Below, piece by piece: positions 1 through 64,000 of a stretch of 64,000 bases of DNA. Each line of letters opens with the position of its first letter. Within the stretch, counting starts at the first letter, position 1. The position numbers and the translations under genes were made by a program. Source of the stretch: Nitrososphaerota archaeon (GTDB lineage: Archaea > Thermoproteota > Nitrososphaeria > Nitrososphaerales > JACPRH01); contig JAMCPI010000014.1 in NCBI GenBank assembly GCA_023379805.1, positions 124,001 to 188,000 on the forward strand, in the 5' to 3' direction. The notes beneath the pieces were generated by a model. The model was not told the DNA's origin. It saw nothing but the letters and a program-made list of their open reading frames with translations, and did not search any database.

Positions 1-2
1 TC

Positions 3-119
3 ACAAAAGAGTTCGTTGAAGAAATCGAAGCCGAATTAATCCGAGACCCAGAGGTCCAAGACAAAATCGGCCTCCAAGCCCACTTCGCACCCCTCAATCC
101 GCAGAAACCAGATGAATAG
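3..119 (+). CDS. C-terminal fragment of an unidentified protein
   Basis: An open frame enters from the left edge and ends at a TAG at 117-119, giving 38 residues rich in acidic and charged side chains (it ends PLNPQKPDE). The piece is too short to assign a family. It is on the same strand as the next gene, 53 bases upstream of it, so the two could be co-transcribed. That it is coding rests only on the open frame and its composition. Confidence 0.45.
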   Translation, partial: TKEFVEEIEAELIRDPEVQDKIGLQAHFAPLNPQKPDE

Positions 120-172
120 TTCCGCAGAACGCTTCATGGTACGATTAATATCCGGCCACGCGGATACATGCA

Positions 173-808
173 ATGGTTTCGGAAATGAAAATCGGTTTTA
201 TCGGCTGCGGCAAAATGGGCGGCAACCTAGCTAAGCGGTTTGCAAATGCAGGACACTCAGTGAAAGTTTCAGCCCGCAAAATCGAGAATGCTCAAGCTTG
301 CGCGGATCAGTGTGAGAAGAATGTGACTGCCGGATCTGTTAGAGAAGCCGCGTCTTTCGGCGACATAGTAGTTCTAGCTGTTCCCTACAAAGAAATCCCA
401 TCTGCGCTAAAGAACGCAGGTGACCTAAGCGGAAAAATTCTTCTTGACGTAACCAACGCATTGAAACCAAACACCAAGGAGTTAGCAGTAGGGTACTCAA
501 CAAGCGCAGCGGAAGAGATCTCTAAAATTGCACCCCAAGCCAAGGTTGTAAAAGCATTCAACACAGTATTAGCAGAGGTAGTCGAGAACCCTAGTTTCGG
601 AGCACACAAACCATCCATTTTCGTCGCCTCAGATGACAAAGACGCGAAAAAGAAAATCATGGATCTCGCCAACCAAATCGGGTTCAAAGCTTACGACGCG
701 GGACCCTTGAAAAACGCGCGACTACTAGAGCCCCTAGGAAAACTAGACATGGATCTGAGCTCAAGCGGAATGGGAACAGGCATAGCTCTCGAACTAATCC
801 AGCGGTAA
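173..808 (+). CDS. NADPH-dependent F420 reductase-like protein
   Basis: A 211-residue protein with an N-terminal Rossmann fold (GFIGCGKMGGNLAKRF, near residues 8-23) and the compact single-domain build of F420H2:NADP+ oxidoreductases (Fno family). Members pass hydride between reduced coenzyme F420 and NADP+ in the cytoplasm. The later motifs DVTNALKP and VVKAFNT match the family, where they line the shared cofactor cleft. The ATG at 173 gives MVSEMKIGF; the ATG at 185 (MKIGF) fits the usual family start slightly better. Some relatives reduce other substrates, so F420 use is inferred from the family and not shown here. Confidence 0.8.
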   Translation: MVSEMKIGFIGCGKMGGNLAKRFANAGHSVKVSARKIENAQACADQCEKNVTAGSVREAASFGDIVVLAVPYKEIPSALKNAGDLSGKILLDVTNALKPNTKELAVGYSTSAAEEISKIAPQAKVVKAFNTVLAEVVENPSFGAHKPSIFVASDDKDAKKKIMDLANQIGFKAYDAGPLKNARLLEPLGKLDMDLSSSGMGTGIALELIQR

Positions 809-839
809 ACAATCAAACAGCACAGCAAGTTAGGTTAAG

Positions 840-1766
840 TTAAGTTTCACCGGAAGCGGTTGTAGAGATCCCTGAACGTCCCGTAACGAGGAAACGGAGC
901 ATTCGCTCTGCACCTCTAACGAAATAGTTTTGCCCGCGAACATGCACAGCCACATCATCCACTGGGACACCCACAAGACTTGGGTGAAGACTTCCGAGCC
1001 CGGCGCCGCTCGCTAAAGCAAGATGAACAATCTTCTCAGGATCCATGCCCATAACTCTGGCGAGAGCGGCATCGGCAGAAGCCGCGTCACCCCCTAGAAT
1101 CAGGACACCGATATTCTTCAAACGGCCGCGGATAACACCCTCCATAACGGTCACAGCATCGATAACGCAGAGACCTGGAGTAACATGATGGTTAACCTCG
1201 ACTATAACTTTGTCAAGCGAGCGATGATACACTAGCTTATCTTTACGCGGAATGCAGCCGAACTGATTCTTCAAAATCCCCGTGATATCGGTTAACGGAT
1301 GCGTCTTAGCCTTCGCAACAGAGATGAAGAAGTAACGGTTAGGCTCTAGAAGCATCTTGGGAAGACGCAGCGGCTTCGAAAGAAAAGAAGTGGAAATCTC
1401 AACAGCAGGCTCGCGGCTTAAATTAACAAGCTTAACATCACGACCTGCTGCACGGTAATCATCCACCATATCCACATAGCCGAAGTTCCTGTACGCCTCA
1501 TCAACCCACTTATTATCACTATCAGACTCAACAATACTAATCGACGAGCCTGCATCAACTTCAAGAACATAGTCTACAACCGCCTTCACCAGCTTCGGAC
1601 TCGTCACAGCGTCGCTCGAAGATGGTTTCGAAACACAGAGATTAGGCTTAACCAGAACCGGCAGCCCACCTGAATGGATGCCACCAATCAGTTCAAGCCC
1701 TTGCTTAAGCGACTCAGAATAGTCGTTGTCACCTTTGCACCGCATAATTGCGACCGGGTCAGGCAT
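840..1766 (-). CDS. DUF362 domain protein
   Basis: A 308-residue protein of the DUF362 family. The pattern PVLVKPNLCVSKPSSSDAVTSP near residues 35-56 and a later FFISVAKAKTHPLTDITG segment are typical: lysine-rich strands with a conserved KTH and an NQFGCIP motif. Many relatives carry ferredoxin-type cysteine clusters, but this one has no CxxCxxC arrangement. No reaction is established for the family. It converges with the F420 reductase-like gene; about 30 bases separate the stops and hold overlapping TTAAC-type stop-rich repeats. Confidence 0.75.
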   Translation of the reverse strand: MPDPVAIMRCKGDNDYSESLKQGLELIGGIHSGGLPVLVKPNLCVSKPSSSDAVTSPKLVKAVVDYVLEVDAGSSISIVESDSDNKWVDEAYRNFGYVDMVDDYRAAGRDVKLVNLSREPAVEISTSFLSKPLRLPKMLLEPNRYFFISVAKAKTHPLTDITGILKNQFGCIPRKDKLVYHRSLDKVIVEVNHHVTPGLCVIDAVTVMEGVIRGRLKNIGVLILGGDAASADAALARVMGMDPEKIVHLALASGAGLGSLHPSLVGVPVDDVAVHVRGQNYFVRGAERMLRFLVTGRSGISTTASGET

Positions 1767-1883
1767 CCGTAATTCGAGGCAAATAGATACTCTACGGCTC
1801 TTTAACTCTTATCAACTAATCGGCAGAAATCCACCGAATAAGTTTAATAGTATCGGCACTTTCACAAGAAGAAGTGAGTTAAG

Positions 1884-2117
1884 TTGCCGCTTGCATTCGT
1901 TCTTATAAACGCCGATCTCGGTGGCGAGGAGGAGCTCATGAAGGAGCTAAGAAGCATCTCATTCGTTAAAGAGGTCTACATCGTCTACGGTGTTTACGAC
2001 ATCGTAGCTAAAATTGAGGCGGACACAATGGAGAAAGTTAAGGAGACGATCACTTGGAACATCAGGCGCCTCGACAAAGTGAGATCAACCCTCACAATGA
2101 TCGTGGTAGAAAGCTGA
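1884..2117 (+). CDS. Stand-alone Lrp/AsnC ligand-binding (RAM) domain protein
   Basis: A 77-residue protein made only of the effector-binding RAM domain of Lrp/AsnC regulators, with no DNA-binding helix-turn-helix. The pattern FVLINADLGGEEELMKEL, then VKEVYIVYGVYDIVAKIEA, then VRSTLTMIVVES is the usual beta-alpha-beta-beta-alpha-beta fold, in which GxYDI lies in the ligand pocket. Such stand-alone domains form ring oligomers and may sense amino acids or modulate full-length Lrp proteins. It starts at a TTG after GTGAG. TiaS follows after 59 bases on the same strand. Confidence 0.85.
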   Translation: MPLAFVLINADLGGEEELMKELRSISFVKEVYIVYGVYDIVAKIEADTMEKVKETITWNIRRLDKVRSTLTMIVVES

Positions 2118-2176
2118 CCACTTCGAAGAACCAAAAAGAAGAACATTCTAAACCCGCAACAAATAATGAGAAACTC

Positions 2177-3535
2177 ATGCTAGTCGAGATAGGGCTCGAC
2201 GACACCGACTCAGCTGACGGCATGTGCACCACCTACATCGCACACCGACTAACCGAACGCCTCCTGAAAACCGGTGTAGTAGAAGCATCAGACTATCCTC
2301 GGCTAATCAGACTCAACCCCAATATTCCTTGGAAGACCCGTGGAAACGGGGCAGTCACCATCTCGGTGAGAACCAGGGATCCGAACACTGTATTTCATGA
2401 AGCCTGCCGAGCCGTCGAAGAGTACTCTGAGGCTGGGAGAGGAGCAGCAGACCCAGGAGTCGTCGTCTCAACTCTCAAACAGATACCTGCAGATATCAAA
2501 CAGTTCGCAGAGAAGGCTCTGTCAGAAGTGGTCACTCGACGAGAAGCCCTCCGACTAATGAAAAAGTATGATATGCAGTTCAGAGGATGGGGGACGCAGA
2601 GAGGATTAATCGGCGCCTTAGCAGCTATCGGCAGCCGGCTTGAAGAAGGAGAGGACAGCACCTTTGAGCTGCTCGCATTCCGTTCACAGGAGAACTGGGG
2701 AGTCAAAAAACGCAAAGTCGATCCTGTCTCAGTTAAAGAAATGAGCCTGAAGACTCATCTGCACACCTTCAACAGCTTCGACGAGGAGAAGGAGCGCGTA
2801 ATGATTACGCCTAGAGGACCTGATCCAGTGCTGCTCGGAATCCGTGGTGAAGACCCTGAGGCTCTGCTGGAGGCCTACCGCATCGTGAAGATCAGCGAGG
2901 CTGTAGACGGCCGCATGATATTCAAGAGCAACCAAGGCACCGGAGTCCACCTGAAACCTGAGCTAAACCCAGCGGAGCTGAAAGCATACCGCGCAGGCCA
3001 CCTGAAATGCACCGTCTCGAAGAAACCGTGGATCGAGAGAGGAGGCCACGTCTACTTTGAAGCTGAAAACGGAGGCCACACAGTCACCTGCGCCGCATAC
3101 GAGCCGACCGGAGGCTTCCGGAAAACGGTGCTCAACCTCATCCTTGGAGATGAGGTCGATATTGGAGGAAGCATTCGGAAGAAGAGCAGGAAACACGGCG
3201 CCGCAATCAACCTCGAATACATCCGTGTACTGGAGTTAGCTAAGAACATCTCAGTATCTAACCCGCTGTGCAGAAGATGCGGAAGAAGAATGGAGTCTCA
3301 GGGCAGAGGACAACCCTTCCGCTGCAGCGCCTGCGGCCTAGAAGATCCCTTAGCAGAAAAAATCAGGGCGGAGCAGCCCAGAGCCATTCAGAGAAGCCTC
3401 TACCTACCCCCTCCACGAGCACAGCGACACCTCACCAAACCGTTGCAGCGATACCAAGCAACTGACCGAAGACCAGCGAAACTGATAGAAGACTGGTTCG
3501 AACCTGCGGCCATTACCGCTCAGGTAGGTAAGTAA
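2177..3535 (+). CDS. tiaS: tRNA(Ile2) 2-agmatinylcytidine synthetase
   Basis: TiaS attaches agmatine to C34 of the CAU-anticodon tRNA-Ile using ATP, so the tRNA reads AUA. The start at ATG 2177 gives MLVEIGLDDTDSADGMCTTY, the family's N-terminal catalytic signature. The 452 residues match the usual length (about 420-460). The middle contains the DUF1743/FLD region and an OB-fold with GGHVYFEAENGGHTVTC near residues 290-306. The C-terminus has a zinc ribbon, CRRCGRRM...FRCSACG. The frame is open further upstream, but that extension is low-complexity and lacks family similarity. Confidence 0.92.
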   Translation: MLVEIGLDDTDSADGMCTTYIAHRLTERLLKTGVVEASDYPRLIRLNPNIPWKTRGNGAVTISVRTRDPNTVFHEACRAVEEYSEAGRGAADPGVVVSTLKQIPADIKQFAEKALSEVVTRREALRLMKKYDMQFRGWGTQRGLIGALAAIGSRLEEGEDSTFELLAFRSQENWGVKKRKVDPVSVKEMSLKTHLHTFNSFDEEKERVMITPRGPDPVLLGIRGEDPEALLEAYRIVKISEAVDGRMIFKSNQGTGVHLKPELNPAELKAYRAGHLKCTVSKKPWIERGGHVYFEAENGGHTVTCAAYEPTGGFRKTVLNLILGDEVDIGGSIRKKSRKHGAAINLEYIRVLELAKNISVSNPLCRRCGRRMESQGRGQPFRCSACGLEDPLAEKIRAEQPRAIQRSLYLPPPRAQRHLTKPLQRYQATDRRPAKLIEDWFEPAAITAQVGK

Positions 3536-3590
3536 GCAAGCTAAGACTTAAGAAAACAATAGGAAACAGAGGAGACGGGCTCGTCCTGAT

Positions 3591-4100
3591 ATGGGCAGAA
3601 TTGGAAGAATCTATCGACGTATTTGGAGCTTAGTTATGAGGAGACCCACCAACTTCAGCTGGGTCATACCTAAACAGCTAGCAGGCAGCGGTCGCCCGAT
3701 GGCTGAACGCGATCTCCGCTGGTGGAGGAAACAAGGTGTCGAGGCGGTAATCACCCTCACTGAATACCCGATACCTGACGAATGGGTCAAATCATCTGGA
3801 GTAAGATACCTGCATAACCCGCTGCAAGACCACAACGCACCCTCAGTTGAAGAGATCGACCGAGCCCTAGACTTCATTTTGAAGCAGATGGACGACGGCA
3901 AACCGGTGGTGGTTCACTGCGCAGCCGGCCAAGGCCGAACCGGATCAGTACTAGCAGGCTACTTCATCAAGCAGCAAGGCCTATCAGCCGAAGAAGCCAT
4001 CAGAAAAATAAGACAAATCCGGCCTCGCTCAATCGAGGGACGCCAAGAGCAGTCTCTCTACCGATACGAAGAATATCTGAAAAACGGGAAAAAGAAGTAA
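3591..4100 (+). CDS. Dual-specificity protein phosphatase (DUSP23-like)
   Basis: A 169-residue cysteine phosphatase with the signature HCAAGQGRTG (HCx5R) near residues 106-115; the Cys is the nucleophile and the Arg binds phosphate. The general-acid loop is probably the DHNAPS segment near residue 84. The fold SGRPMAERDLRWWRKQGVEAVITLTE resembles the small atypical dual-specificity phosphatases of the DUSP23/CDKN3 type. The start lies about 10 bases after an AGAGGAGA ribosome-binding site. A second, different phosphatase of this superfamily lies at about 34.6 kb. Confidence 0.88.
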   Translation: MGRIGRIYRRIWSLVMRRPTNFSWVIPKQLAGSGRPMAERDLRWWRKQGVEAVITLTEYPIPDEWVKSSGVRYLHNPLQDHNAPSVEEIDRALDFILKQMDDGKPVVVHCAAGQGRTGSVLAGYFIKQQGLSAEEAIRKIRQIRPRSIEGRQEQSLYRYEEYLKNGKKK

Positions 4101-4115
4101 AAAAGGAATAACGAG

Positions 4116-4272
4116 TAGCGAGGGGTGGACTTTCCCGGGCATGCGTACGTCCCGTTTTGAACCACCGATCTCCGCGCAGCCTCTCTACGTGTGAAGCCGC
4201 TCTGCGGGTCTCTCTCTACATACGAGAAGTAGCTATGAGCCCGCCGGGATAGCCTGGCTTCCCCACCTCGCT
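4116..4272 (-). tRNA. Initiator tRNA-Met(CAU) with three predicted introns
   Basis: On the minus strand the ends pair as AGCGAGG/CCTCGCT with discriminator A. Between them I can assemble a complete 75-nt initiator tRNA: D arm GGGA/TCCC, anticodon arm GCGGG-CTCATAA-CCCGC, and T arm GGTGG-TTCAAAT-CCACC. The A1:U72 pair and three G:C pairs next to the anticodon loop are initiator hallmarks. Three insertions interrupt it: about 24 nt after position 37 (4210-4233, canonical site), about 32 nt in the variable region (4169-4200, register ambiguous by 3) and about 26 nt in the T loop (4130-4155). Central helices CTAC/GTAG, CGGC/GCTG and CGGG/CCCG support bulge-helix-bulge-like folds, but exact splice points are inferred. 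Confidence 0.85.
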
Positions 4273-4339
4273 ACGTAGTAGAGGTCTTCTCCCAGTTGTT
4301 TAAATGTTTTCTTTACTGAATTTAGCCGAGCTCGTTCGC

Positions 4340-4876
4340 CTAGGAGGCTACGTCATTGATCGTGGTCTTCTTGTTCATCTCTTCGATCATTTGCTCGATC
4401 TTCCAGCGGAAAGCCTCTCTGAGGAAGTCGTTGTCGATTAGCTTCAACGTCTCATTGCACTCTGCGCACTTGAAGAAGATCTCAATAGCTTCTTCAAAGG
4501 TGTATTTCGGACACTCCGGTTTACCGCAAGAGTAGAACTCGTTCGCATCCTCAAAGGTTAACCTTCTCCTCAGACGATCAAGCGTCTTTCTCTTCTGAGT
4601 GTATATGAAGCCGTCAACCTGATCCCTCTGTGCTCGCCAGCGGTATACGAACCAGCCGCGCTTCAAATCCCTCACTCTTACACCGGTGATCAGCGACTTA
4701 CCGAAGAGATCGTATAGAGTCCGCCTAACCGTGTTTATCTTTAACCCTGTTGCGCTCGCAATCTCTTCATCAGTTGCATTTTCACTGTTAAGTAGAGCTC
4801 GAGCCACTCGGATATACTCCTCGCCACCCAAAAGACCGGCTATTTTCACGAACGAATCTTCATACTCTATTTTCAT
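4340..4876 (-). CDS. tfe: Transcription initiation factor TFE (TFIIE-alpha homologue)
   Basis: A 178-residue TFE that helps open promoters with RNA polymerase, TBP and TFB. The N-terminal winged helix (residues about 1-90) reads ALLNSENATDEEIASATGLKINTVRRTLYDL, a classic TFE wing. A zinc ribbon follows near residues 115-140, with cysteine pairs CGKPEC and CAEC, and the C-terminus is a charged helix. It is the last gene of the mbf1-hflX-trm56-tfe series; its ATG overlaps the trm56 stop as ATGA, suggesting translational coupling. Confidence 0.93.
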   Translation of the reverse strand: MKIEYEDSFVKIAGLLGGEEYIRVARALLNSENATDEEIASATGLKINTVRRTLYDLFGKSLITGVRVRDLKRGWFVYRWRAQRDQVDGFIYTQKRKTLDRLRRRLTFEDANEFYSCGKPECPKYTFEEAIEIFFKCAECNETLKLIDNDFLREAFRWKIEQMIEEMNKKTTINDVAS

Positions 4877-5406
4877 TCTGTAATTACTCGCTTCCCTTTT
4901 CTGCTAGGAACAACCTTATACTTTGTATAGACAAACCGTTGCTTAAATTCCTTACCCTTGAAAAGCCGGTCTAAAAATACAGCAAGCGCAGCAACCTCTG
5001 AATGAGGCTGGTTTCCGACCGAAACGTTGAAGTCGCTTAGGTCGTACATTTCTCTTGGAACCTTTTCGGCACCTACTACCACAAGTATGTTACCCTTGGA
5101 GTTATCCACTTCCTGCACCGCTTCATCAAGCTCCATTCCATACATTGTCAAGTGAACAACTATGCCACCTTTGCTACGCCACTCCCTGACGATGCGGCGC
5201 CACTCATCCACGACCTGAACCTCGAACCTGCCGCCCCACCGTTTATTCACAGCCTCGATTGACTCCTTAATCTTAGGATCAGCATCGTAAAGATACGCCT
5301 TTTTGGCGCCGAAGGCTCTGGCCACCAAGCAGATGTGCGTGGTCATCCGGTCATCCCGGACAATCCTGTGCCCTATCCTTAGCACATGAACTGTTCTTTC
5401 ATCCAT
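4873..5406 (-). CDS. trm56: tRNA (cytidine(56)-2'-O)-methyltransferase
   Basis: aTrm56 methylates the 2'-hydroxyl of C56 in the T loop of archaeal tRNAs using S-adenosylmethionine. The 177-residue protein has the SPOUT-class features of the family: VLRIGHRIVRDDRMTTHICL at the N-terminus, ILVVVGAEKVPREMYDL near residue 125 (knot glycine) and FNVSVGNQPHSEVAALAVFL near residue 143. The start overlaps the end of hflX by 8 bases and the stop overlaps the tfe start, so it lies within a tight operon. Confidence 0.93.
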   Translation of the reverse strand: MDERTVHVLRIGHRIVRDDRMTTHICLVARAFGAKKAYLYDADPKIKESIEAVNKRWGGRFEVQVVDEWRRIVREWRSKGGIVVHLTMYGMELDEAVQEVDNSKGNILVVVGAEKVPREMYDLSDFNVSVGNQPHSEVAALAVFLDRLFKGKEFKQRFVYTKYKVVPSRKGKRVITE

Positions 5407-6715
5407 GCGGCTTCGCCTTCGCCTCTTCGACTGATTTAATGAATCTTTCTATAGTCCAGCTGTTGCTCTTCACTTTGATTGTGAGACGACCATCCTCTCC
5501 TTTGTTGATAGATACCTCGCCTTGAGTCTTCAACCAAGAAATCTGGGCTGAGAGGTGCGCTGCGTCACTAGGTTCAAGATATATCTGTGTCTCAACAGGC
5601 TCGAACAAAGTGTCCCTGATCTTCCTGAGAAGACCCTCAATTCCTAGCCCTGTTTTCGCGGAGATAGCGACTGAGCCTTCAGGAGTAGCCCCGAGGGCAA
5701 GAATCTGAAGGTTGAGTTGAGACTCATCCAATAGATCAGCCTTGTTAAAGAGCAAGAGAACTTTAGCTGGAGAAACCTTCAGCTCAGTCAGAATCTCAAT
5801 GCAGCTCTGGTATCGCCGGTTAAGATCGTCAAGAGGCTGCGAAGCGTCAACCACCAGCAGAATAAGGTTAGCGTAAGTTAGCTCTTCAAGAGTAGACTTG
5901 AAGGCCTCTATCATATAGGTTGGGAGACGGCTAATGAAGCCAACAGTATCTGAGAATAGGATTTTGAAGCCGTCCAAGTTAAGAGATCTTGTGGAGGTCG
6001 TTAATGTGGTGAAGAGGTGGGGGCTAATCTCCTTCGACTCACCGGTAAGCTTGTTGAAAAGAGTGGTCTTACCTACACCGGTGTAGCCTGCAAGAGAGAC
6101 TATCGGCATGTCAAGCTTACGTCGCTGCGCCCGGTACAGTTCCCTCTGTCTACTAGCATCCTGCAGCTTCTGCTTAACCGTGGTCATCTGCCGCTTAATC
6201 GCTTGGTAGTAAACATCAACCTCGTACTTTCCAAGCCCGAAGAAACCCGGCTGCTCACCTATCTTCGCCAGCCGCACCTTCTCCTTAGCCCTTGGCATCT
6301 CGTAAATCAGCTCCGCAAGCTTGACCTGAAGCTTCGCTTCAGCAGTGGTTGCTCGACGGGAGAAGATTTCGAGAATTAGCCGTTCACGATCAACAATCTC
6401 TCGACCAACCATTCCGGCCAAATTATAGACTTGACTAGTATGCAACTTCTCATCATAGACAACTAACTCAGCGCCGGACTCCTCCACCAGCATCTTCAGC
6501 TTTTCAGCCTGACCCGGCCCCAGCCCGTACCTCGACCTAGAGAGATATCTACGAGTCATAATATCCAGCACTTCGTAATCCGCGGCTTCAGCCAGCCCGA
6601 CTGCTTCATCGATTACAAACTGATCCGGATAGGTGACTAGGATAGCTGTTCGCTTGGAAGGATCGTGGACTCGATCCTTGTGACTAGATGATGAGGAGGA
6701 TGGTGAGTTTGTCAT
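5399..6715 (-). CDS. hflX: HflX-family ribosome-associated GTPase
   Basis: HflX GTPases bind the large ribosomal subunit and can split stalled ribosomes. The 438-residue protein has an N-terminal HflX domain (about residues 20-140) with the glycine-rich SRYGLGPGQAEKLK, then a basic coiled coil (KRQMTTVKQKLQDASRQREL). The G domain follows: G1 GYTGVGKTTLFNK, a Thr switch region TTLTTST, G3 DTVGF and G4 NKAD. The first 20 residues are a serine-rich run that may be disordered. The start overlaps the MBF1 stop by 4 bases. Confidence 0.93.
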   Translation of the reverse strand: MTNSPSSSSSSHKDRVHDPSKRTAILVTYPDQFVIDEAVGLAEAADYEVLDIMTRRYLSRSRYGLGPGQAEKLKMLVEESGAELVVYDEKLHTSQVYNLAGMVGREIVDRERLILEIFSRRATTAEAKLQVKLAELIYEMPRAKEKVRLAKIGEQPGFFGLGKYEVDVYYQAIKRQMTTVKQKLQDASRQRELYRAQRRKLDMPIVSLAGYTGVGKTTLFNKLTGESKEISPHLFTTLTTSTRSLNLDGFKILFSDTVGFISRLPTYMIEAFKSTLEELTYANLILLVVDASQPLDDLNRRYQSCIEILTELKVSPAKVLLLFNKADLLDESQLNLQILALGATPEGSVAISAKTGLGIEGLLRKIRDTLFEPVETQIYLEPSDAAHLSAQISWLKTQGEVSINKGEDGRLTIKVKSNSWTIERFIKSVEEAKAKPHG

Positions 6716-7131
6716 TCTTCTATGTCTTCATCTTCTGGTACCAGAAGATGAACCTTGAAGAAGTGCTCAAGTTTCCGAGTCAAGATGTTGTCAGGCTTCA
6801 GCTTACCGGTCTCGAGGTGTTTGACGACTGAGAGCTTCTCGTTGAGCTTCTTGCCAAGATCCTCCTGAGAGAGACCCATCTTCTCCCTAGCATTCTTGAT
6901 CACCGTGTGAAAGTCGGATCTGAGCTCTAACTCTGGCTCATCGTAACTAGTGTCGCTCCTAGGCGGAGGGCTGCTACGGATAGGTGGTGCAGGCTGAGCG
7001 TCACCGGGCATCTTCACCGGTTTACCTAGCCTTGAACAGGTTTGGCATACACGGAAGATGCCTCCGTCTACTTGGATAGTGCTTACAGGTCCCCGGACGG
7101 GGTTACCGCAGATCTCACAGATTTCAGGCAT
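6712..7131 (-). CDS. mbf1: Archaeal multiprotein bridging factor 1 (aMBF1)
   Basis: A 139-residue protein. The N-terminal zinc ribbon, CEICGNPVRGP...CQTCSRLGKP, is particular to the archaeal form. A proline-rich linker follows, then a cro/XRE helix-turn-helix near residues 75-128 (VIKNAREKMGLSQEDLGKKL). aMBF1 associates with ribosomes and probably influences translation; eukaryotic MBF1 bridges TBP and activators. It heads the operon with hflX, trm56 and tfe, all informational genes. Confidence 0.92.
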   Translation of the reverse strand: MPEICEICGNPVRGPVSTIQVDGGIFRVCQTCSRLGKPVKMPGDAQPAPPIRSSPPPRSDTSYDEPELELRSDFHTVIKNAREKMGLSQEDLGKKLNEKLSVVKHLETGKLKPDNILTRKLEHFFKVHLLVPEDEDIEE

Positions 7132-7202
7132 AGATGAGACGGTACCGGTTGATAGAACCTTAATATCTTTTCTTTTCGACCCGCTCAGTTTGAGTCGGTC
7201 AA

Positions 7203-7700
7203 TTGGACAGTAAAGAGAAGTTTGCGATGAGCCTTGACTACATTTTCGGTAAGAATGTGAGTAAGGCGCTTCCGCTGGAGAAGCTTGAATTCACCTATTC
7301 GAAGAAGACTGGTCGCATAAGGACGGTTACGCTTGATGGGAGACTGATAGCCACTATGCGTTCAGACGGCAGCATCGCCCCCACAATTTACGGTGCAACC
7401 CTCCTGATTCAGCAGCCTGAGTTTCATGAAAACTGCGTAGTCGCTCAAGAGGGACCTGATCAATTCGTATCTCAAGGAAGATCGCTATTCGCCAAACATG
7501 TGGTGAAGTGCGGCGACCGCATTAAGCCTGAAGCAGATGTAGCTGTCCTCAACGTGAAAGGCGAAGTCATAGCGGTTGGAAAAGCAATACTTTCAGCTAA
7601 GATGATGCGGAGCTTCAAAGCAGGAGCAGCAGTCAAGGTACGGGAAGCAATCGGTAAACAAGGTGAAGTAGAGGCCGAAGCGGAAGAGGAAGAGGAGTAG
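7203..7700 (+). CDS. PUA-domain RNA-binding protein
   Basis: A 165-residue protein with a PUA fold in the C-terminal half (about residues 80-155: GPDQFVSQGRSLFAKHVVKCGDRIKPEADVAVLN...GKAILSAKMM), as found in archaeosine transglycosylases and pseudouridine synthases. The N-terminal half (DYIFGKNVSKAL) resembles the pre-PUA segment of archaeosine-type enzymes. No catalytic domain is present. The C-terminus is a run of glutamates. The start is TTG at 7203; the ATG at 7227 (MSLDYIFG) is an alternative. It is divergent from mbf1 and upstream of the NAC gene. Confidence 0.75.
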   Translation: MDSKEKFAMSLDYIFGKNVSKALPLEKLEFTYSKKTGRIRTVTLDGRLIATMRSDGSIAPTIYGATLLIQQPEFHENCVVAQEGPDQFVSQGRSLFAKHVVKCGDRIKPEADVAVLNVKGEVIAVGKAILSAKMMRSFKAGAAVKVREAIGKQGEVEAEAEEEEE

Positions 7701-7788
7701 TAGGAGAATGAGGCAAATACTTAAGGGACTGTTGATGCCAGCTCACAGCCGTATCTAATGATTGGTAAAGAGGGGTTGAGTAGGTAAG

Positions 7789-8124
7789 TTGGAGTTAGGT
7801 GGTCGTAGAGCAAAGCGGATGATGGAGCGGATGGGCCTTGATATGAGCCAAATACCTGATGTTGAAGAGGTAATTATCAGGACCGCCAGTAAAGATATGA
7901 TAATCAAGGATGCAAGCGTCTCTGAGATAAACGCCAAGGGGATGCGTATCTTCCAAGTTATGGGCAATGATATTGAGGAGGTTGAACGCGAGAAGCCGCA
8001 GTTCACGGAGGAGGATATTCTCCTAGTAGCCCAGCAGGCAGGTGTTTCACGGGAGCGAGCTGAAGCCGCGTTGGAGGAGAGCGGCGGAGACCTTGCGCAG
8101 GCTATTCTCAAACTCACATCCTGA
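7789..8124 (+). CDS. nac: Nascent polypeptide-associated complex protein (archaeal NAC)
   Basis: A 111-residue NAC-alpha homologue that forms a homodimer at the ribosomal exit tunnel and contacts nascent chains. The N-terminal basic motif GGRRAKRMMERMG mediates ribosome binding. The NAC domain (about residues 20-65) is followed by a UBA domain (about 70-110: FTEEDILLVAQQAGVSRERAEAALEESGGDLAQAILKL). Length and domain order match the family. It starts at TTG, preceded by AGTAGGTAAG. Confidence 0.94.
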   Translation: MELGGRRAKRMMERMGLDMSQIPDVEEVIIRTASKDMIIKDASVSEINAKGMRIFQVMGNDIEEVEREKPQFTEEDILLVAQQAGVSRERAEAALEESGGDLAQAILKLTS

Positions 8125-8176
8125 TTCGACCGATAAGGCTTTAATCACACTAGGTTTGAAGGAGGGCGAGTAACCC

Positions 8177-8512
8177 TTGACTGAGTATGGCAGCGCGCAG
8201 ATCGAGAGCGTAGTGCACCTGCTCACCGAAGTTGAGAAGAACCTCGACGAAGTAAAGGCAAGTATTGATCAAAAGAAGCGCGAACTGCAGGAACTCGCGA
8301 GAGAAGAGGTTGAGAAGGCTAAGGAAGAGGTTCTGAAGCAGGCTGAAGAAAGCATGCGGAAGGATCTCGACAAGATAAGGGTCGAGACTGAAGCTGAAGC
8401 CCAGAAGATTCTGGCTGACAGCGAAGCAGGCCTCAAAGACCTGAAGAAGAAGATTGACAAAAAGTTCCAAGAGGCTCTGCAGCTCGTAACAAATACAGTG
8501 CTCGGTGAATAA
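8177..8512 (+). CDS. atpH: A-type ATP synthase subunit H (peripheral stalk)
   Basis: A 111-residue, almost wholly helical charged protein. With subunit E it forms the right-handed coiled coil of the A-ATPase peripheral stalk. The heptad-like run from about residue 18 to 95 (KNLDEVKASIDQKKRELQEL and following) and the length match subunit H/AhaH. It starts at TTG after GGAGGGCGAG. Its end overlaps the GTG start of subunit C by 8 bases, which supports the assignment. These two genes are separated from the main ATPase cluster by about 2.4 kb and lie on the opposite strand. Confidence 0.85.
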   Translation: MTEYGSAQIESVVHLLTEVEKNLDEVKASIDQKKRELQELAREEVEKAKEEVLKQAEESMRKDLDKIRVETEAEAQKILADSEAGLKDLKKKIDKKFQEALQLVTNTVLGE

Positions 8513-9575
8513 CAGCGTGCGACCCGAGAAACGCACCCCTGATCAAACCTACAGCATGGTAAAATCCTTCGTCGTCAGAGGCAACCTGCTCCCCCGCCAA
8601 ACCCTTGAAGGACTAGCTGAGTCCAAGACCCTTGAAGAGATGGTGGTGAAGCTTAGAGGAACAGTTTACACAGACTCAGTTTCAAAGCTAAGTCAACCTT
8701 ACGATATTCAACAGATGGAGAGAGCGTTCAAGGAACACCTAGCCAACATCCACCAAGCCCTCCTCAAGGTAGTACCTAAAGACAAGCTACTCTCAGCATA
8801 TTATCTGAAGCACATAGCAGGGGATTTGAAGACCCTGCTGAAGGGGAAAGCGCAGAAGATACCTGACGAAGAGCTCTCCAAACACATAGACATGTACATG
8901 GAGGAGCTGGCCGGGAGACGCGACTTAATCGCCAGAGCCCTCTCAGCTGAAGACCTTGATCAAACCGTAAAGGGTTTGGAAGAAACCGAGTTCGGAATCG
9001 AAGCGGAGACCACGCTAGCAGCCTACAAGGAGACTGGAAGACTCCAAATCTTCGACGTATACATAGACAAGGCCTTCTACCGACGAGTAATAGACGCATA
9101 TCTTGCACAGAACAAGAAGGAGGAACGTGTCAGAGACATCGTCGCAGTAGACGTAGACGGATACAATGTCTTAGCAATCCTGAGAGGAAGACTATGGGAA
9201 CTGGATCCAGCGCAAATCAGGAACCTGATAATAACCCCAGCATTCGACGTGACTGAAGGAGACCTAAGAAAAATGATTGATGCTGAATCAATTACTGAAG
9301 CAGTCAAGATATTGAACGGAACCTCGTATCGCAGCATCATGCCTGAAGGAGACGTGGATGAGATAGCAATCGCGAAGCTCGAAGACGGCTTCCGCCTACT
9401 CAGCTACCATAGAGCCTTCGACCCATTCCTCTGGGACATCCACAAGGTCAGCATCGCGATAGGAGCAGTGAAGCTCAGCGAACTAGAAGTCCGAAACCTC
9501 TCCGCAATAGCCTTCGGAGTCCAGCAGCACCTAAGCGTCAAAGAAATAATGAGCCAACTCGTCTTCCCCAAGTAA
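8505..9575 (+). CDS. atpC: A-type ATP synthase subunit C (AC39-like)
   Basis: A 356-residue soluble helical protein of the V-ATPase AC39/subunit C family, which sits between the central stalk and the proteolipid ring. Repeated helical motifs with short acidic/aromatic patterns are visible, for example VRDIVAVDVDGYNVLAILRG and LWELDPAQIRNLIITPAFDV, and the length fits the family. It is translationally coupled to subunit H. Immediately after the stop is the repeat-like sequence AAGTAAAAAGTAAAGCAAAG. Confidence 0.93.
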   Translation: MNNSVRPEKRTPDQTYSMVKSFVVRGNLLPRQTLEGLAESKTLEEMVVKLRGTVYTDSVSKLSQPYDIQQMERAFKEHLANIHQALLKVVPKDKLLSAYYLKHIAGDLKTLLKGKAQKIPDEELSKHIDMYMEELAGRRDLIARALSAEDLDQTVKGLEETEFGIEAETTLAAYKETGRLQIFDVYIDKAFYRRVIDAYLAQNKKEERVRDIVAVDVDGYNVLAILRGRLWELDPAQIRNLIITPAFDVTEGDLRKMIDAESITEAVKILNGTSYRSIMPEGDVDEIAIAKLEDGFRLLSYHRAFDPFLWDIHKVSIAIGAVKLSELEVRNLSAIAFGVQQHLSVKEIMSQLVFPK

Positions 9576-9718
9576 AAAGTAAAGCAAAGCAATTGCCTAA
9601 TCTAGCCTGTCACGCATGCGATATTGTTGCGTTATTCGTCATAGCGAAGAGGAGTTGATGGACTTTGAATTCTATGTACATAAGAGAATTATAGTCAGCA
9701 GGCATTCAAAGATTAGCT

Positions 9719-10594
9719 ATGGGCTTGAAGAGTATGGTATTATTATCTTCGGTCTTATTCGTCCTTCTAGTAAGCCCACACTTGACTGCTTATACATTGT
9801 CAAATGGGCCGCCTACTCCGCTCAGACCTGAATGGTTAAGGGAGGGTCACTATGTAACGTATCTGGTTACGGTAACTAAGGGTGGAGTAACTCAGACTAG
9901 TTACATTAAGGAGACGGTTATCGATGTTAGTGGCGCAACTCTCAACCCCATGCGGATTGAAAGCTTCGAAGCGCATATCTCTCCAAACCTTCAACTAAGT
10001 ATGGGAAACTTACAGTCCATTACAGAAGACGCCTTCGACATAAACTTCATGACAATAGAAGAGAAGGTGGCAGTTTACAAACCTGAGATTGAACTGGTTC
10101 GTGGACTGAATAACAAGACCTATGAAGCTTACAGACTCACGTGTAATCAAATATTGGATGTTGTAAGCCCAGGTAGTGACTGCAACTTGATAGTGTGGTT
10201 TGAGAAGGAAACCTTGATCAAAGTCAGGCAGCTACAATGGCATGAAGAAAACGGAATGAATGTGACGTATCAACAACTAACAGAGGACAGCAACATCCAA
10301 GGGCTAGCCATCTCCCCATCCACTACTAACACAACCTCAACACCGGTTAAGACAGTGACCACCACCATATTTGTGAAGTCTCCTCAAACTGTAGTCACAA
10401 TAACGACAACGTTCACAGAAACCACAATTATCACAGGACCCCAAAGTGTCGAGACGACCACGGTAACAGAAACCAGAAATGGCTCGGAGAACACTACCGC
10501 TGCTATCGCTACAGCTACCATCCCGATCTCTGCGGGAATATTAGTAGCAGGGGCAATCGTATCAATCGTCCTACTAAAGAAACGAGCTAATTAG
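9719..10594 (+). CDS. Secreted or surface-anchored protein, unknown function
   Basis: A 291-residue protein with an N-terminal signal peptide (MGLKSMVLLSSVLFVLLVSP, cleavage probably near TAYT). A soluble domain of about 180 residues follows, then a threonine/serine-rich stretch (about 200-260) likely to be O-glycosylated, then a C-terminal transmembrane helix with a KKRAN cytoplasmic tail. This is the layout of archaeal surface proteins tethered to the membrane. No enzymatic motif is seen. It is near the ATPase H/C pair but has its own 143-base upstream gap. Confidence 0.7.
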   Translation: MGLKSMVLLSSVLFVLLVSPHLTAYTLSNGPPTPLRPEWLREGHYVTYLVTVTKGGVTQTSYIKETVIDVSGATLNPMRIESFEAHISPNLQLSMGNLQSITEDAFDINFMTIEEKVAVYKPEIELVRGLNNKTYEAYRLTCNQILDVVSPGSDCNLIVWFEKETLIKVRQLQWHEENGMNVTYQQLTEDSNIQGLAISPSTTNTTSTPVKTVTTTIFVKSPQTVVTITTTFTETTIITGPQSVETTTVTETRNGSENTTAAIATATIPISAGILVAGAIVSIVLLKKRAN

Positions 10595-10788
10595 ACCTAT
10601 CTAAGCATCCATAGTTACTGCCAAACTACTCGCGGTGAAGCTTCGGCGGGATCTGGAACATAGAGCAGACCACATGCGATGGGCCGTAGCAACTTAGGTG
10701 ATGACAAGTAACGCAGCAATACCATGTATACGTAGAGTCAAGCATCTATTGAATCAATCAATTCTATTTGTTGCGCTATCCCTGCTGC

Positions 10789-11040
10789 TTATTCTATGAA
10801 CTTCTTTGAGAGCTTTAACAGCACGTAGAATGTCCAAAAGAGGGTGAACATTACCCAGCTAATCATTACCGTAGTTGTTGTGAGGTTCAGCTCCCAGAGC
10901 GCGACTAGTCCCGCAATTGGGAGAAGCGTTAAGGCGAAGGCTAGGAAGGTGGACTTCGCGAAAAAGTCGAGTATTTGGAAAGGGGATTTGCTAGGCTTAA
11001 CATTCTCAGCTAGCTTCTGTTGATTGTCCTGCCGCTTCAT
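10789..11040 (-). CDS. Small membrane protein with two transmembrane helices
   Basis: An 83-residue protein with a basic, polar N-terminus (about 28 residues), then two hydrophobic helices (about residues 30-50 and 55-78) separated by a short loop. No family was recognised. A strong AT-rich promoter region lies upstream (around 11105-11145, with TATATATAATTTTA on the plus strand). The 195 bases between the preceding gene and this one hold no recognisable gene; I see only a GTGATGA box at about 10701 without a matching D box. Confidence 0.6.
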   Translation of the reverse strand: MKRQDNQQKLAENVKPSKSPFQILDFFAKSTFLAFALTLLPIAGLVALWELNLTTTTVMISWVMFTLFWTFYVLLKLSKKFIE

Positions 11041-11165
11041 GCTAGTCTCAAACGAGATCTGCGCAAAAACGGCATTTACGCCTTTGCTATAAACAAAAGT
11101 AAGGTCTAATTACTATAATTAAGTATATATAATTTTATGTAAAGTAAGTGAAATATTTACTTGCA

Positions 11166-11825
11166 CTACTGCTTGCCAGCGGTACCGGGCTCCATCATGA
11201 TCTCCACTTTCGGATCAACCTCCAGCCCGAGTATCTCTCTCCAAGAAACAACGCTTGCAGGATATGTGAACCTGAGAATGTAATGACCAGTCTTGGACAT
11301 TGCGTTTGACAGAGGCTCATGAACCTTGTAATGTCTCCGATCTGATCCAACTGAAAGCAGATGCGCCATTTCACCATCAGGGCTCTGCGCAACATAGACT
11401 ATGTCGCCTCCTTCATCAATGAACCGCTTGATCTTCGCCTTATCCTTCCAGATTTTCACGCGAGGCATAGACCAGGCGAATGCTAGACCAAGGAGGCCCG
11501 ACAGACCAATTAAGAGAGCCCAGAGCGTGTCATTCTGAATGCTTCTAACCGATCTGACTCCGCCTTTAACGTACTCCTCGATCTCCATTAGGCGTTTAGG
11601 CGCAAAGATGCGGCGACCATCAGGCATGAGGAAGACACTTCCTCTCGGCGCCACTAGGATTACCTGTTTCTCCAGCTCATTCTCGCCAGACGATATTTCT
11701 ACTGGACCTCTAGGCAGAACTTGGAATTTGAGAAGTGCCACGCTTAGGTCAACGACCCTGTTCTTCTTTTCAAGCTGCTCCAGCAGGAGCACCTGATCGC
11801 TACCAGATTTACGGGCAGACGACAT
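11166..11825 (-). CDS. Single-pass membrane protein, unknown function
   Basis: A 219-residue protein. The N-terminal part is a charged helix, then a small beta-rich region (VILVAPRGSVFLMPDGRRIF), then one transmembrane helix near residues 103-122 (LWALLIGLSGLLGLAFAWS). A C-terminal soluble region contains DIVYVAQSPDGEMAHLLSVG. The gene lies just downstream of the proteolipid gene of the ATPase operon on the same strand. A 121-base gap with its own TATA-like tracts suggests separate expression. No family was recognised. Confidence 0.6.
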   Translation of the reverse strand: MSSARKSGSDQVLLLEQLEKKNRVVDLSVALLKFQVLPRGPVEISSGENELEKQVILVAPRGSVFLMPDGRRIFAPKRLMEIEEYVKGGVRSVRSIQNDTLWALLIGLSGLLGLAFAWSMPRVKIWKDKAKIKRFIDEGGDIVYVAQSPDGEMAHLLSVGSDRRHYKVHEPLSNAMSKTGHYILRFTYPASVVSWREILGLEVDPKVEIMMEPGTAGKQ

Positions 11826-11946
11826 TACACATCAAAATACAAATTCTATGTTTATATACATTCTGTTATGGCATATAAAATATATACTCAATAAGTCGGG
11901 ACAGGCCTTAGAGTAGAAAAAAGCCTTCGCCGGTACGCTTTCCGGT

Positions 11947-12267
11947 TTAGGCTTGGCCACCGAGTATCAGGATTGCGACAACTATCCCGTAGATAGCTAT
12001 AGCCTCACCGAGCGCAGTTATGATAATCGCAGTCGTCCTCATCTCAGGCCTCTCAGCAGTGGCTGCAAGACCAGATGAGCCTGCTCTACCAACAGCCAAT
12101 CCTGCGCCGATAGCTGCAGCGCTGAACGCCAGCGCAGCCGCCATGAACTTGAAGGAACTGGCAAGCCCTGAGGGCTCTGCTTGAAGAGGGCTGAGGGGCT
12201 GGGCGAATGCTGGTATCATAACTAGCAAGTTAAGGACAGCAAGCATCGGGAGATATTTGTAAATCAT
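11947..12267 (-). CDS. atpK: A-type ATP synthase subunit K (proteolipid c ring)
   Basis: Starting at ATG 12267, the product is 106 residues: a signal-peptide-like N-terminus ending AFAQP, then two membrane helices (AAALAFSAAAIGAGLAVG and ALGEAIAIYGIVVAILIL). The Glu in ALGEAIA of the second helix is the ion-carrying carboxylate, so this is a single-hairpin c subunit. I prefer this start over an upstream in-frame ATG at 12306 because a GAGGAG site lies about 9 bases before it and the longer form would overlap the preceding small gene. Confidence 0.92.
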   Translation of the reverse strand: MIYKYLPMLAVLNLLVMIPAFAQPLSPLQAEPSGLASSFKFMAAALAFSAAAIGAGLAVGRAGSSGLAATAERPEMRTTAIIITALGEAIAIYGIVVAILILGGQA

Positions 12268-12268
12268 T

Positions 12269-12436
12269 TCAAGAACTCCTCGAATTCGCATCGTAGGTTT
12301 TCTCAAACTGCTTATAAGTTTTCTCCAATAACTCTTTAATACGTTTATCAGTATCTTGGCTGAGCTCTTCGTATCTGGCTTTAACTTCTTTCCGCGCCTT
12401 GTCGAACCGTTTTCTGGCAGCGTCTTCCTCTTTCAT
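12269..12436 (-). CDS. Small coiled-coil protein inside the ATPase operon (55 aa)
   Basis: Between subunits D and K an ATG (12436) follows directly after the subunit D TAG, with no spacing, and opens a 55-residue frame ending at TGA 12269-12271, just before the K start. The product is highly charged and helical (MKEEDAARKRFDKARKEVKA...RIKELLEKTYKQFEKTYD), like a short stalk or assembly helix. GAGGTCGAG lies just upstream. No family was recognised; its position within a tightly packed operon and its composition argue that it is real. It could be an ATPase accessory or a stalk-subunit fragment. Confidence 0.65.
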   Translation of the reverse strand: MKEEDAARKRFDKARKEVKARYEELSQDTDKRIKELLEKTYKQFEKTYDANSRSS

Positions 12437-13087
12437 CTACTCGACCTCACCTGACTTTCGTTTCTCCATGATACTCTTCACATGTTTCAGTTTCACGAAA
12501 TCCTCCCTCTCCCTCTCCTCCAACGTGGAAGTTATGAACTTTATCGAATCTTTGTAGCTTGGAATAATGATATACTCAAGAGCGTTGATGAGCCGCTGCG
12601 TCTTCTCCAGCTCTTTAGCCAACGCGAATATCGCGTTTTCAGACTCTGCTGCTCTGCATATCTGCGGGAGTACCTGTCGCATCTTCTGTGTCGCAATGTC
12701 GAGTGAGGAGCTGGTGTCAGCGAAGCCGTAGGTTAGCTCTATCGGCTTCTCCTTTATTTGAAGCGTCGGAACCTTGACGTCTACAATTGTCCTGACGTTG
12801 GGTGTCACATCTACTTGGCTGGGAGTTGTCATAGCTATTGTCTCAAGGTTCGCTGGCCCCACTTTCAGGTAGGCGTTGAAGAGAGCTCGGTAAGCCTCTG
12901 ACAGCGGGCTCCATACTTTGTCTCGAGCCTCGGTGGCCTCGTCGATTAGGTCGTCTATTCTGCGTAGAAGAACATCTCGCTTGTCTTCAAGGATTTTGTG
13001 CACAGAGTTGGCGACTTGGAGACTCTTCTTGATACGGATTAGCTCGATCTTTGTAGGTAGTGGTCTACGACCTGATGCGACGGACAG
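12437..13087 (-). CDS. atpD: A-type ATP synthase subunit D (central stalk)
   Basis: Subunit D forms the rotating central stalk. The family N-terminus is encoded as PLPTKIELIRIKKSLQVANS upstream of the first conventional in-frame start (GTG 13003), so translation must begin earlier. The only reasonable in-frame candidate after the upstream TGA is CTG 13087, which has a GGAGGAGAAGGTGAAG ribosome-binding region 5' of it. That gives 216 residues, the usual size. An overlapping +1-frame mini-ORF (GTG 13109 to TAG 13065) raises the alternative of a frameshift. The long C-terminal helices (IIPSYKDSIKFITSTLEERE) are typical. Confidence 0.88.
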   Translation of the reverse strand: MSVASGRRPLPTKIELIRIKKSLQVANSVHKILEDKRDVLLRRIDDLIDEATEARDKVWSPLSEAYRALFNAYLKVGPANLETIAMTTPSQVDVTPNVRTIVDVKVPTLQIKEKPIELTYGFADTSSSLDIATQKMRQVLPQICRAAESENAIFALAKELEKTQRLINALEYIIIPSYKDSIKFITSTLEEREREDFVKLKHVKSIMEKRKSGEVE

Positions 13088-13122
13088 CCTGCTTCACCTT
13101 CTCCTCCACGCAGCCTATCTAC

Positions 13123-14514
13123 CTATTTCTTCGGCTTGTACTTGGCGATGTATTCCTGCTTGATCTTTGTCAGTTCCTTGTCAGGTAGTGTTGAAAAGAT
13201 ATTCCAAGCAATGGAGAGGGTATCCTCGATTGTTCTGTTCTCTTCGTAGCCCTGCTTCAGGAGTCTGTTCTCGAAGGCTTCGCCGAAGTCGAGGTACTTA
13301 AGATCGTTGCCTGTAAGTCCTGCTCTACCGACGATTTCAGCTAATGCTCGAAGTTCTTGTGCACGAGCATAGCCGGCGTATAGCTGGTCGCTGACGTTTG
13401 AGTGATCTTCTCTGGTGCGACCTTCGCCGATACCGTCCTTCATTAGACGGCTTAGGCAGGATAGGACGTTGACCGGGGGGTAGATGTCCTTTCTGAAGAG
13501 TTCTCTTCCAAGGACGATCTGTCCTTCTGTGATGTATCCTGTAAGATCCGGGATTGGGTGAGTGATGTCGTCACTTGGCATTGACAGGATAGGCATCTGT
13601 GTGATGCTTCCTTTCTTACCCTTGATTCTTCCAGCCCGCTCATACAGTGATGCGAGATCTGTGTATAGGTAACCGGGGTATCCCTTTCGACCAGGAACCT
13701 CCTCTCTGGCTGCGCTGATTTCACGGAGAGCCTCAGCATAGTTGGTCATGTCTGTGATGATTACCAGCACATGCATGTCTTTGTTGAAGGCAAGATATTC
13801 TGCTGCAGTTAACGCGACACGCGGAGTAATGATACGCTCAATAGCAGGGTCGTCCGCGAGGTTGAGGAAGAGTGCGCTTCTCTTGATTGCACCGCTCTCC
13901 TCCAGAGACTTGCGGAAGAAGCGTGACTCGCTGTGCTGCACACCGATTGCGGCGAAGACGACCGCGAACTCCTCACCTTTACCTGCGACGGTTGCCTGTC
14001 TAGCAATCTGTGCTGCAAGCATGTTGTGAGGGAGACCTGCGCCTGAAAAGATCGGGAGCTTCTGTCCTCTTACCAGTGTGTTCATGCCGTCGATGACTGA
14101 AATACCGGTCTGGATGAAGTCAGTTGGGTAGTCACGTCGCTCCGGGTTGATAGGGAGGCCGTTGACGTCTCTAAACTCCTCGCCGACAGGTTCAGGGAGC
14201 CCGTCAAGGGGTCTTCCAAGACCGTCGAAGACGCGGCCGAGCATACCTTCAGAGACAGGCAGCTCCATTGTTCGACCTAGGAACCGGGATTTGGTTCCCA
14301 CTATTGATAGGCCGGTGGTTCCTTCGAAGACCTGTACGACAGCTTTGCCGCCACCGACTTCTAGGACTCTGCCTAACCGGTTTTCGCCTGAGGGGGTGGA
14401 TATCTCTACGAGCTCGTCGAATGCTGATCTGGTTACACCGTCTAGTATGATCAGAGGTCCCTTGATCTCGGCGACCTTAGTATACTCGATACCGCTTACT
14501 ACTTTACTCGACAA
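13123..14514 (-). CDS. atpB: A-type ATP synthase subunit B (non-catalytic)
   Basis: A 463-residue nucleotide-binding subunit that alternates with subunit A in the A3B3 head. It has a degenerate P-loop region ([17 protein letters not shown]) in place of a Walker A lysine motif, as expected for the regulatory subunit, with [33 protein letters not shown] and the C-terminal [19 protein letters not shown] typical of B. Its start overlaps the end of subunit A by 11 bases. Confidence 0.96.
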
Positions 14515-16291
14515 CTGCTTCAGCCTCCTTCTTTCGTATACGCTGGAACTCCTCTAACATCTCCTTATGAAGATCGTCAAACCTCTGCAGCTCGTTATTC
14601 GGGATCTCGTACTTTGACCTAATGATCTTCGTGATTACGTTCATTGCTCGAATATCATCCAGTGAGACTCCGCTGCGCAGCGCCGCAAGCGCCTCATGGT
14701 AGAAGTCCACTAGGAGCCGCAGCTGTTTAACCTGCTTCTGCGGGCTGGCGTAGGTATCGATCTTGTCGAAGGCGCTCTGCTGCAGGAAGCCCTCCTTAAC
14801 CATACGGGCTACATCCAAGATTAGCTTCTCTTCGTTAGGCAATGCTTCCGGCCCGAGGAGCCTGACGATTTCTCTCAACACATCTTCACGTTGAAGCACT
14901 TCGAAGGCTTCCAGCCTAAGTTTGCTCCAATCTTTGTCCACGTTCTTTGCCCACCAGCCTGACACCGCGTCCGCGTAGCCTGTGTAGCTGGTAATCCAGT
15001 TGATTGACGGGTAGTGACGTGAGTAGGCGAGTTTTGTATCGAGGGCCCAGAAGGTCTTGATGAATCTAGAGGTGTGTGTTGTAACCGGCTCGGTGAAGTC
15101 TGCACCGGACGGTGAAACTGCTCCAATCAGGGTTACTGAGCCTGCTCTATCAGGTGAGCCTAGGCTCTTCATACGTCCAGCCCGCTCGTAGAACTCGGCG
15201 AGGCGAGATGCAAGGTATGATGGGTAGCCTTCTTCAGCAGGCATCTCTTCCAGACGACCACTGATTTCTCTTAACGCCTCTGCCCAGCGGCTTGTGGAGT
15301 CCGCGACGAGCACTACGTCGTAACCCATGTCTCTGTAGTACTCAGCCATTGTGACACCTGTATAGATGCTGGCCTCTCTAGCCGCGACAGGCATGTTGCT
15401 TGTGTTAGCTACGAGGACTGTTCGCTCCATCAGCGGCAACCCTGTAGTTGGGTCTTCAAGCTCAGGGAACTTGATTAGGACTTCTGTCATCTCGTTGCCT
15501 CTTTCTCCGCAACCTACGTGGAACACGACTTTAGCGTCAGCCCAAGCTGCTACTTGGTGGAGAGTGACGGTTTTACCGGTTCCGAAGCCTCCGGGGATGG
15601 CTGCTGTACCACCCTTCACGATTGGGAAGAAGGTGTCGATGACTCGTTGACCGGTTGTTAGAGGGAGCTCAGGATCGTATCTTTCAGCGTAAGGTCGGCC
15701 TCGTCTAACCGGCCACTGATGATACATTGCTAGATCGAGCTTTTTGCCGCCCTTCGTAACGGTTGCGACAATCTCTTCAACGGTGTAGTCGCCTTCGTCT
15801 ACAGCTTCAACGATCTTTCCGCCGGGGTGTTCAGGCGGAACCATGACGCGGTGCTCGATGAGACCGGTCTCCTTCACAGTTCCTAAGATGGTTCCAGCAG
15901 ACACCTCATCACCTTTCTTTACAGTCGGCTTGAAATGCCACTTATGCTCCGTTGAAATGGATGGAACGGTGACACCGCGGGAAATGAATGCTCCAGACTT
16001 CTTAGCAAGTTCGTCCAGCGGACGCTGGAGTCCGTCGTAGATCTTGCCGATCATTCCGGGGCCGAGTGTTACTGAAAGTGGCCGTCCGGTTCCGTAGACA
16101 GGTTCACCTGGTTTTAGACCGCTTGTGCTCTCATAGACCTGTACGAAAGCGACGTCTCCGGTCAGGCGGATGATTTCGCCGACGAGTTTGTCTTCACCGA
16201 CCTCGACGGTCTCATACATCTTCGCCTCAGACATGCCTGAAGCTTTGACTGCGGGGCCGCTGATCCAGACAATCTTACCTTTTACAGCCAT
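14504..16291 (-). CDS. atpA: A-type ATP synthase subunit A (catalytic)
   Basis: A 595-residue catalytic subunit. It has an N-terminal beta barrel, the bulge region characteristic of A/V-type (about 120-190), and a P-loop [13 protein letters not shown] near residue 235. [17 protein letters not shown] carries the catalytic Glu, and [20 protein letters not shown] follows. The P-loop reads GGFGTGKT where many archaea have GPFGSGKT. It lies between E and B in the F-E-A-B-D-orf55-K operon. Confidence 0.97.
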
Positions 16292-16327
16292 TCTCTATCT
16301 CCTCTTATCTCCTTCTTCTTAACCCAT

Positions 16328-16942
16328 CTATCCTTGTCCGACAAGTATCTCCGAAATCTGCTTCCTTAAAAGTGGTTTGAGCCGCTCCAGCCTCGCCTCG
16401 ATAGTGTTATCGTATAGGACTGAGCCGTCGCTGCTCTTCACCTGTACTCCTCCTCTGCTCTCCAGAGTCTCTGAAGCGATTTTGATTTTTACGTTGTGTT
16501 CCTTTTCAACTTCATGTGAAACTTTCTTTAAAAGATCTTTGTCTGCTGAGCGGCCCACTACGGTGAACTCTTCTCCGCCGATTGCGTCAACTCCTTCTTC
16601 GAGGAACTTCTTCAATGATTTTCCATAGTTCTTCATTGAGGCTGGTTCCTCCATTTTTTTCAGTGATTCGTCGAACACCCGGTTCACAGTCTCCTCCAAA
16701 ACTTGGAGTGATAGGTTCCGGGCCTTTAGCTCAGCGTTGCCGATGATCCTGCGTCGAAGTGTCTCGGCCTGTCTTTCCTTGGTGTGCGGTATCTCACTTG
16801 CTTTAGCGACAGATTCCTTCTCCGCAGAGTCAATCATCTGCAGAGCTTCTTTATAGGCCTCTTCGAGGCTGGACTTTATCTCCGATTGAACATCTTTTGC
16901 GACCTTACCGACAACATTTTCGAATGCCTCTCGGTTGCTCAT
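16328..16942 (-). CDS. atpE: A-type ATP synthase subunit E (peripheral stalk)
   Basis: A 204-residue protein. The N-terminal helix (about 1-90) is charged and alanine-rich and would pair with subunit H; the C-terminal globular domain contains SRGGVQVKSSDGSVLYDNTIEARLERL, the conserved cap that contacts the A3B3 head. Length and order are normal. Its helical partner H is encoded about 8 kb away on the other strand, so balanced production needs two promoters. Confidence 0.93.
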   Translation of the reverse strand: MSNREAFENVVGKVAKDVQSEIKSSLEEAYKEALQMIDSAEKESVAKASEIPHTKERQAETLRRRIIGNAELKARNLSLQVLEETVNRVFDESLKKMEEPASMKNYGKSLKKFLEEGVDAIGGEEFTVVGRSADKDLLKKVSHEVEKEHNVKIKIASETLESRGGVQVKSSDGSVLYDNTIEARLERLKPLLRKQISEILVGQG

Positions 16943-17002
16943 CCTGCACCACTCCTACAGGTTTAAGATACGTGTTTAAGAGTTTACTTCTATTATATCG
17001 CA

Positions 17003-17302
17003 TCAACCAATCTTTAACATTCTTTTAATTAGCTCGCGATACTCCACTTTTTCTTGTTTGCTGCCGGGAGCTGGAGCATTATAGACCAGCGGAATAGGTT
17101 GTTTGACTCTTAGATCAGACACTGCATCACTGATTTCCTTCCAAAAATCGTCACTCACAATAATCATTCCAACATCAGGCTTCGTCATAGTGCTTTTGAT
17201 CTTGCTGAGAGCCTCCTTTGGAGACGAAACTTCGATTCCATCTACACCGGCGAGCCTAAAGCCTGAGATAAATGCCCGACCCCCGATGGCGACGACCTTC
17301 AT
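17003..17302 (-). CDS. atpF: A-type ATP synthase subunit F (central stalk)
   Basis: A 99-residue protein with the CheY-like fold of subunit F: MKVVAIGGRAFISGFRLAGVDG, then GMIIVSDDFW, then QPIPLVYNAPAPGS. It interacts with subunit D in the rotor. It is the first gene of the main ATPase operon. Upstream, within 60 bases, begins the inverted-repeat region of the accessory island, so the promoter of this operon may lie against or partly within that element. Confidence 0.93.
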   Translation of the reverse strand: MKVVAIGGRAFISGFRLAGVDGIEVSSPKEALSKIKSTMTKPDVGMIIVSDDFWKEISDAVSDLRVKQPIPLVYNAPAPGSKQEKVEYRELIKRMLKIG

Positions 17303-17352
17303 ACATTGGGCGAAACCAAGTAGAATTTATAAGACTATCCCTACTGTCTTTA

Positions 17353-17548
17353 AAGACAGTCAACTTAAGGTTAGGTAGCTTTGACTGTCAACTGCATCAG
17401 AAGTAGGTCTGGTTAATTGATCGCTGACCATTTGCCTGAAAAAGGCAATTGTGCTCATCGATTGATGGAGCAGCAGGTGCAGTGGCTAAACCACTCATCA
17501 AAACACTAGGTTGACAGTCAATAAATCAACCCTTAAGTTGACTGTCTT
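17353..17548. repeat. Composite inverted-repeat element, non-coding
   Basis: A perfect 18-bp inverted repeat, AAGACAGTCAACTTAAGG at 17353-17370 and its complement at 17531-17548, encloses a second symmetric pair: TTGACTGTCAA at 17381-17391 and TTGACAGTCAA at 17511-17521. Both arms have 9-10 bases between outer and inner motifs. The outer left arm also completes an 18-bp palindrome, ACTGTCTTTAAAGACAGT (17343-17360). The centre has a small hairpin, TTGCCT/AGGCAA, near 17433. No open frame is evident. It looks like a miniature mobile element or a four-operator control site. Confidence 0.8.
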
Positions 17549-17707
17549 CTGTCTTTACAACCAGTATCCCGCTAACCAATTCAACAGCACTACTAGATCA
17601 ACAGATGAAGCCGTCAGGTATGCAGATGAGTAATCTAAACTACAAGAAGGTCAAAGAGAAAAACGCCAAATATCTAAAACAATCGATTAGCTAACCTGTT
17701 TGGGTCG

Positions 17708-18026
17708 TGTAAACTTAAGCGGGTTTTAATGGCTATGCTTTGACTGTCAACTTCGGATGCACCTTGTTCATGTGCTCATTAATGTTTGATGTTTTGACCT
17801 TTACACTGCAGGCTTCACATGTGGCCGATCCTTCCTTTCCCTTAGGATTGATTATGAGATGACCTATCATCTCATCAACAGTCCAACCTTTGGTCTTTGC
17901 CATCTCCTTGATCCTTCTGGCCGTATCTTCTCTAACAGTCAGAACAGACCATCCTCTTTCAGGCATATTCTAAATAAAGAAGCGTTGACAGTCAAATATC
18001 TCTTTCACAAGAACCTTAAGTTTACA
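17708..18026. repeat. Second composite inverted-repeat element enclosing a gene
   Basis: A 12-bp inverted repeat, TGTAAACTTAAG at 17708-17719 and its complement at 18015-18026, encloses the 11-bp near-palindromes TTGACTGTCAA (17740-17750) and TTGACAGTCAA (17985-17995). The spacing between outer and inner motifs is 20 and 19 bases. The same two motifs, in the same order and orientation, build the neighbouring element at 17353-17548. Between the arms lies the ribbon-helix-helix/zinc-finger gene. One inner motif is in its 3' coding end and the other just upstream of its start. Confidence 0.75.
17733..17966 (-). CDS. Ribbon-helix-helix / C2H2 zinc-finger protein
   Basis: A 77-residue protein. 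Residues about 5-40 (WSVLTVREDTARRIKEMAKTKGWTVDEMIGHL) fit a ribbon-helix-helix DNA-binding fold. Residues about 50-70 form a C2H2-like finger, with CEAC and then HMNKVH supplying two Cys and two His. A palindromic TTGACAGTCAA site sits 18 bases upstream of the start and another overlaps its last codons (KLTVKA), which suggests autorepression or element-end recognition. Binding is inferred from position, not shown. Confidence 0.75.
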   Translation of the reverse strand: MPERGWSVLTVREDTARRIKEMAKTKGWTVDEMIGHLIINPKGKEGSATCEACSVKVKTSNINEHMNKVHPKLTVKA

Positions 18027-18242
18027 GCACCTATCTGAGATACAAACCGTTTATAGGCTTAAGCACGCTTTTGGATATCGACGCTTGATAAGTTTCAACA
18101 AGCTACAATTGCCCATTTCGCTATTCTTAGTATTCTAATCACTTATGCTCTATGGATTCAGATAACAAACCCACTAAGTTCATCAGGCACATTTAACTTC
18201 TTATCTGTTATTCTTGGTTGGATTCTGGTATTCCTTTGGTTC

Positions 18243-18449
18243 GTGATAATCGGGCATGCTTTAATCAAACGCAATAAGGCTAGGATTAGAAAAGCAATAA
18301 TCATCGTATTGGTAAGTCTTCTCTTTGGTTTTCGTGGAATAAATTTTGGATCACGAGATATTGTTGGTTGGGCAATTCTGGGCCTTCTTGTATTTTATCT
18401 GGTTACGGTCGTAAGAGTCGGTTGGGATTGGCGCATTGAATATTCATGA
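18243..18449 (+). CDS. Small multi-pass membrane protein, start uncertain
   Basis: The only conventional start (GTG 18243) gives 68 residues, but the frame is open and clearly protein-like back to a TAA at 18060-18062. That upstream part encodes two more hydrophobic helices (IAHFAILSILITYALWIQI and FNFLSVILGWILVFLWFVII). The full product would have about 120 residues and four membrane helices, ending in a basic, tryptophan-containing tail. A TTTATAGG box at about 18050 fits a promoter for a long form with a non-standard start; a lost start codon is the alternative. No family was recognised. Confidence 0.5.
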   Translation: MIIGHALIKRNKARIRKAIIIVLVSLLFGFRGINFGSRDIVGWAILGLLVFYLVTVVRVGWDWRIEYS

Positions 18450-18614
18450 CAAAAGACGCAACAGTATCTGTGAGGTCATCCGGATAACCTCATCTTGGTT
18501 TTTGAATATGTCTTATCCCAGAACGAGATAAATGGAGCGCGTGGATACTTTACGCAGGCATTCATCAGTTATTTTATTGGGGAAGTAAAACACGATTAAC
18601 TTCGAGTACGACTT

Positions 18615-21600
18615 TTATGGGTTCAATGTTTTATGTATTGTCTTCAGCAGTTTCTTAGCGGTGTATGGTTTTAGCAGTAGGGCTTGCACCATTTTTCTAG
18701 TGCGCTCCCTTCTGTCCTTCTCAACTACTCCGCTGACCGCTATTATCTTCACCTTCCTATTGATTTTGCGCAGGGCTTTGATGCTAGCCTCTCCATCCAT
18801 TGAGGGCATCATAAGATCCATTAGCACGACCTTGACCTTGCCCCTATTCTTCTTGTATACCGATATTGCTTCAGCCCCGTTGTCGGCGGTCAACACCTTG
18901 TACCCATATTTCTCCAGCGTTGATCTTGTAATCTCACGAATTGACTCCTCATCCTCAACTATTAGGACAGTCGCTCCGAGACCAGCCAGATCTTCTTCAG
19001 TTTCTGCTTCTGCTGCTTTTTCCGCTGTTGGTGCTGGTGTTGTTATTGTTGCTACTGCTGGCAGATAGATTTTGAATTCTGATCCTTTGCCGACTTCGCT
19101 GTGAACAGCTAAGAATCCGTCGTGGCTTTTCACTACGGCAAGGGCTGTGGATAGACCTAGACCTGTGCCTTTCCCGACCTCTTTAGTGGTGAAGAACGGG
19201 TCAAATATCTTATCAATTATGTTTGGAGGGATGCCGGTTCCAGTGTCGGAGACTGTGATCACGACGTATTGTCCAACCTTAGACTCATCATCATGCAAGC
19301 GAGCATAGTTTTCGTCGACATAGAAGTTTTCAGCGGAGATACTCAGCAACCCTCCGTCAGGCATCATTGCGTCTCGCGCGTTGAGGCAGATGTTCACTAA
19401 CACTTGGTAGAGCTGCGTCGAATCGCCTAAGATGCTGTAGATGTTTTTAGCTTCTTGGATTTTGACCTTTATATTTCTGGGGAATGTTTCTTTTATTATC
19501 TGTTCAACTTCAGATATGATGTTTCTTACCTGAAGGACGTTTCGTTCGCCCTCTACGCCTCGTGCGAATACTTGGATCTGTTTAATCAGGCTGGCTCCTC
19601 TCTCCGCGCTTCTTTCGAGAAGATCAAGTGTCGTTTGCCCTTCATCCGTCTTGACCTCATCCTGCAGCAGTTCTAGCGATATTGTAATGGGTGCCAAGAT
19701 GTTGTTCAGGTCATGCGCTATGCCGTTGGCGAGCATACCTAAACTCTCAAGCCTTTGAGAGCGAAGCAGCCGCTCCTCCAACTCTTTCCTACCGGTTACA
19801 TCGGTGTTGATTACAAGTATCGACTTCGGCTCTCCTTTATGGTCACGCACGAGTGTCCAGCGGCCCTCCACAGTGATCTCCCTACCGTCTTTGGTTACCT
19901 GCTGCAGATAGCCTCTCCACTCGCCTTTCTCCCTGACTATCTTCTCGGCTTCAGCGGGTCTAAACGATTCTTTGTATAGAATATCGTCGGGGTTCTTGCC
20001 TAACACCTCGTCAGCGGTCCAGCCGTACAAGCGCTCAGCGCCCTTGTTCCAGTATGTGAGACGGTTCTCCAAGTCTCTGACAGCAACTGCGTCCTGCGCC
20101 TTATCGAGAAGCGTGGCCTGCTCTAGTATCTTTGCATCAGCTATCTTTCGCTCCTTAATTTCAGATTGCAATGCTTGGTTAGCATCTTTCAGTTCTCCAG
20201 TTCGCTCCAGAACTTTTATCTCCAACTCGTCATGCGCTTTGCGCAGAGCCTCTTCAGCCTGCTTGCGCTCGTCGATGTCGACTAAGACCAGAACTGCGCC
20301 ATCTATCTCGTTTTTCTCTGTCTTGTAGGGTGAGATGCGCAGAGAGTAACAGTGGCCTTCGAGCAAATGAGACTCCTGCTCTTTGACTTCACCTTTCTCT
20401 AGCACGTCTCTAACCATTCTATCCAGCTCTTCAGCTTTTATACCTAGATTGACTGTTGTAATCAGAGACTTACTGTGGTTTTGCACTAGATTCCATAATT
20501 TGTCAGCGGCTGATGTGAAGCGTCGGATGTGAAGATCGTTACCGACGATAATGATGGGGAGATTAGTGCTTCCTAGCACGTTGTTAAGGTCATTGTTGAG
20601 ATTGTTTAGCTCCTCGTTCCTATCTCGCATTTCCTGGTTAAGTGTGAGAAGCTCCTCATTTGTTGATTGAACCTCCTCTTTAGTGGTCTCCATCTCTTCG
20701 TTTAGAGCGCGTAGCTCCTCGTTGCTTGACTGCATAGCCTCATTTGCTGCCAGAAGCCCCTCCTCGTAGTTATCCTTCACCTCAATGATGGATTGCAAAT
20801 GCTCCTTTGTCGCTGCAAGCTCCTTCCTCAAATTATCAACTTCGATTTCCTTGCTGGCAAGCCCGGCTTCTTCTGCCTCTTCTTCTGCACGTGATTTCTT
20901 TGGATGGATTTTTTTCCTATCTTTTCGGATTCGCTTAGCCTCTTCAAAGAGAACTACGAAATGTCTTTCCTTATCTGTATGGACAGGTATCACGTCGCTA
21001 TTGACATCCAGGTAGTGATTGTTGATCCGTACTCGCATTCCCTCTTTTCTTACAGATACATTATCCTTTTTTGCGACGCGAAGAGCGTCACGTATATCTA
21101 GCATCAAACCTTCGCGTAACATATTTAGAAAGTCGAATGATGCTTTTCCAGCCGCAGGTTGCAGAAACTTCCCGGTTTCCCCGCGGAACTCGATGACCTC
21201 AAGATCCTCGTTCAAGGTTACTCCCGGCGGAGCATATCTGGACAGCAGAAGCCGGTCGATACTTCGCCTTATATCGAGTTTGGTCTCGATCTGCAGCTTC
21301 ACTGCAGGCTTGCTGATCCCTATATCCTTGCTCGGCGAGGTGGTGCTGATGGAGTTAAGATAGGTGAGTGGTTGCCTAGTTGCTGCTGCTACTGCTTTTC
21401 TGGTGTAAAGCCCGATTTGATCCACTTGTTCGAACAGGTGTTTTGCCGCGGTGGTTGTTTCAGAAGACCCTAGCAGAAGGTAGCCTGTAGGTTTAAGTGC
21501 GTAATGGAATTTCTGGAGGATTCTCGCATGCAGCTCAGGTTTGAGGTAGATCAGCACGTTTTGGCAGCTGATGATGTCGAGGTTTAGGAAGGGTGGGTCG

Positions 21601-22820
21601 GATGATATGTCCTGTTTAGCAAAGACGCACATCTCGCGTATGTGCTTGGCGATCTTCCATCCGCCATCTGACTTTACGAAGTAGCGTTCAAGAAGACGCG
21701 GGGTTATGTTCTGCTTCTGCTGGTAAACTCCTGATCGAGCTTTTTCTATGAGTTTTTCATTTAGGTCGGAGGCAAAAATCTGGACCGGCTGGTTTCTTCC
21801 TATTTCTTCAAGGTATTCGTTTAGGGTTATAGCTATTGAGTATGCCTCTTCGCCGCCCGCGCATCCGGCCGCCCATATCCTGATAGGCTCGTTTTCAGGC
21901 CGCTTCATTATTCGAGGAAAGACGATGTTTCGTAGAATCTCGAATGCCTTAGGTTCACGGAAGAAGCTGGTCACATAGATAAGCAGATCCTGGGATAGAA
22001 GTTGAACTTCAGCGGGATTTTCCTTCAGATACTTGTAGTAGTCTGCGTAACTCTCTATTTTGTTGAGAAGCATGCGTCTGTTTATGCGCCGTTTCAGTGT
22101 GGCTTCCTTGTAGTTGGTGAAGTTGATGTGGGTTGAGCTGCGCACCAGCATTAAGATACGCTCAAAATCCTCTTGAAGCATCTTTTCAATGGGCTCCTTA
22201 ACCTCGGTAAGGACTGAGAGGGGCTGGCTGATTATTCTCTCCAGCGCCTCTCCAATCTGTTTAGGGGAGAGAACAATATCGACGCAGCCTGCAGCAATAG
22301 CTGACCTTGGCAGATCCCCGTATTTAGCGGATTCAGGACTCTGCGCAATAGTAATGCCGCCAGCAGCCTTTATCGACTTTAAGCCTTCGATGCCGTCAAT
22401 GGAGGTACCTGAGAGAATAATCCCTATCGCTTTCTCCTGCTGATCTTCAGCCAAGGAGATCAGGAATCGATCAATAGGTCTGTGCAGAGTTTCTGCAGAT
22501 CTAGGTGAAAGAGTAAACCTGCCGCTTGAAATAGTCAGGTTAGCATTGGGCGGTATAATATAGAAATGACCAGATTCAATGTTCCCGCCCCCCCCACCAC
22601 CACTATCCACCTCGCTGACCGTTATCGATGTGCGTCTGGAAAGAATAGTGCTTAACATGCTCTTATGCGACGGATCAAGGTGCTGAATTAAAACAAAGGC
22701 TGCATTAATGTTTGTAGGAATATCCTCAAGCAGCTCCGAGACCGCCTCTAAGCCACCAGCTGAGGCGCCTATCCCAATTATAGGAAAAACTGTCTGTCGT
22801 CCCGTACCCTTATCGGGCAT
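18615..22820 (-). CDS. CheB-CheR-PAS-histidine kinase-receiver hybrid
   Basis: A 1401-residue multidomain signalling protein. CheB methylesterase (about 12-195) has GIGASAGG with the catalytic Ser, LIQHLDPSH and SIDGIEGL. CheR methyltransferase (about 225-490) has IRIWAAGCAGGEEAYSIAI for SAM. A long coiled coil follows (about 660-750, MQSSNEELRALNEEMETTKE), then two PAS domains, a HisKA domain with GIAHDLNN (about 1045), an HATPase with DTGTGIPP and GKGTGLGLS, and a C-terminal receiver (about 1280-1401, LMDLMMPSMDG). No CheA, CheW or receptor gene is nearby. Such fusions are mostly bacterial, so transfer is likely. A Gly6 run in CheB comes from a G-rich tract. Confidence 0.93.
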   Translation of the reverse strand: MPDKGTGRQTVFPIIGIGASAGGLEAVSELLEDIPTNINAAFVLIQHLDPSHKSMLSTILSRRTSITVSEVDSGGGGGGNIESGHFYIIPPNANLTISSGRFTLSPRSAETLHRPIDRFLISLAEDQQEKAIGIILSGTSIDGIEGLKSIKAAGGITIAQSPESAKYGDLPRSAIAAGCVDIVLSPKQIGEALERIISQPLSVLTEVKEPIEKMLQEDFERILMLVRSSTHINFTNYKEATLKRRINRRMLLNKIESYADYYKYLKENPAEVQLLSQDLLIYVTSFFREPKAFEILRNIVFPRIMKRPENEPIRIWAAGCAGGEEAYSIAITLNEYLEEIGRNQPVQIFASDLNEKLIEKARSGVYQQKQNITPRLLERYFVKSDGGWKIAKHIREMCVFAKQDISSDPPFLNLDIISCQNVLIYLKPELHARILQKFHYALKPTGYLLLGSSETTTAAKHLFEQVDQIGLYTRKAVAAATRQPLTYLNSISTTSPSKDIGISKPAVKLQIETKLDIRRSIDRLLLSRYAPPGVTLNEDLEVIEFRGETGKFLQPAAGKASFDFLNMLREGLMLDIRDALRVAKKDNVSVRKEGMRVRINNHYLDVNSDVIPVHTDKERHFVVLFEEAKRIRKDRKKIHPKKSRAEEEAEEAGLASKEIEVDNLRKELAATKEHLQSIIEVKDNYEEGLLAANEAMQSSNEELRALNEEMETTKEEVQSTNEELLTLNQEMRDRNEELNNLNNDLNNVLGSTNLPIIIVGNDLHIRRFTSAADKLWNLVQNHSKSLITTVNLGIKAEELDRMVRDVLEKGEVKEQESHLLEGHCYSLRISPYKTEKNEIDGAVLVLVDIDERKQAEEALRKAHDELEIKVLERTGELKDANQALQSEIKERKIADAKILEQATLLDKAQDAVAVRDLENRLTYWNKGAERLYGWTADEVLGKNPDDILYKESFRPAEAEKIVREKGEWRGYLQQVTKDGREITVEGRWTLVRDHKGEPKSILVINTDVTGRKELEERLLRSQRLESLGMLANGIAHDLNNILAPITISLELLQDEVKTDEGQTTLDLLERSAERGASLIKQIQVFARGVEGERNVLQVRNIISEVEQIIKETFPRNIKVKIQEAKNIYSILGDSTQLYQVLVNICLNARDAMMPDGGLLSISAENFYVDENYARLHDDESKVGQYVVITVSDTGTGIPPNIIDKIFDPFFTTKEVGKGTGLGLSTALAVVKSHDGFLAVHSEVGKGSEFKIYLPAVATITTPAPTAEKAAEAETEEDLAGLGATVLIVEDEESIREITRSTLEKYGYKVLTADNGAEAISVYKKNRGKVKVVLMDLMMPSMDGEASIKALRKINRKVKIIAVSGVVEKDRRERTRKMVQALLLKPYTAKKLLKTIHKTLNP

Positions 22821-22887
22821 GCTTCACCTTGAATTACGATCGATGCGCTAAGTTCAACCATTTAAGGGTATGTTTAATGGCCGCTGG

Positions 22888-22940
22888 TAAGTTGTCGGTT
22901 GACGCTGAGTAAATCTCACCCTCAACCAACGACCAACTTA
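22888..22940. promoter_or_regulatory. Imperfect inverted repeat upstream of the CheB/CheR hybrid
   Basis: TAAGTTGTCGGTTGA at 22888-22902 pairs with TCAACCAACGACCAACTTA at 22922-22940, with an inner TGAG/CTCA pair around a TAAAT loop. It lies 68-120 bases upstream of the hybrid kinase start and could be an operator or a leader hairpin. The 400 bases from here to the transposase remnant hold no other recognisable gene. Confidence 0.5.
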
Positions 22941-23256
22941 ATTAACAGAGAGCAAAAACTAAGATAATATCTTCTTCCGTATACGCCATCCGCCCGTAAG
23001 GTGTAGAATCCCCGGGGAGCGTAGTGCATACGTATGTGGACCTGCAAGCGGTGAGGTTGGTTGTGAATGGAGTGTTGTGCCTTGGATTCCAGTCTTTCTG
23101 TGCACTGTTTTTTGACTAGGTGGATAGTAGGGAAGAAGTTGGAAGACTGTTATTGCTGTGGCGAGCGAGATATTGAATATAATCTGATACATACTCGCTG
23201 GAGAAAATTCTGTTTATCTAGGAACCTGAAGCAGAACGAAGGAAAATTCAACTGAA

Positions 23257-23592
23257 TTGCCGAGTAAGACATTGGCTTGGCAGATGATGGTGCAAAGGTA
23301 TGGCAGGCATTCGGTCTGGAGTGATGGCGGCGCATGGTATCCTGAAGCCTGTGTTAGGTTGGGTTTGAAGCATCAGATCTATGCTCAGGGAGAGTGGCTG
23401 TATGAGACAATGGAAAGAGCTGTACAGTCTGTTAAGGACAGAACAGAAGCATTCGACGACTACTTCCCCTGCAGAAAACCAGGCTGCAGACAGCAGCACA
23501 TCTGGAGCTGGATCCGAGCATTCTACCTACACAAGCAACCCGAATATCTTCACACAATCAACATCGTCAAGGAGGTGATGACCTTAAGGTAA
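23257..23592 (+). pseudogene. Truncated DDE-type transposase remnant
   Basis: 111 residues resemble the C-terminal part of archaeal DDE transposases: SVWSDGGAWYPEACVRLGLKH (an Asp-containing catalytic block), then an Glu-containing ETMERAVQSVKDRTEAFDDY, then FPCRKPGC and a His block. The N-terminal half with the first catalytic Asp is missing; upstream DNA (22990-23256) is stop-riddled in all frames. No terminal repeats or target duplication were found, so I read it as a decayed insertion. The TTG at 23257 is simply the first start in the remaining frame. Confidence 0.7.
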
Positions 23593-23678
23593 CACCTAAT
23601 GACCTCTGTTACCGAAAGGTTATTAGACTATTTCTCTGACGCTCGGCTTGTAGAGCGGTCTCTGGGAGTGTGTGATGT

Positions 23679-25769
23679 TTGGGCGTCCAAGATCTTGTGA
23701 AGGCCAATCTTATCGTGCCGCGTAGTATGCTCCCGCAGGTTATCACGGACTTAACTGAGTTCGACACTTTTCACGTGGGCGAGAAGAAGGAGATTACACC
23801 TTCTGATCCACAAATTGATAGCCTGTCGCTTCAGGCTTACAGGCTGTTTCTTGACATAGATGATATTCTGAAGATTCTGAATGTTCAGAGCGAAGTTGGT
23901 CTAATTGAGACATTGACTAAGGGAGTCAAGATTGAGAAGGAGAGGTTTAAGGCGAGTGACTGGGCTGACTTTATCTCGCGTATTGAAGCTGAAGGTAAGC
24001 CGCTAGTAGAGGAGTTTAAAGCTGTTCTTAACGAGAGAAACGAGCTGCAGAAGAAGGTTAGCGACAACGTTGCTTTGAAGGAGACCTTCGGTCTTCTCCC
24101 GCATCTCTCAGTCGATCTTAACGTCATCAGACGTCTAAGGCGGTTCCACATCATTCTCTCCATCGTCTCTGCAAAGGATGTGCAGGAGCTAAGCCTCAGC
24201 CTCCCGGAGGACATCTTTCTCTCAACCCCGATAGACTCTGAAAGAAACGCAATCGTGGTCGCGACATCCAAGGAAGGCGCTGAACGAGTCGACAAGACGC
24301 TTAGAAGCTTCGAAGTGCGACCCCTGGAAATCCCTGAGCGGCTGCCTCAGAGCCCAGCTGAAGCCTTGAAGGTAATCAACCAAGAGCTTGACGGGCAGAA
24401 CCTCAGGTTGCAGGAGCTCAACCAAATGCTTGACGCGAACCTGAAGAGATCAGAAAGAAAACTCATCTCAATAAGGGAAGGAGCCAAAACCGCCTATGAC
24501 GTTCTCACCGAGGTTAAGAAGGCAGGCGATCTGAAGCGGTTCGCAGTCATCACAGGTTTCTACCCGACAACCCACGACGCGGAGTTCAAGCAAAAGTTCA
24601 GCCGATGGCTACTCTTCACAGAAAAGGTTGAACCAGTCGGACATCACCACGGAGCAGAGGCGGAGGAAATCGGTGAAGCGCACCCAGCTGTACCTACCCT
24701 CATCAAGAATCGCCCCCTCATCAAATCCTTCGAAAACATCACGTTGAACCAAGGACCACCGAAATACGGCGAGGTGGATCCTACTCCGTTGATCATGCTG
24801 ACCTTCCCGATATTCTATGGTATCATGTTCGGCGACTTCGGTCACGGTGTAGTCCTAGCGTTATTCGGGCTTCTCCTATACATCAGAGGCTCATCCTCGA
24901 CAAAGCCTTGGGGAATAATGCTAATAGTTGCAGGAGCCGCAGCGGGCGTTGTCGGCTTACTTATCGGAGAGGTCTTCGGCTTCTCTGTAGGCACGATAAT
25001 ACCAGTCTACCAAACGCCAGTACTTGAACTAGTTGAACGCCTTCACGGAACCACGAACTTCAACACAGAAGCAGTCATAACTATACTGCAAGTATCAATC
25101 ATAATCGGCATAATCCATTTGACGATAGGCTTCGGACTCGACGTCTTCAAAGCGATGCGGGACAAAGAGTATGTTGAGGCGGTTACGGAGAAAATCCCGA
25201 CACTTCTAATGTATCTGTTTGGCATCATCTTCGCACTAGCCTTCATAGGTGCAGGAAACAGCTTCGCAGGTATGTTAACCAAGACAAATCCAATTCCACT
25301 ACTGGGACTACCTGTCACACAGGCCACGATAATCTCGCTCCCAGTCATCTTAGCATCAGTCGTCACAATAATCATCGGAAAGCCGGTTGCAATCATTCTG
25401 CACAAGGCTCCGAAGGACAGCATCGCAATGTCTGCCGTAATGGGCGTAGTTGAGTTCCTAATCAGAGTGGTCGAGTTCCTCGCAAACACAATGAGCTACA
25501 CAAGACTCGGCATACTTCTCCTAGTTCACGCAGCACTGCTCATGGTGCTGAACCGCGCCGTCTCACTACCATTGCCAGTAGCAGTACCTATGCTAGTCAT
25601 ATTCAACATCATGATTATGATGCTGGAAGGACTCATCGTCTACATCCAGGATCTCAGGCTTCACCTATACGAGTGGTTCACAAAGTTCTACGCAGGAACC
25701 GGCACCCTGTTCCGCCGACTCAAACCACACCCAGTTCACCTAGACATTGAGTGGGAAAAGAAAGAGTAG
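23679..25769 (+). CDS. atpI: A-type ATP synthase subunit I (membrane stator)
   Basis: A 696-residue stator homologous to V-ATPase subunit a. The N-terminal cytosolic half (about 1-330) is coiled-coil rich (VINQELDGQNLRLQELNQML). The C-terminal half holds about eight membrane helices, beginning TPLIMLTFPIFYGIMFGDFGHGV and including FLANTMSYTRLGILLLVHAAL, which carries the conserved Arg that faces the c-ring Glu. It starts at TTG. It lies alone on the plus strand, separated from F-E-A-B-D-K by the 6.4 kb island. Confidence 0.95.
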   Translation: MGVQDLVKANLIVPRSMLPQVITDLTEFDTFHVGEKKEITPSDPQIDSLSLQAYRLFLDIDDILKILNVQSEVGLIETLTKGVKIEKERFKASDWADFISRIEAEGKPLVEEFKAVLNERNELQKKVSDNVALKETFGLLPHLSVDLNVIRRLRRFHIILSIVSAKDVQELSLSLPEDIFLSTPIDSERNAIVVATSKEGAERVDKTLRSFEVRPLEIPERLPQSPAEALKVINQELDGQNLRLQELNQMLDANLKRSERKLISIREGAKTAYDVLTEVKKAGDLKRFAVITGFYPTTHDAEFKQKFSRWLLFTEKVEPVGHHHGAEAEEIGEAHPAVPTLIKNRPLIKSFENITLNQGPPKYGEVDPTPLIMLTFPIFYGIMFGDFGHGVVLALFGLLLYIRGSSSTKPWGIMLIVAGAAAGVVGLLIGEVFGFSVGTIIPVYQTPVLELVERLHGTTNFNTEAVITILQVSIIIGIIHLTIGFGLDVFKAMRDKEYVEAVTEKIPTLLMYLFGIIFALAFIGAGNSFAGMLTKTNPIPLLGLPVTQATIISLPVILASVVTIIIGKPVAIILHKAPKDSIAMSAVMGVVEFLIRVVEFLANTMSYTRLGILLLVHAALLMVLNRAVSLPLPVAVPMLVIFNIMIMMLEGLIVYIQDLRLHLYEWFTKFYAGTGTLFRRLKPHPVHLDIEWEKKE

Positions 25770-25784
25770 CGCCAAAAGCGCTAC
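25766..25784 (+). terminator. Perfect hairpin at the end of atpI
   Basis: GTAGCGC at 25766-25772 pairs with GCGCTAC at 25778-25784 around CAAAA; the TAG stop of atpI lies in the left arm. No T-run follows immediately, so it may stabilise the 3' end rather than terminate. It also lies just beyond the convergent gene's stop-rich tract at 25815-25838. Confidence 0.4.
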
Positions 25785-25834
25785 GTCAACTTCATAATTG
25801 AACCGAGTCGTTTACTACCACTACTACTAGCTAG

Positions 25835-26293
25835 CTAACTATCAGGCTTCGCCTTGACGGTCTCTAGAAGCCCAACGTAAAACTGCTCCTCATTCTTAAG
25901 CCGCAGCAAACCTAAGACCGATATCAGAGGGAAAGGAATGAACATCTCTAATGAGCCGGTAACCATGTAAAGCGCAACCCCGAACACCACGGCCACCTCA
26001 GATAGACCTAGACGAAGAAGTGCAGTTGACACGATTGCGCGCCATACACCTTGCCTCTGCAGAACATAGCTTCTGCCAAACAGAGTTAAAGGCAGTGCCA
26101 CAGCTAAGAGTGAGCAAACAAACGCTGCAAGAAAAGCGGTGAATGCAGAACCATTTGAGGACGTAGACGCTTGATTTGGAGAAAAGACGGCAAGTGCGAG
26201 TGGGACTGAGGTGTAGAGTAGGACACCTATCAAGCATCCCCACCAAGCTACCTTGATGCGGCTCAGGATCCGCATAGAGGAAGAAGCACTCAA
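25835..26293 (-). CDS. Four-helix membrane protein, unknown function
   Basis: A 152-residue protein with about four hydrophobic helices (near residues 15-37, 48-72, 85-105 and 105-130) and a polar C-terminal tail (NEEQFYVGLLETVKAKPDS). No catalytic motif or family was recognised. It is convergent with atpI; the stops are separated by about 65 bases containing CTACTACTAGCTAGCTAACT, which places stops in several frames. Confidence 0.6.
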   Translation of the reverse strand: MSASSSMRILSRIKVAWWGCLIGVLLYTSVPLALAVFSPNQASTSSNGSAFTAFLAAFVCSLLAVALPLTLFGRSYVLQRQGVWRAIVSTALLRLGLSEVAVVFGVALYMVTGSLEMFIPFPLISVLGLLRLKNEEQFYVGLLETVKAKPDS

Positions 26294-26374
26294 TGGTCCA
26301 TTATTGTTAGCATTTCAAGTACTTTATTAGCATATTCCAGACTAGCAGAGCAGCCGCCGCGTGAGTAAACCAGC

Positions 26375-26632
26375 TCAAACAGCCGGCGAATCTTTGAGTA
26401 TTATTTTGATTACAACCAGAGAGACCGCTAAGGCCGCGAAGAGACCGACGGTTGCAAACACAATTGGTAGAATAAGTGAGCCGTGAGACCCCATTATATC
26501 TGAAACGTGGAAGCCGAGAAAGACGCCGCCGACGATGAGCACAGCCATAATTATCGGCAGTATAACGAGAATCATCCGGGTCTGTTTACGAACAGCAACA
26601 GCAGCAGCACCATTATCACCATCATTACTCAA
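26375..26632 (-). CDS. Small two-helix membrane protein, unknown function
   Basis: An 85-residue protein with a polar N-terminus and two helices: MILVILPIIMAVLIVGGVFLG (about 20-40) and LILPIVFATVGLFAALAVSLVV (about 54-75). It starts 54 bases downstream of the pyrI stop on the same strand and could be co-transcribed. No family was recognised. Confidence 0.6.
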   Translation of the reverse strand: MSNDGDNGAAAVAVRKQTRMILVILPIIMAVLIVGGVFLGFHVSDIMGSHGSLILPIVFATVGLFAALAVSLVVIKIILKDSPAV

Positions 26633-26685
26633 GACGCATCACCAACAGCCCAGCCTTCAGCACAGCCATTAATCATCTCTGAGCC

Positions 26686-27141
26686 TTATAGCAGATCTTC
26701 CAATTTGAAGACGCGGGTGCAGTATTTACAGCGAAGCTTAGGAGGATTCCTAGAGACAACTGTGAGCATAGAGCTCAAAGGCTCGCTTGAGTTTGAGATG
26801 CAGGTTGGGTTGGGGCAGCGAAAAACACCTTCAAGAACCTCTGGAAGATCAACATTTCTCTTCTCGACAACCTTGAAGTTCCTGATGATGTTGACAGTCG
26901 CGCTAGGCGAGATAAGCGCAATCTTGTCAGTCTCATCAGCCCGCAGAAACCGGTTCTCAATCTTCACGATATCCTTCTTACCTAGCTTATCAGAAGGAAC
27001 ATTCATCGCAATAGTCACAATGTGACCATCCTGCCCAGTCACTCCAAGAGCCGAGAGAACCCTCAGCGCAGTACCGGGCGCAACATGATCAATTACCGTG
27101 CCCTCCCTGATCCGCCTAACAGCAAGATGCTCCTCCGACAT
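26686..27141 (-). CDS. pyrI: Aspartate carbamoyltransferase regulatory chain
   Basis: A 151-residue regulatory subunit of ATCase, which binds CTP/ATP and tunes the first committed step of pyrimidine synthesis. The N-terminal allosteric domain begins VRRIREGTVIDHVAPGTAL. The zinc domain at the C-terminus has CPNPTC and CKYC (four Cys ligands), which contact the catalytic chain. It is divergent from pyrB, with 128 bases between the start codons. Most archaea have pyrB and pyrI in one operon. Confidence 0.95.
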   Translation of the reverse strand: MSEEHLAVRRIREGTVIDHVAPGTALRVLSALGVTGQDGHIVTIAMNVPSDKLGKKDIVKIENRFLRADETDKIALISPSATVNIIRNFKVVEKRNVDLPEVLEGVFRCPNPTCISNSSEPLSSMLTVVSRNPPKLRCKYCTRVFKLEDLL

Positions 27142-27269
27142 AACTAGCTAATCACCAACCAACCGGCACCTTCACCACCATTAAGGTCGAATAAATAGGC
27201 TCCTCCAAAATAAATAACCTGGAAATCTTAATAGGAGCACGTCAATAGAGACACAGGAGAGGAGAGAGT

Positions 27270-28199
27270 TTGACTAACCCCTTCTTCAACAGGGATGTCA
27301 TCTCTATCCGAGAATTTTCAAAATCTGACCTCGAATACCTCTTTAAAACCGCAGATCAAATTCAGACCTCATCACCCAATAGACGCGCCAGCCTTGCAGC
27401 CCAGCGGCTTCTAGGCGTCATGTTCTTCGAACCAAGCACCCGCACCCGCCTAAGCTTCGAAGCAGCAATGCTCTCCATCGGCGGCCAAACTATCTCCATC
27501 ATAGAGCCCAAAACCTCCTCCACAGAGAAAGGGGAAAACCTGCACGACACGATCAAAACAGTCGAATCCTACGTCGACCTCATCGTGCTTCGACACCGCA
27601 TGGAGGGAGCAGCCCGTTACGCCGCCCAAATCGCCGAGAAACCGGTGATTAACGGAGGAAGCGGAAGCGAGGAGCATCCTACACAGGCGATGCTTGACAT
27701 TTACACAATACTGAAGGAACGTGGCACCGTATCCGACTTGAAGATCGCGCTGGTTGGAGATCTCAAGTACGGGCGCACAGTATACTCGCTTCTATACGGC
27801 TTAGCTAACTTCAACCCACAAGTGTTCCTGGTCTCGCCGCCGGAGCTCCGGCTCAGAGAGGAAGCCCTATCAGACCTTGAAGGCAAGATAAACCTCTCTC
27901 AACACACAGATCTTGAGGAGATAATTGGCGATCTAGATGTCATTTATATGACTCGAATACAGAAGGAGCGGTTCCCCGACCTAGTAGAATACGAAAAGGT
28001 AAGAGGTGCGTACGTCATCGACAACCAACTCCTCTCCAAAGGCAGAGAAGACCTGATGGTGCTGCACCCGCTTCCACGCACAACCGAGATAAAGCCTGAA
28101 GTTGACTCAACCCCCCACGCCAAATACTTCAACCAAACCATCTACGGCAAAACTGTGAGAGCGGCACTTATCAGCCTAATTCTGAACAAAGAAGTTTAG
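27270..28199 (+). CDS. pyrB: Aspartate carbamoyltransferase catalytic chain
   Basis: A 309-residue catalytic subunit that condenses aspartate with carbamoyl phosphate. Visible motifs are PSTRTRLSFEAAM (carbamoyl-phosphate binding, near residue 55), HPTQAMLDIYTI (near 133) and HPLPRTTEIKPEVD (near 270). The TTG start at 27270 follows a GGAGAGGAGAGAG ribosome-binding site. The stop is followed by a tract rich in TAG (28197-28245) and a small AGCTGG-TTAG-CCAGCT hairpin. Confidence 0.96.
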   Translation: MTNPFFNRDVISIREFSKSDLEYLFKTADQIQTSSPNRRASLAAQRLLGVMFFEPSTRTRLSFEAAMLSIGGQTISIIEPKTSSTEKGENLHDTIKTVESYVDLIVLRHRMEGAARYAAQIAEKPVINGGSGSEEHPTQAMLDIYTILKERGTVSDLKIALVGDLKYGRTVYSLLYGLANFNPQVFLVSPPELRLREEALSDLEGKINLSQHTDLEEIIGDLDVIYMTRIQKERFPDLVEYEKVRGAYVIDNQLLSKGREDLMVLHPLPRTTEIKPEVDSTPHAKYFNQTIYGKTVRAALISLILNKEV

Positions 28200-28282
28200 C
28201 TTAGCTGGTTAGCCAGCTAGCTAGTAGATAGTAGACTGCGGTTAACCGCTGGCTAACTGGTTCGAGTTTATTCTAACGGTTG

Positions 28283-30922
28283 CTAGGAGCAGAGACCCCA
28301 GCCGCACTCGGGACAGGTGACGCAGCCTTCTACGAAGAAGACCTGCGCATCACATACAGGGCATGTGTCGCCGACTCCGTGATTCGCGGCTTTGCGCCCA
28401 TAGTCTTGGCCAGTAAGTGCGTAGTGAGTGGCACCGCTGGGCATCGACGTGAGTTTGGATGCATGTGCCTCGATTGGTTGATGAAGATATTCGTCTGGCG
28501 AGTGGTGGTAAACCGGGACCTCATGTTTAATCGGGGTAACTGGAGTTTGGCTCGGAGATTCCTTGGTGTCTGTGCGCTTCTTCGCCACAAGAACCTGATC
28601 CTTGATAGATGTGTCTCGGAAGACAGTGATGTCTTTGCAGCCTAACTTGTAGGCTAGCAGATAACTTTCCCGCATATACTCGACTGTGGCGTCGGCCGGG
28701 AAGTTGTTCGTCTTCGAGATTGATGAGTCAACCCATCTCTGGAGCGCCGCTAACGCTCTGATATGATCGTCTGGTGAAATGTCGAGGGCGGTGACGAAGA
28801 CCCGTTTAAGATCTGAGGGGATATACATTATTCTCTGAATGCTTCCGCTGTTATCGCTGACTTCGCTAATCAAGTCGTTATCGTAAAGTCCCTCTGAGAG
28901 CATCACCTGCTCAAAGACCGGGTCCACGTAGTAGAAGCTACCTACCTTGACATTCTTCTCGTATACTAGGCTGTAGACAGGCTCGATGCCGCTGCTGCAC
29001 CCCGCTATCATTGAGATGCTTCCTGTCGGAGCTACCACGGTTGTGTACGAGTTTCTCAGGCCGAACTTCTGGATGTTTCTTCGAATTTCCTCCCAGTCGA
29101 AGTGGCAGCTATCCTTTTCATCTGCGCCTGATATCGGAAGCCGTCCCTTGGTGTAGAAGCTCTTGTCGAAGAGAGGGAAGCTACCGCGCGCCTTCGCCCG
29201 CTCGATCGAAGCTATCTTTGAGTGATAGTTGACGAACTCCATTAACAGCTCCATGAATCTTCTGCCCTCCTCGCTATTGTAGGGGGTACCCATGTCGTAG
29301 AGAAGATCTCCAAGACCCATTATGCCTAAGCCGACCTTCCGGGTGGATAGGGTCATCTCCTCAATCTCCTTCAACGGGAAGTTGTTGATGTCGATGATGT
29401 TGTCTAGGAACTTGACTGAAGAGTAAACAGTCTCCTTTAAACCATCCCAGTCGAAGTACCGTTCACCCTTATCGTTGAATTTGCAGAAGGCCCAGACGTT
29501 GATGCTTCCAAGGTTGCATGACTCGTTAGGGTAGAGAAGAACTTCGCCGCATGGGTTGGTGCAGACAATCGGTCCTAGTGACTCGAAGAACGGGTTGTAT
29601 TTGTTGACCTGATCGAAGAAGATCAGCCCCGGCTCAGCGCTCTCCCAAGCATGGTAGACAATCATGTCGAACAGCATGCGAGGATTGACTTCTCTTACGA
29701 CCTCGCCGTTCCTAGGGTTTACAAGCGGGTACGGCTCGTTCTTTGAGTAGGCGTCCCAGAAGTCAGGGGTTACAAGGACTGAGAGATTGAAGTTTCTCAA
29801 GGCCGCGTTCCCTTTCTTTGAGGTGATGAACTTCTCTATGTCCGGGTGGTTGATGTTCAGTATACCCATATTTGCGCCTCTGCGAATACCGCCCTGCTTG
29901 ATGACCTCGGTCATCATGTCGAAGAGCCGCATGAAACTGATCGGGCCTGATGCGATGCCTGAGGTGGAGCTCACTATGTCTCCCTCGGGTCTAAGATCTG
30001 AGAAGTTGTAGCCCATTCCGCCACCCGCCTTGAAGACGATTGAGGTCTTCTTCAGAGTCTCCATGATGCTCTCAATTGAGTCCTCGATTTTCATAACGAA
30101 GCAGGCGGAGCCCATTCCAAGAGGGTTACCGAAGTTAGCTAGGGCAGGCGTGTTAGGCATGAAGCGCTTAGAAACCATCAGGTTGTAGTACTCGTCCAGA
30201 GCAGTCTCGTACTTGGCGAATTCACCGTTCTTCAACATGACGAGCAGACGGCTCCAGGTCACCTTCATGAAGCCCTTCCCGTTCATCCGGTCGTAGAGCC
30301 GCTTCAGCGCTTCGAGATGATACCGGTTTAACTGGTACTTTCCTATTGAGAGCTTCTCATCGTAATCTGCGCTGTTAAACGCCTCAATTCTGTTAGGAGG
30401 TAATCCGCCCTCCGCGCTATAGATTGTTCCGTCGAAGATGATGTCGGTGAGAACAATGTGGGTAGCAACCCTCATGAAGAGCTGCTTAGGTGTCTCAACG
30501 AGACGCGCACCATCCTTTCTAAGATATCGGGCCTTCAGGACACGAAGCGCGTTCAAATCGAAACGCTTGTCTACGCTGTCTATGTCGTCCTTCTCTAGGA
30601 TCCGCTTCTTCTCTTCACGGATCTCAGCGCGTTTTTGACGGTATAGGATATAGGCCTTGGCGGTCTTGGAGTGCCCCTGCTCCATCAGAACCTTTTCTAC
30701 CATGTCCTGAATATCTTCAACAGTTGGGATCTTGTCCGACGGGAACTGCTTGTTCGCTAACTCAACAACTCGGCTGGATAGCTGAACAGCAATCCCTCTG
30801 TCTTTGCCTCCGACAGACTGCGCAGCCTGCCATATTGCTTCAACAATCTTCGCTTGATCGAAATCAAGTATCTGGCCGTTCCGTTTTCTGATTTTTGTCA
30901 CTTTAGAAACTTCAAGGGTCAT
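28283..30922 (-). CDS. nrdJ: Class II (adenosylcobalamin-dependent) ribonucleotide reductase
   Basis: An 879-residue enzyme making deoxynucleotides using vitamin B12. An ATP-cone occupies residues about 8-95 (RNGQILDFDQAKIVEAIWQAAQ). The reductase core has NPCGEVLLYPNESCNLGSIN with active-site cysteines, GIRRGANMGILNINHPDIEKF and VVAPTGSISMIAGCSSGIEP. The C-terminus carries a zinc-ribbon tail (CPVCDAQ...CVTCPECGWGLCS) common in archaeal class II enzymes. No radical-generating R2 subunit is nearby, as expected. The 320-base upstream region contains strong inverted repeats. Confidence 0.95.
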   Translation of the reverse strand: MTLEVSKVTKIRKRNGQILDFDQAKIVEAIWQAAQSVGGKDRGIAVQLSSRVVELANKQFPSDKIPTVEDIQDMVEKVLMEQGHSKTAKAYILYRQKRAEIREEKKRILEKDDIDSVDKRFDLNALRVLKARYLRKDGARLVETPKQLFMRVATHIVLTDIIFDGTIYSAEGGLPPNRIEAFNSADYDEKLSIGKYQLNRYHLEALKRLYDRMNGKGFMKVTWSRLLVMLKNGEFAKYETALDEYYNLMVSKRFMPNTPALANFGNPLGMGSACFVMKIEDSIESIMETLKKTSIVFKAGGGMGYNFSDLRPEGDIVSSTSGIASGPISFMRLFDMMTEVIKQGGIRRGANMGILNINHPDIEKFITSKKGNAALRNFNLSVLVTPDFWDAYSKNEPYPLVNPRNGEVVREVNPRMLFDMIVYHAWESAEPGLIFFDQVNKYNPFFESLGPIVCTNPCGEVLLYPNESCNLGSINVWAFCKFNDKGERYFDWDGLKETVYSSVKFLDNIIDINNFPLKEIEEMTLSTRKVGLGIMGLGDLLYDMGTPYNSEEGRRFMELLMEFVNYHSKIASIERAKARGSFPLFDKSFYTKGRLPISGADEKDSCHFDWEEIRRNIQKFGLRNSYTTVVAPTGSISMIAGCSSGIEPVYSLVYEKNVKVGSFYYVDPVFEQVMLSEGLYDNDLISEVSDNSGSIQRIMYIPSDLKRVFVTALDISPDDHIRALAALQRWVDSSISKTNNFPADATVEYMRESYLLAYKLGCKDITVFRDTSIKDQVLVAKKRTDTKESPSQTPVTPIKHEVPVYHHSPDEYLHQPIEAHASKLTSMPSGATHYALTGQDYGRKAANHGVGDTCPVCDAQVFFVEGCVTCPECGWGLCS

Positions 30923-31039
30923 TACGCAACTCCGCTCCTAGTAACTGCGGCATTGATAGAGAATGGAGGTTTTTTCAGTACTGGTTCAAAGCTTTTGACG
31001 ATGTCTTATGCTCTGCTACGTAACAGCCTTGGGAAAACC

Positions 31040-31111
31040 GAGTCAATGAGATGCTTTTAGCTCAGCGGAATTTGACTTGGAGACCAGTTCTGAAAAGCGT
31101 CTCATTGACTC
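31040..31111. promoter_or_regulatory. 19-bp inverted repeat upstream of nrdJ
   Basis: GAGTCAATGAGATGCTTTT (31040-31058) and AAAAGCGTCTCATTGACTC (31093-31111) are complementary at 18 of 19 positions, about 118 bases before the nrdJ start. Further upstream lie GGTTCTGAGAACC (6-bp arms, about 31167) and CCCTCTCGAAGAGGG. The region between nrdJ and the HTH-NrdD-like gene (30923-31242) has no ORF of note, so it is probably regulatory: an operator, a leader RNA or the terminator of the upstream gene. Confidence 0.6.
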
Positions 31112-31242
31112 AAAAACTAGGCGCTTTCTCCTCAACTACTCCAATGTCGTAAACCCCTGTTTTGACGGTTCTGAGAACCCTCTCGAAGAGGGCTCATGTA
31201 AAAATGTGTTGACAAAACCCCTACTTTTACGCAGTACTAGAG

Positions 31243-33336
31243 CTAGACGGTGGAGTACTCTCGCATGGATGTTGATCCACAGGCGTCGCATTTCACCGTT
31301 CCTTCAGGGAAACGCGCACCGCAACCTCGGCACACAGCCATCTTGCGCGCGAATCTGAAGAAGTCGAGTGACTTTTGAGCCTTGCCAATTATTTCTGACA
31401 ACATTTCAACGGAAGCTCCACTTGGGACATCGATGTCGACAGTGCATCCGCCTGTCAGCAACCCCAAGGAACGGCAAAGCCCCTTCATATCAGACTTTGA
31501 GAGATCAGCAGAGGTTATTAGCGGAACCTCGGAGTACCCATCCTTGTTTGAGGATAAAGCCAGTGTTGATCTGCCGTACTTCTCCATATCCATCGACGCG
31601 AACCGTCTCCCAGAGTCGCCGCGAATAGCTGCCACCAACGCGACTTCGCCGAGTCCTTCCCCTATCTCCGCCGCGCCCTTAGTAGCTGTCTCCACGATCT
31701 TCTCGATGAGAGACCATCGCTCAGCTGAAGAGGCTCGCTCCCCAAGCATCCGGGTAACCGCTTCGTTCAGCCCAGTCAGATTCACGATCAGCGGCATATA
31801 CTCCTCCGAGATTATCTGAGGTTTTCCAGACAGTGCTGGAAGAAGATTCTGCTTTGAGAGGTTGCATATCATCTTCTTACGTGTCTGAAGCGCACCAATC
31901 GCTGTTTGAAGACTCATGTTGAGCTTGGCCCGGAAATACGTCTCGTCGCGGTTAGACTCGTATGAGAGACGCGGAAGATTAAGCGATAGGGAATGTAGAA
32001 CCTCGACACCATCTGCAGGGAAACGTTTACCACCGTCTCGCCTCAGGCCCGAGTAGGATCTGACAATATCCGGTTGAACGGAAACAGCAATTCTGCCACC
32101 CAGAGATACAGCCGAGGCCACCATCTTACTTGTCTTAGGATTGATTTCGGAGTCGGCGGATAAAACTAGGCTGATCGTCGGCATCGCGATGCTCCGCACA
32201 TAGTCCTCGTAAGCAGCAAAGGTGGCGTCAAGCACACGCAGAATAAGGGCGTCATCGTACTTAGAGGTGCTGTGGTTCCTGCCTACTTGGAAGGAGATTG
32301 TTGCAGCTCCGTGGCCGCCTGTGACGGGGGAGAGTAGACTGAAAGCCCGTCTCACGGCGTCTCGAAGCTCTTCCTTCGTCTTCTCCTGCGCGTACTCAGC
32401 TAAGTAGGTTGTGAAGTTTTCGAAGAAGATTTCGTTAGAGACTTCTCTGCTCAAAATCGAGCCGAACACGACGAGACTGCTCAGTGCATCTTCAATCTTC
32501 TTCGGAGGATCGATACGGGGAATTGTGGTGAGTTTGCCGCCCATGTTGATGCCGTGGTTCTGTAGTGCCATTAGATCCAGGAAGACTGTGTCCGGCATGA
32601 GACCCCAGCTGCCTGCGTTCGAGATATGCATCTCTCCAGCTAGGTGAGAGTCGGTAACGTCGCGCGGGAGCTGCGAAAGCATAAGGTACTCAGCGAAGAC
32701 GGAACTAGCTGTCTTGGAGAGAACGGTCTTCACATCTCCGTCGCTCTGCCCTGTATTGTTCACCATCTCCGATATATCGTAGATTGGGAGTCCGAGCCTA
32801 GTCAGCTTGTGACGATACTCTTCAAGCCCGTGTTCAACAAGCAGCGCATTAACCATCTCCCGGATCAGTGGTGAAGTCAAGTAGATGGTCTGGAACTTGT
32901 AGAGCCTAGACTCGGTTTCACTTGTAATACGTTGAGCTAGCTCAACAGGCATCCCCGCCTCTCGCACTAGTGACTGAAGAATCTTGTCGGAGTTGAACTC
33001 CTCCATTGTTTGCCTTGATGTGCGGACATAAATCTTGCCGCTCTCAACGACTGACTGCTCCTCTATCTGCCGGGTGAGATTGAGAACTAGCCGTCCGAGG
33101 CTCGTGACGGTGTATTTTCGCTCCTGCCGGTTTAGTGAAATCAGCATTTGACGGACAAGTTTTCGAAGATGGTAGGCAAACTTTCCTGACTCTTTCTTCG
33201 ACTTGAAGCCTGCAAGGGTCTTGAGCTCAGAGTAGCTCAGCGGCCCCTTGGTGTTGAGGATGCGGAGGATCTCGAGCCTGTTTGAAGATGCGATAACGGA
33301 GTAGATTGTTCTAACCCTGCGAGAAATAGGCTGCAT
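31243..33336 (-). CDS. HTH - ATP-cone - NrdD-like protein
   Basis: A 697-residue fusion. Residues about 1-85 form an ArsR-like winged helix (IASSNRLEILRILNTKGPLSYSELKTLAG). About 103-195 are an ATP-cone (GKIYVRTSRQTMEEFNSDKILQSL). The rest resembles anaerobic ribonucleotide reductase NrdD (HLAGEMHISNAGSWGLMPD in place of the usual GDIHIHD block). A C-terminal zinc ribbon, CRGCGARF...CDACGS, is present, but I cannot find the glycyl-radical RxxGY motif. It lies upstream of nrdJ on the same strand. I infer a catalytically inactive, nucleotide-sensing transcription regulator of nrd genes; an unusual reductase is less likely. Confidence 0.8.
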   Translation of the reverse strand: MQPISRRVRTIYSVIASSNRLEILRILNTKGPLSYSELKTLAGFKSKKESGKFAYHLRKLVRQMLISLNRQERKYTVTSLGRLVLNLTRQIEEQSVVESGKIYVRTSRQTMEEFNSDKILQSLVREAGMPVELAQRITSETESRLYKFQTIYLTSPLIREMVNALLVEHGLEEYRHKLTRLGLPIYDISEMVNNTGQSDGDVKTVLSKTASSVFAEYLMLSQLPRDVTDSHLAGEMHISNAGSWGLMPDTVFLDLMALQNHGINMGGKLTTIPRIDPPKKIEDALSSLVVFGSILSREVSNEIFFENFTTYLAEYAQEKTKEELRDAVRRAFSLLSPVTGGHGAATISFQVGRNHSTSKYDDALILRVLDATFAAYEDYVRSIAMPTISLVLSADSEINPKTSKMVASAVSLGGRIAVSVQPDIVRSYSGLRRDGGKRFPADGVEVLHSLSLNLPRLSYESNRDETYFRAKLNMSLQTAIGALQTRKKMICNLSKQNLLPALSGKPQIISEEYMPLIVNLTGLNEAVTRMLGERASSAERWSLIEKIVETATKGAAEIGEGLGEVALVAAIRGDSGRRFASMDMEKYGRSTLALSSNKDGYSEVPLITSADLSKSDMKGLCRSLGLLTGGCTVDIDVPSGASVEMLSEIIGKAQKSLDFFRFARKMAVCRGCGARFPEGTVKCDACGSTSMREYSTV

Positions 33337-33453
33337 GTTCCCACCCTTAAGTAGTGAAGCTATTTTAGTTTAATTGATAAATTGTCCACCTGAAAACCGG
33401 GATAGCGGTCAAGGCTTCTTGACCCACCCCAGAATCAGGCTTGTCTACGCAGC

Positions 33454-34077
33454 CTAATGTTTGATTAGCTCCATCACTATCGCTTCTATCCCGCCGCGGA
33501 CAAAGGAGATCGCGATAGCAGCTATGAGCAGACCCATAATTCTCGTAAAGATCTTTGAGCCGTTGCTTCCCAGGATGCGGAAGACCACATCTCCCTTTAC
33601 AAGCACAGTCCAAGCTATGAGCGTGTTAATGATAATCACGACAGTGGAGATGAAGTGATTGTATGGCGGTGCGGAGAGGATGATGACAGTTGAGATAGCG
33701 CCTGGGCCTGCTAGAAGAGGAGTAGCGATGGGGAAGGCGGCGAGCTCATCCGGATCCAGACTAGCTCCACCGAAAGCTTTCCCAAGCAGATACTGAACCG
33801 CGACTATGAAAAGAATAATCCCGCCAGCTATCCGAAAGTCGTTTATCGTGATGCCGAGGAACCGAAACACCATCTCACCCACATACGCGAAGATAATCAG
33901 GATGACCAGCGAAATAATAACCGAGTGAGTAGCTATCCGTTTACGCTGCTCCTTCATTGTCGAGGTCAACGCCAAGAAAATCGGCACACTACCAATCGCG
34001 TCAAGAACGAAGAACAACAGTACAAAGGCATTCAGAAACAGATACAAGGTACTCTGATCTATCAGTATATCCGCCAA
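33454..34077 (-). CDS. MarC-family integral membrane protein
   Basis: A 207-residue UPF0056/MarC protein with six predicted helices. The conserved elements are FFVLDAIGSVPIFLALT near residue 22, IAGGIILFIVAVQYLLG near 85 and the FPIATPLLAGPGAISTVIIL motif near 115. The family was once linked to multiple antibiotic resistance, but its transport role remains unproven. The 117 bases to the following HTH-NrdD-like gene contain no clear terminator. Confidence 0.92.
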   Translation of the reverse strand: MADILIDQSTLYLFLNAFVLLFFVLDAIGSVPIFLALTSTMKEQRKRIATHSVIISLVILIIFAYVGEMVFRFLGITINDFRIAGGIILFIVAVQYLLGKAFGGASLDPDELAAFPIATPLLAGPGAISTVIILSAPPYNHFISTVVIIINTLIAWTVLVKGDVVFRILGSNGSKIFTRIMGLLIAAIAISFVRGGIEAIVMELIKH

Positions 34078-34262
34078 CGCAACCAGTTCAATAGAACTGT
34101 AAAACCAATACTATAAAAATTACCCTACCCTGAGCAAACTCCATCTTAACTGAACATTAGCAATAAGCAATCAGACCAGACTAAGTAATCCACCTATCCA
34201 GCCCTGCATTAACCCGGATAATCCAATACAGTAAATAGCGCTCCAGTCAACAACATATGCAA

Positions 34263-34453
34263 TTCTAACATATCAACTAAAGAAATCACTGGGATGTAGT
34301 CTTGCAGGCCTGCGTCATGCATCTCTGCAACTTCTGCAGCCTAAGGTACTGTACCTGATGCAGATTCATCAGGAATAACAATCGTTTCCTACACACTTTT
34401 CCTCGCTTTATATATCCCTCCCTCGGCCAACGGCAGCAGTGGCACCGGCGCAC
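34263..34453 (-). repeat. Duplicated promoter-plus-micro-ORF element, copy 1
   Basis: About 190 bases are strongly similar, in inverted orientation, to 59552-59744. Conserved parts, reading on the minus strand, are a GC-rich block starting GTGCGCCGG, GGCCGAGGGAGGG, a TATA box (34405-34415), a micro-ORF ending MTQACKTTSQ-stop, and a tail ending TATGTTAGAA. Similarity stops sharply at both ends. The intergenic region 34078-34604 contains nothing else that I recognise. Confidence 0.85.
34286..34369 (-). CDS. Micro-ORF of the duplicated element, copy 1 (27 aa)
   Basis: From ATG 34369 the frame encodes 27 residues, MNLHQVQYLRLQKLQRCMTQ followed by ACKTTSQ. The partner copy encodes the same frame with Q/E, K/E, R/G and C/S replacements. 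Of ten base differences over the shared codons six are synonymous, which favours a translated peptide over a structural RNA. A TATA box lies about 40 bases upstream, so the message would be leaderless or nearly so. The function is unknown. Confidence 0.4.
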   Translation of the reverse strand: MNLHQVQYLRLQKLQRCMTQACKTTSQ

Positions 34454-34604
34454 GACACTACCTAGATAACATGAATCCGATCTAGGCAATAGAAAAACTC
34501 AAACCAGTTCTATCATCTTCTAACTTGTTCTTTGTCCATCAATCAAATACTCTAAGGTTGCACCGTCTTGGGGTGGGTCACCAAAAATTATATGCAATAC
34601 CTGA

Positions 34605-35054
34605 TTGCGGCTATTGGTTGGTGAAAGAAGTTTGATCAACCAAGTACTTCCATGGCTCTATGTGGGTGACTGTGAGTCATCTTGGGAAGCAATGATTCAA
34701 AACGGGCTTGCAGTCAAGACCATCATTAATCTTCACGAGCATGAAGATCCTGATCTTGACGGTGACGGTATCAAGCAGTTCCAGTTTAGCCTAGTTGACG
34801 GCGAAGGAAACAACTGGGAAACCATCTCAGAGATCCTAGACATTATTGATGAGCGGAGGAAGGCGGGCAACGTTCTTGTGCACTGCTGCGCAGGTATGAG
34901 CCGAAGCCCATTCATCATCCTCAGCTACCTCGTCATTAAAGAGGGTAAGCAGATCGATCAGGCGATGAACCTAATTGACGAGCGGTATCCCCGCAGATCC
35001 ATTAACCCGCATCTCATCTCGCTCCTCAAGAAGAATCGCAGGCCAGCAGCCTAG
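34605..35054 (+). CDS. Dual-specificity protein phosphatase
   Basis: Up to 149 residues with the signature HCCAGMSRS (HCx5R, near residue 97) and the N-terminal LPWLYVGDCESSWEAMIQNG of classical small dual-specificity phosphatases. The general acid is probably in VDGEGNN. The TATA box AATTATATG (34587-34595) predicts transcription from about 34612, so the TTG at 34614 or 34632 is a likelier start than 34605. It is diverged from the phosphatase at 3591-4100 and is not a recent duplicate. Confidence 0.87.
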   Translation: MRLLVGERSLINQVLPWLYVGDCESSWEAMIQNGLAVKTIINLHEHEDPDLDGDGIKQFQFSLVDGEGNNWETISEILDIIDERRKAGNVLVHCCAGMSRSPFIILSYLVIKEGKQIDQAMNLIDERYPRRSINPHLISLLKKNRRPAA

Positions 35055-35075
35055 CAACGCGCCCAGCCAGCCGTA

Positions 35076-36149
35076 CTACATCCCGGTTTGCCTTGGGCGT
35101 CTCCTCGTCCAGACGAAGATGCCGGCGAGAACTATGAGGGCTACAGCCATGATGCCGAGCACTGAGAAGTCTCCTGTTGAAAGGTTTTGGACTGTCGTCA
35201 ACTCCGTAACGGTCTTGGCTGGATGTAGCGGGACAAACTCGACCCCTTCGAAGTGAGGACTCGGTAACCCTTCAACCATCTTCGCAACCGCAATTGTGGT
35301 TCCGTTGGCTTTCAGTAGAGTAATAGATCCTTTTTCACCGGCTTCACCCTCAGTTAACACAACTAACGAACCGTTGTAACCGGCGAAGTGGTTAGCCGTC
35401 ACCTTCACTATTTCGTTCGCGTCGTATTTGGCCGCGTACATGTCGCTGTCCGGCGGCACCACCAAGACCCGCTCCGGAGATTCTCCGCGGAACTCCACCA
35501 GAACAGTGGCGCGCAACGGATTACCCTGTGAGAGCGCGATTACTTTACGCCCCATCTCCAGAGAAACTACCATGTCGCCGGCGTAGCCGCCGAAGGATTT
35601 CGGTGCGAAGGCTATGCTTTCAGGAAGAAGATTGTTTCCAAGATCCGCGATTAAAGTCGCGTTTCCGCTGGAGTTTATCTTCCAGAGAGGCCCATTAAAG
35701 TTGACTGCATACAGAAGGTTCCCCCAAGTTCCTTCAGTGTCGAAGGCGATGTACCCGAGACCCATCGTCGCTAACGGCCTAGAGAAGAACCTGACCTTGC
35801 TACCTGTGGGATCAATCTCGTAGATCGAGTTCCCGGAGAGCACATACAGGTACCCTTGCGGGAAACCTGCTTTTCCAGGAGACACTGCGATGTAAACCTC
35901 GCCTTCACCTTTAAAGGAGGGAGCAAACGGCTCGATCTTTCCATCTAAACTAATCTTGACGAGCTTCGTGATATTCCCTTCTCGCGACGAAGCGATGAAG
36001 CTACCATCCACCCAAGTAAGACCAACCGGCTTAGTTAAAGTGACAAACTTCTCCATACTGACTTCTTGTGCTTGAGCGGGGCCAGCTTGAAGCAAAGAAG
36101 CAGAAAAGATGGAAGCTACAATAATTATAGAATACAACAAGTATCTCAT
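35076..36149 (-). CDS. Secreted, membrane-anchored beta-propeller protein
   Basis: A 357-residue protein with a signal peptide (MRYLLYSIIIVASIFSASLL, cleavage near AQA). It then has repeated beta-strand blades of the SMP-30/NHL type (VGLTWVDGSFIASSREGNITKLVKI, GNSIYEIDPTGSKVRFFS, GPLWKINSSGNATLIADLG), and finally a transmembrane helix followed by RRRPRQTGM. It probably faces the outside. No active-site residues of a defined lactonase were identified. Confidence 0.78.
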   Translation of the reverse strand: MRYLLYSIIIVASIFSASLLQAGPAQAQEVSMEKFVTLTKPVGLTWVDGSFIASSREGNITKLVKISLDGKIEPFAPSFKGEGEVYIAVSPGKAGFPQGYLYVLSGNSIYEIDPTGSKVRFFSRPLATMGLGYIAFDTEGTWGNLLYAVNFNGPLWKINSSGNATLIADLGNNLLPESIAFAPKSFGGYAGDMVVSLEMGRKVIALSQGNPLRATVLVEFRGESPERVLVVPPDSDMYAAKYDANEIVKVTANHFAGYNGSLVVLTEGEAGEKGSITLLKANGTTIAVAKMVEGLPSPHFEGVEFVPLHPAKTVTELTTVQNLSTGDFSVLGIMAVALIVLAGIFVWTRRRPRQTGM

Positions 36150-36307
36150 ACAGATTTATACCCTCCTTCAGATTTAAAGAAAGCCTTTAGATATAAACAT
36201 TACATTTAATTCTAATCATCAAAACCAACCCCTACCACACATCACTACTAAACAGGAAACAGAGAAGTGAAACCCTTAAAACCGCCTCTAAATGAAAGTA
36301 CATCAGC

Positions 36308-36452
36308 GGGCCGGTCGTCTAGTCAGGCGAGAAACCCTAGAAGGCAAGTAAGGCAGGCGAACGAACACACCTCACCTGCAATTACATGTCTAGTCTGGTA
36401 GGATGCCGCATTGGCATTGCGGAGGTCGAGGGTCCGAATCCCTCCCGGTCCA
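36308..36452 (+). tRNA. tRNA-Ala(GGC) with a 71-nt D-loop intron
   Basis: The ends GGGCCGG/CCGGTCC include the G3:U70 pair that marks alanine tRNAs, with discriminator A. The anticodon arm CCGCA-TTGGCAT-TGCGG has GGC at 34-36 and the T arm is GAGGG-TCCGAAT-CCCTC. The D arm is interrupted: GTCTAGTC occurs at 36317-36324 and again at 36388-36395, and removing one copy plus the sequence between (71 nt, for example 36325-36395) yields a normal 74-nt tRNA with D stem GTCT/GGAT. The direct repeat leaves the splice register open by up to 8 nt. Confidence 0.88.
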
Positions 36453-36480
36453 CTAGATACATTCTCACCACAGTTCGTAA

Positions 36481-37776
36481 TTGTCTTGGTCCGAACCCAA
36501 AGTATTAGCGAAACTGAGTGAGTCTAAGAAATGTAATATAGCGGATTCCCCTTTTTCAAGTAATGATACGGTTGTAGAGAGTTTGTGGTGCTTCATCCCG
36601 GTTGGTGGTTACGCTAAACTGCTTAGACCCTTAACCCAAAACGTGTCGAAGCCTTGCATCCGGTTTTTGAATAGGCCGCTGATAGAGTTTGATTTGGCGC
36701 TGCTAGCTAGGCAGGGTGTTAGGAACTTTATTTTCGGCGAGTCTGGTTTCACCAACTACACCAACCTCTTCGATCAGTACGGTGAAGGAGTAGGGTTCTC
36801 AGCTAAATACGGTATCCAGCCTCGAGTGCACATCAAGCATCAACCCAATCTAGACGACGTAGGGAGCGCAGACTCCTACAGACTAAACGTTGACTACTAT
36901 GATGTTAAGGCTCCAGTTCTAGTTGTACAGGGAGACAGTCTCTTCAACATCGATCTAGCAGATCTAGTTAGACGACATGAAGAGAAGAAAGCGGTGATAA
37001 CTATTGGGCTGGCAAGAGTGGAAAACATCGAGGAGTTTGGCGCCGTCCAGCTAGAGAAGGATGACTTGCGGATAAAGCGGTTCGTTGAGAAACCTTCGCG
37101 TGACACTGCGCCAAGCAACTTTGCAAATGCAGGCATCTATCTTCTTTCACCAGAAGTTAGGAGCATAGTTGAGAGTGAAGAAGTGAAGAAGATGATGGAG
37201 GAGAGAAAGAGACTTGACTTCGGCTACGACCTAATCCCTTACATTATAGAGCAGGGGCTACCGGTTTACGGCTACGAGCTTAAAGTATGGTACGATGTCG
37301 GAACCCCGGAAAGATACCTAAAGGCAATGTTCGATGCGCTCCATGGAAAACTGGACATAGACGTAGCTGAACAAAGGATTCTGCCCGACCGAAACGTTTG
37401 GATTCAAGGATACAGCGAAGAGTCGCTTAGAAGAAAACAGGAGATAATCAGGAAATACTCGGAGCACAAGCTAGCAATAGAAGGCGCCGCGTTAATCGGC
37501 AGACACACCATTATCGGCGACTACTCCAAGATCGTCGACTCAAACATAGACAACTTCTGCATACTGGGGCAGAAAGTAAACATCGAGAGATCAGCAATAA
37601 TGGACGCTGGAAGAATCGGAGACTACACCCAAATATCAGACAGCATCATAGGCAGAAAAGTCCTAATCGAGTCAAGCGAGGAAAACCCCACCCACATCGA
37701 CTCACATTCAGTAATAGGTAACACAGCCCGCATCGGCAAAGGCTGCAAACTCACCGGAACCAGAATAGGCACATGA
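36481..37776 (+). CDS. Sugar-nucleotidyltransferase-like protein with beta-helix tail
   Basis: 431 residues. The N-terminal domain resembles NDP-sugar pyrophosphorylases, with APVLVVQGDSLFNIDLADL (metal-binding Asp), FVEKP and NAGIYLLSPEV, plus VWYDVGTPERYLKA. The C-terminus (about 335-431) is a left-handed beta helix of hexapeptides (GAALIGRHTIIGDYSKIVDSNI). The activation motif is degenerate: PVGGYAKLLRPLT in place of AGGxGTRLxPLT, so catalysis may differ. The start at TTG 36481 is uncertain; TTG 36583 would begin close to the conserved domain. Confidence 0.8.
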   Translation: MSWSEPKVLAKLSESKKCNIADSPFSSNDTVVESLWCFIPVGGYAKLLRPLTQNVSKPCIRFLNRPLIEFDLALLARQGVRNFIFGESGFTNYTNLFDQYGEGVGFSAKYGIQPRVHIKHQPNLDDVGSADSYRLNVDYYDVKAPVLVVQGDSLFNIDLADLVRRHEEKKAVITIGLARVENIEEFGAVQLEKDDLRIKRFVEKPSRDTAPSNFANAGIYLLSPEVRSIVESEEVKKMMEERKRLDFGYDLIPYIIEQGLPVYGYELKVWYDVGTPERYLKAMFDALHGKLDIDVAEQRILPDRNVWIQGYSEESLRRKQEIIRKYSEHKLAIEGAALIGRHTIIGDYSKIVDSNIDNFCILGQKVNIERSAIMDAGRIGDYTQISDSIIGRKVLIESSEENPTHIDSHSVIGNTARIGKGCKLTGTRIGT

Positions 37777-37986
37777 CTAACTATCCCTGCAAACACCATC
37801 TACACAGATAAGACAATCAAGAGCTATGAAGACGTGGTCCAACCAACCAGCCAACCACACCTAAGCCCAGCAGACAATCCCCAGCGATAACAATAATCAT
37901 GTCGTGCAAACACAGGAATAACAGCCGTTGCTTCTAAAAAGAGGGCGACGAGCTGCTCTTCAAAGACCCGTCTCTAACAGTGGTTG

Positions 37987-38358
37987 CTAGAAGAAGCGGG
38001 TTTGCACCGCGAACGCGATCATCGCGACGTCCGTGATCGATAACCCGATGAGCGATAGCAGCAATCTCTGTCGTGAGTGCGGGTTCGCCGCTGGAGTATG
38101 CCATCTGCGGCTAGCTCTGAGCGACCAGAACTCGCTCGCCATAATACCGGTTAGGAATAGATTGGATCCGAAGGCGATACCTATGAGCGCCTGGTTAGAC
38201 ATCGCATTAACCGGTGAAAGAGATGTGAAAGCAATGATGCTTCCGATGAAAGAGACGATTACATCGATGAGAAGCATCGCCTTGAATAGGTAGTTCACTA
38301 GGTGCTCGCGCTCCCGATGCGAGCCGGATTCACGGTATAGAAGCTTGCCAGGCCTCAT
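37987..38358 (-). CDS. Three-helix membrane protein, unknown function
   Basis: A 123-residue protein with a charged N-terminus and hydrophobic segments at about 24-46 (YLFKAMLLIDVIVSFIGSIIAF), 55-75 and 98-119. No family was recognised. It lies between the nucleotidyltransferase and ftsZ, and its stop is about 210 bases from the convergent gene; that gap shows no gene-like features. Confidence 0.6.
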   Translation of the reverse strand: MRPGKLLYRESGSHREREHLVNYLFKAMLLIDVIVSFIGSIIAFTSLSPVNAMSNQALIGIAFGSNLFLTGIMASEFWSLRASRRWHTPAANPHSRQRLLLSLIGLSITDVAMIAFAVQTRFF

Positions 38359-38411
38359 GCATTCTTCACTATAATGTAAAATGTAAAGAGAAAAAGGAGG
38401 AGGGTCGGAGG

Positions 38412-39485
38412 CTAATTAGTTTTTTTGCCCCCGAACCTTAATGAGAATGGACCCAGAGACATTTTTTGGTTCTCGTCTAGGAAGGAGCTTTCCACACCGG
38501 TCAAGACTATCATGACCCGTGCGTTTCCTTTCAAGGTGTTGTCGACCTTTGCGCCCCAAACGATTCGGGTTCTTGGGGGCAGCGATCTTGTGACGAGTTC
38601 TCCCGCCTTGGTTACCTCATCGAGTGTGATGTCCTTTCCACCAGCTACGTGTACTAGGACTCCCTTGGACTTGGAGATGTCTTGGATGTCGAGGAGCTGT
38701 GTGTCTAAGGCGTGTCGTACTGCGCTCTCAATTCGGTCTGGACCGGATTCTTGACCGGCACCAATGGCGGCTAAGCCTCTACCTTCCATGATAGCGCGGA
38801 GATCTGCGTAGTCGATGTTGATGAGACTGGCGGTTGTGATGGTCTCGGTGATGCCTTTGACGAAGTTGCCGACGAGCTCGTTAGCGACGCCTAAAGCCTC
38901 CTGTAGTGGTAGGTTACCAGCTACCTTGGAGAGCTTTGTGTTGTCGATTGTTACAACTGTGTCGCATGCGTGGCGGAGAGTCTTCATTCCTTCTCTCGCA
39001 ACGTCGTAACGGTACTTCTCAATTGAGAAGGGGAGGGTTACTACACCTATGACGAGGTTGCCCGGAGTCCGTAGCTCCTTGGCAAGAACCTGCGATGCAC
39101 CAGTACCGGTTCCACCACCCATACCGGCACAGACGAAGATAATGTTAGATCCTGCGGTCTCTCTCTTTAGTTCTTCTAGGCTTTCCTGTGCAGCCATCAT
39201 ACCCCTTTCAGGGTATCCTCCACAGCCTCTTCCCTTGGTGAGCTTCTCACCAATGAGGATGCGGCGGTCTGCTTGAGTGATGCTGAGATGTGCGGCGTCC
39301 GTGTTAGCGGCTATCAGCTTTGCACCAGAGACACCGTGTTGCTTGAGCCAAGAAACGATGTTCGATCCTGCTCCACCAACACCTACCACTGAGATAGTTG
39401 GGCGTGCTATCTGGTTCATCGACTGCAGCCTCATCTCATCCATGAAGGCTTCTGGGTTATTTTCTGGAGTTTTAAGTTCCACCAT
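38412..39485 (-). CDS. ftsZ: Cell-division GTPase FtsZ
   Basis: A 357-residue tubulin homologue that forms the division ring. The nucleotide-binding motifs are GVGGAGSNIVSWL (near residue 36), the signature GMGGGTGTG (near 119) and LPFSIEKYRYDVAREG; the T7 loop is NIDYADLRAIM. The C-terminus is short and ends in GGKKTN. An AT-rich promoter, TATATTAAAAAAATC on the minus strand, lies 20-35 bases upstream of the start (around 39510-39525). FtsZ division excludes ESCRT-only crenarchaea. Confidence 0.96.
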   Translation of the reverse strand: MVELKTPENNPEAFMDEMRLQSMNQIARPTISVVGVGGAGSNIVSWLKQHGVSGAKLIAANTDAAHLSITQADRRILIGEKLTKGRGCGGYPERGMMAAQESLEELKRETAGSNIIFVCAGMGGGTGTGASQVLAKELRTPGNLVIGVVTLPFSIEKYRYDVAREGMKTLRHACDTVVTIDNTKLSKVAGNLPLQEALGVANELVGNFVKGITETITTASLINIDYADLRAIMEGRGLAAIGAGQESGPDRIESAVRHALDTQLLDIQDISKSKGVLVHVAGGKDITLDEVTKAGELVTRSLPPRTRIVWGAKVDNTLKGNARVMIVLTGVESSFLDENQKMSLGPFSLRFGGKKTN

Positions 39486-39794
39486 GATTATCAGACTTCA
39501 CTAATGATTTTTTTAATATATTATTTGTGAAATAGAAGTTCATCCAGCTGCTCTGGATAATCATAATGGTTTACAATAAGGGTACATAATTAGGGAGCAG
39601 ATTAATGGAGCACAAATACAGAGCAAGAAACCATAAATCTGCTTCACCCGCAGAATCTCAACGACAAAGCAGCCTGGGAAGGCTTTTACGTAGGGAATAA
39701 TGTGATAAAATACTGGAAATAATCAATATCACGCTGTATGTCTCTAATGGGACAAACAATTTCATTTAAGGTAACCTCCACATAATCCCGAATC
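39486..39794. other. Intergenic region between ftsZ and a wHTH gene
   Basis: It holds the ftsZ promoter at its left end. A 31-codon frame (ATG 39605 to TAA, MEHKYRARNHKSASPAESQR and onwards) has no visible ribosome-binding site, and I do not call it. No RNA gene or repeat was recognised. Confidence 0.5.
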
Positions 39795-40244
39795 ATGACC
39801 TCTAATTTGGAGAGGGGAGGTCTTCATGAAGCGCTGGAAATACTGAATATCAGCGATCTTGAAGAGGAGGAGAAGGGGAGTGCCGAGATGGAGACAGTCC
39901 ATTTCGATAGCGGCCTCGTTATCCGGGATACTAAACGCTCCAAATTGGAAAGATACCTTGACATACTCAAAGTAGTCTCGGAGTTCGGTCCAATAAGACG
40001 AACACATGTCCTATACCGGGCTAACCTCTCCTGGAATGAGCTTAGAGATTCACTGGAAACACTTGAAAAGGCTGAAGCCATAACCGAAGTTCCTAACGGG
40101 AAAGGCACACTCTACAAAATCACCGGGACAGGTGAAAACATACTTTCACACTACGAAGGCATCCAATCATCACTGAGCAGAGCACAATCAGCTAAGGACA
40201 CCCCTACATCGTATTCGATCTGGGACCACTTGAACAAAAAATAA
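39795..40244 (+). CDS. Winged-helix transcription regulator
   Basis: A 149-residue protein. Residues about 50-120 form a winged helix of the archaeal type: RYLDILKVVSEFGPIRRTHVLYRANLSWNELRDSLETLEKAEAI, then YKITGTGENILSHYE as wing and dimer helix. The N-terminal 45 residues are acidic and poorly conserved. It likely controls an unlinked target or itself; no clear operator was identified. Confidence 0.75.
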   Translation: MTSNLERGGLHEALEILNISDLEEEEKGSAEMETVHFDSGLVIRDTKRSKLERYLDILKVVSEFGPIRRTHVLYRANLSWNELRDSLETLEKAEAITEVPNGKGTLYKITGTGENILSHYEGIQSSLSRAQSAKDTPTSYSIWDHLNKK

Positions 40245-40424
40245 ACGGTTACGAAAAAATTCTGGTCTGGTGACGCATCATCACCAGAGTCCGCCGCAGC
40301 ACTAACTGAGTTAATTTAGATTCTAGACGGTGGCCTGATTGATGGCATGGGTTCTGGCAACGGGTTAGGTTGTATCGGCCGCCGCTCAGGCGGTCTAAAG
40401 CCGTTTGGTCTAGGCGATTGTATC

Positions 40425-40574
40425 CTACGTTTCGCCTCCGAGTTCACCGAGCCGCTCCTCTACGCCCTTCAATTCATTCTCGAGGTTCTGCTTGTACTCC
40501 TTTAGGAGCTCAATCTTCTCAGCCTTGGTCAGGTATCTCCGCCCATACGGGCCGCAACAGTTTGCATACTCCAT
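40425..40574 (-). CDS. Small DUF5320-like protein
   Basis: A 49-residue protein, MEYANCCGPYGRRYLTKAEK followed by an acidic helix (IELLKEYKQNLENELKGVEERL). The CCGP-RR-LT-EK pattern is characteristic of small DUF5320-type proteins often found near iron-sulfur cluster or NifB-like genes in archaea; the family link is from memory. The start ATG 40574 has GAGGTGA about 7 bases upstream. It is downstream of a Cys-rich wHTH gene (40696-41370) on the same strand, with a 121-base gap. Confidence 0.72.
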   Translation of the reverse strand: MEYANCCGPYGRRYLTKAEKIELLKEYKQNLENELKGVEERLGELGGET

Positions 40575-40695
40575 GTGTCATTCACCTCTAGCATGCAGAT
40601 AGGAGTGGACGGCAATTATTGACTTAGGAACACAGAACCTAGTCACGTATAGAAAAGAAAGTAGCAGACAAGATGCTAATCGATTAGTTAGCTTG

Positions 40696-41370
40696 TCAGT
40701 TTGGTTGCAGAAGCATCTGCTCAGATCCAGCTAGAACCGATCTGTACCTTTTAACCAAGTGGCCTAGTAAATCGTAGCCAGCGTAGAGACATCGGTCGCG
40801 GCCAGCTGAGCCCGCCGGACCCGCTTCAACAAATGCTATTCCGTTAAGGATTCTCAGATTGATCCAGAAGTAACCATCCTCCGAAATCCATGTTAAGACC
40901 TGCTCTGAGTTATCGGCTCGACAACCGTACCACCGCCAGCCACCGAACCAAGTGTTCCTCAACAATGACGTCAGAGTATCGGTGTCCAGATCTTTCGGAA
41001 GCCAGAGCTGTGTGACCGGTGTAATATCTTCTCGAAGCATATCTCCTTGAGATGAGGTGCGACTTGACGAAGCGGGATTCAACCGGTACGCTCCGGACGG
41101 GGTCTTCAGAAGCAGACCATCCCGCTCCAGCCGCCTCAAAGTCCTCGACACAATCTCCTGATGCCACCCGAGCTTCCGCTTCAAACCTTGGAAGGTCACT
41201 TCACCGTTATTCTGCGCGTTTAGGAGCGAGAGAACATGCAGACCTCTTTCTCCGCCGCTGCCTTCGTCCAGCGGTTTCCAGGATGAGGTCTGATGCGCTT
41301 TAGCAGTCGCAGCTCTAGACTCGTTGCAGCATCCCGATGCACAGCAGGTGATTTGCTCAGTCAAGAGCAC
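40696..41370 (-). CDS. Winged-helix regulator with Cys-rich N-terminus
   Basis: 224 residues. The N-terminus contains TCCASGCC, a possible metal or redox site. A MarR/IclR-like winged helix follows near residues 45-100 (HVLSLLNAQNNGEVTFQGLKRKLGWHQEIVSRTLRRLERDGLL). The C-terminal domain (about 120-224: WFGGWRWYGCRADNSEQVLTWISEDGYFWINLRILNG) is a compact beta-rich unit of unknown ligand. Downstream is the DUF5320-like gene, also rich in paired Cys. A 3' palindrome (about 40670-40703) surrounds TAATCGATTAG. Confidence 0.75.
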   Translation of the reverse strand: MLLTEQITCCASGCCNESRAATAKAHQTSSWKPLDEGSGGERGLHVLSLLNAQNNGEVTFQGLKRKLGWHQEIVSRTLRRLERDGLLLKTPSGAYRLNPASSSRTSSQGDMLREDITPVTQLWLPKDLDTDTLTSLLRNTWFGGWRWYGCRADNSEQVLTWISEDGYFWINLRILNGIAFVEAGPAGSAGRDRCLYAGYDLLGHLVKRYRSVLAGSEQMLLQPN

Positions 41371-41436
41371 CTCTACACGGATTAAGGATCAAAATAAGCC
41401 TTTACGTTTAGAGAGATGTTGCGACGCAGTTGGATA

Positions 41437-41883
41437 CTATGGTGGTCTTCTAAAATCCTCTTTAATTGTAGATAGAACTAGGTGAGTGTTAGTACGCTCG
41501 ACGTAAGGCAGTGCAAGGAGGGCCTTTGTGAAGGCGCTGATCTCCGATCTGCTCCGAAACTTACCGATAATGAAGGCATCAGTTAACCCGGTTACGTCGT
41601 AGACGGCGCAGGTTGAGTTAAGCTTCGCAATCTCCTTCTCCACCTCTACGAGCCGTCCCTTCGAAACTGTGACCTCGGTGACAGCGGTCAACATGTAACC
41701 AAGTTTCTCATCGTCCAGTACCACAGTGTAGCCCTTGATGACTCCCTCCTGCTCCATCTTCTTAGTCCTTGAGAGAACGGTTCCGACTGCTACATTGATA
41801 CGTTTAGCAATCTCACGGTAGGAGAGGCGAGCATCTTTTAGATACTCGTTGAGTATTTTACGATCAGTTTCATCAAGCTCCAT
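41437..41883 (-). CDS. Lrp/AsnC-family transcription regulator
   Basis: A 148-residue classic Lrp/AsnC protein. The helix-turn-helix (about 1-60) reads DRKILNEYLKDARLSYREIAKRINVAVGTVLSRTKKM, and the RAM domain (about 65-140) reads MLTAVTEVTVSKGRLVEVEKEIA...GLTDAFIIGKFRS. It typically senses amino acids. A perfect 12-bp palindrome ACAGTTAACTGT (41950-41961) lies 67 bases upstream and could be its operator. TATA-like ATATAAACATATA precedes the start. Confidence 0.92.
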   Translation of the reverse strand: MELDETDRKILNEYLKDARLSYREIAKRINVAVGTVLSRTKKMEQEGVIKGYTVVLDDEKLGYMLTAVTEVTVSKGRLVEVEKEIAKLNSTCAVYDVTGLTDAFIIGKFRSRSEISAFTKALLALPYVERTNTHLVLSTIKEDFRRPP

Positions 41884-41949
41884 TAGCTGTCAGGCTCGCA
41901 CCTTGCTGTATGCAGCATATAAACATATACCGCGTTGCTAGACAAATAT

Positions 41950-41961
41950 ACAGTTAACTGT
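41950..41961. promoter_or_regulatory. Perfect 12-bp palindrome ACAGTTAACTGT
   Basis: The palindrome lies between two convergent-type regulatory genes: upstream of the Lrp/AsnC gene (start 41883) and downstream of the second Lrp-like gene (stop 42028). Lrp/AsnC proteins bind short palindromes near their own promoters, so an operator is plausible. This is inferred from position only. Confidence 0.4.
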
Positions 41962-42027
41962 TTGACGGCGGCATATTTGAGTTACCTATCTGTTTCAGCC
42001 TGCCTGCTTGCTTTGCTTTACTTTACT

Positions 42028-42606
42028 TTACTCGGCGAGTATGGCTTCGTCAGCCCAGTCGTCGCGGATTCGTGCCTTTGTTATGTTGACCATTGGAAGA
42101 TAGTTATGGAAGACTCTGATGGGGCGGCCGAGCCTGATGGTTGTCACCTCGATGATGGAGTCCTTTCCATGGTTCTTTTCCAGCGACGGCACCATAATTT
42201 CGTTGAACTTGGTGTTAATTTCATCGTCTGAACTCCCCTCGATTAGGAGTGCAAGTGCAGTGTGCCCTTCGATCTCCGCGATGTGTGATTCATAGATGAA
42301 GTCAGTGAAGACTGTCCGTATGTTCGGCTCCTCCTTCACCTCCTTGATGATGCGGCTCTGAGAGATACCCATCTTGAACTTGACTAGGTACAGGTGACGA
42401 GCTCTGTATCGGCCGGTTCCGTCGGAACCCATGTTCAGCTCGGTGTAGTAGTTTAGGAGCCCTTCATCCTCCATTATCTTACGCTTCCTGTTTACAGTGC
42501 GAATGGGGACGCCGGTCCGTATCCCGATCTGGTTATCTGAGAGACGGGGGTTCCGGATCAGCGACTTCACGATTTTAACCTCTTGACTGTCTAATTTCCT
42601 CGGCAT
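42028..42606 (-). CDS. Lrp-like helix-turn-helix regulator beside gdhA
   Basis: 192 residues with an N-terminal HTH (VKIVKSLIRNPRLSDNQIGIRTGVPIRTVNRKRKIME). A divergent effector region follows, including VKFKMGISQSRIIKEVKEEPNIRTVFTDF and ALALLIEGSSDDEINTKFNEI. It is transcribed divergently from glutamate dehydrogenase with 84 bases between starts, so control of gdhA is a reasonable inference. Downstream of its stop lies a striking run of GTAAA/GCAAA units (42000-42027 on the minus strand). Confidence 0.8.
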   Translation of the reverse strand: MPRKLDSQEVKIVKSLIRNPRLSDNQIGIRTGVPIRTVNRKRKIMEDEGLLNYYTELNMGSDGTGRYRARHLYLVKFKMGISQSRIIKEVKEEPNIRTVFTDFIYESHIAEIEGHTALALLIEGSSDDEINTKFNEIMVPSLEKNHGKDSIIEVTTIRLGRPIRVFHNYLPMVNITKARIRDDWADEAILAE

Positions 42607-42690
42607 ACCTCTTTTCCTGCCATATTTGTGCCAGAATCTCTACGCAACATCTATAAATATGTTCAGTTGCGTTGTCTTTTTAGGTTAGAT

Positions 42691-43965
42691 ATGACAACCA
42701 CATATCAACAAATGATCAGTAAACCCGAGAAGAACCAGTTCGATATAGCGGTTGAACAGTTCGATCGAGCAGCGGAGTTAATGAATCTTGACAGCGGCTC
42801 ACGAGCAATACTTAGGCAGCCACAGAAAATCCTCTGCGTCAGCATCCCGGTCAAAATGGATAACGGATACATCGAGGTGTTCCAAGGATTCAGATCTCAG
42901 CATAATAATGCACGCGGCCCCTACAAGGGTGGTGTCAGATATCATCCGCAGGTGACGATACACGAAGTCAAAGCGCTCTCCATGTGGATGACTTGGAAGG
43001 GCGCAGTCTCCGGCATACCTTACGGCGGCGGAAAAGGAGGCATCACAGTTTGCCCACAGGATCTTTCAAAGGGAGAGCTGGAGAGGCTCTCAAGAGGCTA
43101 CTTCAACGCCATCTCAGACATCGTGGGACCGGACAGAGATATCCCCGCACCAGATGTTTACACCGACGGACAAACTATGGCGTGGTTCATGGACGAGTTC
43201 AGTAAGATCAAGAGATACAACGCCTTCGGAGTCGTCACAGGTAAACCGCTTAGCATAGGCGGCTCACTTGGACGAGGCACCGCTACTGCACGAGGACTAG
43301 CATTCACAGTTGAAGAAGCGGCTAAAGTTCTGAAAATGGATCTTAAGAAGACGACTGCGGCTGTTCAAGGATACGGAAACGCCGGCGCCTATTCACACAT
43401 GTTCCTAGAGGAGATGGGTGTGAAGGTGGTCGCCGTCACAGACTCTCACGGTGGCGCATACAGCAAAAAGGGATTGAGCTACAAGAAGGTGTCTGATCAC
43501 AAGGCCAAGACAGGCTCAGTCGCCGGCGCTGAAGGCGCGAAGAGCATTTCAAATGAGGAGCTGCTGCAGCTGGATGTCGATATACTAGTACCAGCGGCGC
43601 TGGAGAACCAGATCACCGAGAAGAACGCGTCGAAGGTGAAGGCGAAGCTAATCGCAGAAGCTGCGAACGGACCCACTACACCAGAAGCAGACGACATCCT
43701 CTTCAAGAACGGCACAACGGTAATACCGGATATTCTAGCTAACGCAGGCGGAGTCAGCACATCCTACCTAGAATGGGTTCAGAACAACATGAGCTACTAC
43801 TGGACCGCTGAAGAGATAGATCAGAAGCTGAAAGGAATCATGGTAACAGCCTTCAAAGAGGTTTGGAAGACGACCCGGAAACATAACGTTGACATGAGGC
43901 AAGGCGCTTACGTCCACGCCATCAGCCAAGTAGCCGAAGCCATGAAGGCCAGAGGCTGGGTCTAA
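42691..43965 (+). CDS. gdhA: Glutamate dehydrogenase
   Basis: A 424-residue hexameric enzyme interconverting glutamate with 2-oxoglutarate and ammonia. Motifs are PYKGGVRYHP (substrate lysine region near residue 80), MTWKGAVSGIPYGGGKGGI with the catalytic Lys (near 105-120), PAPDVYTDGQTMAWFMDEF, and a Rossmann GYGNAGAYSHMFLEE near 232. I chose ATG 42691 (MTTTYQQM) over an in-frame upstream TTG or GTG because TATA box CTATAAATATG (42651-42661) predicts a start only a few bases before it. Confidence 0.95.
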   Translation: MTTTYQQMISKPEKNQFDIAVEQFDRAAELMNLDSGSRAILRQPQKILCVSIPVKMDNGYIEVFQGFRSQHNNARGPYKGGVRYHPQVTIHEVKALSMWMTWKGAVSGIPYGGGKGGITVCPQDLSKGELERLSRGYFNAISDIVGPDRDIPAPDVYTDGQTMAWFMDEFSKIKRYNAFGVVTGKPLSIGGSLGRGTATARGLAFTVEEAAKVLKMDLKKTTAAVQGYGNAGAYSHMFLEEMGVKVVAVTDSHGGAYSKKGLSYKKVSDHKAKTGSVAGAEGAKSISNEELLQLDVDILVPAALENQITEKNASKVKAKLIAEAANGPTTPEADDILFKNGTTVIPDILANAGGVSTSYLEWVQNNMSYYWTAEEIDQKLKGIMVTAFKEVWKTTRKHNVDMRQGAYVHAISQVAEAMKARGWV

Positions 43966-44187
43966 ACCGACCAGCTAACTAGCTAGGTAGTTAACTCAAC
44001 CAACAAGCGGATAGGTAAACAGGTAGATTGACGGCGTTCATTCGGGCGCCGTCTTCTACCACTTCTTTTTTGAAAACACCACTATCATCATCTTCTTCTT
44101 TTCTCGCAACGGTTTCCTGTAACGATTCTCCTTAAGTCTATAAGCGATGGTTTGAGCTGCTAGTCTCGGATAGGCTGATCCGGTTGA

Positions 44188-45153
44188 ATGAATAATCGAA
44201 TGGGCACTACGCTGGCGATTTACTTCGTTTCAGTAGCTCTGCTCTTCGGAGCCGGTCTCATTATAGGTGGTGGGTCGGTTTACTGGCAGATGGTGATCCC
44301 GCTTATCCTGCTAGTCATCCTAGTTGCGATACTGAGATTCACCGGATTGGGAGGAGATGAGGTGGAGCCCCGTGGCGCTGCAGATGTTTTCGCGAAGCAT
44401 CTAGCTGTTTTTGCGTCGGCGATGGCGGCTAGGGTAGTTTTCATCACAGTGTTTGATTATCCCGCGGAGAAGATCCCTGTGATCTACCTTGTGGTTCTGA
44501 CCGTCTTCTGGGTGGAGGGTCGTTCGGGCCGTGAGCTCGGGTTAGTTAGAAGTAGACTGGGGCGGAGCCTTGCAGCCGGGTTGATTATCGGGTTGATCTT
44601 CTATTTTCTGAGTAGCCTGCTTTATGCGGCGGGTGCCCCGCTGCTGCTGAGCTTCTCACCGAAGTTTTCACCGGTCGCGTTGAATCTCGATGTCTTGGTT
44701 AGTACTGTGGTGTCATCGTTTATCTTGGCTGCTTTGAGCGAGGAGCTGCTCTTCAGGGGGTATCTGCAAGGAGGGGCTGAGCGCGCAGTAGGTCCTGATC
44801 GGGCTGTTATTTATTCAGCGTTTCTCTTTGGGTTATGGCATATTGCTTGGGGAATACCGTTAGCAGCCAATCCGGTGGCCGCTTTGGTTTACGGTTTGTC
44901 TTATGTGATGTTCGCGTTTTCCTTCGGGATCGTCCTAGCTGTAGCGTATCGTTCAACTGCTAACGTGGCTCCTTCAATTATGATTCACGGGACTTGGAAT
45001 ACTCTTGCAATCCTTATTCCAGTCTCCTCAACCTCTTCGATATTCCTAGGAGATACATGGCGTTCACTGAGCTTCGGCTTCACAATTCTTCTTCTCTTCC
45101 GGGTAACACCTAGGATAGTTCGGTTGCTTGGTGTTGAGAGGCCGCAGCTTTAG
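44188..45153 (+). CDS. CPBP-family intramembrane metalloprotease
   Basis: A 321-residue membrane protein with about eight helices. It holds the CPBP/CAAX-protease (Abi) motifs EELLFRGYLQGG (EExxxR) near residue 187, FGLWHI with a His near 213 and IMIHGTWN (HxxxN) near 267. These line an intramembrane active site. The family processes prenylated or other membrane proteins, or has no known substrate. The start ATG 44188 follows TCCGGTTGA. Confidence 0.9.
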   Translation: MNNRMGTTLAIYFVSVALLFGAGLIIGGGSVYWQMVIPLILLVILVAILRFTGLGGDEVEPRGAADVFAKHLAVFASAMAARVVFITVFDYPAEKIPVIYLVVLTVFWVEGRSGRELGLVRSRLGRSLAAGLIIGLIFYFLSSLLYAAGAPLLLSFSPKFSPVALNLDVLVSTVVSSFILAALSEELLFRGYLQGGAERAVGPDRAVIYSAFLFGLWHIAWGIPLAANPVAALVYGLSYVMFAFSFGIVLAVAYRSTANVAPSIMIHGTWNTLAILIPVSSTSSIFLGDTWRSLSFGFTILLLFRVTPRIVRLLGVERPQL

Positions 45154-45214
45154 CGCTGGTGGTGAAAGGTTATATTGCGACCGGGGTTTCAACGTCATCA
45201 GGTGTATCCTTAGG

Positions 45215-45604
45215 TTGATACTTGTTAGAGACGCCATGGTTAGCGACGTCGTTTCGGTTGACTCCGAGGCCACGTTGAAGGAGACCTGCCGCATCATGGG
45301 TGAGAAGCATATCGGTAGCGTAATCGTCACGAAAAGCGGTAGGCCAGAAGGAATCTTCACCGAACGCGATCTCCTTTCAAAGGTGATTACCAAGAATGTG
45401 GACATTGGGAGAAGCAGAGTCAAAGACTACATGTCAGCACCTCTAACAGTTATACGGCCCGACTACGAATTGAAGGAAGCTGCGCGAGCCATGACTCAAC
45501 TGCATATTCGCCGGCTCCCAGTAGTTGAGAATGATAAGCTGGTGGGCATCATAACCTCCAGCGACATTGTGCGGGCGATGGCGAAGGATCCGCTGGAGAT
45601 ATAG
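45215..45604 (+). CDS. Two-CBS-domain protein
   Basis: From TTG 45215 a 129-residue protein with two tandem CBS domains: VRDAMVSDVVSVDSEATLKETCRIMGEKHIGSVIVT...GIFTERDLLSK, then VKDYMSAPLTVIRPDYELKEAARAMTQLHIRRLPVVENDKLVGIITSSDIV. CBS pairs bind adenosine nucleotides. The frame is open to 45128, but that extra N-terminus (rich in Arg/Cys) overlaps the preceding gene and is not family-like. It leads a small cluster with a zinc-ribbon protein and a 2-hydroxyacid dehydrogenase. Confidence 0.9.
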   Translation: MILVRDAMVSDVVSVDSEATLKETCRIMGEKHIGSVIVTKSGRPEGIFTERDLLSKVITKNVDIGRSRVKDYMSAPLTVIRPDYELKEAARAMTQLHIRRLPVVENDKLVGIITSSDIVRAMAKDPLEI

Positions 45605-45631
45605 TGGACCGATAGGGAAAAGGAGATTTTG

Positions 45632-45838
45632 ATGGGAGAAACAGCTAGAGAGAAAAATCCGGTTAAATGCGTTGAGTGCGGCAGCGTTATTCCGCTGGGC
45701 GAAAAGGCTTGGCGGAAATGCTTCATGTGCGGGGACCCTATTTGTATCGAGCACACCTACTTCATTCGAACCAGAAGACAGGGCCTCTACGACTACTACG
45801 ATGATGCGGTTCGGGTCTGTCGACGATGCCGAATCTAA
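45632..45838 (+). CDS. Small zinc-binding protein (CxxC repeats)
   Basis: 68 residues with eight cysteines/histidines arranged as CVEC, CFMC-GDPIC, EH and C-RRC, resembling a treble-clef or RING-like double zinc site. The start ATG 45632 follows AAAAGGAGA. It overlaps the start of the hydroxyacid dehydrogenase by 13 bases. Its role is unknown; the domain is reminiscent of small AN1/FYVE-like zinc proteins. Confidence 0.7.
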   Translation: MGETAREKNPVKCVECGSVIPLGEKAWRKCFMCGDPICIEHTYFIRTRRQGLYDYYDDAVRVCRRCRI

Positions 45839-46848
45839 ACTCTCGGCCGAAGATCTACGTTACCCGGCAGATACCTCCACCGGGGCTGGATATCCTCGCT
45901 GAGCATTGCGATGTGACCGTTCACTCGGATGAGAAGCCTCCGAGTCGAGATGAGATTCTCAGGCAGATCCGTGGAAAAGATGGGCTTCTCTGTATGTTGA
46001 CGGATAGAGTTGACGCGGCCATTATTGATGCAGCATCCAAACTTCGAGTTGTCTCGTCTTTCAGCGTCGGGGTTGACCACATAGATGTGCCTGAAGCGAC
46101 TCGCAGAGGCGTCTACATCACCTATACACCGGGGGTTCTGACCGATGCGACGGCTGATCTAGCCTTTGCGCTTCTAATGGCGGCCGCTAGGCGAATTGCT
46201 GAGGCTGATCAGTATGTTCGGAGCGGGAGATGGAAGGCGGGTTGGTCACCTACGATACTTCTAGGGGAAGGCGTGTACGGCAAGACGCTTGGAGTTGTTG
46301 GGCTTGGCCGTATCGGCGAAGCGGTTGCTAAGAGGGCTTTGGGGTTCCGGATGAGGGTTCTGTACTATAGTCGGCGGCGTTCACCTGAGAAGGAGATGGA
46401 ACTCGGGGTTGAGTACTGTCCTCTTGACGCGCTTCTAAAGGAGAGTGATTTCGTCTCGCTTCACATACCGTTAACCGAGGAGACGAGGCGCCTCATTGAC
46501 CGGGAACGGCTCAAGTCGATGAAGAGAAACGCAATTTTGATCAACACGGCCAGAGGACCTGTTGTGGATGAGGATGCTCTCGCCGAGGCTCTTGAGAAAC
46601 GTTGGATAGCAGGTGCTGGCCTGGACGTCTTCTCAGCCGAACCGCTCCCTGCCGGCAGTCCTTTCCTGAAGTTGAGGAACGTGGTTCTTGCCCCGCACAT
46701 CGGAAGCGCAACCAATGAGACCCGACGGCGGATGTCCGAGATTTCAGCTAGGAATCTTCTTGCTGTTCTGAAGGGGGAGGAGCCTCCACACCTGTTTAAC
46801 CCGGATGTGAAGAAGATACGGCCGCTCTCAAAGACTAAGATGCTCTAA
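45826..46848 (+). CDS. D-2-hydroxyacid dehydrogenase (glyoxylate/hydroxypyruvate reductase type)
   Basis: 340 residues. The NAD(P)-binding motif GLGRIGEAVAKRALGF is near residue 165, with the catalytic set Arg (INTARGPVVDEDAL), Glu (VFSAEPLPAG) and His (LAPHIGSAT). The N-terminal KIYVTRQIPPPGLDIL is typical of the GyaR/GRHPR type. Exact substrate (glyoxylate, hydroxypyruvate or phosphoglycerate) cannot be read from sequence alone; no ACT domain for serine feedback is present, which argues against SerA. Confidence 0.93.
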   Translation: MPNLNSRPKIYVTRQIPPPGLDILAEHCDVTVHSDEKPPSRDEILRQIRGKDGLLCMLTDRVDAAIIDAASKLRVVSSFSVGVDHIDVPEATRRGVYITYTPGVLTDATADLAFALLMAAARRIAEADQYVRSGRWKAGWSPTILLGEGVYGKTLGVVGLGRIGEAVAKRALGFRMRVLYYSRRRSPEKEMELGVEYCPLDALLKESDFVSLHIPLTEETRRLIDRERLKSMKRNAILINTARGPVVDEDALAEALEKRWIAGAGLDVFSAEPLPAGSPFLKLRNVVLAPHIGSATNETRRRMSEISARNLLAVLKGEEPPHLFNPDVKKIRPLSKTKML

Positions 46849-46884
46849 GCGAACCTTCAACGACCGCTAAACTCAGTTGGGATA

Positions 46885-48135
46885 TCAATTGGTCAGGAAG
46901 GATGCGACCGATTCTTGATCTGTGGAGCTGATAATCTCGGTTACTGCACCGTTCTTTGTGACAGTTACGTAATGACCCAGAAGATGGTATATGTTGGGTT
47001 CTGACTTTTCACCACCCATGTTTGTGAGCATCGATTGATAGGCTTGATAGAATTCTAAGGCGTCAGCCTCGGTCTCCCAGCTAATTCGCCAAGTCACCAA
47101 GTAGGTGTTGCTTCGGCTGAAGAGAGTTAGGTTGTCTCCGTTCCACCCTTTTGCCGCTGTTTCGGCGATATCCGTTGGAACACCGTTTTCAAGCATGATT
47201 CTGATGAAGTACTCGCCTCCGGTGTTGGTCCAAGAGGTGTTCCAGACCCCGTATCTCGTGGTGAGCGCCGCGACCTTGGTGAACGGGTTTCCGGCGAGAT
47301 ACGCGTCTGGGTGAAGAATCTCTTTGCTGGAGCGAGGAGGCCTACTGTAGGCTGAGTTCACCAAACTCCAGCCGCCCTTGCTGTAAAGTGCTTCTACGAA
47401 GCTGGAGCCGTAAGAGTAGGGGAAACCTGTGATGCGATCCAAGCTGTTGGGGATGGGAGAGTATGCGTAGGCCGTTGCGAATGGGCCGTTGGTTTTGACG
47501 TAGGTGTCGGCGGTGAAGTCTGCATCACCTTCGATGAGTGCGATCCATGCTTGGCTCTGATCGAATGTCGTGATCTTCGGGGGCTTGAACTTGGACTGCA
47601 GGATATGTGTAATTTCGTGTGCCAGGGTTCTACGCGCATCTTTGTTGTTTTCCGGGTTAAAGTATTCTTTAACTATGTAGAGTTTAGTTCCTGCGACTGC
47701 TGAGAGTACTTTCCCTGCCTCCGCGACTCTAGCTGTGCCGACGCTGTAGTTCTGCGGCATCATGAAGAGAGCGCGGTACACGATATCCTCAAGCCTTATG
47801 GTCGGCGTTTGCCGCTGCACATCCTGCGTCTCCCGGTTCTGGAAGAATCTAATCGAGACTATCTGAAGCGTAGTGCTGCTTGGCGCAGGCAGCTCTCGTA
47901 TACTTGATACGTCCTTCAAAACCTGGTCGAAGAGGCTTCTGACGAGGGATGAATAGGCTGCATCTTTACTTTGCGTCTGATTCTGCGTAGTGGTGGTTGT
48001 GGAAGTGGTGCTGGTTCTGGTCTGGATTGTATTTGTTGATGCAGTTTGGGGTTCTGCGAAGAACTCGATTGAGAGTACAAACAGTAACGGTATCAAGATA
48101 AGTGCTGCGACGCGTATTTTGCTTGTTTCATGCAA
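46885..48135 (-). CDS. Secreted HExxH metalloprotease
   Basis: A 416-residue protein with an N-terminal signal/anchor (VAALILIPLLFVLSIEFFAE) and a Ser/Thr/Gln-rich spacer (30-60). The catalytic domain carries LAHEITHILQ (HExxH zinc ligands, near residue 170) and a downstream LIEGDADFTAD whose Glu is a likely third ligand, as in gluzincins. The C-terminus is a separate alpha-beta region. It probably acts on the outside. No propeptide or substrate is evident. It converges with the dehydrogenase cluster. Confidence 0.83.
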   Translation of the reverse strand: MHETSKIRVAALILIPLLFVLSIEFFAEPQTASTNTIQTRTSTTSTTTTTQNQTQSKDAAYSSLVRSLFDQVLKDVSSIRELPAPSSTTLQIVSIRFFQNRETQDVQRQTPTIRLEDIVYRALFMMPQNYSVGTARVAEAGKVLSAVAGTKLYIVKEYFNPENNKDARRTLAHEITHILQSKFKPPKITTFDQSQAWIALIEGDADFTADTYVKTNGPFATAYAYSPIPNSLDRITGFPYSYGSSFVEALYSKGGWSLVNSAYSRPPRSSKEILHPDAYLAGNPFTKVAALTTRYGVWNTSWTNTGGEYFIRIMLENGVPTDIAETAAKGWNGDNLTLFSRSNTYLVTWRISWETEADALEFYQAYQSMLTNMGGEKSEPNIYHLLGHYVTVTKNGAVTEIISSTDQESVASFLTN

Positions 48136-48213
48136 TCGTTTGTCAGCAGTTTGTAAGAATCGCCTTATTTATATGAGGGTTGTGCTCCTTGTAGGAGTTG
48201 GAAGGTATTCGCG

Positions 48214-50856
48214 TTGATTGAGGAGTTAGCCTCGGACATTTTCTTCTTCGAGGAAGGAGACCCGGATAATAAGAAGATTCTAGGCGGCAAAGGCGCTGGC
48301 CTAGCTAAGATGACTCAGCTAGGACTGCCTGTTCCACCCGGTTTCACAATCAGTACGCGAGAGTGTACAAGGTATTACGAGAACAACAAGAGATTATCAG
48401 AGAACCTGAAGCGCGATATTCGTAAGGCTATGGGGATTCTGGAGAAGAAGACGGGGCACGGCTTCGGTGATCCTAAGAACCCGCTTCTCGTGTCAGTAAG
48501 ATCGGGTTCAGCCGTCTCTATGCCCGGTATGATGGATACAGTTCTGAACGTGGGGTTGAACGAGAAGACGCTTAAGGGCATTATCGACCAGACAGGTAAT
48601 CCCCGGTTTGGTTATGATGCGTATCGCAGGTTTATTCAGCTCTTCGGAAAAGTTGTGCTCCATGTTAAGGATGAAAAGTTCCCCAAGACCTTTGATGAGG
48701 GAAAAGCATCAGCGGAAGAGTTGAAGAATGCGGGTAAACAGTTCAAGGCAGTCTGCCAGAAGGAGACTGGTGAACCGTTCCCGGAAGACCCGTATGAACA
48801 GCTTTTCAGGGCTGTCGCAGCCGTGTTTGAAAGTTGGAACTCGAAGCGGTGCGTCGACTATAGACGCGAGTTCAAAATCGGGCCGGATGTTGCGAACGGA
48901 ACCGCTGTAAACATTGTGACAATGGTTTTCGGAAACATGGGTAATGATAGCGGTACAGGTGTCGTCTTTACCCGTGACCCTGGAACAGGTGAGAAGACGC
49001 TTTATGGCGAATACCTTCTCAACGCGCAGGGTGAAGATGTTGTCGCAGGCATCCGGACACCCAGCCCCGTTCATGAGATGGAGAAGGAGATCCCTAAGAC
49101 CTACAAGGAGCTTCTTGACCTAACTGAGAAGCTTGAGAAGAACTACAAGTATCCTCAGGATGTTGAGTTCACAATTGAGAGAGGCAAGCTCTACCTCCTC
49201 CAGACGCGTAACGCCAAGATGAACGCCGTCGCCCAAGTCAAGACGGTAGTAGACATGACTGGTGAAAAACTCATCACGAAAAAGGATGCGCTTCTAAAAA
49301 TAACACCTGAGACGCTTGAACAGATGCTTCACAAACGCATAGATCCCTCCGTGAAGGTTGAGCCGAAGACGAAAGGCATCGGTGCATCTCCAGGAGCAGC
49401 TAGTGGAATAGTGATTTTCGACGCAGACACAGCTGAGAAACGGGGACGCTCAGGTGAGAAGGTCATCATGGTGCGTGAGGAGACGAAACCAGAGGATGTT
49501 CACGGCTTCTTCGCTTCACAGGGCATCTTAACCAGCAGAGGCGGAAAGACCAGTCACGCAGCGGTAGTGGCTAGGGGACTCGGTAAGCCCTGTGTCGTCG
49601 GTGCAGCTGATCTCAGGATAGATGTGAACAAACGACAGTTCACCGTGAACAACGTGACCGTTAAAGAAGGGGACTCAATTACGTTAGATGGAACATCAGG
49701 CGAGGTCTACCTCGGCAACATTCCGACTGTCGATCCTGAACCTACTCCTGAGATGGCTGAGCTACTGAAGTGGGCTGATGAAAACCGTAGGCTCGGTGTG
49801 AGAGCAAATGTGGATACGCCTGAAAACGCTCGTCTAGCCAGAAGCCTCGGGGCTCAGGGAATAGGACTCTGCCGAACAGAGCGAATGTTCAACGCCACTA
49901 ACAGGTTACCCATCATGGTGTCTATGATACTCGCAGACAGCGAAGAGGAGCGGCGCAAGTATCTCGATCAGCTGACACCTATGATGGAGCAGGACTTTAA
50001 GGAGATTCTCACCGCGATGGAGGGTTATCCCGTCACAATCAGGCTGCTCGATGCGCCTCTGCACGAGTTCCTGCCCAACATAGAGCCGTTGATCGAGGAG
50101 GTTAGAACTCTAAAGGAGTCTAAGGCATCTAAAGCAAAGATCGCGGAGAAGGAGCGTGTTCTGCAGAAGGCTCGTGAACTAGCTGAGGTTAACCCGATGC
50201 TGGGGCACCGCGGTGTCCGTGTTGGGGTAACCTACCCGGAGATATATGGCTCGCAGGTGCGGGCGATATGCGAAGCTGCAGCAGATCTTGCGAAGGACGG
50301 TGTGAACGCTAAGCCTCAGATAATGATCCCACAGGTAGCGTTGAAGGAGGAGCTGATGAAGATCCAAGACTTGGTGAAGCAGGTACAGGGTGAGGTTGAG
50401 AAGGAGAGAAAGGTGAAGCTCAACATCAAGTTCGGCACCATGATTGAGGTAGTACGAGCCTGTGTAACCGCTGACCAGATAGCTGAGGTAGCGGAGTTCT
50501 TCAGCTTCGGAACCAACGACTTAACACAGGCCACCTTCAGCTTTAGCCGTGAAGACGCGGAGAACAAGTTCCTGCCGCTATACGAAGCGAAAGGCATCAT
50601 CAAGCAGAACCCCTTCCAGACAATCGACAAGAGCGGAGTCGCTGAGCTGATGAAGATCGCCGTAACCAAGGGTCGCAGTACCAGAAAGGACTTGGAGGTC
50701 GGGATCTGCGGCGAACATGGTGGAGACCCAGCTTCAATAGAAATATGCAACAACATCGGATTAACCTATGTAAGCTGCTCATCCTACCGGATACCCATTG
50801 CCCGACTAGCAGCCGCACAATCAAATCTCAAAGTAGCCAAAGAAATCACGCCTTAA
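48214..50856 (+). CDS. ppdK: Pyruvate, phosphate dikinase
   Basis: An 880-residue enzyme interconverting pyruvate + ATP + Pi with PEP + AMP + PPi. The N-terminal ATP-grasp domain has LGGKGAGLAKMTQLGLPVPPG and SVRSGSAVSMPGMMDT. The swivelling phosphohistidine domain holds GGKTSHAAVVARGLGKPCVVG (His, about residue 450), and the C-terminal PEP-utilising barrel has FSFGTNDLTQATF. The TTG start follows GGAAGG. It probably serves gluconeogenesis or glycolysis here. Confidence 0.96.
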   Translation: MIEELASDIFFFEEGDPDNKKILGGKGAGLAKMTQLGLPVPPGFTISTRECTRYYENNKRLSENLKRDIRKAMGILEKKTGHGFGDPKNPLLVSVRSGSAVSMPGMMDTVLNVGLNEKTLKGIIDQTGNPRFGYDAYRRFIQLFGKVVLHVKDEKFPKTFDEGKASAEELKNAGKQFKAVCQKETGEPFPEDPYEQLFRAVAAVFESWNSKRCVDYRREFKIGPDVANGTAVNIVTMVFGNMGNDSGTGVVFTRDPGTGEKTLYGEYLLNAQGEDVVAGIRTPSPVHEMEKEIPKTYKELLDLTEKLEKNYKYPQDVEFTIERGKLYLLQTRNAKMNAVAQVKTVVDMTGEKLITKKDALLKITPETLEQMLHKRIDPSVKVEPKTKGIGASPGAASGIVIFDADTAEKRGRSGEKVIMVREETKPEDVHGFFASQGILTSRGGKTSHAAVVARGLGKPCVVGAADLRIDVNKRQFTVNNVTVKEGDSITLDGTSGEVYLGNIPTVDPEPTPEMAELLKWADENRRLGVRANVDTPENARLARSLGAQGIGLCRTERMFNATNRLPIMVSMILADSEEERRKYLDQLTPMMEQDFKEILTAMEGYPVTIRLLDAPLHEFLPNIEPLIEEVRTLKESKASKAKIAEKERVLQKARELAEVNPMLGHRGVRVGVTYPEIYGSQVRAICEAAADLAKDGVNAKPQIMIPQVALKEELMKIQDLVKQVQGEVEKERKVKLNIKFGTMIEVVRACVTADQIAEVAEFFSFGTNDLTQATFSFSREDAENKFLPLYEAKGIIKQNPFQTIDKSGVAELMKIAVTKGRSTRKDLEVGICGEHGGDPASIEICNNIGLTYVSCSSYRIPIARLAAAQSNLKVAKEITP

Positions 50857-50967
50857 CCAGAGTCAGCTAGATAGATAGTAATACGCTCTAACGTGAAGCA
50901 GGAGGAGCGGTTTAGCAGGCTCCACTTATTCCAGTATCTTCTCTTCTTTTGCTGTTTTTGTGGTTAG

Positions 50968-51558
50968 TTAGTCTTCTGAGGTCAGCCAGTCAGATAAGGC
51001 TACTTCGTTTGTGTTTCCGAATGGTCTTACTGTGACTATACCGCGTCCTGAGAAGCGTGAGATGATTCTGTGCGTTTTCAACCTGCTAAGATCGGCTTCT
51101 CTTGCGATGTTTTTCTGAAGGTATTTGCCGCTGTGAGAGATTAGAACGTGCAGGACCTTTTGCTCTTCAGGCGTCATTGTGTTCATTAGTGTTGAAAACT
51201 TCTTCCCAGGTAAGGATTTGGGGGATTCTTTTGGTGGCTGGTTGAGCTGGGCTGCGGGTTCACCGACCGGTTGGTGAGACACCTTGATTTCTGGAACTAC
51301 GAAAAAGTACAGTAGCCCACCGATCCCTACTATTAACAGGGCAATGAAGCTTGGGGGCAGTATCCAAAGATAGGACGGAATACTGGTTGGTTGCTGGGCG
51401 CCCATTCCGCCTTGTCCGCCCATCATCTGCCGCATCGCATTGGACATAGAACTGTAATCGGTTTGAGACTGGTAGGTGATGGTTATCACGTAGAGAGATA
51501 GGGTGAAACCTATGAGCGCGGCGACTAGTAGTGCGGCGAAGATGACAATCTTCCTCAA
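50968..51558 (-). CDS. Membrane-anchored winged-helix protein
   Basis: 196 residues: two transmembrane helices (about 4-28 and 65-88) separated by a Met/Gln/Gly-rich loop of about 35 residues (MRQMMGGQGGMGAQQ). A linker follows, then a cytoplasmic winged helix (about 125-190: MTPEEQKVLHVLISHSGKYLQKNIAREADLSRLKTHRIISRF). This membrane-plus-wHTH layout recurs in archaea as putative one-component sensors. The Met-rich loop might bind metal such as copper, but that is speculation. Confidence 0.75.
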   Translation of the reverse strand: MRKIVIFAALLVAALIGFTLSLYVITITYQSQTDYSSMSNAMRQMMGGQGGMGAQQPTSIPSYLWILPPSFIALLIVGIGGLLYFFVVPEIKVSHQPVGEPAAQLNQPPKESPKSLPGKKFSTLMNTMTPEEQKVLHVLISHSGKYLQKNIAREADLSRLKTHRIISRFSGRGIVTVRPFGNTNEVALSDWLTSED

Positions 51559-51643
51559 TTCCTATCTATGAATGAGGAGGTAATATCGTGTTATAAATGA
51601 TTCGTGGTGGTGTTGTTTAGGTGTATTGTGGCGGCGACCGCTT

Positions 51644-52294
51644 CTATTCCGGCTTGTTTCTCTCTTCGTCACTATATGTTTTAACTAGGTCTATAAGCGG
51701 TTTTCCAAGTAGTTTCTTGAAGGTTTCTGCACTGTAGGTGTTTTCTACCATTTCGCTGGCGAGGTCTTCGACGATGGTTGGACTGAGTTTTTCTAGGAAC
51801 ATTAGGAAGTAGGCGGTGACCTGGTAGTCCGAGGTGGCTTTGCCTTCTTCAAAGTGAGGATAGCTTCCTCGAATAGCGCCTTTGGTTTCTCTTTCATAGC
51901 CCAGTTTGTCTCTGATGTAATCCGCGATTCCTTCTATAAGCCAAGCTGTCGCGCTGTCATATCTTGGCGCATACATTATTGCATGATCGGTTTCGTGAAC
52001 TATTGCGCCGTCATCCGCTTCTCGACTTCCGTAAACCTTGGCGATTCTGTCGAAATGATCTAGGTTTAGGTAGACTGTTTTTCCCGCGGTTGCAGCAGGT
52101 GAGCTGAGGCCGCGCTCCAACATGAATGTTATTTCCGCGTCCGAATCGCGTCCTGTGTGTAGCGACTTGATCTTAGGTATGACTTCGTCAGCTAGTGTGG
52201 CGACGTGTCGAGCGTATTCCTGTTCAGTAGGTGTTTTCGAGTAGTCTACCTTGCAGTATTTTCCTTTCACCACAGGTGGTTGTGTTGGCTTCAC
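51644..52294 (-). CDS. Basic secretory protein-like peptidase
   Basis: 216 residues with the plant-type basic secretory protein fold. The core is DDGAIVHETDHAIMYAPRYDSATAWLIEGIADYIRDKLG, carrying an HExxH (HETDH) and a downstream Glu (EGIADY) as zinc ligands. There is no signal peptide, so the product is probably cytosolic. Its ATG overlaps the TGA of the double-AAA/Lon gene as ATGA, so the two are translationally coupled. A link to protein degradation is inferred from context. Confidence 0.82.
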   Translation of the reverse strand: MKPTQPPVVKGKYCKVDYSKTPTEQEYARHVATLADEVIPKIKSLHTGRDSDAEITFMLERGLSSPAATAGKTVYLNLDHFDRIAKVYGSREADDGAIVHETDHAIMYAPRYDSATAWLIEGIADYIRDKLGYERETKGAIRGSYPHFEEGKATSDYQVTAYFLMFLEKLSPTIVEDLASEMVENTYSAETFKKLLGKPLIDLVKTYSDEERNKPE

Positions 52295-55062
52295 TTAGGC
52301 TTCCCCGATAAGATATGTAGCTTTTTCATTATCGCAGCTCTTGATAATCCGCTGGCTGCGCTTAGATAGTCGAAGAAGTCTTTGCCGCCGATGATTTCTG
52401 TTCCTCGCGCCCCTATTGCATCTACGTATTCTTGATAGTCCTTGACGAGTTTTCCGTAGCCGAGGGTTGGGATGATGACCGCTTTGAACTGTTCATCCGC
52501 AGCTATGTCGATTTTGCCTGATCCTTTCTTCGGATGTATGCCGCCTACGAGACCGGCTAAGCCGCTTTTCAGCTCGATTTTTCCGGTCATGCAGACATTT
52601 GGGCTTAGTGGGATACGCCAGAGGGCTGACGCTATCGATGCGGCTATCGCCATACCTGCGGAGGGTCCCCAGAGCTTGAGTTCTTCTCTAGCCGCGCCTT
52701 CCGCGGGGGTGATGATGTGTACGTCTATGTCGTAACCGTCTATCTTTGGGTAGTATTTTCTCAGGAACTCCACGGCGACCTTTACGCTCTCTTTTACTGA
52801 GTCGCTTACTGTCCCTAGAACCAATAGGCTTTCCGATCTGTTTGATCTCGGGAAAATCTCTGATTCCACTATGATGATTAGGCCGCGCTGCTCATCTCCT
52901 CCTTCTGCGGTGGCTAAGCCGTAGCTCTTTCCGATTTCGGACTCGGAGCTTCGGTAGATTCGCTGCATCTCCTTCAGCTCTTCGAACTCTTCGCTCTTCA
53001 CAGCTAGGTTGAAGACTCGTTCCAGATGCTGCAGCGTCAACGGATATGACATAGGGTTCTCTGCCGACGCCGCTATTCTACTATACACGTCCTCTAGCGT
53101 TACATTCTCCCGTTTAGCTGTGTCTTCGATGTAGAGCAGTTGTTCACCGTAGTTTCCTCTGATGATGCCTATCTTGTCTTTATCTTGATCGCGCAGCGCC
53201 TTCAGCATCTCTCGGCAGGCCACGACCTCTTTGGTCCGTTCAGCCACGGCCGATCTGATTGTGTAAGATACTACTCTCGGGGAGAAGGTTCTTTGCAGAA
53301 ATATTCTCATGATTTTGTCGATTGTAGCGTCTTTCGACAGGAAATTGGCGGTCTTCCTGAGATGAACCTCCAGCACCTCTCTTCGCTCCTTAGCGTTCTT
53401 CGGATAGGTGAACTCCACTGCAAGCAGGCGGTTCAGCAGTGCTTCGTCAATAATGTCTCTTCTGTTCGTGATGCCGATGAACAGGACTCTGCCTCCGCCG
53501 GATTTCAACCCTTCAAGCTCGCTTAGCAGAATTGTGGTGGCCGCCGCGTGAACAGGGTCCCCGGATCTAGATCCCCTCGTTACAGCTACAGCGTCGATTT
53601 CATCCCATATGATTATGCTGGGGGCTTCCTTCCTCGCTTCGCTGAAGATGCTTCGAATGTTTCTTTCAGTTTCACCAACCTCCTTCTGATACACCTCTGA
53701 GCCGCTTACTACTCTGACTTTAGCGCCCTCCTCTCCGGCTATTGCTTTCGCCAAAAGGGTCTTGCCGGAGCCGGGTGGACCATAGAAGAGGAAGCCGATT
53801 GGCGGCTCGTATCCTAGCTGCTTGGCTAGCTCGGGGTCTAATGCGCATTTTATCTCAGTGATTACTCTTCCAAGGACATCGTGGAGACCGCCTACGTCTC
53901 GATATCTTTCAGTGGGTTTGGTGAACTGTCTTGTCTCCTTCACCATTGTGGAGACCTCCTCCTCTGTGTATGCAGCTATGTCTGATGCGATTGAGATGAA
54001 GTCGTCCACTGTAGGCTTCGGAGGTTCTGTGAAGGCTGCGCCGTCTAAGCGGTTTCTGAGAGCTTCTCTGTAGGGGCCCTGCACTTTGTTCGTGGCGAGT
54101 ATGAAGGCCTTGTTGATGTCGGAGGGCGTTGTGTCGCTTTTGCCCACCATCCTCAATGTTTGTGACAGGGCGTGGTAGAGTTTCTCCGGATCCACGTCGA
54201 CTCCGCTTTCTCTGCATCTTCTTCTACAGATTTCGATTAGATGCTCCTCCTTCATGCCGTTCAAATTAATCCGTTCAGCGATTAGCCGGATTGTTTCAGG
54301 CATGCTTGCGAAGTTGTTTGTGGAGAGGATTGCTATTGATCTTATCGGGTTGTCTTTAAGCCGCTCCAGAGATCTTTCTAGGGCCTCGGAGATTCTTCTG
54401 CTTTCTCGTTCTATGTCGCTGCCTATGGATTGAGGTTTCTCAGCGAAGGCCTGTGCATTATCTATGAAGATGACTGAAGGTGTTGCGAAGAGCGCGTTCA
54501 TTTTGCTTTCGAGCTGCTTCTCTGAAACACCCATAAGCCAGGATGAAACGTCTGACGACTTCAGCGTCTCAGGGGTGACCTTGATGCCTTCTTTTGCGCC
54601 GCGCTCCTGCGCTTCTCTCTGAATTGCATGGGCGAGGAACTTCTTTCCCCAGCCGGGATCACTTTCAAGTATGAACACTTTGGGTGGTGGAGTAGCGTAC
54701 ATTTTGGCGAACTGCGGATCTTTGTCCTGTATGCGTAGAATGTGGTAGTCAACCGCGTCGATCAGCAGGGAGACTTCGTTGTCTCGCCCTACAACCTTAT
54801 CTATTGTTACCTGAGACCATCTGGTGTCTTTGCTGAATTTTTTAGCCCACTTCTCCGCCTTCTTCATCCGTTTTTTCTCGGAGATTTTGAAGAAACGGTA
54901 GGTTCGATAATCTCGGCTGGTGAGGAGTAGAGGGATATGGAAGAGGAGCCTAGCTGGTCGATGCCTAGCCCAGTAGAACTGGGAGAACTGTGACTCGTCG
55001 GCATGAGCAGCTTCATGTTTTTGCGTCTTCTTTTTCTTCTCGCTCTTATTCAAATTAGACAC
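52291..55062 (-). CDS. Double-AAA ATPase fused to a Lon protease domain
   Basis: 923 residues. A first AAA-like module (about 90-340) has a weak Walker A (ESDPGWGKKFLAHA) and Walker B VIFIDNAQ. A second (about 400-620) is canonical, of Cdc48/FtsH type: GPPGSGKTLLAKAI, SIIIWDEIDAVA, and a Cdc48-like arginine-rich NRLLAVEF sensor region. The C-terminus (about 725-905) is a Lon/S16 protease domain with GPSAGMAIAAS (catalytic Ser) and GGIHPKKGSGKIDIAA (catalytic Lys). The N-terminus is lysine-rich. The membrane helices that mark archaeal LonB are lacking; its start overlaps the upstream membrane gene's end. Confidence 0.85.
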   Translation of the reverse strand: MSNLNKSEKKKKTQKHEAAHADESQFSQFYWARHRPARLLFHIPLLLTSRDYRTYRFFKISEKKRMKKAEKWAKKFSKDTRWSQVTIDKVVGRDNEVSLLIDAVDYHILRIQDKDPQFAKMYATPPPKVFILESDPGWGKKFLAHAIQREAQERGAKEGIKVTPETLKSSDVSSWLMGVSEKQLESKMNALFATPSVIFIDNAQAFAEKPQSIGSDIERESRRISEALERSLERLKDNPIRSIAILSTNNFASMPETIRLIAERINLNGMKEEHLIEICRRRCRESGVDVDPEKLYHALSQTLRMVGKSDTTPSDINKAFILATNKVQGPYREALRNRLDGAAFTEPPKPTVDDFISIASDIAAYTEEEVSTMVKETRQFTKPTERYRDVGGLHDVLGRVITEIKCALDPELAKQLGYEPPIGFLFYGPPGSGKTLLAKAIAGEEGAKVRVVSGSEVYQKEVGETERNIRSIFSEARKEAPSIIIWDEIDAVAVTRGSRSGDPVHAAATTILLSELEGLKSGGGRVLFIGITNRRDIIDEALLNRLLAVEFTYPKNAKERREVLEVHLRKTANFLSKDATIDKIMRIFLQRTFSPRVVSYTIRSAVAERTKEVVACREMLKALRDQDKDKIGIIRGNYGEQLLYIEDTAKRENVTLEDVYSRIAASAENPMSYPLTLQHLERVFNLAVKSEEFEELKEMQRIYRSSESEIGKSYGLATAEGGDEQRGLIIIVESEIFPRSNRSESLLVLGTVSDSVKESVKVAVEFLRKYYPKIDGYDIDVHIITPAEGAAREELKLWGPSAGMAIAASIASALWRIPLSPNVCMTGKIELKSGLAGLVGGIHPKKGSGKIDIAADEQFKAVIIPTLGYGKLVKDYQEYVDAIGARGTEIIGGKDFFDYLSAASGLSRAAIMKKLHILSGKPK

Positions 55063-56314
55063 CTAGCCTCCTAATTACTTCTCCGAGAACGAACATTACT
55101 AGCAGTATTAGTAGGAAGGGCCACCACTGCTTCATCATTCCAAGGTTCAGTACACCGCGTTTCCATCTGTCGTAGGCGGTTACTCCGACGAAGCCGCCGA
55201 TGTAAAGCGATACTGCTCCGAAGATGTACCAGGCGTTAGGTTCCCCGTAGTTGATCCATCCTTCTTGGATCATGGCTGCAGCGTAGACCGCTAAGTTGGG
55301 TGGGGACCATGCGTTTCTCTGGTCGACTAGCTGGATTTGGATGCCGGATTTAGCTGTCCAGTATTTTACTAGGATGCCGGTGTCTTTGTCGTAGGTGTAT
55401 GCGGTGCTGCAGGAGTTGGTGTTGTCGCAGTCTGCGAAGGCGACGTTTAGGTTCCTGTAGGTTTGCTGCATGATAATGGGTTCTGGGTGTTCGTCATTAG
55501 GCTGCTCCTCGTTGACGACATATTGAACATCAGGGTATAATGGGTCTCCTTTTACTAGACCCGGTGAAGTGAGGAGGTACTTGAAGTATCGATGGCCGTG
55601 GGTTAGCGGCTGATTACTCTCGAAATTCTTCAGTTGAACAGTTCGGGTGCTGTTGCCTTCGTATGTTAGGCTGATGTTCTTGATCTGAGTTCTGTCGAGC
55701 TCCTCGTTTGTGATTGTGTCGAAGTTAAACCACTCCTTCTTGTCCCACACTAGGTAGTTGGGGTTCTTCGGCTCGTCGGCGTTGAATTGGGCGGGGAAGT
55801 ATTTGCTTTTGCCGCTAGTGTCAGTCATCCAGATGGTGTAACGCTCGTTTTTGGTTATGTTGCTGTTGATGGAGATATAGTAGTAGAAGTAGGTGACATC
55901 GCTCAAGTCAAGAGGGCTCTGCGGCATGTAGTCGACTTCAGCGTAGCCGTTCTTAGGCGTCAGAGTGATTTCAAGGTGGTTGTCAACAGCTTTTACCGTA
56001 TTGTCACCGTGCGTTGAGACCCAGTCTTCGGCTCGGTTTGTCGGGACAATCGTGGTTTTGTTGCCGCTGCCGACGTTGATCGTGATGTTTTCCTGTTTGG
56101 TGGAGCCGTCGTAGTAGGTTGACTGGGTTCTGAGGGTTACGAGGTTGCCCTGCACCGCGGTGACGGTGACAGTAGCCTCTTTGATGTCTGAATAGTGGAG
56201 GAACATGTATCTCATCGTCATCCCAGGTTTTACGCCGGGTTGGTAAACTGCAGCTTGGGCGGGGATCAGGATTGATATCGGGATTAGTGATAAGGCGATT
56301 AAGGCCGCGATCAT
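55055..56314 (-). CDS. Signal-peptide, membrane-anchored protein of the Lon operon
   Basis: 419 residues. The N-terminal signal peptide (MIAALIALSLIPISILIPAQ) ends at A-A. A beta-rich extracytoplasmic region of about 320 residues follows (VTAVQGNLVTLRTQSTYYDGS, then LPKNGYAEVDYM-type strands). The C-terminal end has two helices (IFGAVSLYIGGFVGVTAY and WWPFLLILLVMFVLGEVI). It overlaps the Lon-fusion gene by 8 bases. No family was recognised; it resembles archaeal surface proteins. Confidence 0.75.
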   Translation of the reverse strand: MIAALIALSLIPISILIPAQAAVYQPGVKPGMTMRYMFLHYSDIKEATVTVTAVQGNLVTLRTQSTYYDGSTKQENITINVGSGNKTTIVPTNRAEDWVSTHGDNTVKAVDNHLEITLTPKNGYAEVDYMPQSPLDLSDVTYFYYYISINSNITKNERYTIWMTDTSGKSKYFPAQFNADEPKNPNYLVWDKKEWFNFDTITNEELDRTQIKNISLTYEGNSTRTVQLKNFESNQPLTHGHRYFKYLLTSPGLVKGDPLYPDVQYVVNEEQPNDEHPEPIIMQQTYRNLNVAFADCDNTNSCSTAYTYDKDTGILVKYWTAKSGIQIQLVDQRNAWSPPNLAVYAAAMIQEGWINYGEPNAWYIFGAVSLYIGGFVGVTAYDRWKRGVLNLGMMKQWWPFLLILLVMFVLGEVIRRLGV

Positions 56315-56566
56315 AGTTTTTCTTAAGGACGGTTGCGTTCTCCTTCTCGATGATGTGTGACTCCTCAGATCTTTTTCACCTAACTAGCTGCGGAAGAACG
56401 GATGATGATAATTCATCGTAGCGCGGTTCCGATTTTTGTCTCTTCTACCTTTTAAGGTTTTTTTACTTCGATTAACTGCTCAGCCGAATCTTCTGACCGC
56501 GCATGTCTGCGCAGAGGGTTGGTTATTCCTAGATAGATTTCACTATCGATTAGAGACCGGTTTTTC

Positions 56567-59254
56567 TCACAGGTCGATTTGTATGGTGGTGATTTCATGC
56601 GATTTCATTTTGAGTTGAGTGGTGTTCTGCGAGGTTTGATGAGGTTCACTGCTTTCCCCGAGGTGTTTCGGCGTCTCGTTCAGGTTTAGGAGGCGTGTCT
56701 GCTTTACTTCTCTGTATGTTTTGACTTCGAGTTCTTCACTGCCTTTCTTTTGCTTCAGGTTGTAGGCTCTGAGGATTAGTCCTCCTGCTTCTTGTTTGCT
56801 TTCCGTTTTTTTGAGGGCGGAGATGATTACTGTTTCTGGTTTGATTTGGAGGAATGATTGTGTCTTCGGTAGCGTTCCTTGGTGCTGAGAGGTTGCTTGA
56901 GATAGGAGCGGGGTGTTGTGGTTGTAGGCTTCTTGCCAGACCGCCTTGTTTTTCGCATCTTCTTTTTGTGAGTTGAGGATGAGGAGGGCGTATCGGAATT
57001 CGTGTTCGCCGAGGCATTGGGCCTCCGGGGTAGGTGTCAAGGGGCCTGCGCGGCCTTTTCGGGTTTGAAGGTCTTCTCGGCTTAGCCAGCCTACGCAGCG
57101 GAGTAGGGTTAATGCGAGTGCGGTGCCGTTTTCGGTGCGGAGTGCTTCGTACTCAGGTAGGCCTTGGTTGATTAGGGTTAGGCTTTTCTTTTCGTCGCTT
57201 ATGGTGACGAAGGACTGCTGGGGGTGCGTGGGTGCTGGGGGTTCCTTCCAGTAGGCGGCTGCGGGGAGATCTATGCTTCGCTGTATGATGTCGAACTGGC
57301 CTTCCGCTTCTGAACAGCTTGTTTTGATGTTTGTCGGGAAGACTGCTCTTAACCGGTGATCTTTTACATTGTTCTCGAAGACTGTTCTAATATCTATTCG
57401 TCTAACGCCTGAGTGAAGCGTGACGTAGTTCTCCAGACGGCACGGGATGTTTTTTCCGCTTCGCCTGCTGCGATCCTCAGCTAGCTCCTCAGGTAGGTTT
57501 AGTGTGACTTCGATTTTCAGCGTGGCTGAGACAGGCCCTTTACTCTGAACCGTGATCTTCGCGTCACAATCTTCACTGGTGATTCTCTGAGAGATCTTGG
57601 CTGGGGAGAAGTTGTATTCGTCACCTGCATCCTCAACGTCTTCAAAGAGAAGGATCTTATCGAAGGTTATGTTGGACGCTTTGTCTCTCACGTTCAATGT
57701 ACCGTTCCGGTTCACTTGGATGTGGAAGTACTCGTTCTCCACAGAGTCGGTGTTCACCTTCAAAGAAGTGGAGGCGCTGTTCCCTTTCTGGGACGGGGTC
57801 AGGAAGTAGGTTCGGTAGCCGTATGGAGGTATCTTCTCCGCTAGGAACGAGAGTTCGGTGTTCCTCGGCTTCTCAGCTGTTCCAGTCTGCTTGTCGTTGA
57901 TGTTGTTGACTTGTAGTGGGGTGCTGTTGCCGTCACTGTCGCGGAGTTCGAATCTGGGTAAATGAGGTTTCTTGGTTGGAAGTTTTACCGTTACCGTGTC
58001 TGTTCGCGTCCAGTTTAATGTGTTGAAGACGATGATGGGTTGAGAGGCTGTGACCTTGTTTGCTGTGTCGATTTTTTCTGCCAGGTGTTTGAGCGACGAT
58101 TCAGCGACTGTTTTTGATATCTGCTGTGACCTTTCGAGTCGGCGCATTACGTCTCGGTGGACTTGGTCGACTCCGCTGCCGCAGATGCTGTCATGCGGAT
58201 GGCTTTGGAGAAGATATTTCCAGGCTTGCCTCAGAGTCTCCTCGGGGTATTCTTGTCCTTCCAGCCACGCTAGGGTGGCGAGGGGCTCCGCTACTTTTTC
58301 CAGGTAGGTTTGGGTTCTTTCGTTAGCCTGTTTCAGGTAGATGCGGGTTGAGAGGACTCCCGGTAGGAGGAATAGGTATAGTCCAGACCGCATTTCTCCT
58401 TCGAAGGAGTCTAGTTGTGGACGGCTGGCCTTGATGCTTCGGATCAGATCTTCGTAGTTGCTGTGGATTACTGTTGCGTCTTCTAGGTGGTTGTTGAGGT
58501 ACTGGATGATCTGCGGTATCTCCGGCTGCGGTTCCAGAAAGTCTTCGCCATTGTTTGCCAGGAGATGTCGGGTTCGAGCGTATTTTGTGAGGAGCAGTTT
58601 GTTTCTGTTGATGGTGTCGAGGGCCTTTTTCAGGTTCAACGGCTCCTTGGTGTTGCCTGATACATCCGGGTTATCGTATCCTAGTGATTGAGTGTCCCAG
58701 TATCCGCCTGCTGCTTGACGGACTGCGAGGAGTTCGCTCCCATCTGGTCCTCTCCAGATGAACTCTGAGCCTATCTTCTCACCTTCATCACCCAAGCCTC
58801 GTGAGAATATCATTGAGTCTATTCCGAAGCCTCTGAGGATCTGAGGAAGCTGAGAGATGTGGCCGAACGGATCCGGCAGATAACCCACATTCATTACTCT
58901 ACCGAACTCCTCGGCGACCTGATGTCCAAGCAGCAGATTCCTGATCAGCGATTCGCCGCTGACCAGAAACTCGTCCGGAAGAACGTACCAAGGACCTACG
59001 AAGATTCTTCCCTCGCGAATATGCTTCTCCAACAAACCTCTTTTCTCAGGCCGAATCTGCAGATAATCCTCCAAGATAACAGCCTGGCCGTCCAAGACAT
59101 AAAACAGGTAATCAGGCTCCGAATCCAAGATGTTGAGCAGCTTATCAACGAGCTTCACCAGCTTCACACGGGTCTCGTCAAATGGGAGATACCACTCTCG
59201 ATCCCAATGCGTATGGGAAACTAGGTGAATCACGTAACGAGCCTCTTCAACCAT
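56567..59254 (-). CDS. Glycoside hydrolase family 38 alpha-mannosidase
   Basis: An 895-residue GH38 enzyme. HTHWDREW near residue 14 supplies zinc ligands; GYLPDPFGH near 125 holds the nucleophile Asp. SDWGG-type and SHPHDSICGSGVDQVHRDVMRR motifs near 345 mark the middle of the family, and the C-terminal beta domains (500-890) are typical. It hydrolyses alpha-mannosides, probably during glycan turnover. The intergenic 56315-56566 holds nothing recognisable. Confidence 0.94.
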   Translation of the reverse strand: MVEEARYVIHLVSHTHWDREWYLPFDETRVKLVKLVDKLLNILDSEPDYLFYVLDGQAVILEDYLQIRPEKRGLLEKHIREGRIFVGPWYVLPDEFLVSGESLIRNLLLGHQVAEEFGRVMNVGYLPDPFGHISQLPQILRGFGIDSMIFSRGLGDEGEKIGSEFIWRGPDGSELLAVRQAAGGYWDTQSLGYDNPDVSGNTKEPLNLKKALDTINRNKLLLTKYARTRHLLANNGEDFLEPQPEIPQIIQYLNNHLEDATVIHSNYEDLIRSIKASRPQLDSFEGEMRSGLYLFLLPGVLSTRIYLKQANERTQTYLEKVAEPLATLAWLEGQEYPEETLRQAWKYLLQSHPHDSICGSGVDQVHRDVMRRLERSQQISKTVAESSLKHLAEKIDTANKVTASQPIIVFNTLNWTRTDTVTVKLPTKKPHLPRFELRDSDGNSTPLQVNNINDKQTGTAEKPRNTELSFLAEKIPPYGYRTYFLTPSQKGNSASTSLKVNTDSVENEYFHIQVNRNGTLNVRDKASNITFDKILLFEDVEDAGDEYNFSPAKISQRITSEDCDAKITVQSKGPVSATLKIEVTLNLPEELAEDRSRRSGKNIPCRLENYVTLHSGVRRIDIRTVFENNVKDHRLRAVFPTNIKTSCSEAEGQFDIIQRSIDLPAAAYWKEPPAPTHPQQSFVTISDEKKSLTLINQGLPEYEALRTENGTALALTLLRCVGWLSREDLQTRKGRAGPLTPTPEAQCLGEHEFRYALLILNSQKEDAKNKAVWQEAYNHNTPLLSQATSQHQGTLPKTQSFLQIKPETVIISALKKTESKQEAGGLILRAYNLKQKKGSEELEVKTYREVKQTRLLNLNETPKHLGESSEPHQTSQNTTQLKMKSHEITTIQIDL

Positions 59255-59551
59255 AAATGGACCCAGCTGCTACCGATCCAGTCAACAGACTACTAACACC
59301 AGCTACAGCACTATATCTATGTAGATGTTCCCGCCTGAGATCCACTCACTCTCTTACTTGGTATCATTTATACTTCTTACGTGAACGGTTTGCCTGTCTG
59401 CGCGGCGCAGGCAAGAAATGAATCTGGCTCGCCGATTTAATCAACCAGATACAACAATTCCTTGGCGTTGATAGGTAGTTTTAGCGATCTCTCCATCGAC
59501 CTTAAGGGATTGATTACTTGTAATGTTTTTTGGTTAAACTAGTACGCCTTG

Positions 59552-59744
59552 GTGCGCCGGCACCAGTGCTGCCATAGGCCGAGGGGGGGAGGTTTAAAAA
59601 GCGTAGAAATGCCTGCAGAAAACCAGTTGTTGCATTACTGAATTTGCATCAAGTAGAGTACCTACGGCTGCAGGAGTTGCAAGGATCCATGACGCAGGCA
59701 TGCAAGACTACATCCCAGTGATTCCTTTTGTTAGTATGTTAGAA
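59552..59744 (+). repeat. Duplicated promoter-plus-micro-ORF element, copy 2
   Basis: This copy matches the complement of 34263-34453 over about 190 bases. Conserved blocks in order are GGTGC-GCCG-GCACC (an inverted repeat here), the GGCCGAGGGGGG box, TATA box TTTAAAAAG (59593-59601), the micro-ORF and a tail ending TATGTTAGAA. The 300 bases before it (59255-59551) contain only a TTGCCTG/CAGGCAA hairpin near 59390. No gene follows until the PhoU gene on the other strand. Confidence 0.85.
59638..59721 (+). CDS. Micro-ORF of the duplicated element, copy 2 (27 aa)
   Basis: The reading frame ends NLHQVEYLRLQELQGSMTQ-ACKTTSQ at TGA 59719-59721, matching copy 1 closely. The codon aligned with the copy 1 ATG is CTG (59638); the frame remains open upstream through the TATA box with no ATG or GTG, and TTG 59644 is the first common start. 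The last ten residues are identical between copies although the DNA differs at a third position. The start and translation are uncertain. Confidence 0.35.
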   Translation: MNLHQVEYLRLQELQGSMTQACKTTSQ

Positions 59745-59884
59745 ATGGTGGAAGTGCTGCTCGGGGTTGCAGGGTGTTGATGGTTGGTTAGTGTATTGTC
59801 GAGGAAATATTATAGGTTTCCGGGTTCGTATGAGTCGGTTTGTTTGCTTGTGTGTTGCGGCTCGGTTCTGCAGGTGGTTGGTGT

Positions 59885-60991
59885 TTATTCTGCTGAGGGT
59901 AGGCGTTCGAAGTGGCAGAGGTCGCCGGGTCGTTCTAGTGCTCTGTTGAGGGTTATTTCTGCGATTGTTCCGCAGTATTCTACGATTTGGGAGAAGCTCC
60001 ATAGCATTGCTCTGAGTGCTACGTAGGCGTCTACGCTTTCGTAGATTACTGGTCCTCCTCGTTTCTCTAGGCTGCTTCGGAAGCCGCTTAGGATTGTGTC
60101 GATTACCTGTTTTTGGGCGGCTTTGACGTTCTCTACTTTTTCGAGTGTTTCGTTTGATCTGTGTATGTCTACGGCGAAGAAGGCTTTTGTTGCTGTGTCG
60201 TAGACGTCGTGGACGAGTTTGTATACGTTGTCGAGTTCGTCGAGCACATGTTTTTCGAGCGTGTAGTCGCTGTCTAGGATTGTTAAGACTTCGCTGGCTA
60301 CGTTTTCTGAGAGGTCGCCTATTTTCTCCAGGACCTTGGCTATTGTTCTGTCTCCCACGATGTTGAGTGGGGATTCGATGCCGATCATCTTTGCGACGTG
60401 CTTGTCTTTAACCGCTAGCAGCATCTGTCTGACTACCAGCCAGTAGATGCGGTCAACTTCGTTCTCCATGTGTAGAACCTCGTTTGCGAGGCTCTTTCGA
60501 CGCTCCTTCAACGCTTGGATGGATGCTTCCTGCATCCAAGAGGTTATAATGTAAATTCGTCTGAGCAGTCCGTTAGTTGGGAACCTGGTGGGATCTACGA
60601 AGTTTTTGATGACCACGTGGTTCATCCCTTGCTCCACTATGCTCATTCCGGTTAGGCGTTGTATTGACTGGCGAATCTCAGCTAATTGATCTGATTCGAA
60701 TCCTTTCTTAGAGGTTATTTCCAGCGTTTCATACCCTAAAATGTAGATGCCTGTTATGATTCTGGTTAGAAGGCTGTGTCCTTCACATTTATCAGCGTCG
60801 ACGATGCTCTTTACTATCTCCCGTTTTTCACTTACCCCTACGGGTAGAATGTGGAGGCTGCCATCATCATCCTGCTGAAGAGTCAGTATGTCCCCTTGGG
60901 ATAAGCCGGTTGCGGTTACCCAGTCCTTTGGTAGAGATACCATGAGTGTTGAATGGCCGACCTGCTGAACTTTCCTAGTCTCCACCTTCAT
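59885..60991 (-). CDS. phoU: PhoU-family phosphate regulator with AbrB domain
   Basis: 368 residues. An N-terminal SpoVT/AbrB DNA-binding domain (about 1-50: VETRKVQQVGHSTLMVSLPKDWVTATGLSQGDIL) precedes two PhoU helical bundles (about 115-340: DRTIAKVLEKIGDLSENVASEV and related). The archaeal AbrB-PhoU proteins likely sense phosphate-transporter status and control pho genes directly. No pst genes are nearby. The start is clear: an ATG after a short spacer from TATATAATCTTTATA-like promoter DNA. Confidence 0.92.
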   Translation of the reverse strand: MKVETRKVQQVGHSTLMVSLPKDWVTATGLSQGDILTLQQDDDGSLHILPVGVSEKREIVKSIVDADKCEGHSLLTRIITGIYILGYETLEITSKKGFESDQLAEIRQSIQRLTGMSIVEQGMNHVVIKNFVDPTRFPTNGLLRRIYIITSWMQEASIQALKERRKSLANEVLHMENEVDRIYWLVVRQMLLAVKDKHVAKMIGIESPLNIVGDRTIAKVLEKIGDLSENVASEVLTILDSDYTLEKHVLDELDNVYKLVHDVYDTATKAFFAVDIHRSNETLEKVENVKAAQKQVIDTILSGFRSSLEKRGGPVIYESVDAYVALRAMLWSFSQIVEYCGTIAEITLNRALERPGDLCHFERLPSAE

Positions 60992-61163
60992 GCTGACATC
61001 ATCGCTTGCGTATGTGTGATGCGTGGTATATAATCTTTATACTTTAGGGAAAGCGATATGAAGAGTAACGACCCGACCTAATAATCACAATTCAAAGAGG
61101 GCTGTAATCAGCGGAATTGATAAATATCAGAAAAACGATAAAAGAGCAAAGCTGGACGGAAAA

Positions 61164-61409
61164 ATGTCTAATATGTCGGGGGTTAACAGGAATATTACCA
61201 GCAAAGATACAAGAACAATCAAGCAATATTTGGAAGCTGTCTCGGAGATTGAGCGAAGAGGAACATCACCTTCATATTCGAAGGAACGTAGACGCATAAT
61301 CAGATATTGGCAGAACGCGATCAAGAAGGGACTGGTCTCGCCGGAAGATAAAATGTATAAAGCCATCGAAAAGATGCGTCAAATCGATAAACAGCAGCTT
61401 AAAGCATAA
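61164..61409 (+). CDS. Small basic helical protein, unknown function
   Basis: 81 residues: MSNMSGVNRNITSKDTRTIK and then an amphipathic charged stretch with many Arg/Lys (YSKERRRIIRYWQNAIKKGLVSPEDKMYKAIEKMRQI). It may be a nucleic-acid-binding protein. It lies between phoU and the 23S rRNA gene and has no recognised family. The frame is open with typical codon use, but expression is unproven. Confidence 0.5.
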   Translation: MSNMSGVNRNITSKDTRTIKQYLEAVSEIERRGTSPSYSKERRRIIRYWQNAIKKGLVSPEDKMYKAIEKMRQIDKQQLKA

Positions 61410-61564
61410 ACAGACATCTCTCGATAATGCAAGGTAAGGATTAAACACGTCAGGACAAGAAGATACAATCAATCTCAGATTGTTATTAGTAGATAGTTAG
61501 TTAGTTGTATATGGAGAGATTTTGGGCGGTTTTCGCCACGCATAGTCTTTGCGCCACCACAGAA

Positions 61565-64000
<2,436 letters not shown>

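Follow-up and report, generated by a model that had tools for sequence, protein, structure and literature searches.

Introduction

The Lon proteases described to date belong to subfamilies A, B, C and BA, each of them with one AAA module (PMC9569914). LonA is soluble and joins an N-terminal LON substrate domain to its AAA module, and LonB carries a membrane anchor inside this module and an Asp before the catalytic serine (PMC9569914). A prokaryote-wide survey listed no protein of AAA-AAA-Lon architecture and reported five Crenarchaeota to be without any Lon (PMC2605481). Tandem AAA modules are found in Cdc48, p97 and VAT, which have no protease domain and pass their substrates to a separate proteasome. 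Cooperation of an AAA protease with a separate membrane partner is a feature of FtsH and the mitochondrial m- and i-AAA proteases, which act at the membrane with partners such as HflKC or Mgr1/Mgr3. Zinc peptidases of the basic secretory protein type (PF04450) are secreted proteins in plants with an HExxH zinc-site domain, and the labelling of plant PRp27 by a metalloprotease probe depends on this motif (PMC9322406).

Here we analyse a locus in a 64,000-nucleotide stretch of DNA from a Nitrososphaerota archaeon (the whole stretch is called the window) that encodes a membrane protein, a protein with two AAA modules and a Lon domain, and a zinc peptidase of the basic secretory protein type.

Three overlapping genes in the window

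The three minus-strand genes, MEM, LON and BSP, form one gene cluster in the window with the following features:

55055..56314 (-), MEM, membrane protein, 419 aa (ORF; hydropathy)
55067..55072 (-), AGGAGG, ribosome-binding-site-like, for LON, within the end of MEM (sequence)
55055-55062 (-), MEM/LON overlap, 8 nt, GTGTCTAA (sequence)
52291..55062 (-), LON, AAA-AAA-Lon protein, 923 aa (Pfam AAA twice and Lon_C; phylum-wide family)
54892..54972 (-), LON N-terminal aromatic/hydrophobic motif, residues 31-57 (alignment, 36 members)
54043..54813 (-), D1 AAA module, residues ~84-340, degenerate in the window's family (alignment)
54640-54663 (-), D1 Walker A, SDPGWGKK (alignment)
54457-54462 (-), D1 Walker B, D-N in FIDN (alignment)
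53107..53916 (-), D2 AAA module, residues ~383-652, intact (Pfam; alignment)
53758-53781 (-), D2 Walker A, GPPGSGKT (alignment)
53599-53604 (-), D2 Walker B, D487-E488 (alignment)
52348..52995 (-), Lon protease domain, residues ~690-905 (Pfam Lon_C)
52660-52662 (-), Ser801, predicted catalytic serine (invariant, 36/36)
52513-52515 (-), Lys850, most likely the catalytic lysine (invariant, 36/36; LonB alignment; helix start in the model)
52291-52294 (-), LON/BSP overlap, 4 nt, GTGA, BSP start over LON stop (sequence)
51644..52294 (-), BSP, basic secretory protein-type zinc peptidase, 216 aa (PF04450, E 1.5e-18; LON fusion in three relatives)
51983-51997 (-), BSP zinc motif HETDH, residues 100-104 (sequence)

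A sequence-only reading had placed three genes here that overlap at both junctions, which was borne out: the genes lie at the stated coordinates, and the overlaps measure 8 nt and 4 nt (GTGA). It had also taken the partners of LON for a membrane protein and a BSP-type zinc peptidase, in agreement with MEM, which is hydrophobic at its N-terminus and has two long helices at its C-terminus, and with the Pfam match of BSP (1.5e-18). LON starts with a GTG codon and the AGGAGG lies just ahead of it. On the same strand, 85 bp downstream of BSP, the window also holds a gene (50968-51558, (-)) whose 196-aa product has hydrophobic segments near its N-terminus and a winged-helix-type domain (DUF7343); since it does not neighbour LON in the relatives examined, it is probably outside the system.

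Domain make-up and catalytic residues of LON

The AAA and Lon_C domains were matched by all 36 aligned members of the LON family, and the window protein scored 55.8 bits with Lon_C against a curated cut-off of 21.1 (Pfam), which places it in S16. The proposed make-up of two Cdc48-like AAA modules and a Lon domain thus stood, except that the first module is degenerate in the window protein. D1 Walker motifs are intact in all aligned families but that of the window (f1), where Walker A reads SDPGWGKK, the Walker B glutamate is replaced by N or Q and RRR by RLI. The D2 Walker motifs are intact across the 36-member alignment, so that in the window protein the look of a working ATPase is left to D2 alone.

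Both residues of the S16 Ser-Lys dyad, Ser801 and Lys850, are present and predicted to be catalytic from the 36-member alignment. The serine of the GPS motif is invariant (36/36) and preceded by Pro. The Ser-Lys spacing is longer than standard, so that the lysine was assigned by alignment and from the structural model: most members have Arg in place of Lys846, which is closer to the standard spacing, while phmmer sets Lys850 on the catalytic-lysine position of solved LonB proteins and the LON model has it at the start of a helix. We infer that Lys850 is the catalytic lysine, placed behind a short loop insertion.

The N-terminal region holds a motif with the family pattern WWxxxxxLRxLFxPLLxLxSxxYRxW (36-member alignment), a candidate membrane- or partner-contacting segment. 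Hydropathy analysis detected no transmembrane window in LON (maximum Kyte-Doolittle 1.26) or in BSP (0.86), and therefore no signal peptide in either. The monomer prediction of LON reached a mean pLDDT of 80 and a pTM of 0.48, so that it can be relied on for the folds of single domains but not for the way they pack together. Foldseek searches with this model gave p97, Cdc48, Rix7 and NVL as best matches (about 600 columns, 22-25% identity), and VAT and p97 were the best PDB matches when both sequence and fold are considered.

Comparison with described proteolytic systems

The likeness of LON to archaeal LonB (TIGR00764, S16) is that of an ATP-dependent Lon protease with a probable link to the membrane, and a LonB is the closest solved relative of its Lon domain by sequence (3k1j, 1.2e-11). 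However, LON has two Cdc48-type modules, Pro instead of Asp before the serine (GPS in 36/36), a likely anchor encoded by a separate gene and, as judged from hydropathy and alignment, no transmembrane insert between Walker A and B; it scored 58 bits with TIGR00764, whose cut-off is 516.6. The absence of the LonB membrane helices had been noted from the sequence and holds for the polypeptide, although the machine as a whole is probably tethered to the membrane through its partner. With LonA the protein shares the Lon_C domain and the Pro before the catalytic serine, but it reached 65.7 bits with TIGR00763 against a cut-off of 608, and no Pfam match to the N-terminal LON substrate-binding domain was found in it at E up to 0.01. 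The tandem modules are those of Cdc48, p97 and VAT, from which it differs by its protease domain; TIGR01243 gave 180 bits against 803, and with D1 degenerate LON lacks the two active modules of Cdc48. FtsH and the m- and i-AAA proteases differ from it in having a single AAA module and transmembrane helices of their own, and their protease is a zinc M41 peptidase where LON has a Lon domain. Likewise, BSP shares the HExxH zinc-site domain with the secreted plant proteins, but it has no signal peptide, and the protein to which it is joined, by fusion or coupling, is an AAA protease inside the cell.

The two AAA modules set LON apart from the single-AAA Lon A, B, C and BA, and no NCBIfam model reached its cut-off for the window protein. 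A literature search, in which subscription journals were thinly covered, found no described family with an AAA-AAA-Lon protein and a membrane partner, in line with the earlier claim that no proteolytic system of such make-up has been described. AAA-AAA-Lon is probably a separate Lon subfamily.

Distribution of LON and of other Lon proteases

The family was surveyed within one phylum with a profile of the N-terminal region and D1, which separated true members (E <1e-140) from Cdc48-type proteins (E ~1e-19). LON was detected in 43 of 398 sampled genomes of the phylum, mostly as frames of 900-935 aa, and in 10 of 400 genomes of the order. Within the window's family the locus is present in three of four other genomes (L003, L004 and L005) and absent from the fourth, the same-genus genome G001 (87% complete), which lacks LON, BSP and a neighbouring mannosidase-like gene. 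In relatives the genes are adjacent or fused, which bears out the conserved gene order on which the sequence-only reading depended. One genome (G011) encodes the two-module Lon twice, on separate contigs (L038, L043); downstream of its second copy, and of the LON gene of L040, there is a TatD-like gene and then the same gene order.

LonB was found neither in the window's own genome nor in any other carrier that was searched. Other Lon_C matches in carriers were frames of ~280-500 aa, a secreted AAA-less protein, or frames of ~810-830 aa. The second Lon_C match of the window's own genome was considered as a LonB and rejected, as it is a secreted protein without AAA domain: it lies on contig C6 (L002:25-2034, (-)), has 669 aa and an AAA-less Lon-like domain (GPSGG), and its gene adjoins small secreted proteins with CxxCH haem-type motifs. 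Four carriers (G674, G695, G719 and G052) have, beside the two-module Lon, Lon_C frames of ~813-831 aa, apparently a further Lon type. Six Thermoproteota genomes (G496, G541, G546, G566, G632 and G491) lack the two-module Lon and encode a LonB-like protein of ~735-760 aa together with a Lon of ~805-820 aa. We also considered that LonB and the two-module Lon might exclude each other, as the 17 LonB-like genomes (E <1e-100) and the 43 carriers do not overlap; about two overlaps are expected by chance, so the zero is not significant and the idea was dropped.

The membrane partner

MEM combines an N-terminal hydrophobic signal or anchor with two C-terminal hydrophobic helices (residues ~341-385 and 391-417; hydropathy) and a β-rich ectodomain, as judged from the secondary structure of a low-confidence AlphaFold model too poor for a fold search. 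It had no significant match in Pfam, and its profile had none among solved structures. Orthologues with 59-61% identity lie directly upstream of LON in three relatives (6 bp; L003, L004 and L005). Profile comparison detected no relatives of MEM beyond its own family, so that in the window's lineage gene order in four genomes of one family is what links MEM to LON.

Across families, a membrane-protein gene adjoins LON in every assessable locus. Its product usually has 240-285 aa, beginning with a helix, continuing with an ectodomain and ending with two or three further helices (hydropathy). The gene directly precedes LON, in many cases with an overlap; in family f22 the two genes are neighbours but divergent. 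A strict topology script based on hydropathy found such a partner beside 33 of 39 LON genes, compared with 22 of 396 other genes. Regarding the six loci that it missed, the partner gene of L038 was found by tblastn (~9e-33), those of L095 and L097 encode three helices without ectodomain, L111 is cut by a contig end, and L118 has its partner and a LON broken into two frames. In the last one, L042, a membrane domain and the LON N-terminus share one frame; this domain matched the f34 partner by BLAST (1.6e-13) and class A by hhalign (98%), and the fusion was seen in a single genome whose contig ends inside LON.

A single sequence family for all partners was not supported, as profile comparison detected no homology between the partner classes; it appears that the slot is conserved and its occupant has diverged or been replaced. 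The groups of the LON tree coincide with the partner classes, and each of the 21 genomes, out of 369, that have a class-B partner also carries LON. Extra class-B copies were observed away from LON in one genome (G698:C1:32924-33640) and as a tandem pair beside LON in another (G590:C1:112972-114538).

The zinc peptidase and its junction with LON

BSP scored 67.8 bits with PF04450 (cut-off 23.8) and contains HExxH, and is therefore a predicted peptidase of that family; H-E-x-D-H is invariant in the four BSP sequences, and the BSP profile matched no solved structure. In three different Nitrososphaerota MAGs (L003, L004 and L005) LON and BSP are one frame of 1120 aa. The gene fusions that join LON to BSP or to a membrane domain in relatives indicate that the parts belong together. 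PF04450 was found in six of 101 relatives, four times at the LON locus and twice as short solo proteins elsewhere, and 300 genomes searched across the class gave the same picture. BSP as a general part of the LON system was therefore rejected, since it accompanies LON solely in the window's own family; the conserved core, phylum-wide, is the membrane protein and the two-module Lon.

The split between LON and BSP in the window could also be an assembly or sequencing indel in a protein that is truly fused as in the three relatives, since one base gained or lost at the junction would join the two frames and the linker is about as long as in the fused proteins. We consider this unlikely, as the junction TAAGTGA has, on either side of the start codon, stops for both frames, an arrangement expected of coupled re-initiation, and the contig is 294 kb long in an assembly of 17 contigs. 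The junction sequence favours a coupled re-initiation site over an indel, and the functional link between LON and BSP is the same in either case.

Proposed mechanism and alternative readings

Gene order, domain make-up, conservation of the catalytic residues, both fusions and co-occurrence were observed directly, and we consider it fairly probable that they reflect a membrane-tethered two-ring Lon protease with D2 as its motor and, in the window's family, a degenerate D1 and an attached BSP. LON would be a cytosolic ring, probably a hexamer as in related AAA and Lon proteins. MEM and the N-terminal aromatic motif of LON would hold it at the cytosolic membrane face, and MEM may present substrates through its ectodomain. 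D2 would unfold substrates, probably membrane or membrane-near proteins, and thread them into the Ser-Lys chamber of the Lon domain (S801/K850), where they would be cut. D1 may grip or gate the substrate; in f1 it would not hydrolyse ATP and is likely to be a ring with a structural or gating role. In f1, BSP would sit on the C-terminal side of the protease ring and could trim the released peptides; it is part of the LON chain in three genomes, and in the window it would be a separate subunit coupled in translation. The roles of adaptor and effector peptidase that had been suggested for the partner genes would fit this scheme, as would a role in membrane-protein quality control.

The lack of a transmembrane segment in LON is also compatible with a two-ring protease that is soluble and serves general quality control in the cytosol, with MEM as a separate, co-transcribed envelope sensor or receptor. 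In its favour, the partner classes differ in sequence and the divergent f22 partner gene is on a separate transcript; nevertheless, the partner is adjacent in all assessable loci, even when divergent, its largest class never occurs without LON, and L042 carries a partner-LON fusion, which makes this reading improbable. MEM might otherwise sense an envelope signal and control LON in regulated proteolysis of one or a few targets, with BSP as a second effector, instead of serving membrane quality control in general. The large, variable partner ectodomains would agree with such a switch, and the patchy distribution of the system suggests a non-essential role; however, the genes around LON vary by family with no conserved third gene as target, and the three-helix partners in two families (L095 and L097) have no ectodomain, so that we regard it as quite improbable. 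A function in anti-phage defence was rejected, since PADLOC models matched the generic D2 AAA region alone and none matched MEM or BSP.

The chances are slightly in favour of an undescribed membrane protease subfamily with two Cdc48-type rings, a Lon domain and a dedicated membrane anchor, in lineages where LonB was not found, one family of which would have a two-protease machine, partly in one chain, with a serine-lysine chamber and a zinc peptidase. Components normally found apart are united in this system: an unfoldase of the Cdc48 type with a Lon protease and, in one family, with a zinc peptidase as well. It points to a protein-quality-control machine so far undescribed. For the degradation of membrane proteins in archaea without LonB, the two-module Lon and its membrane partner are a candidate answer.
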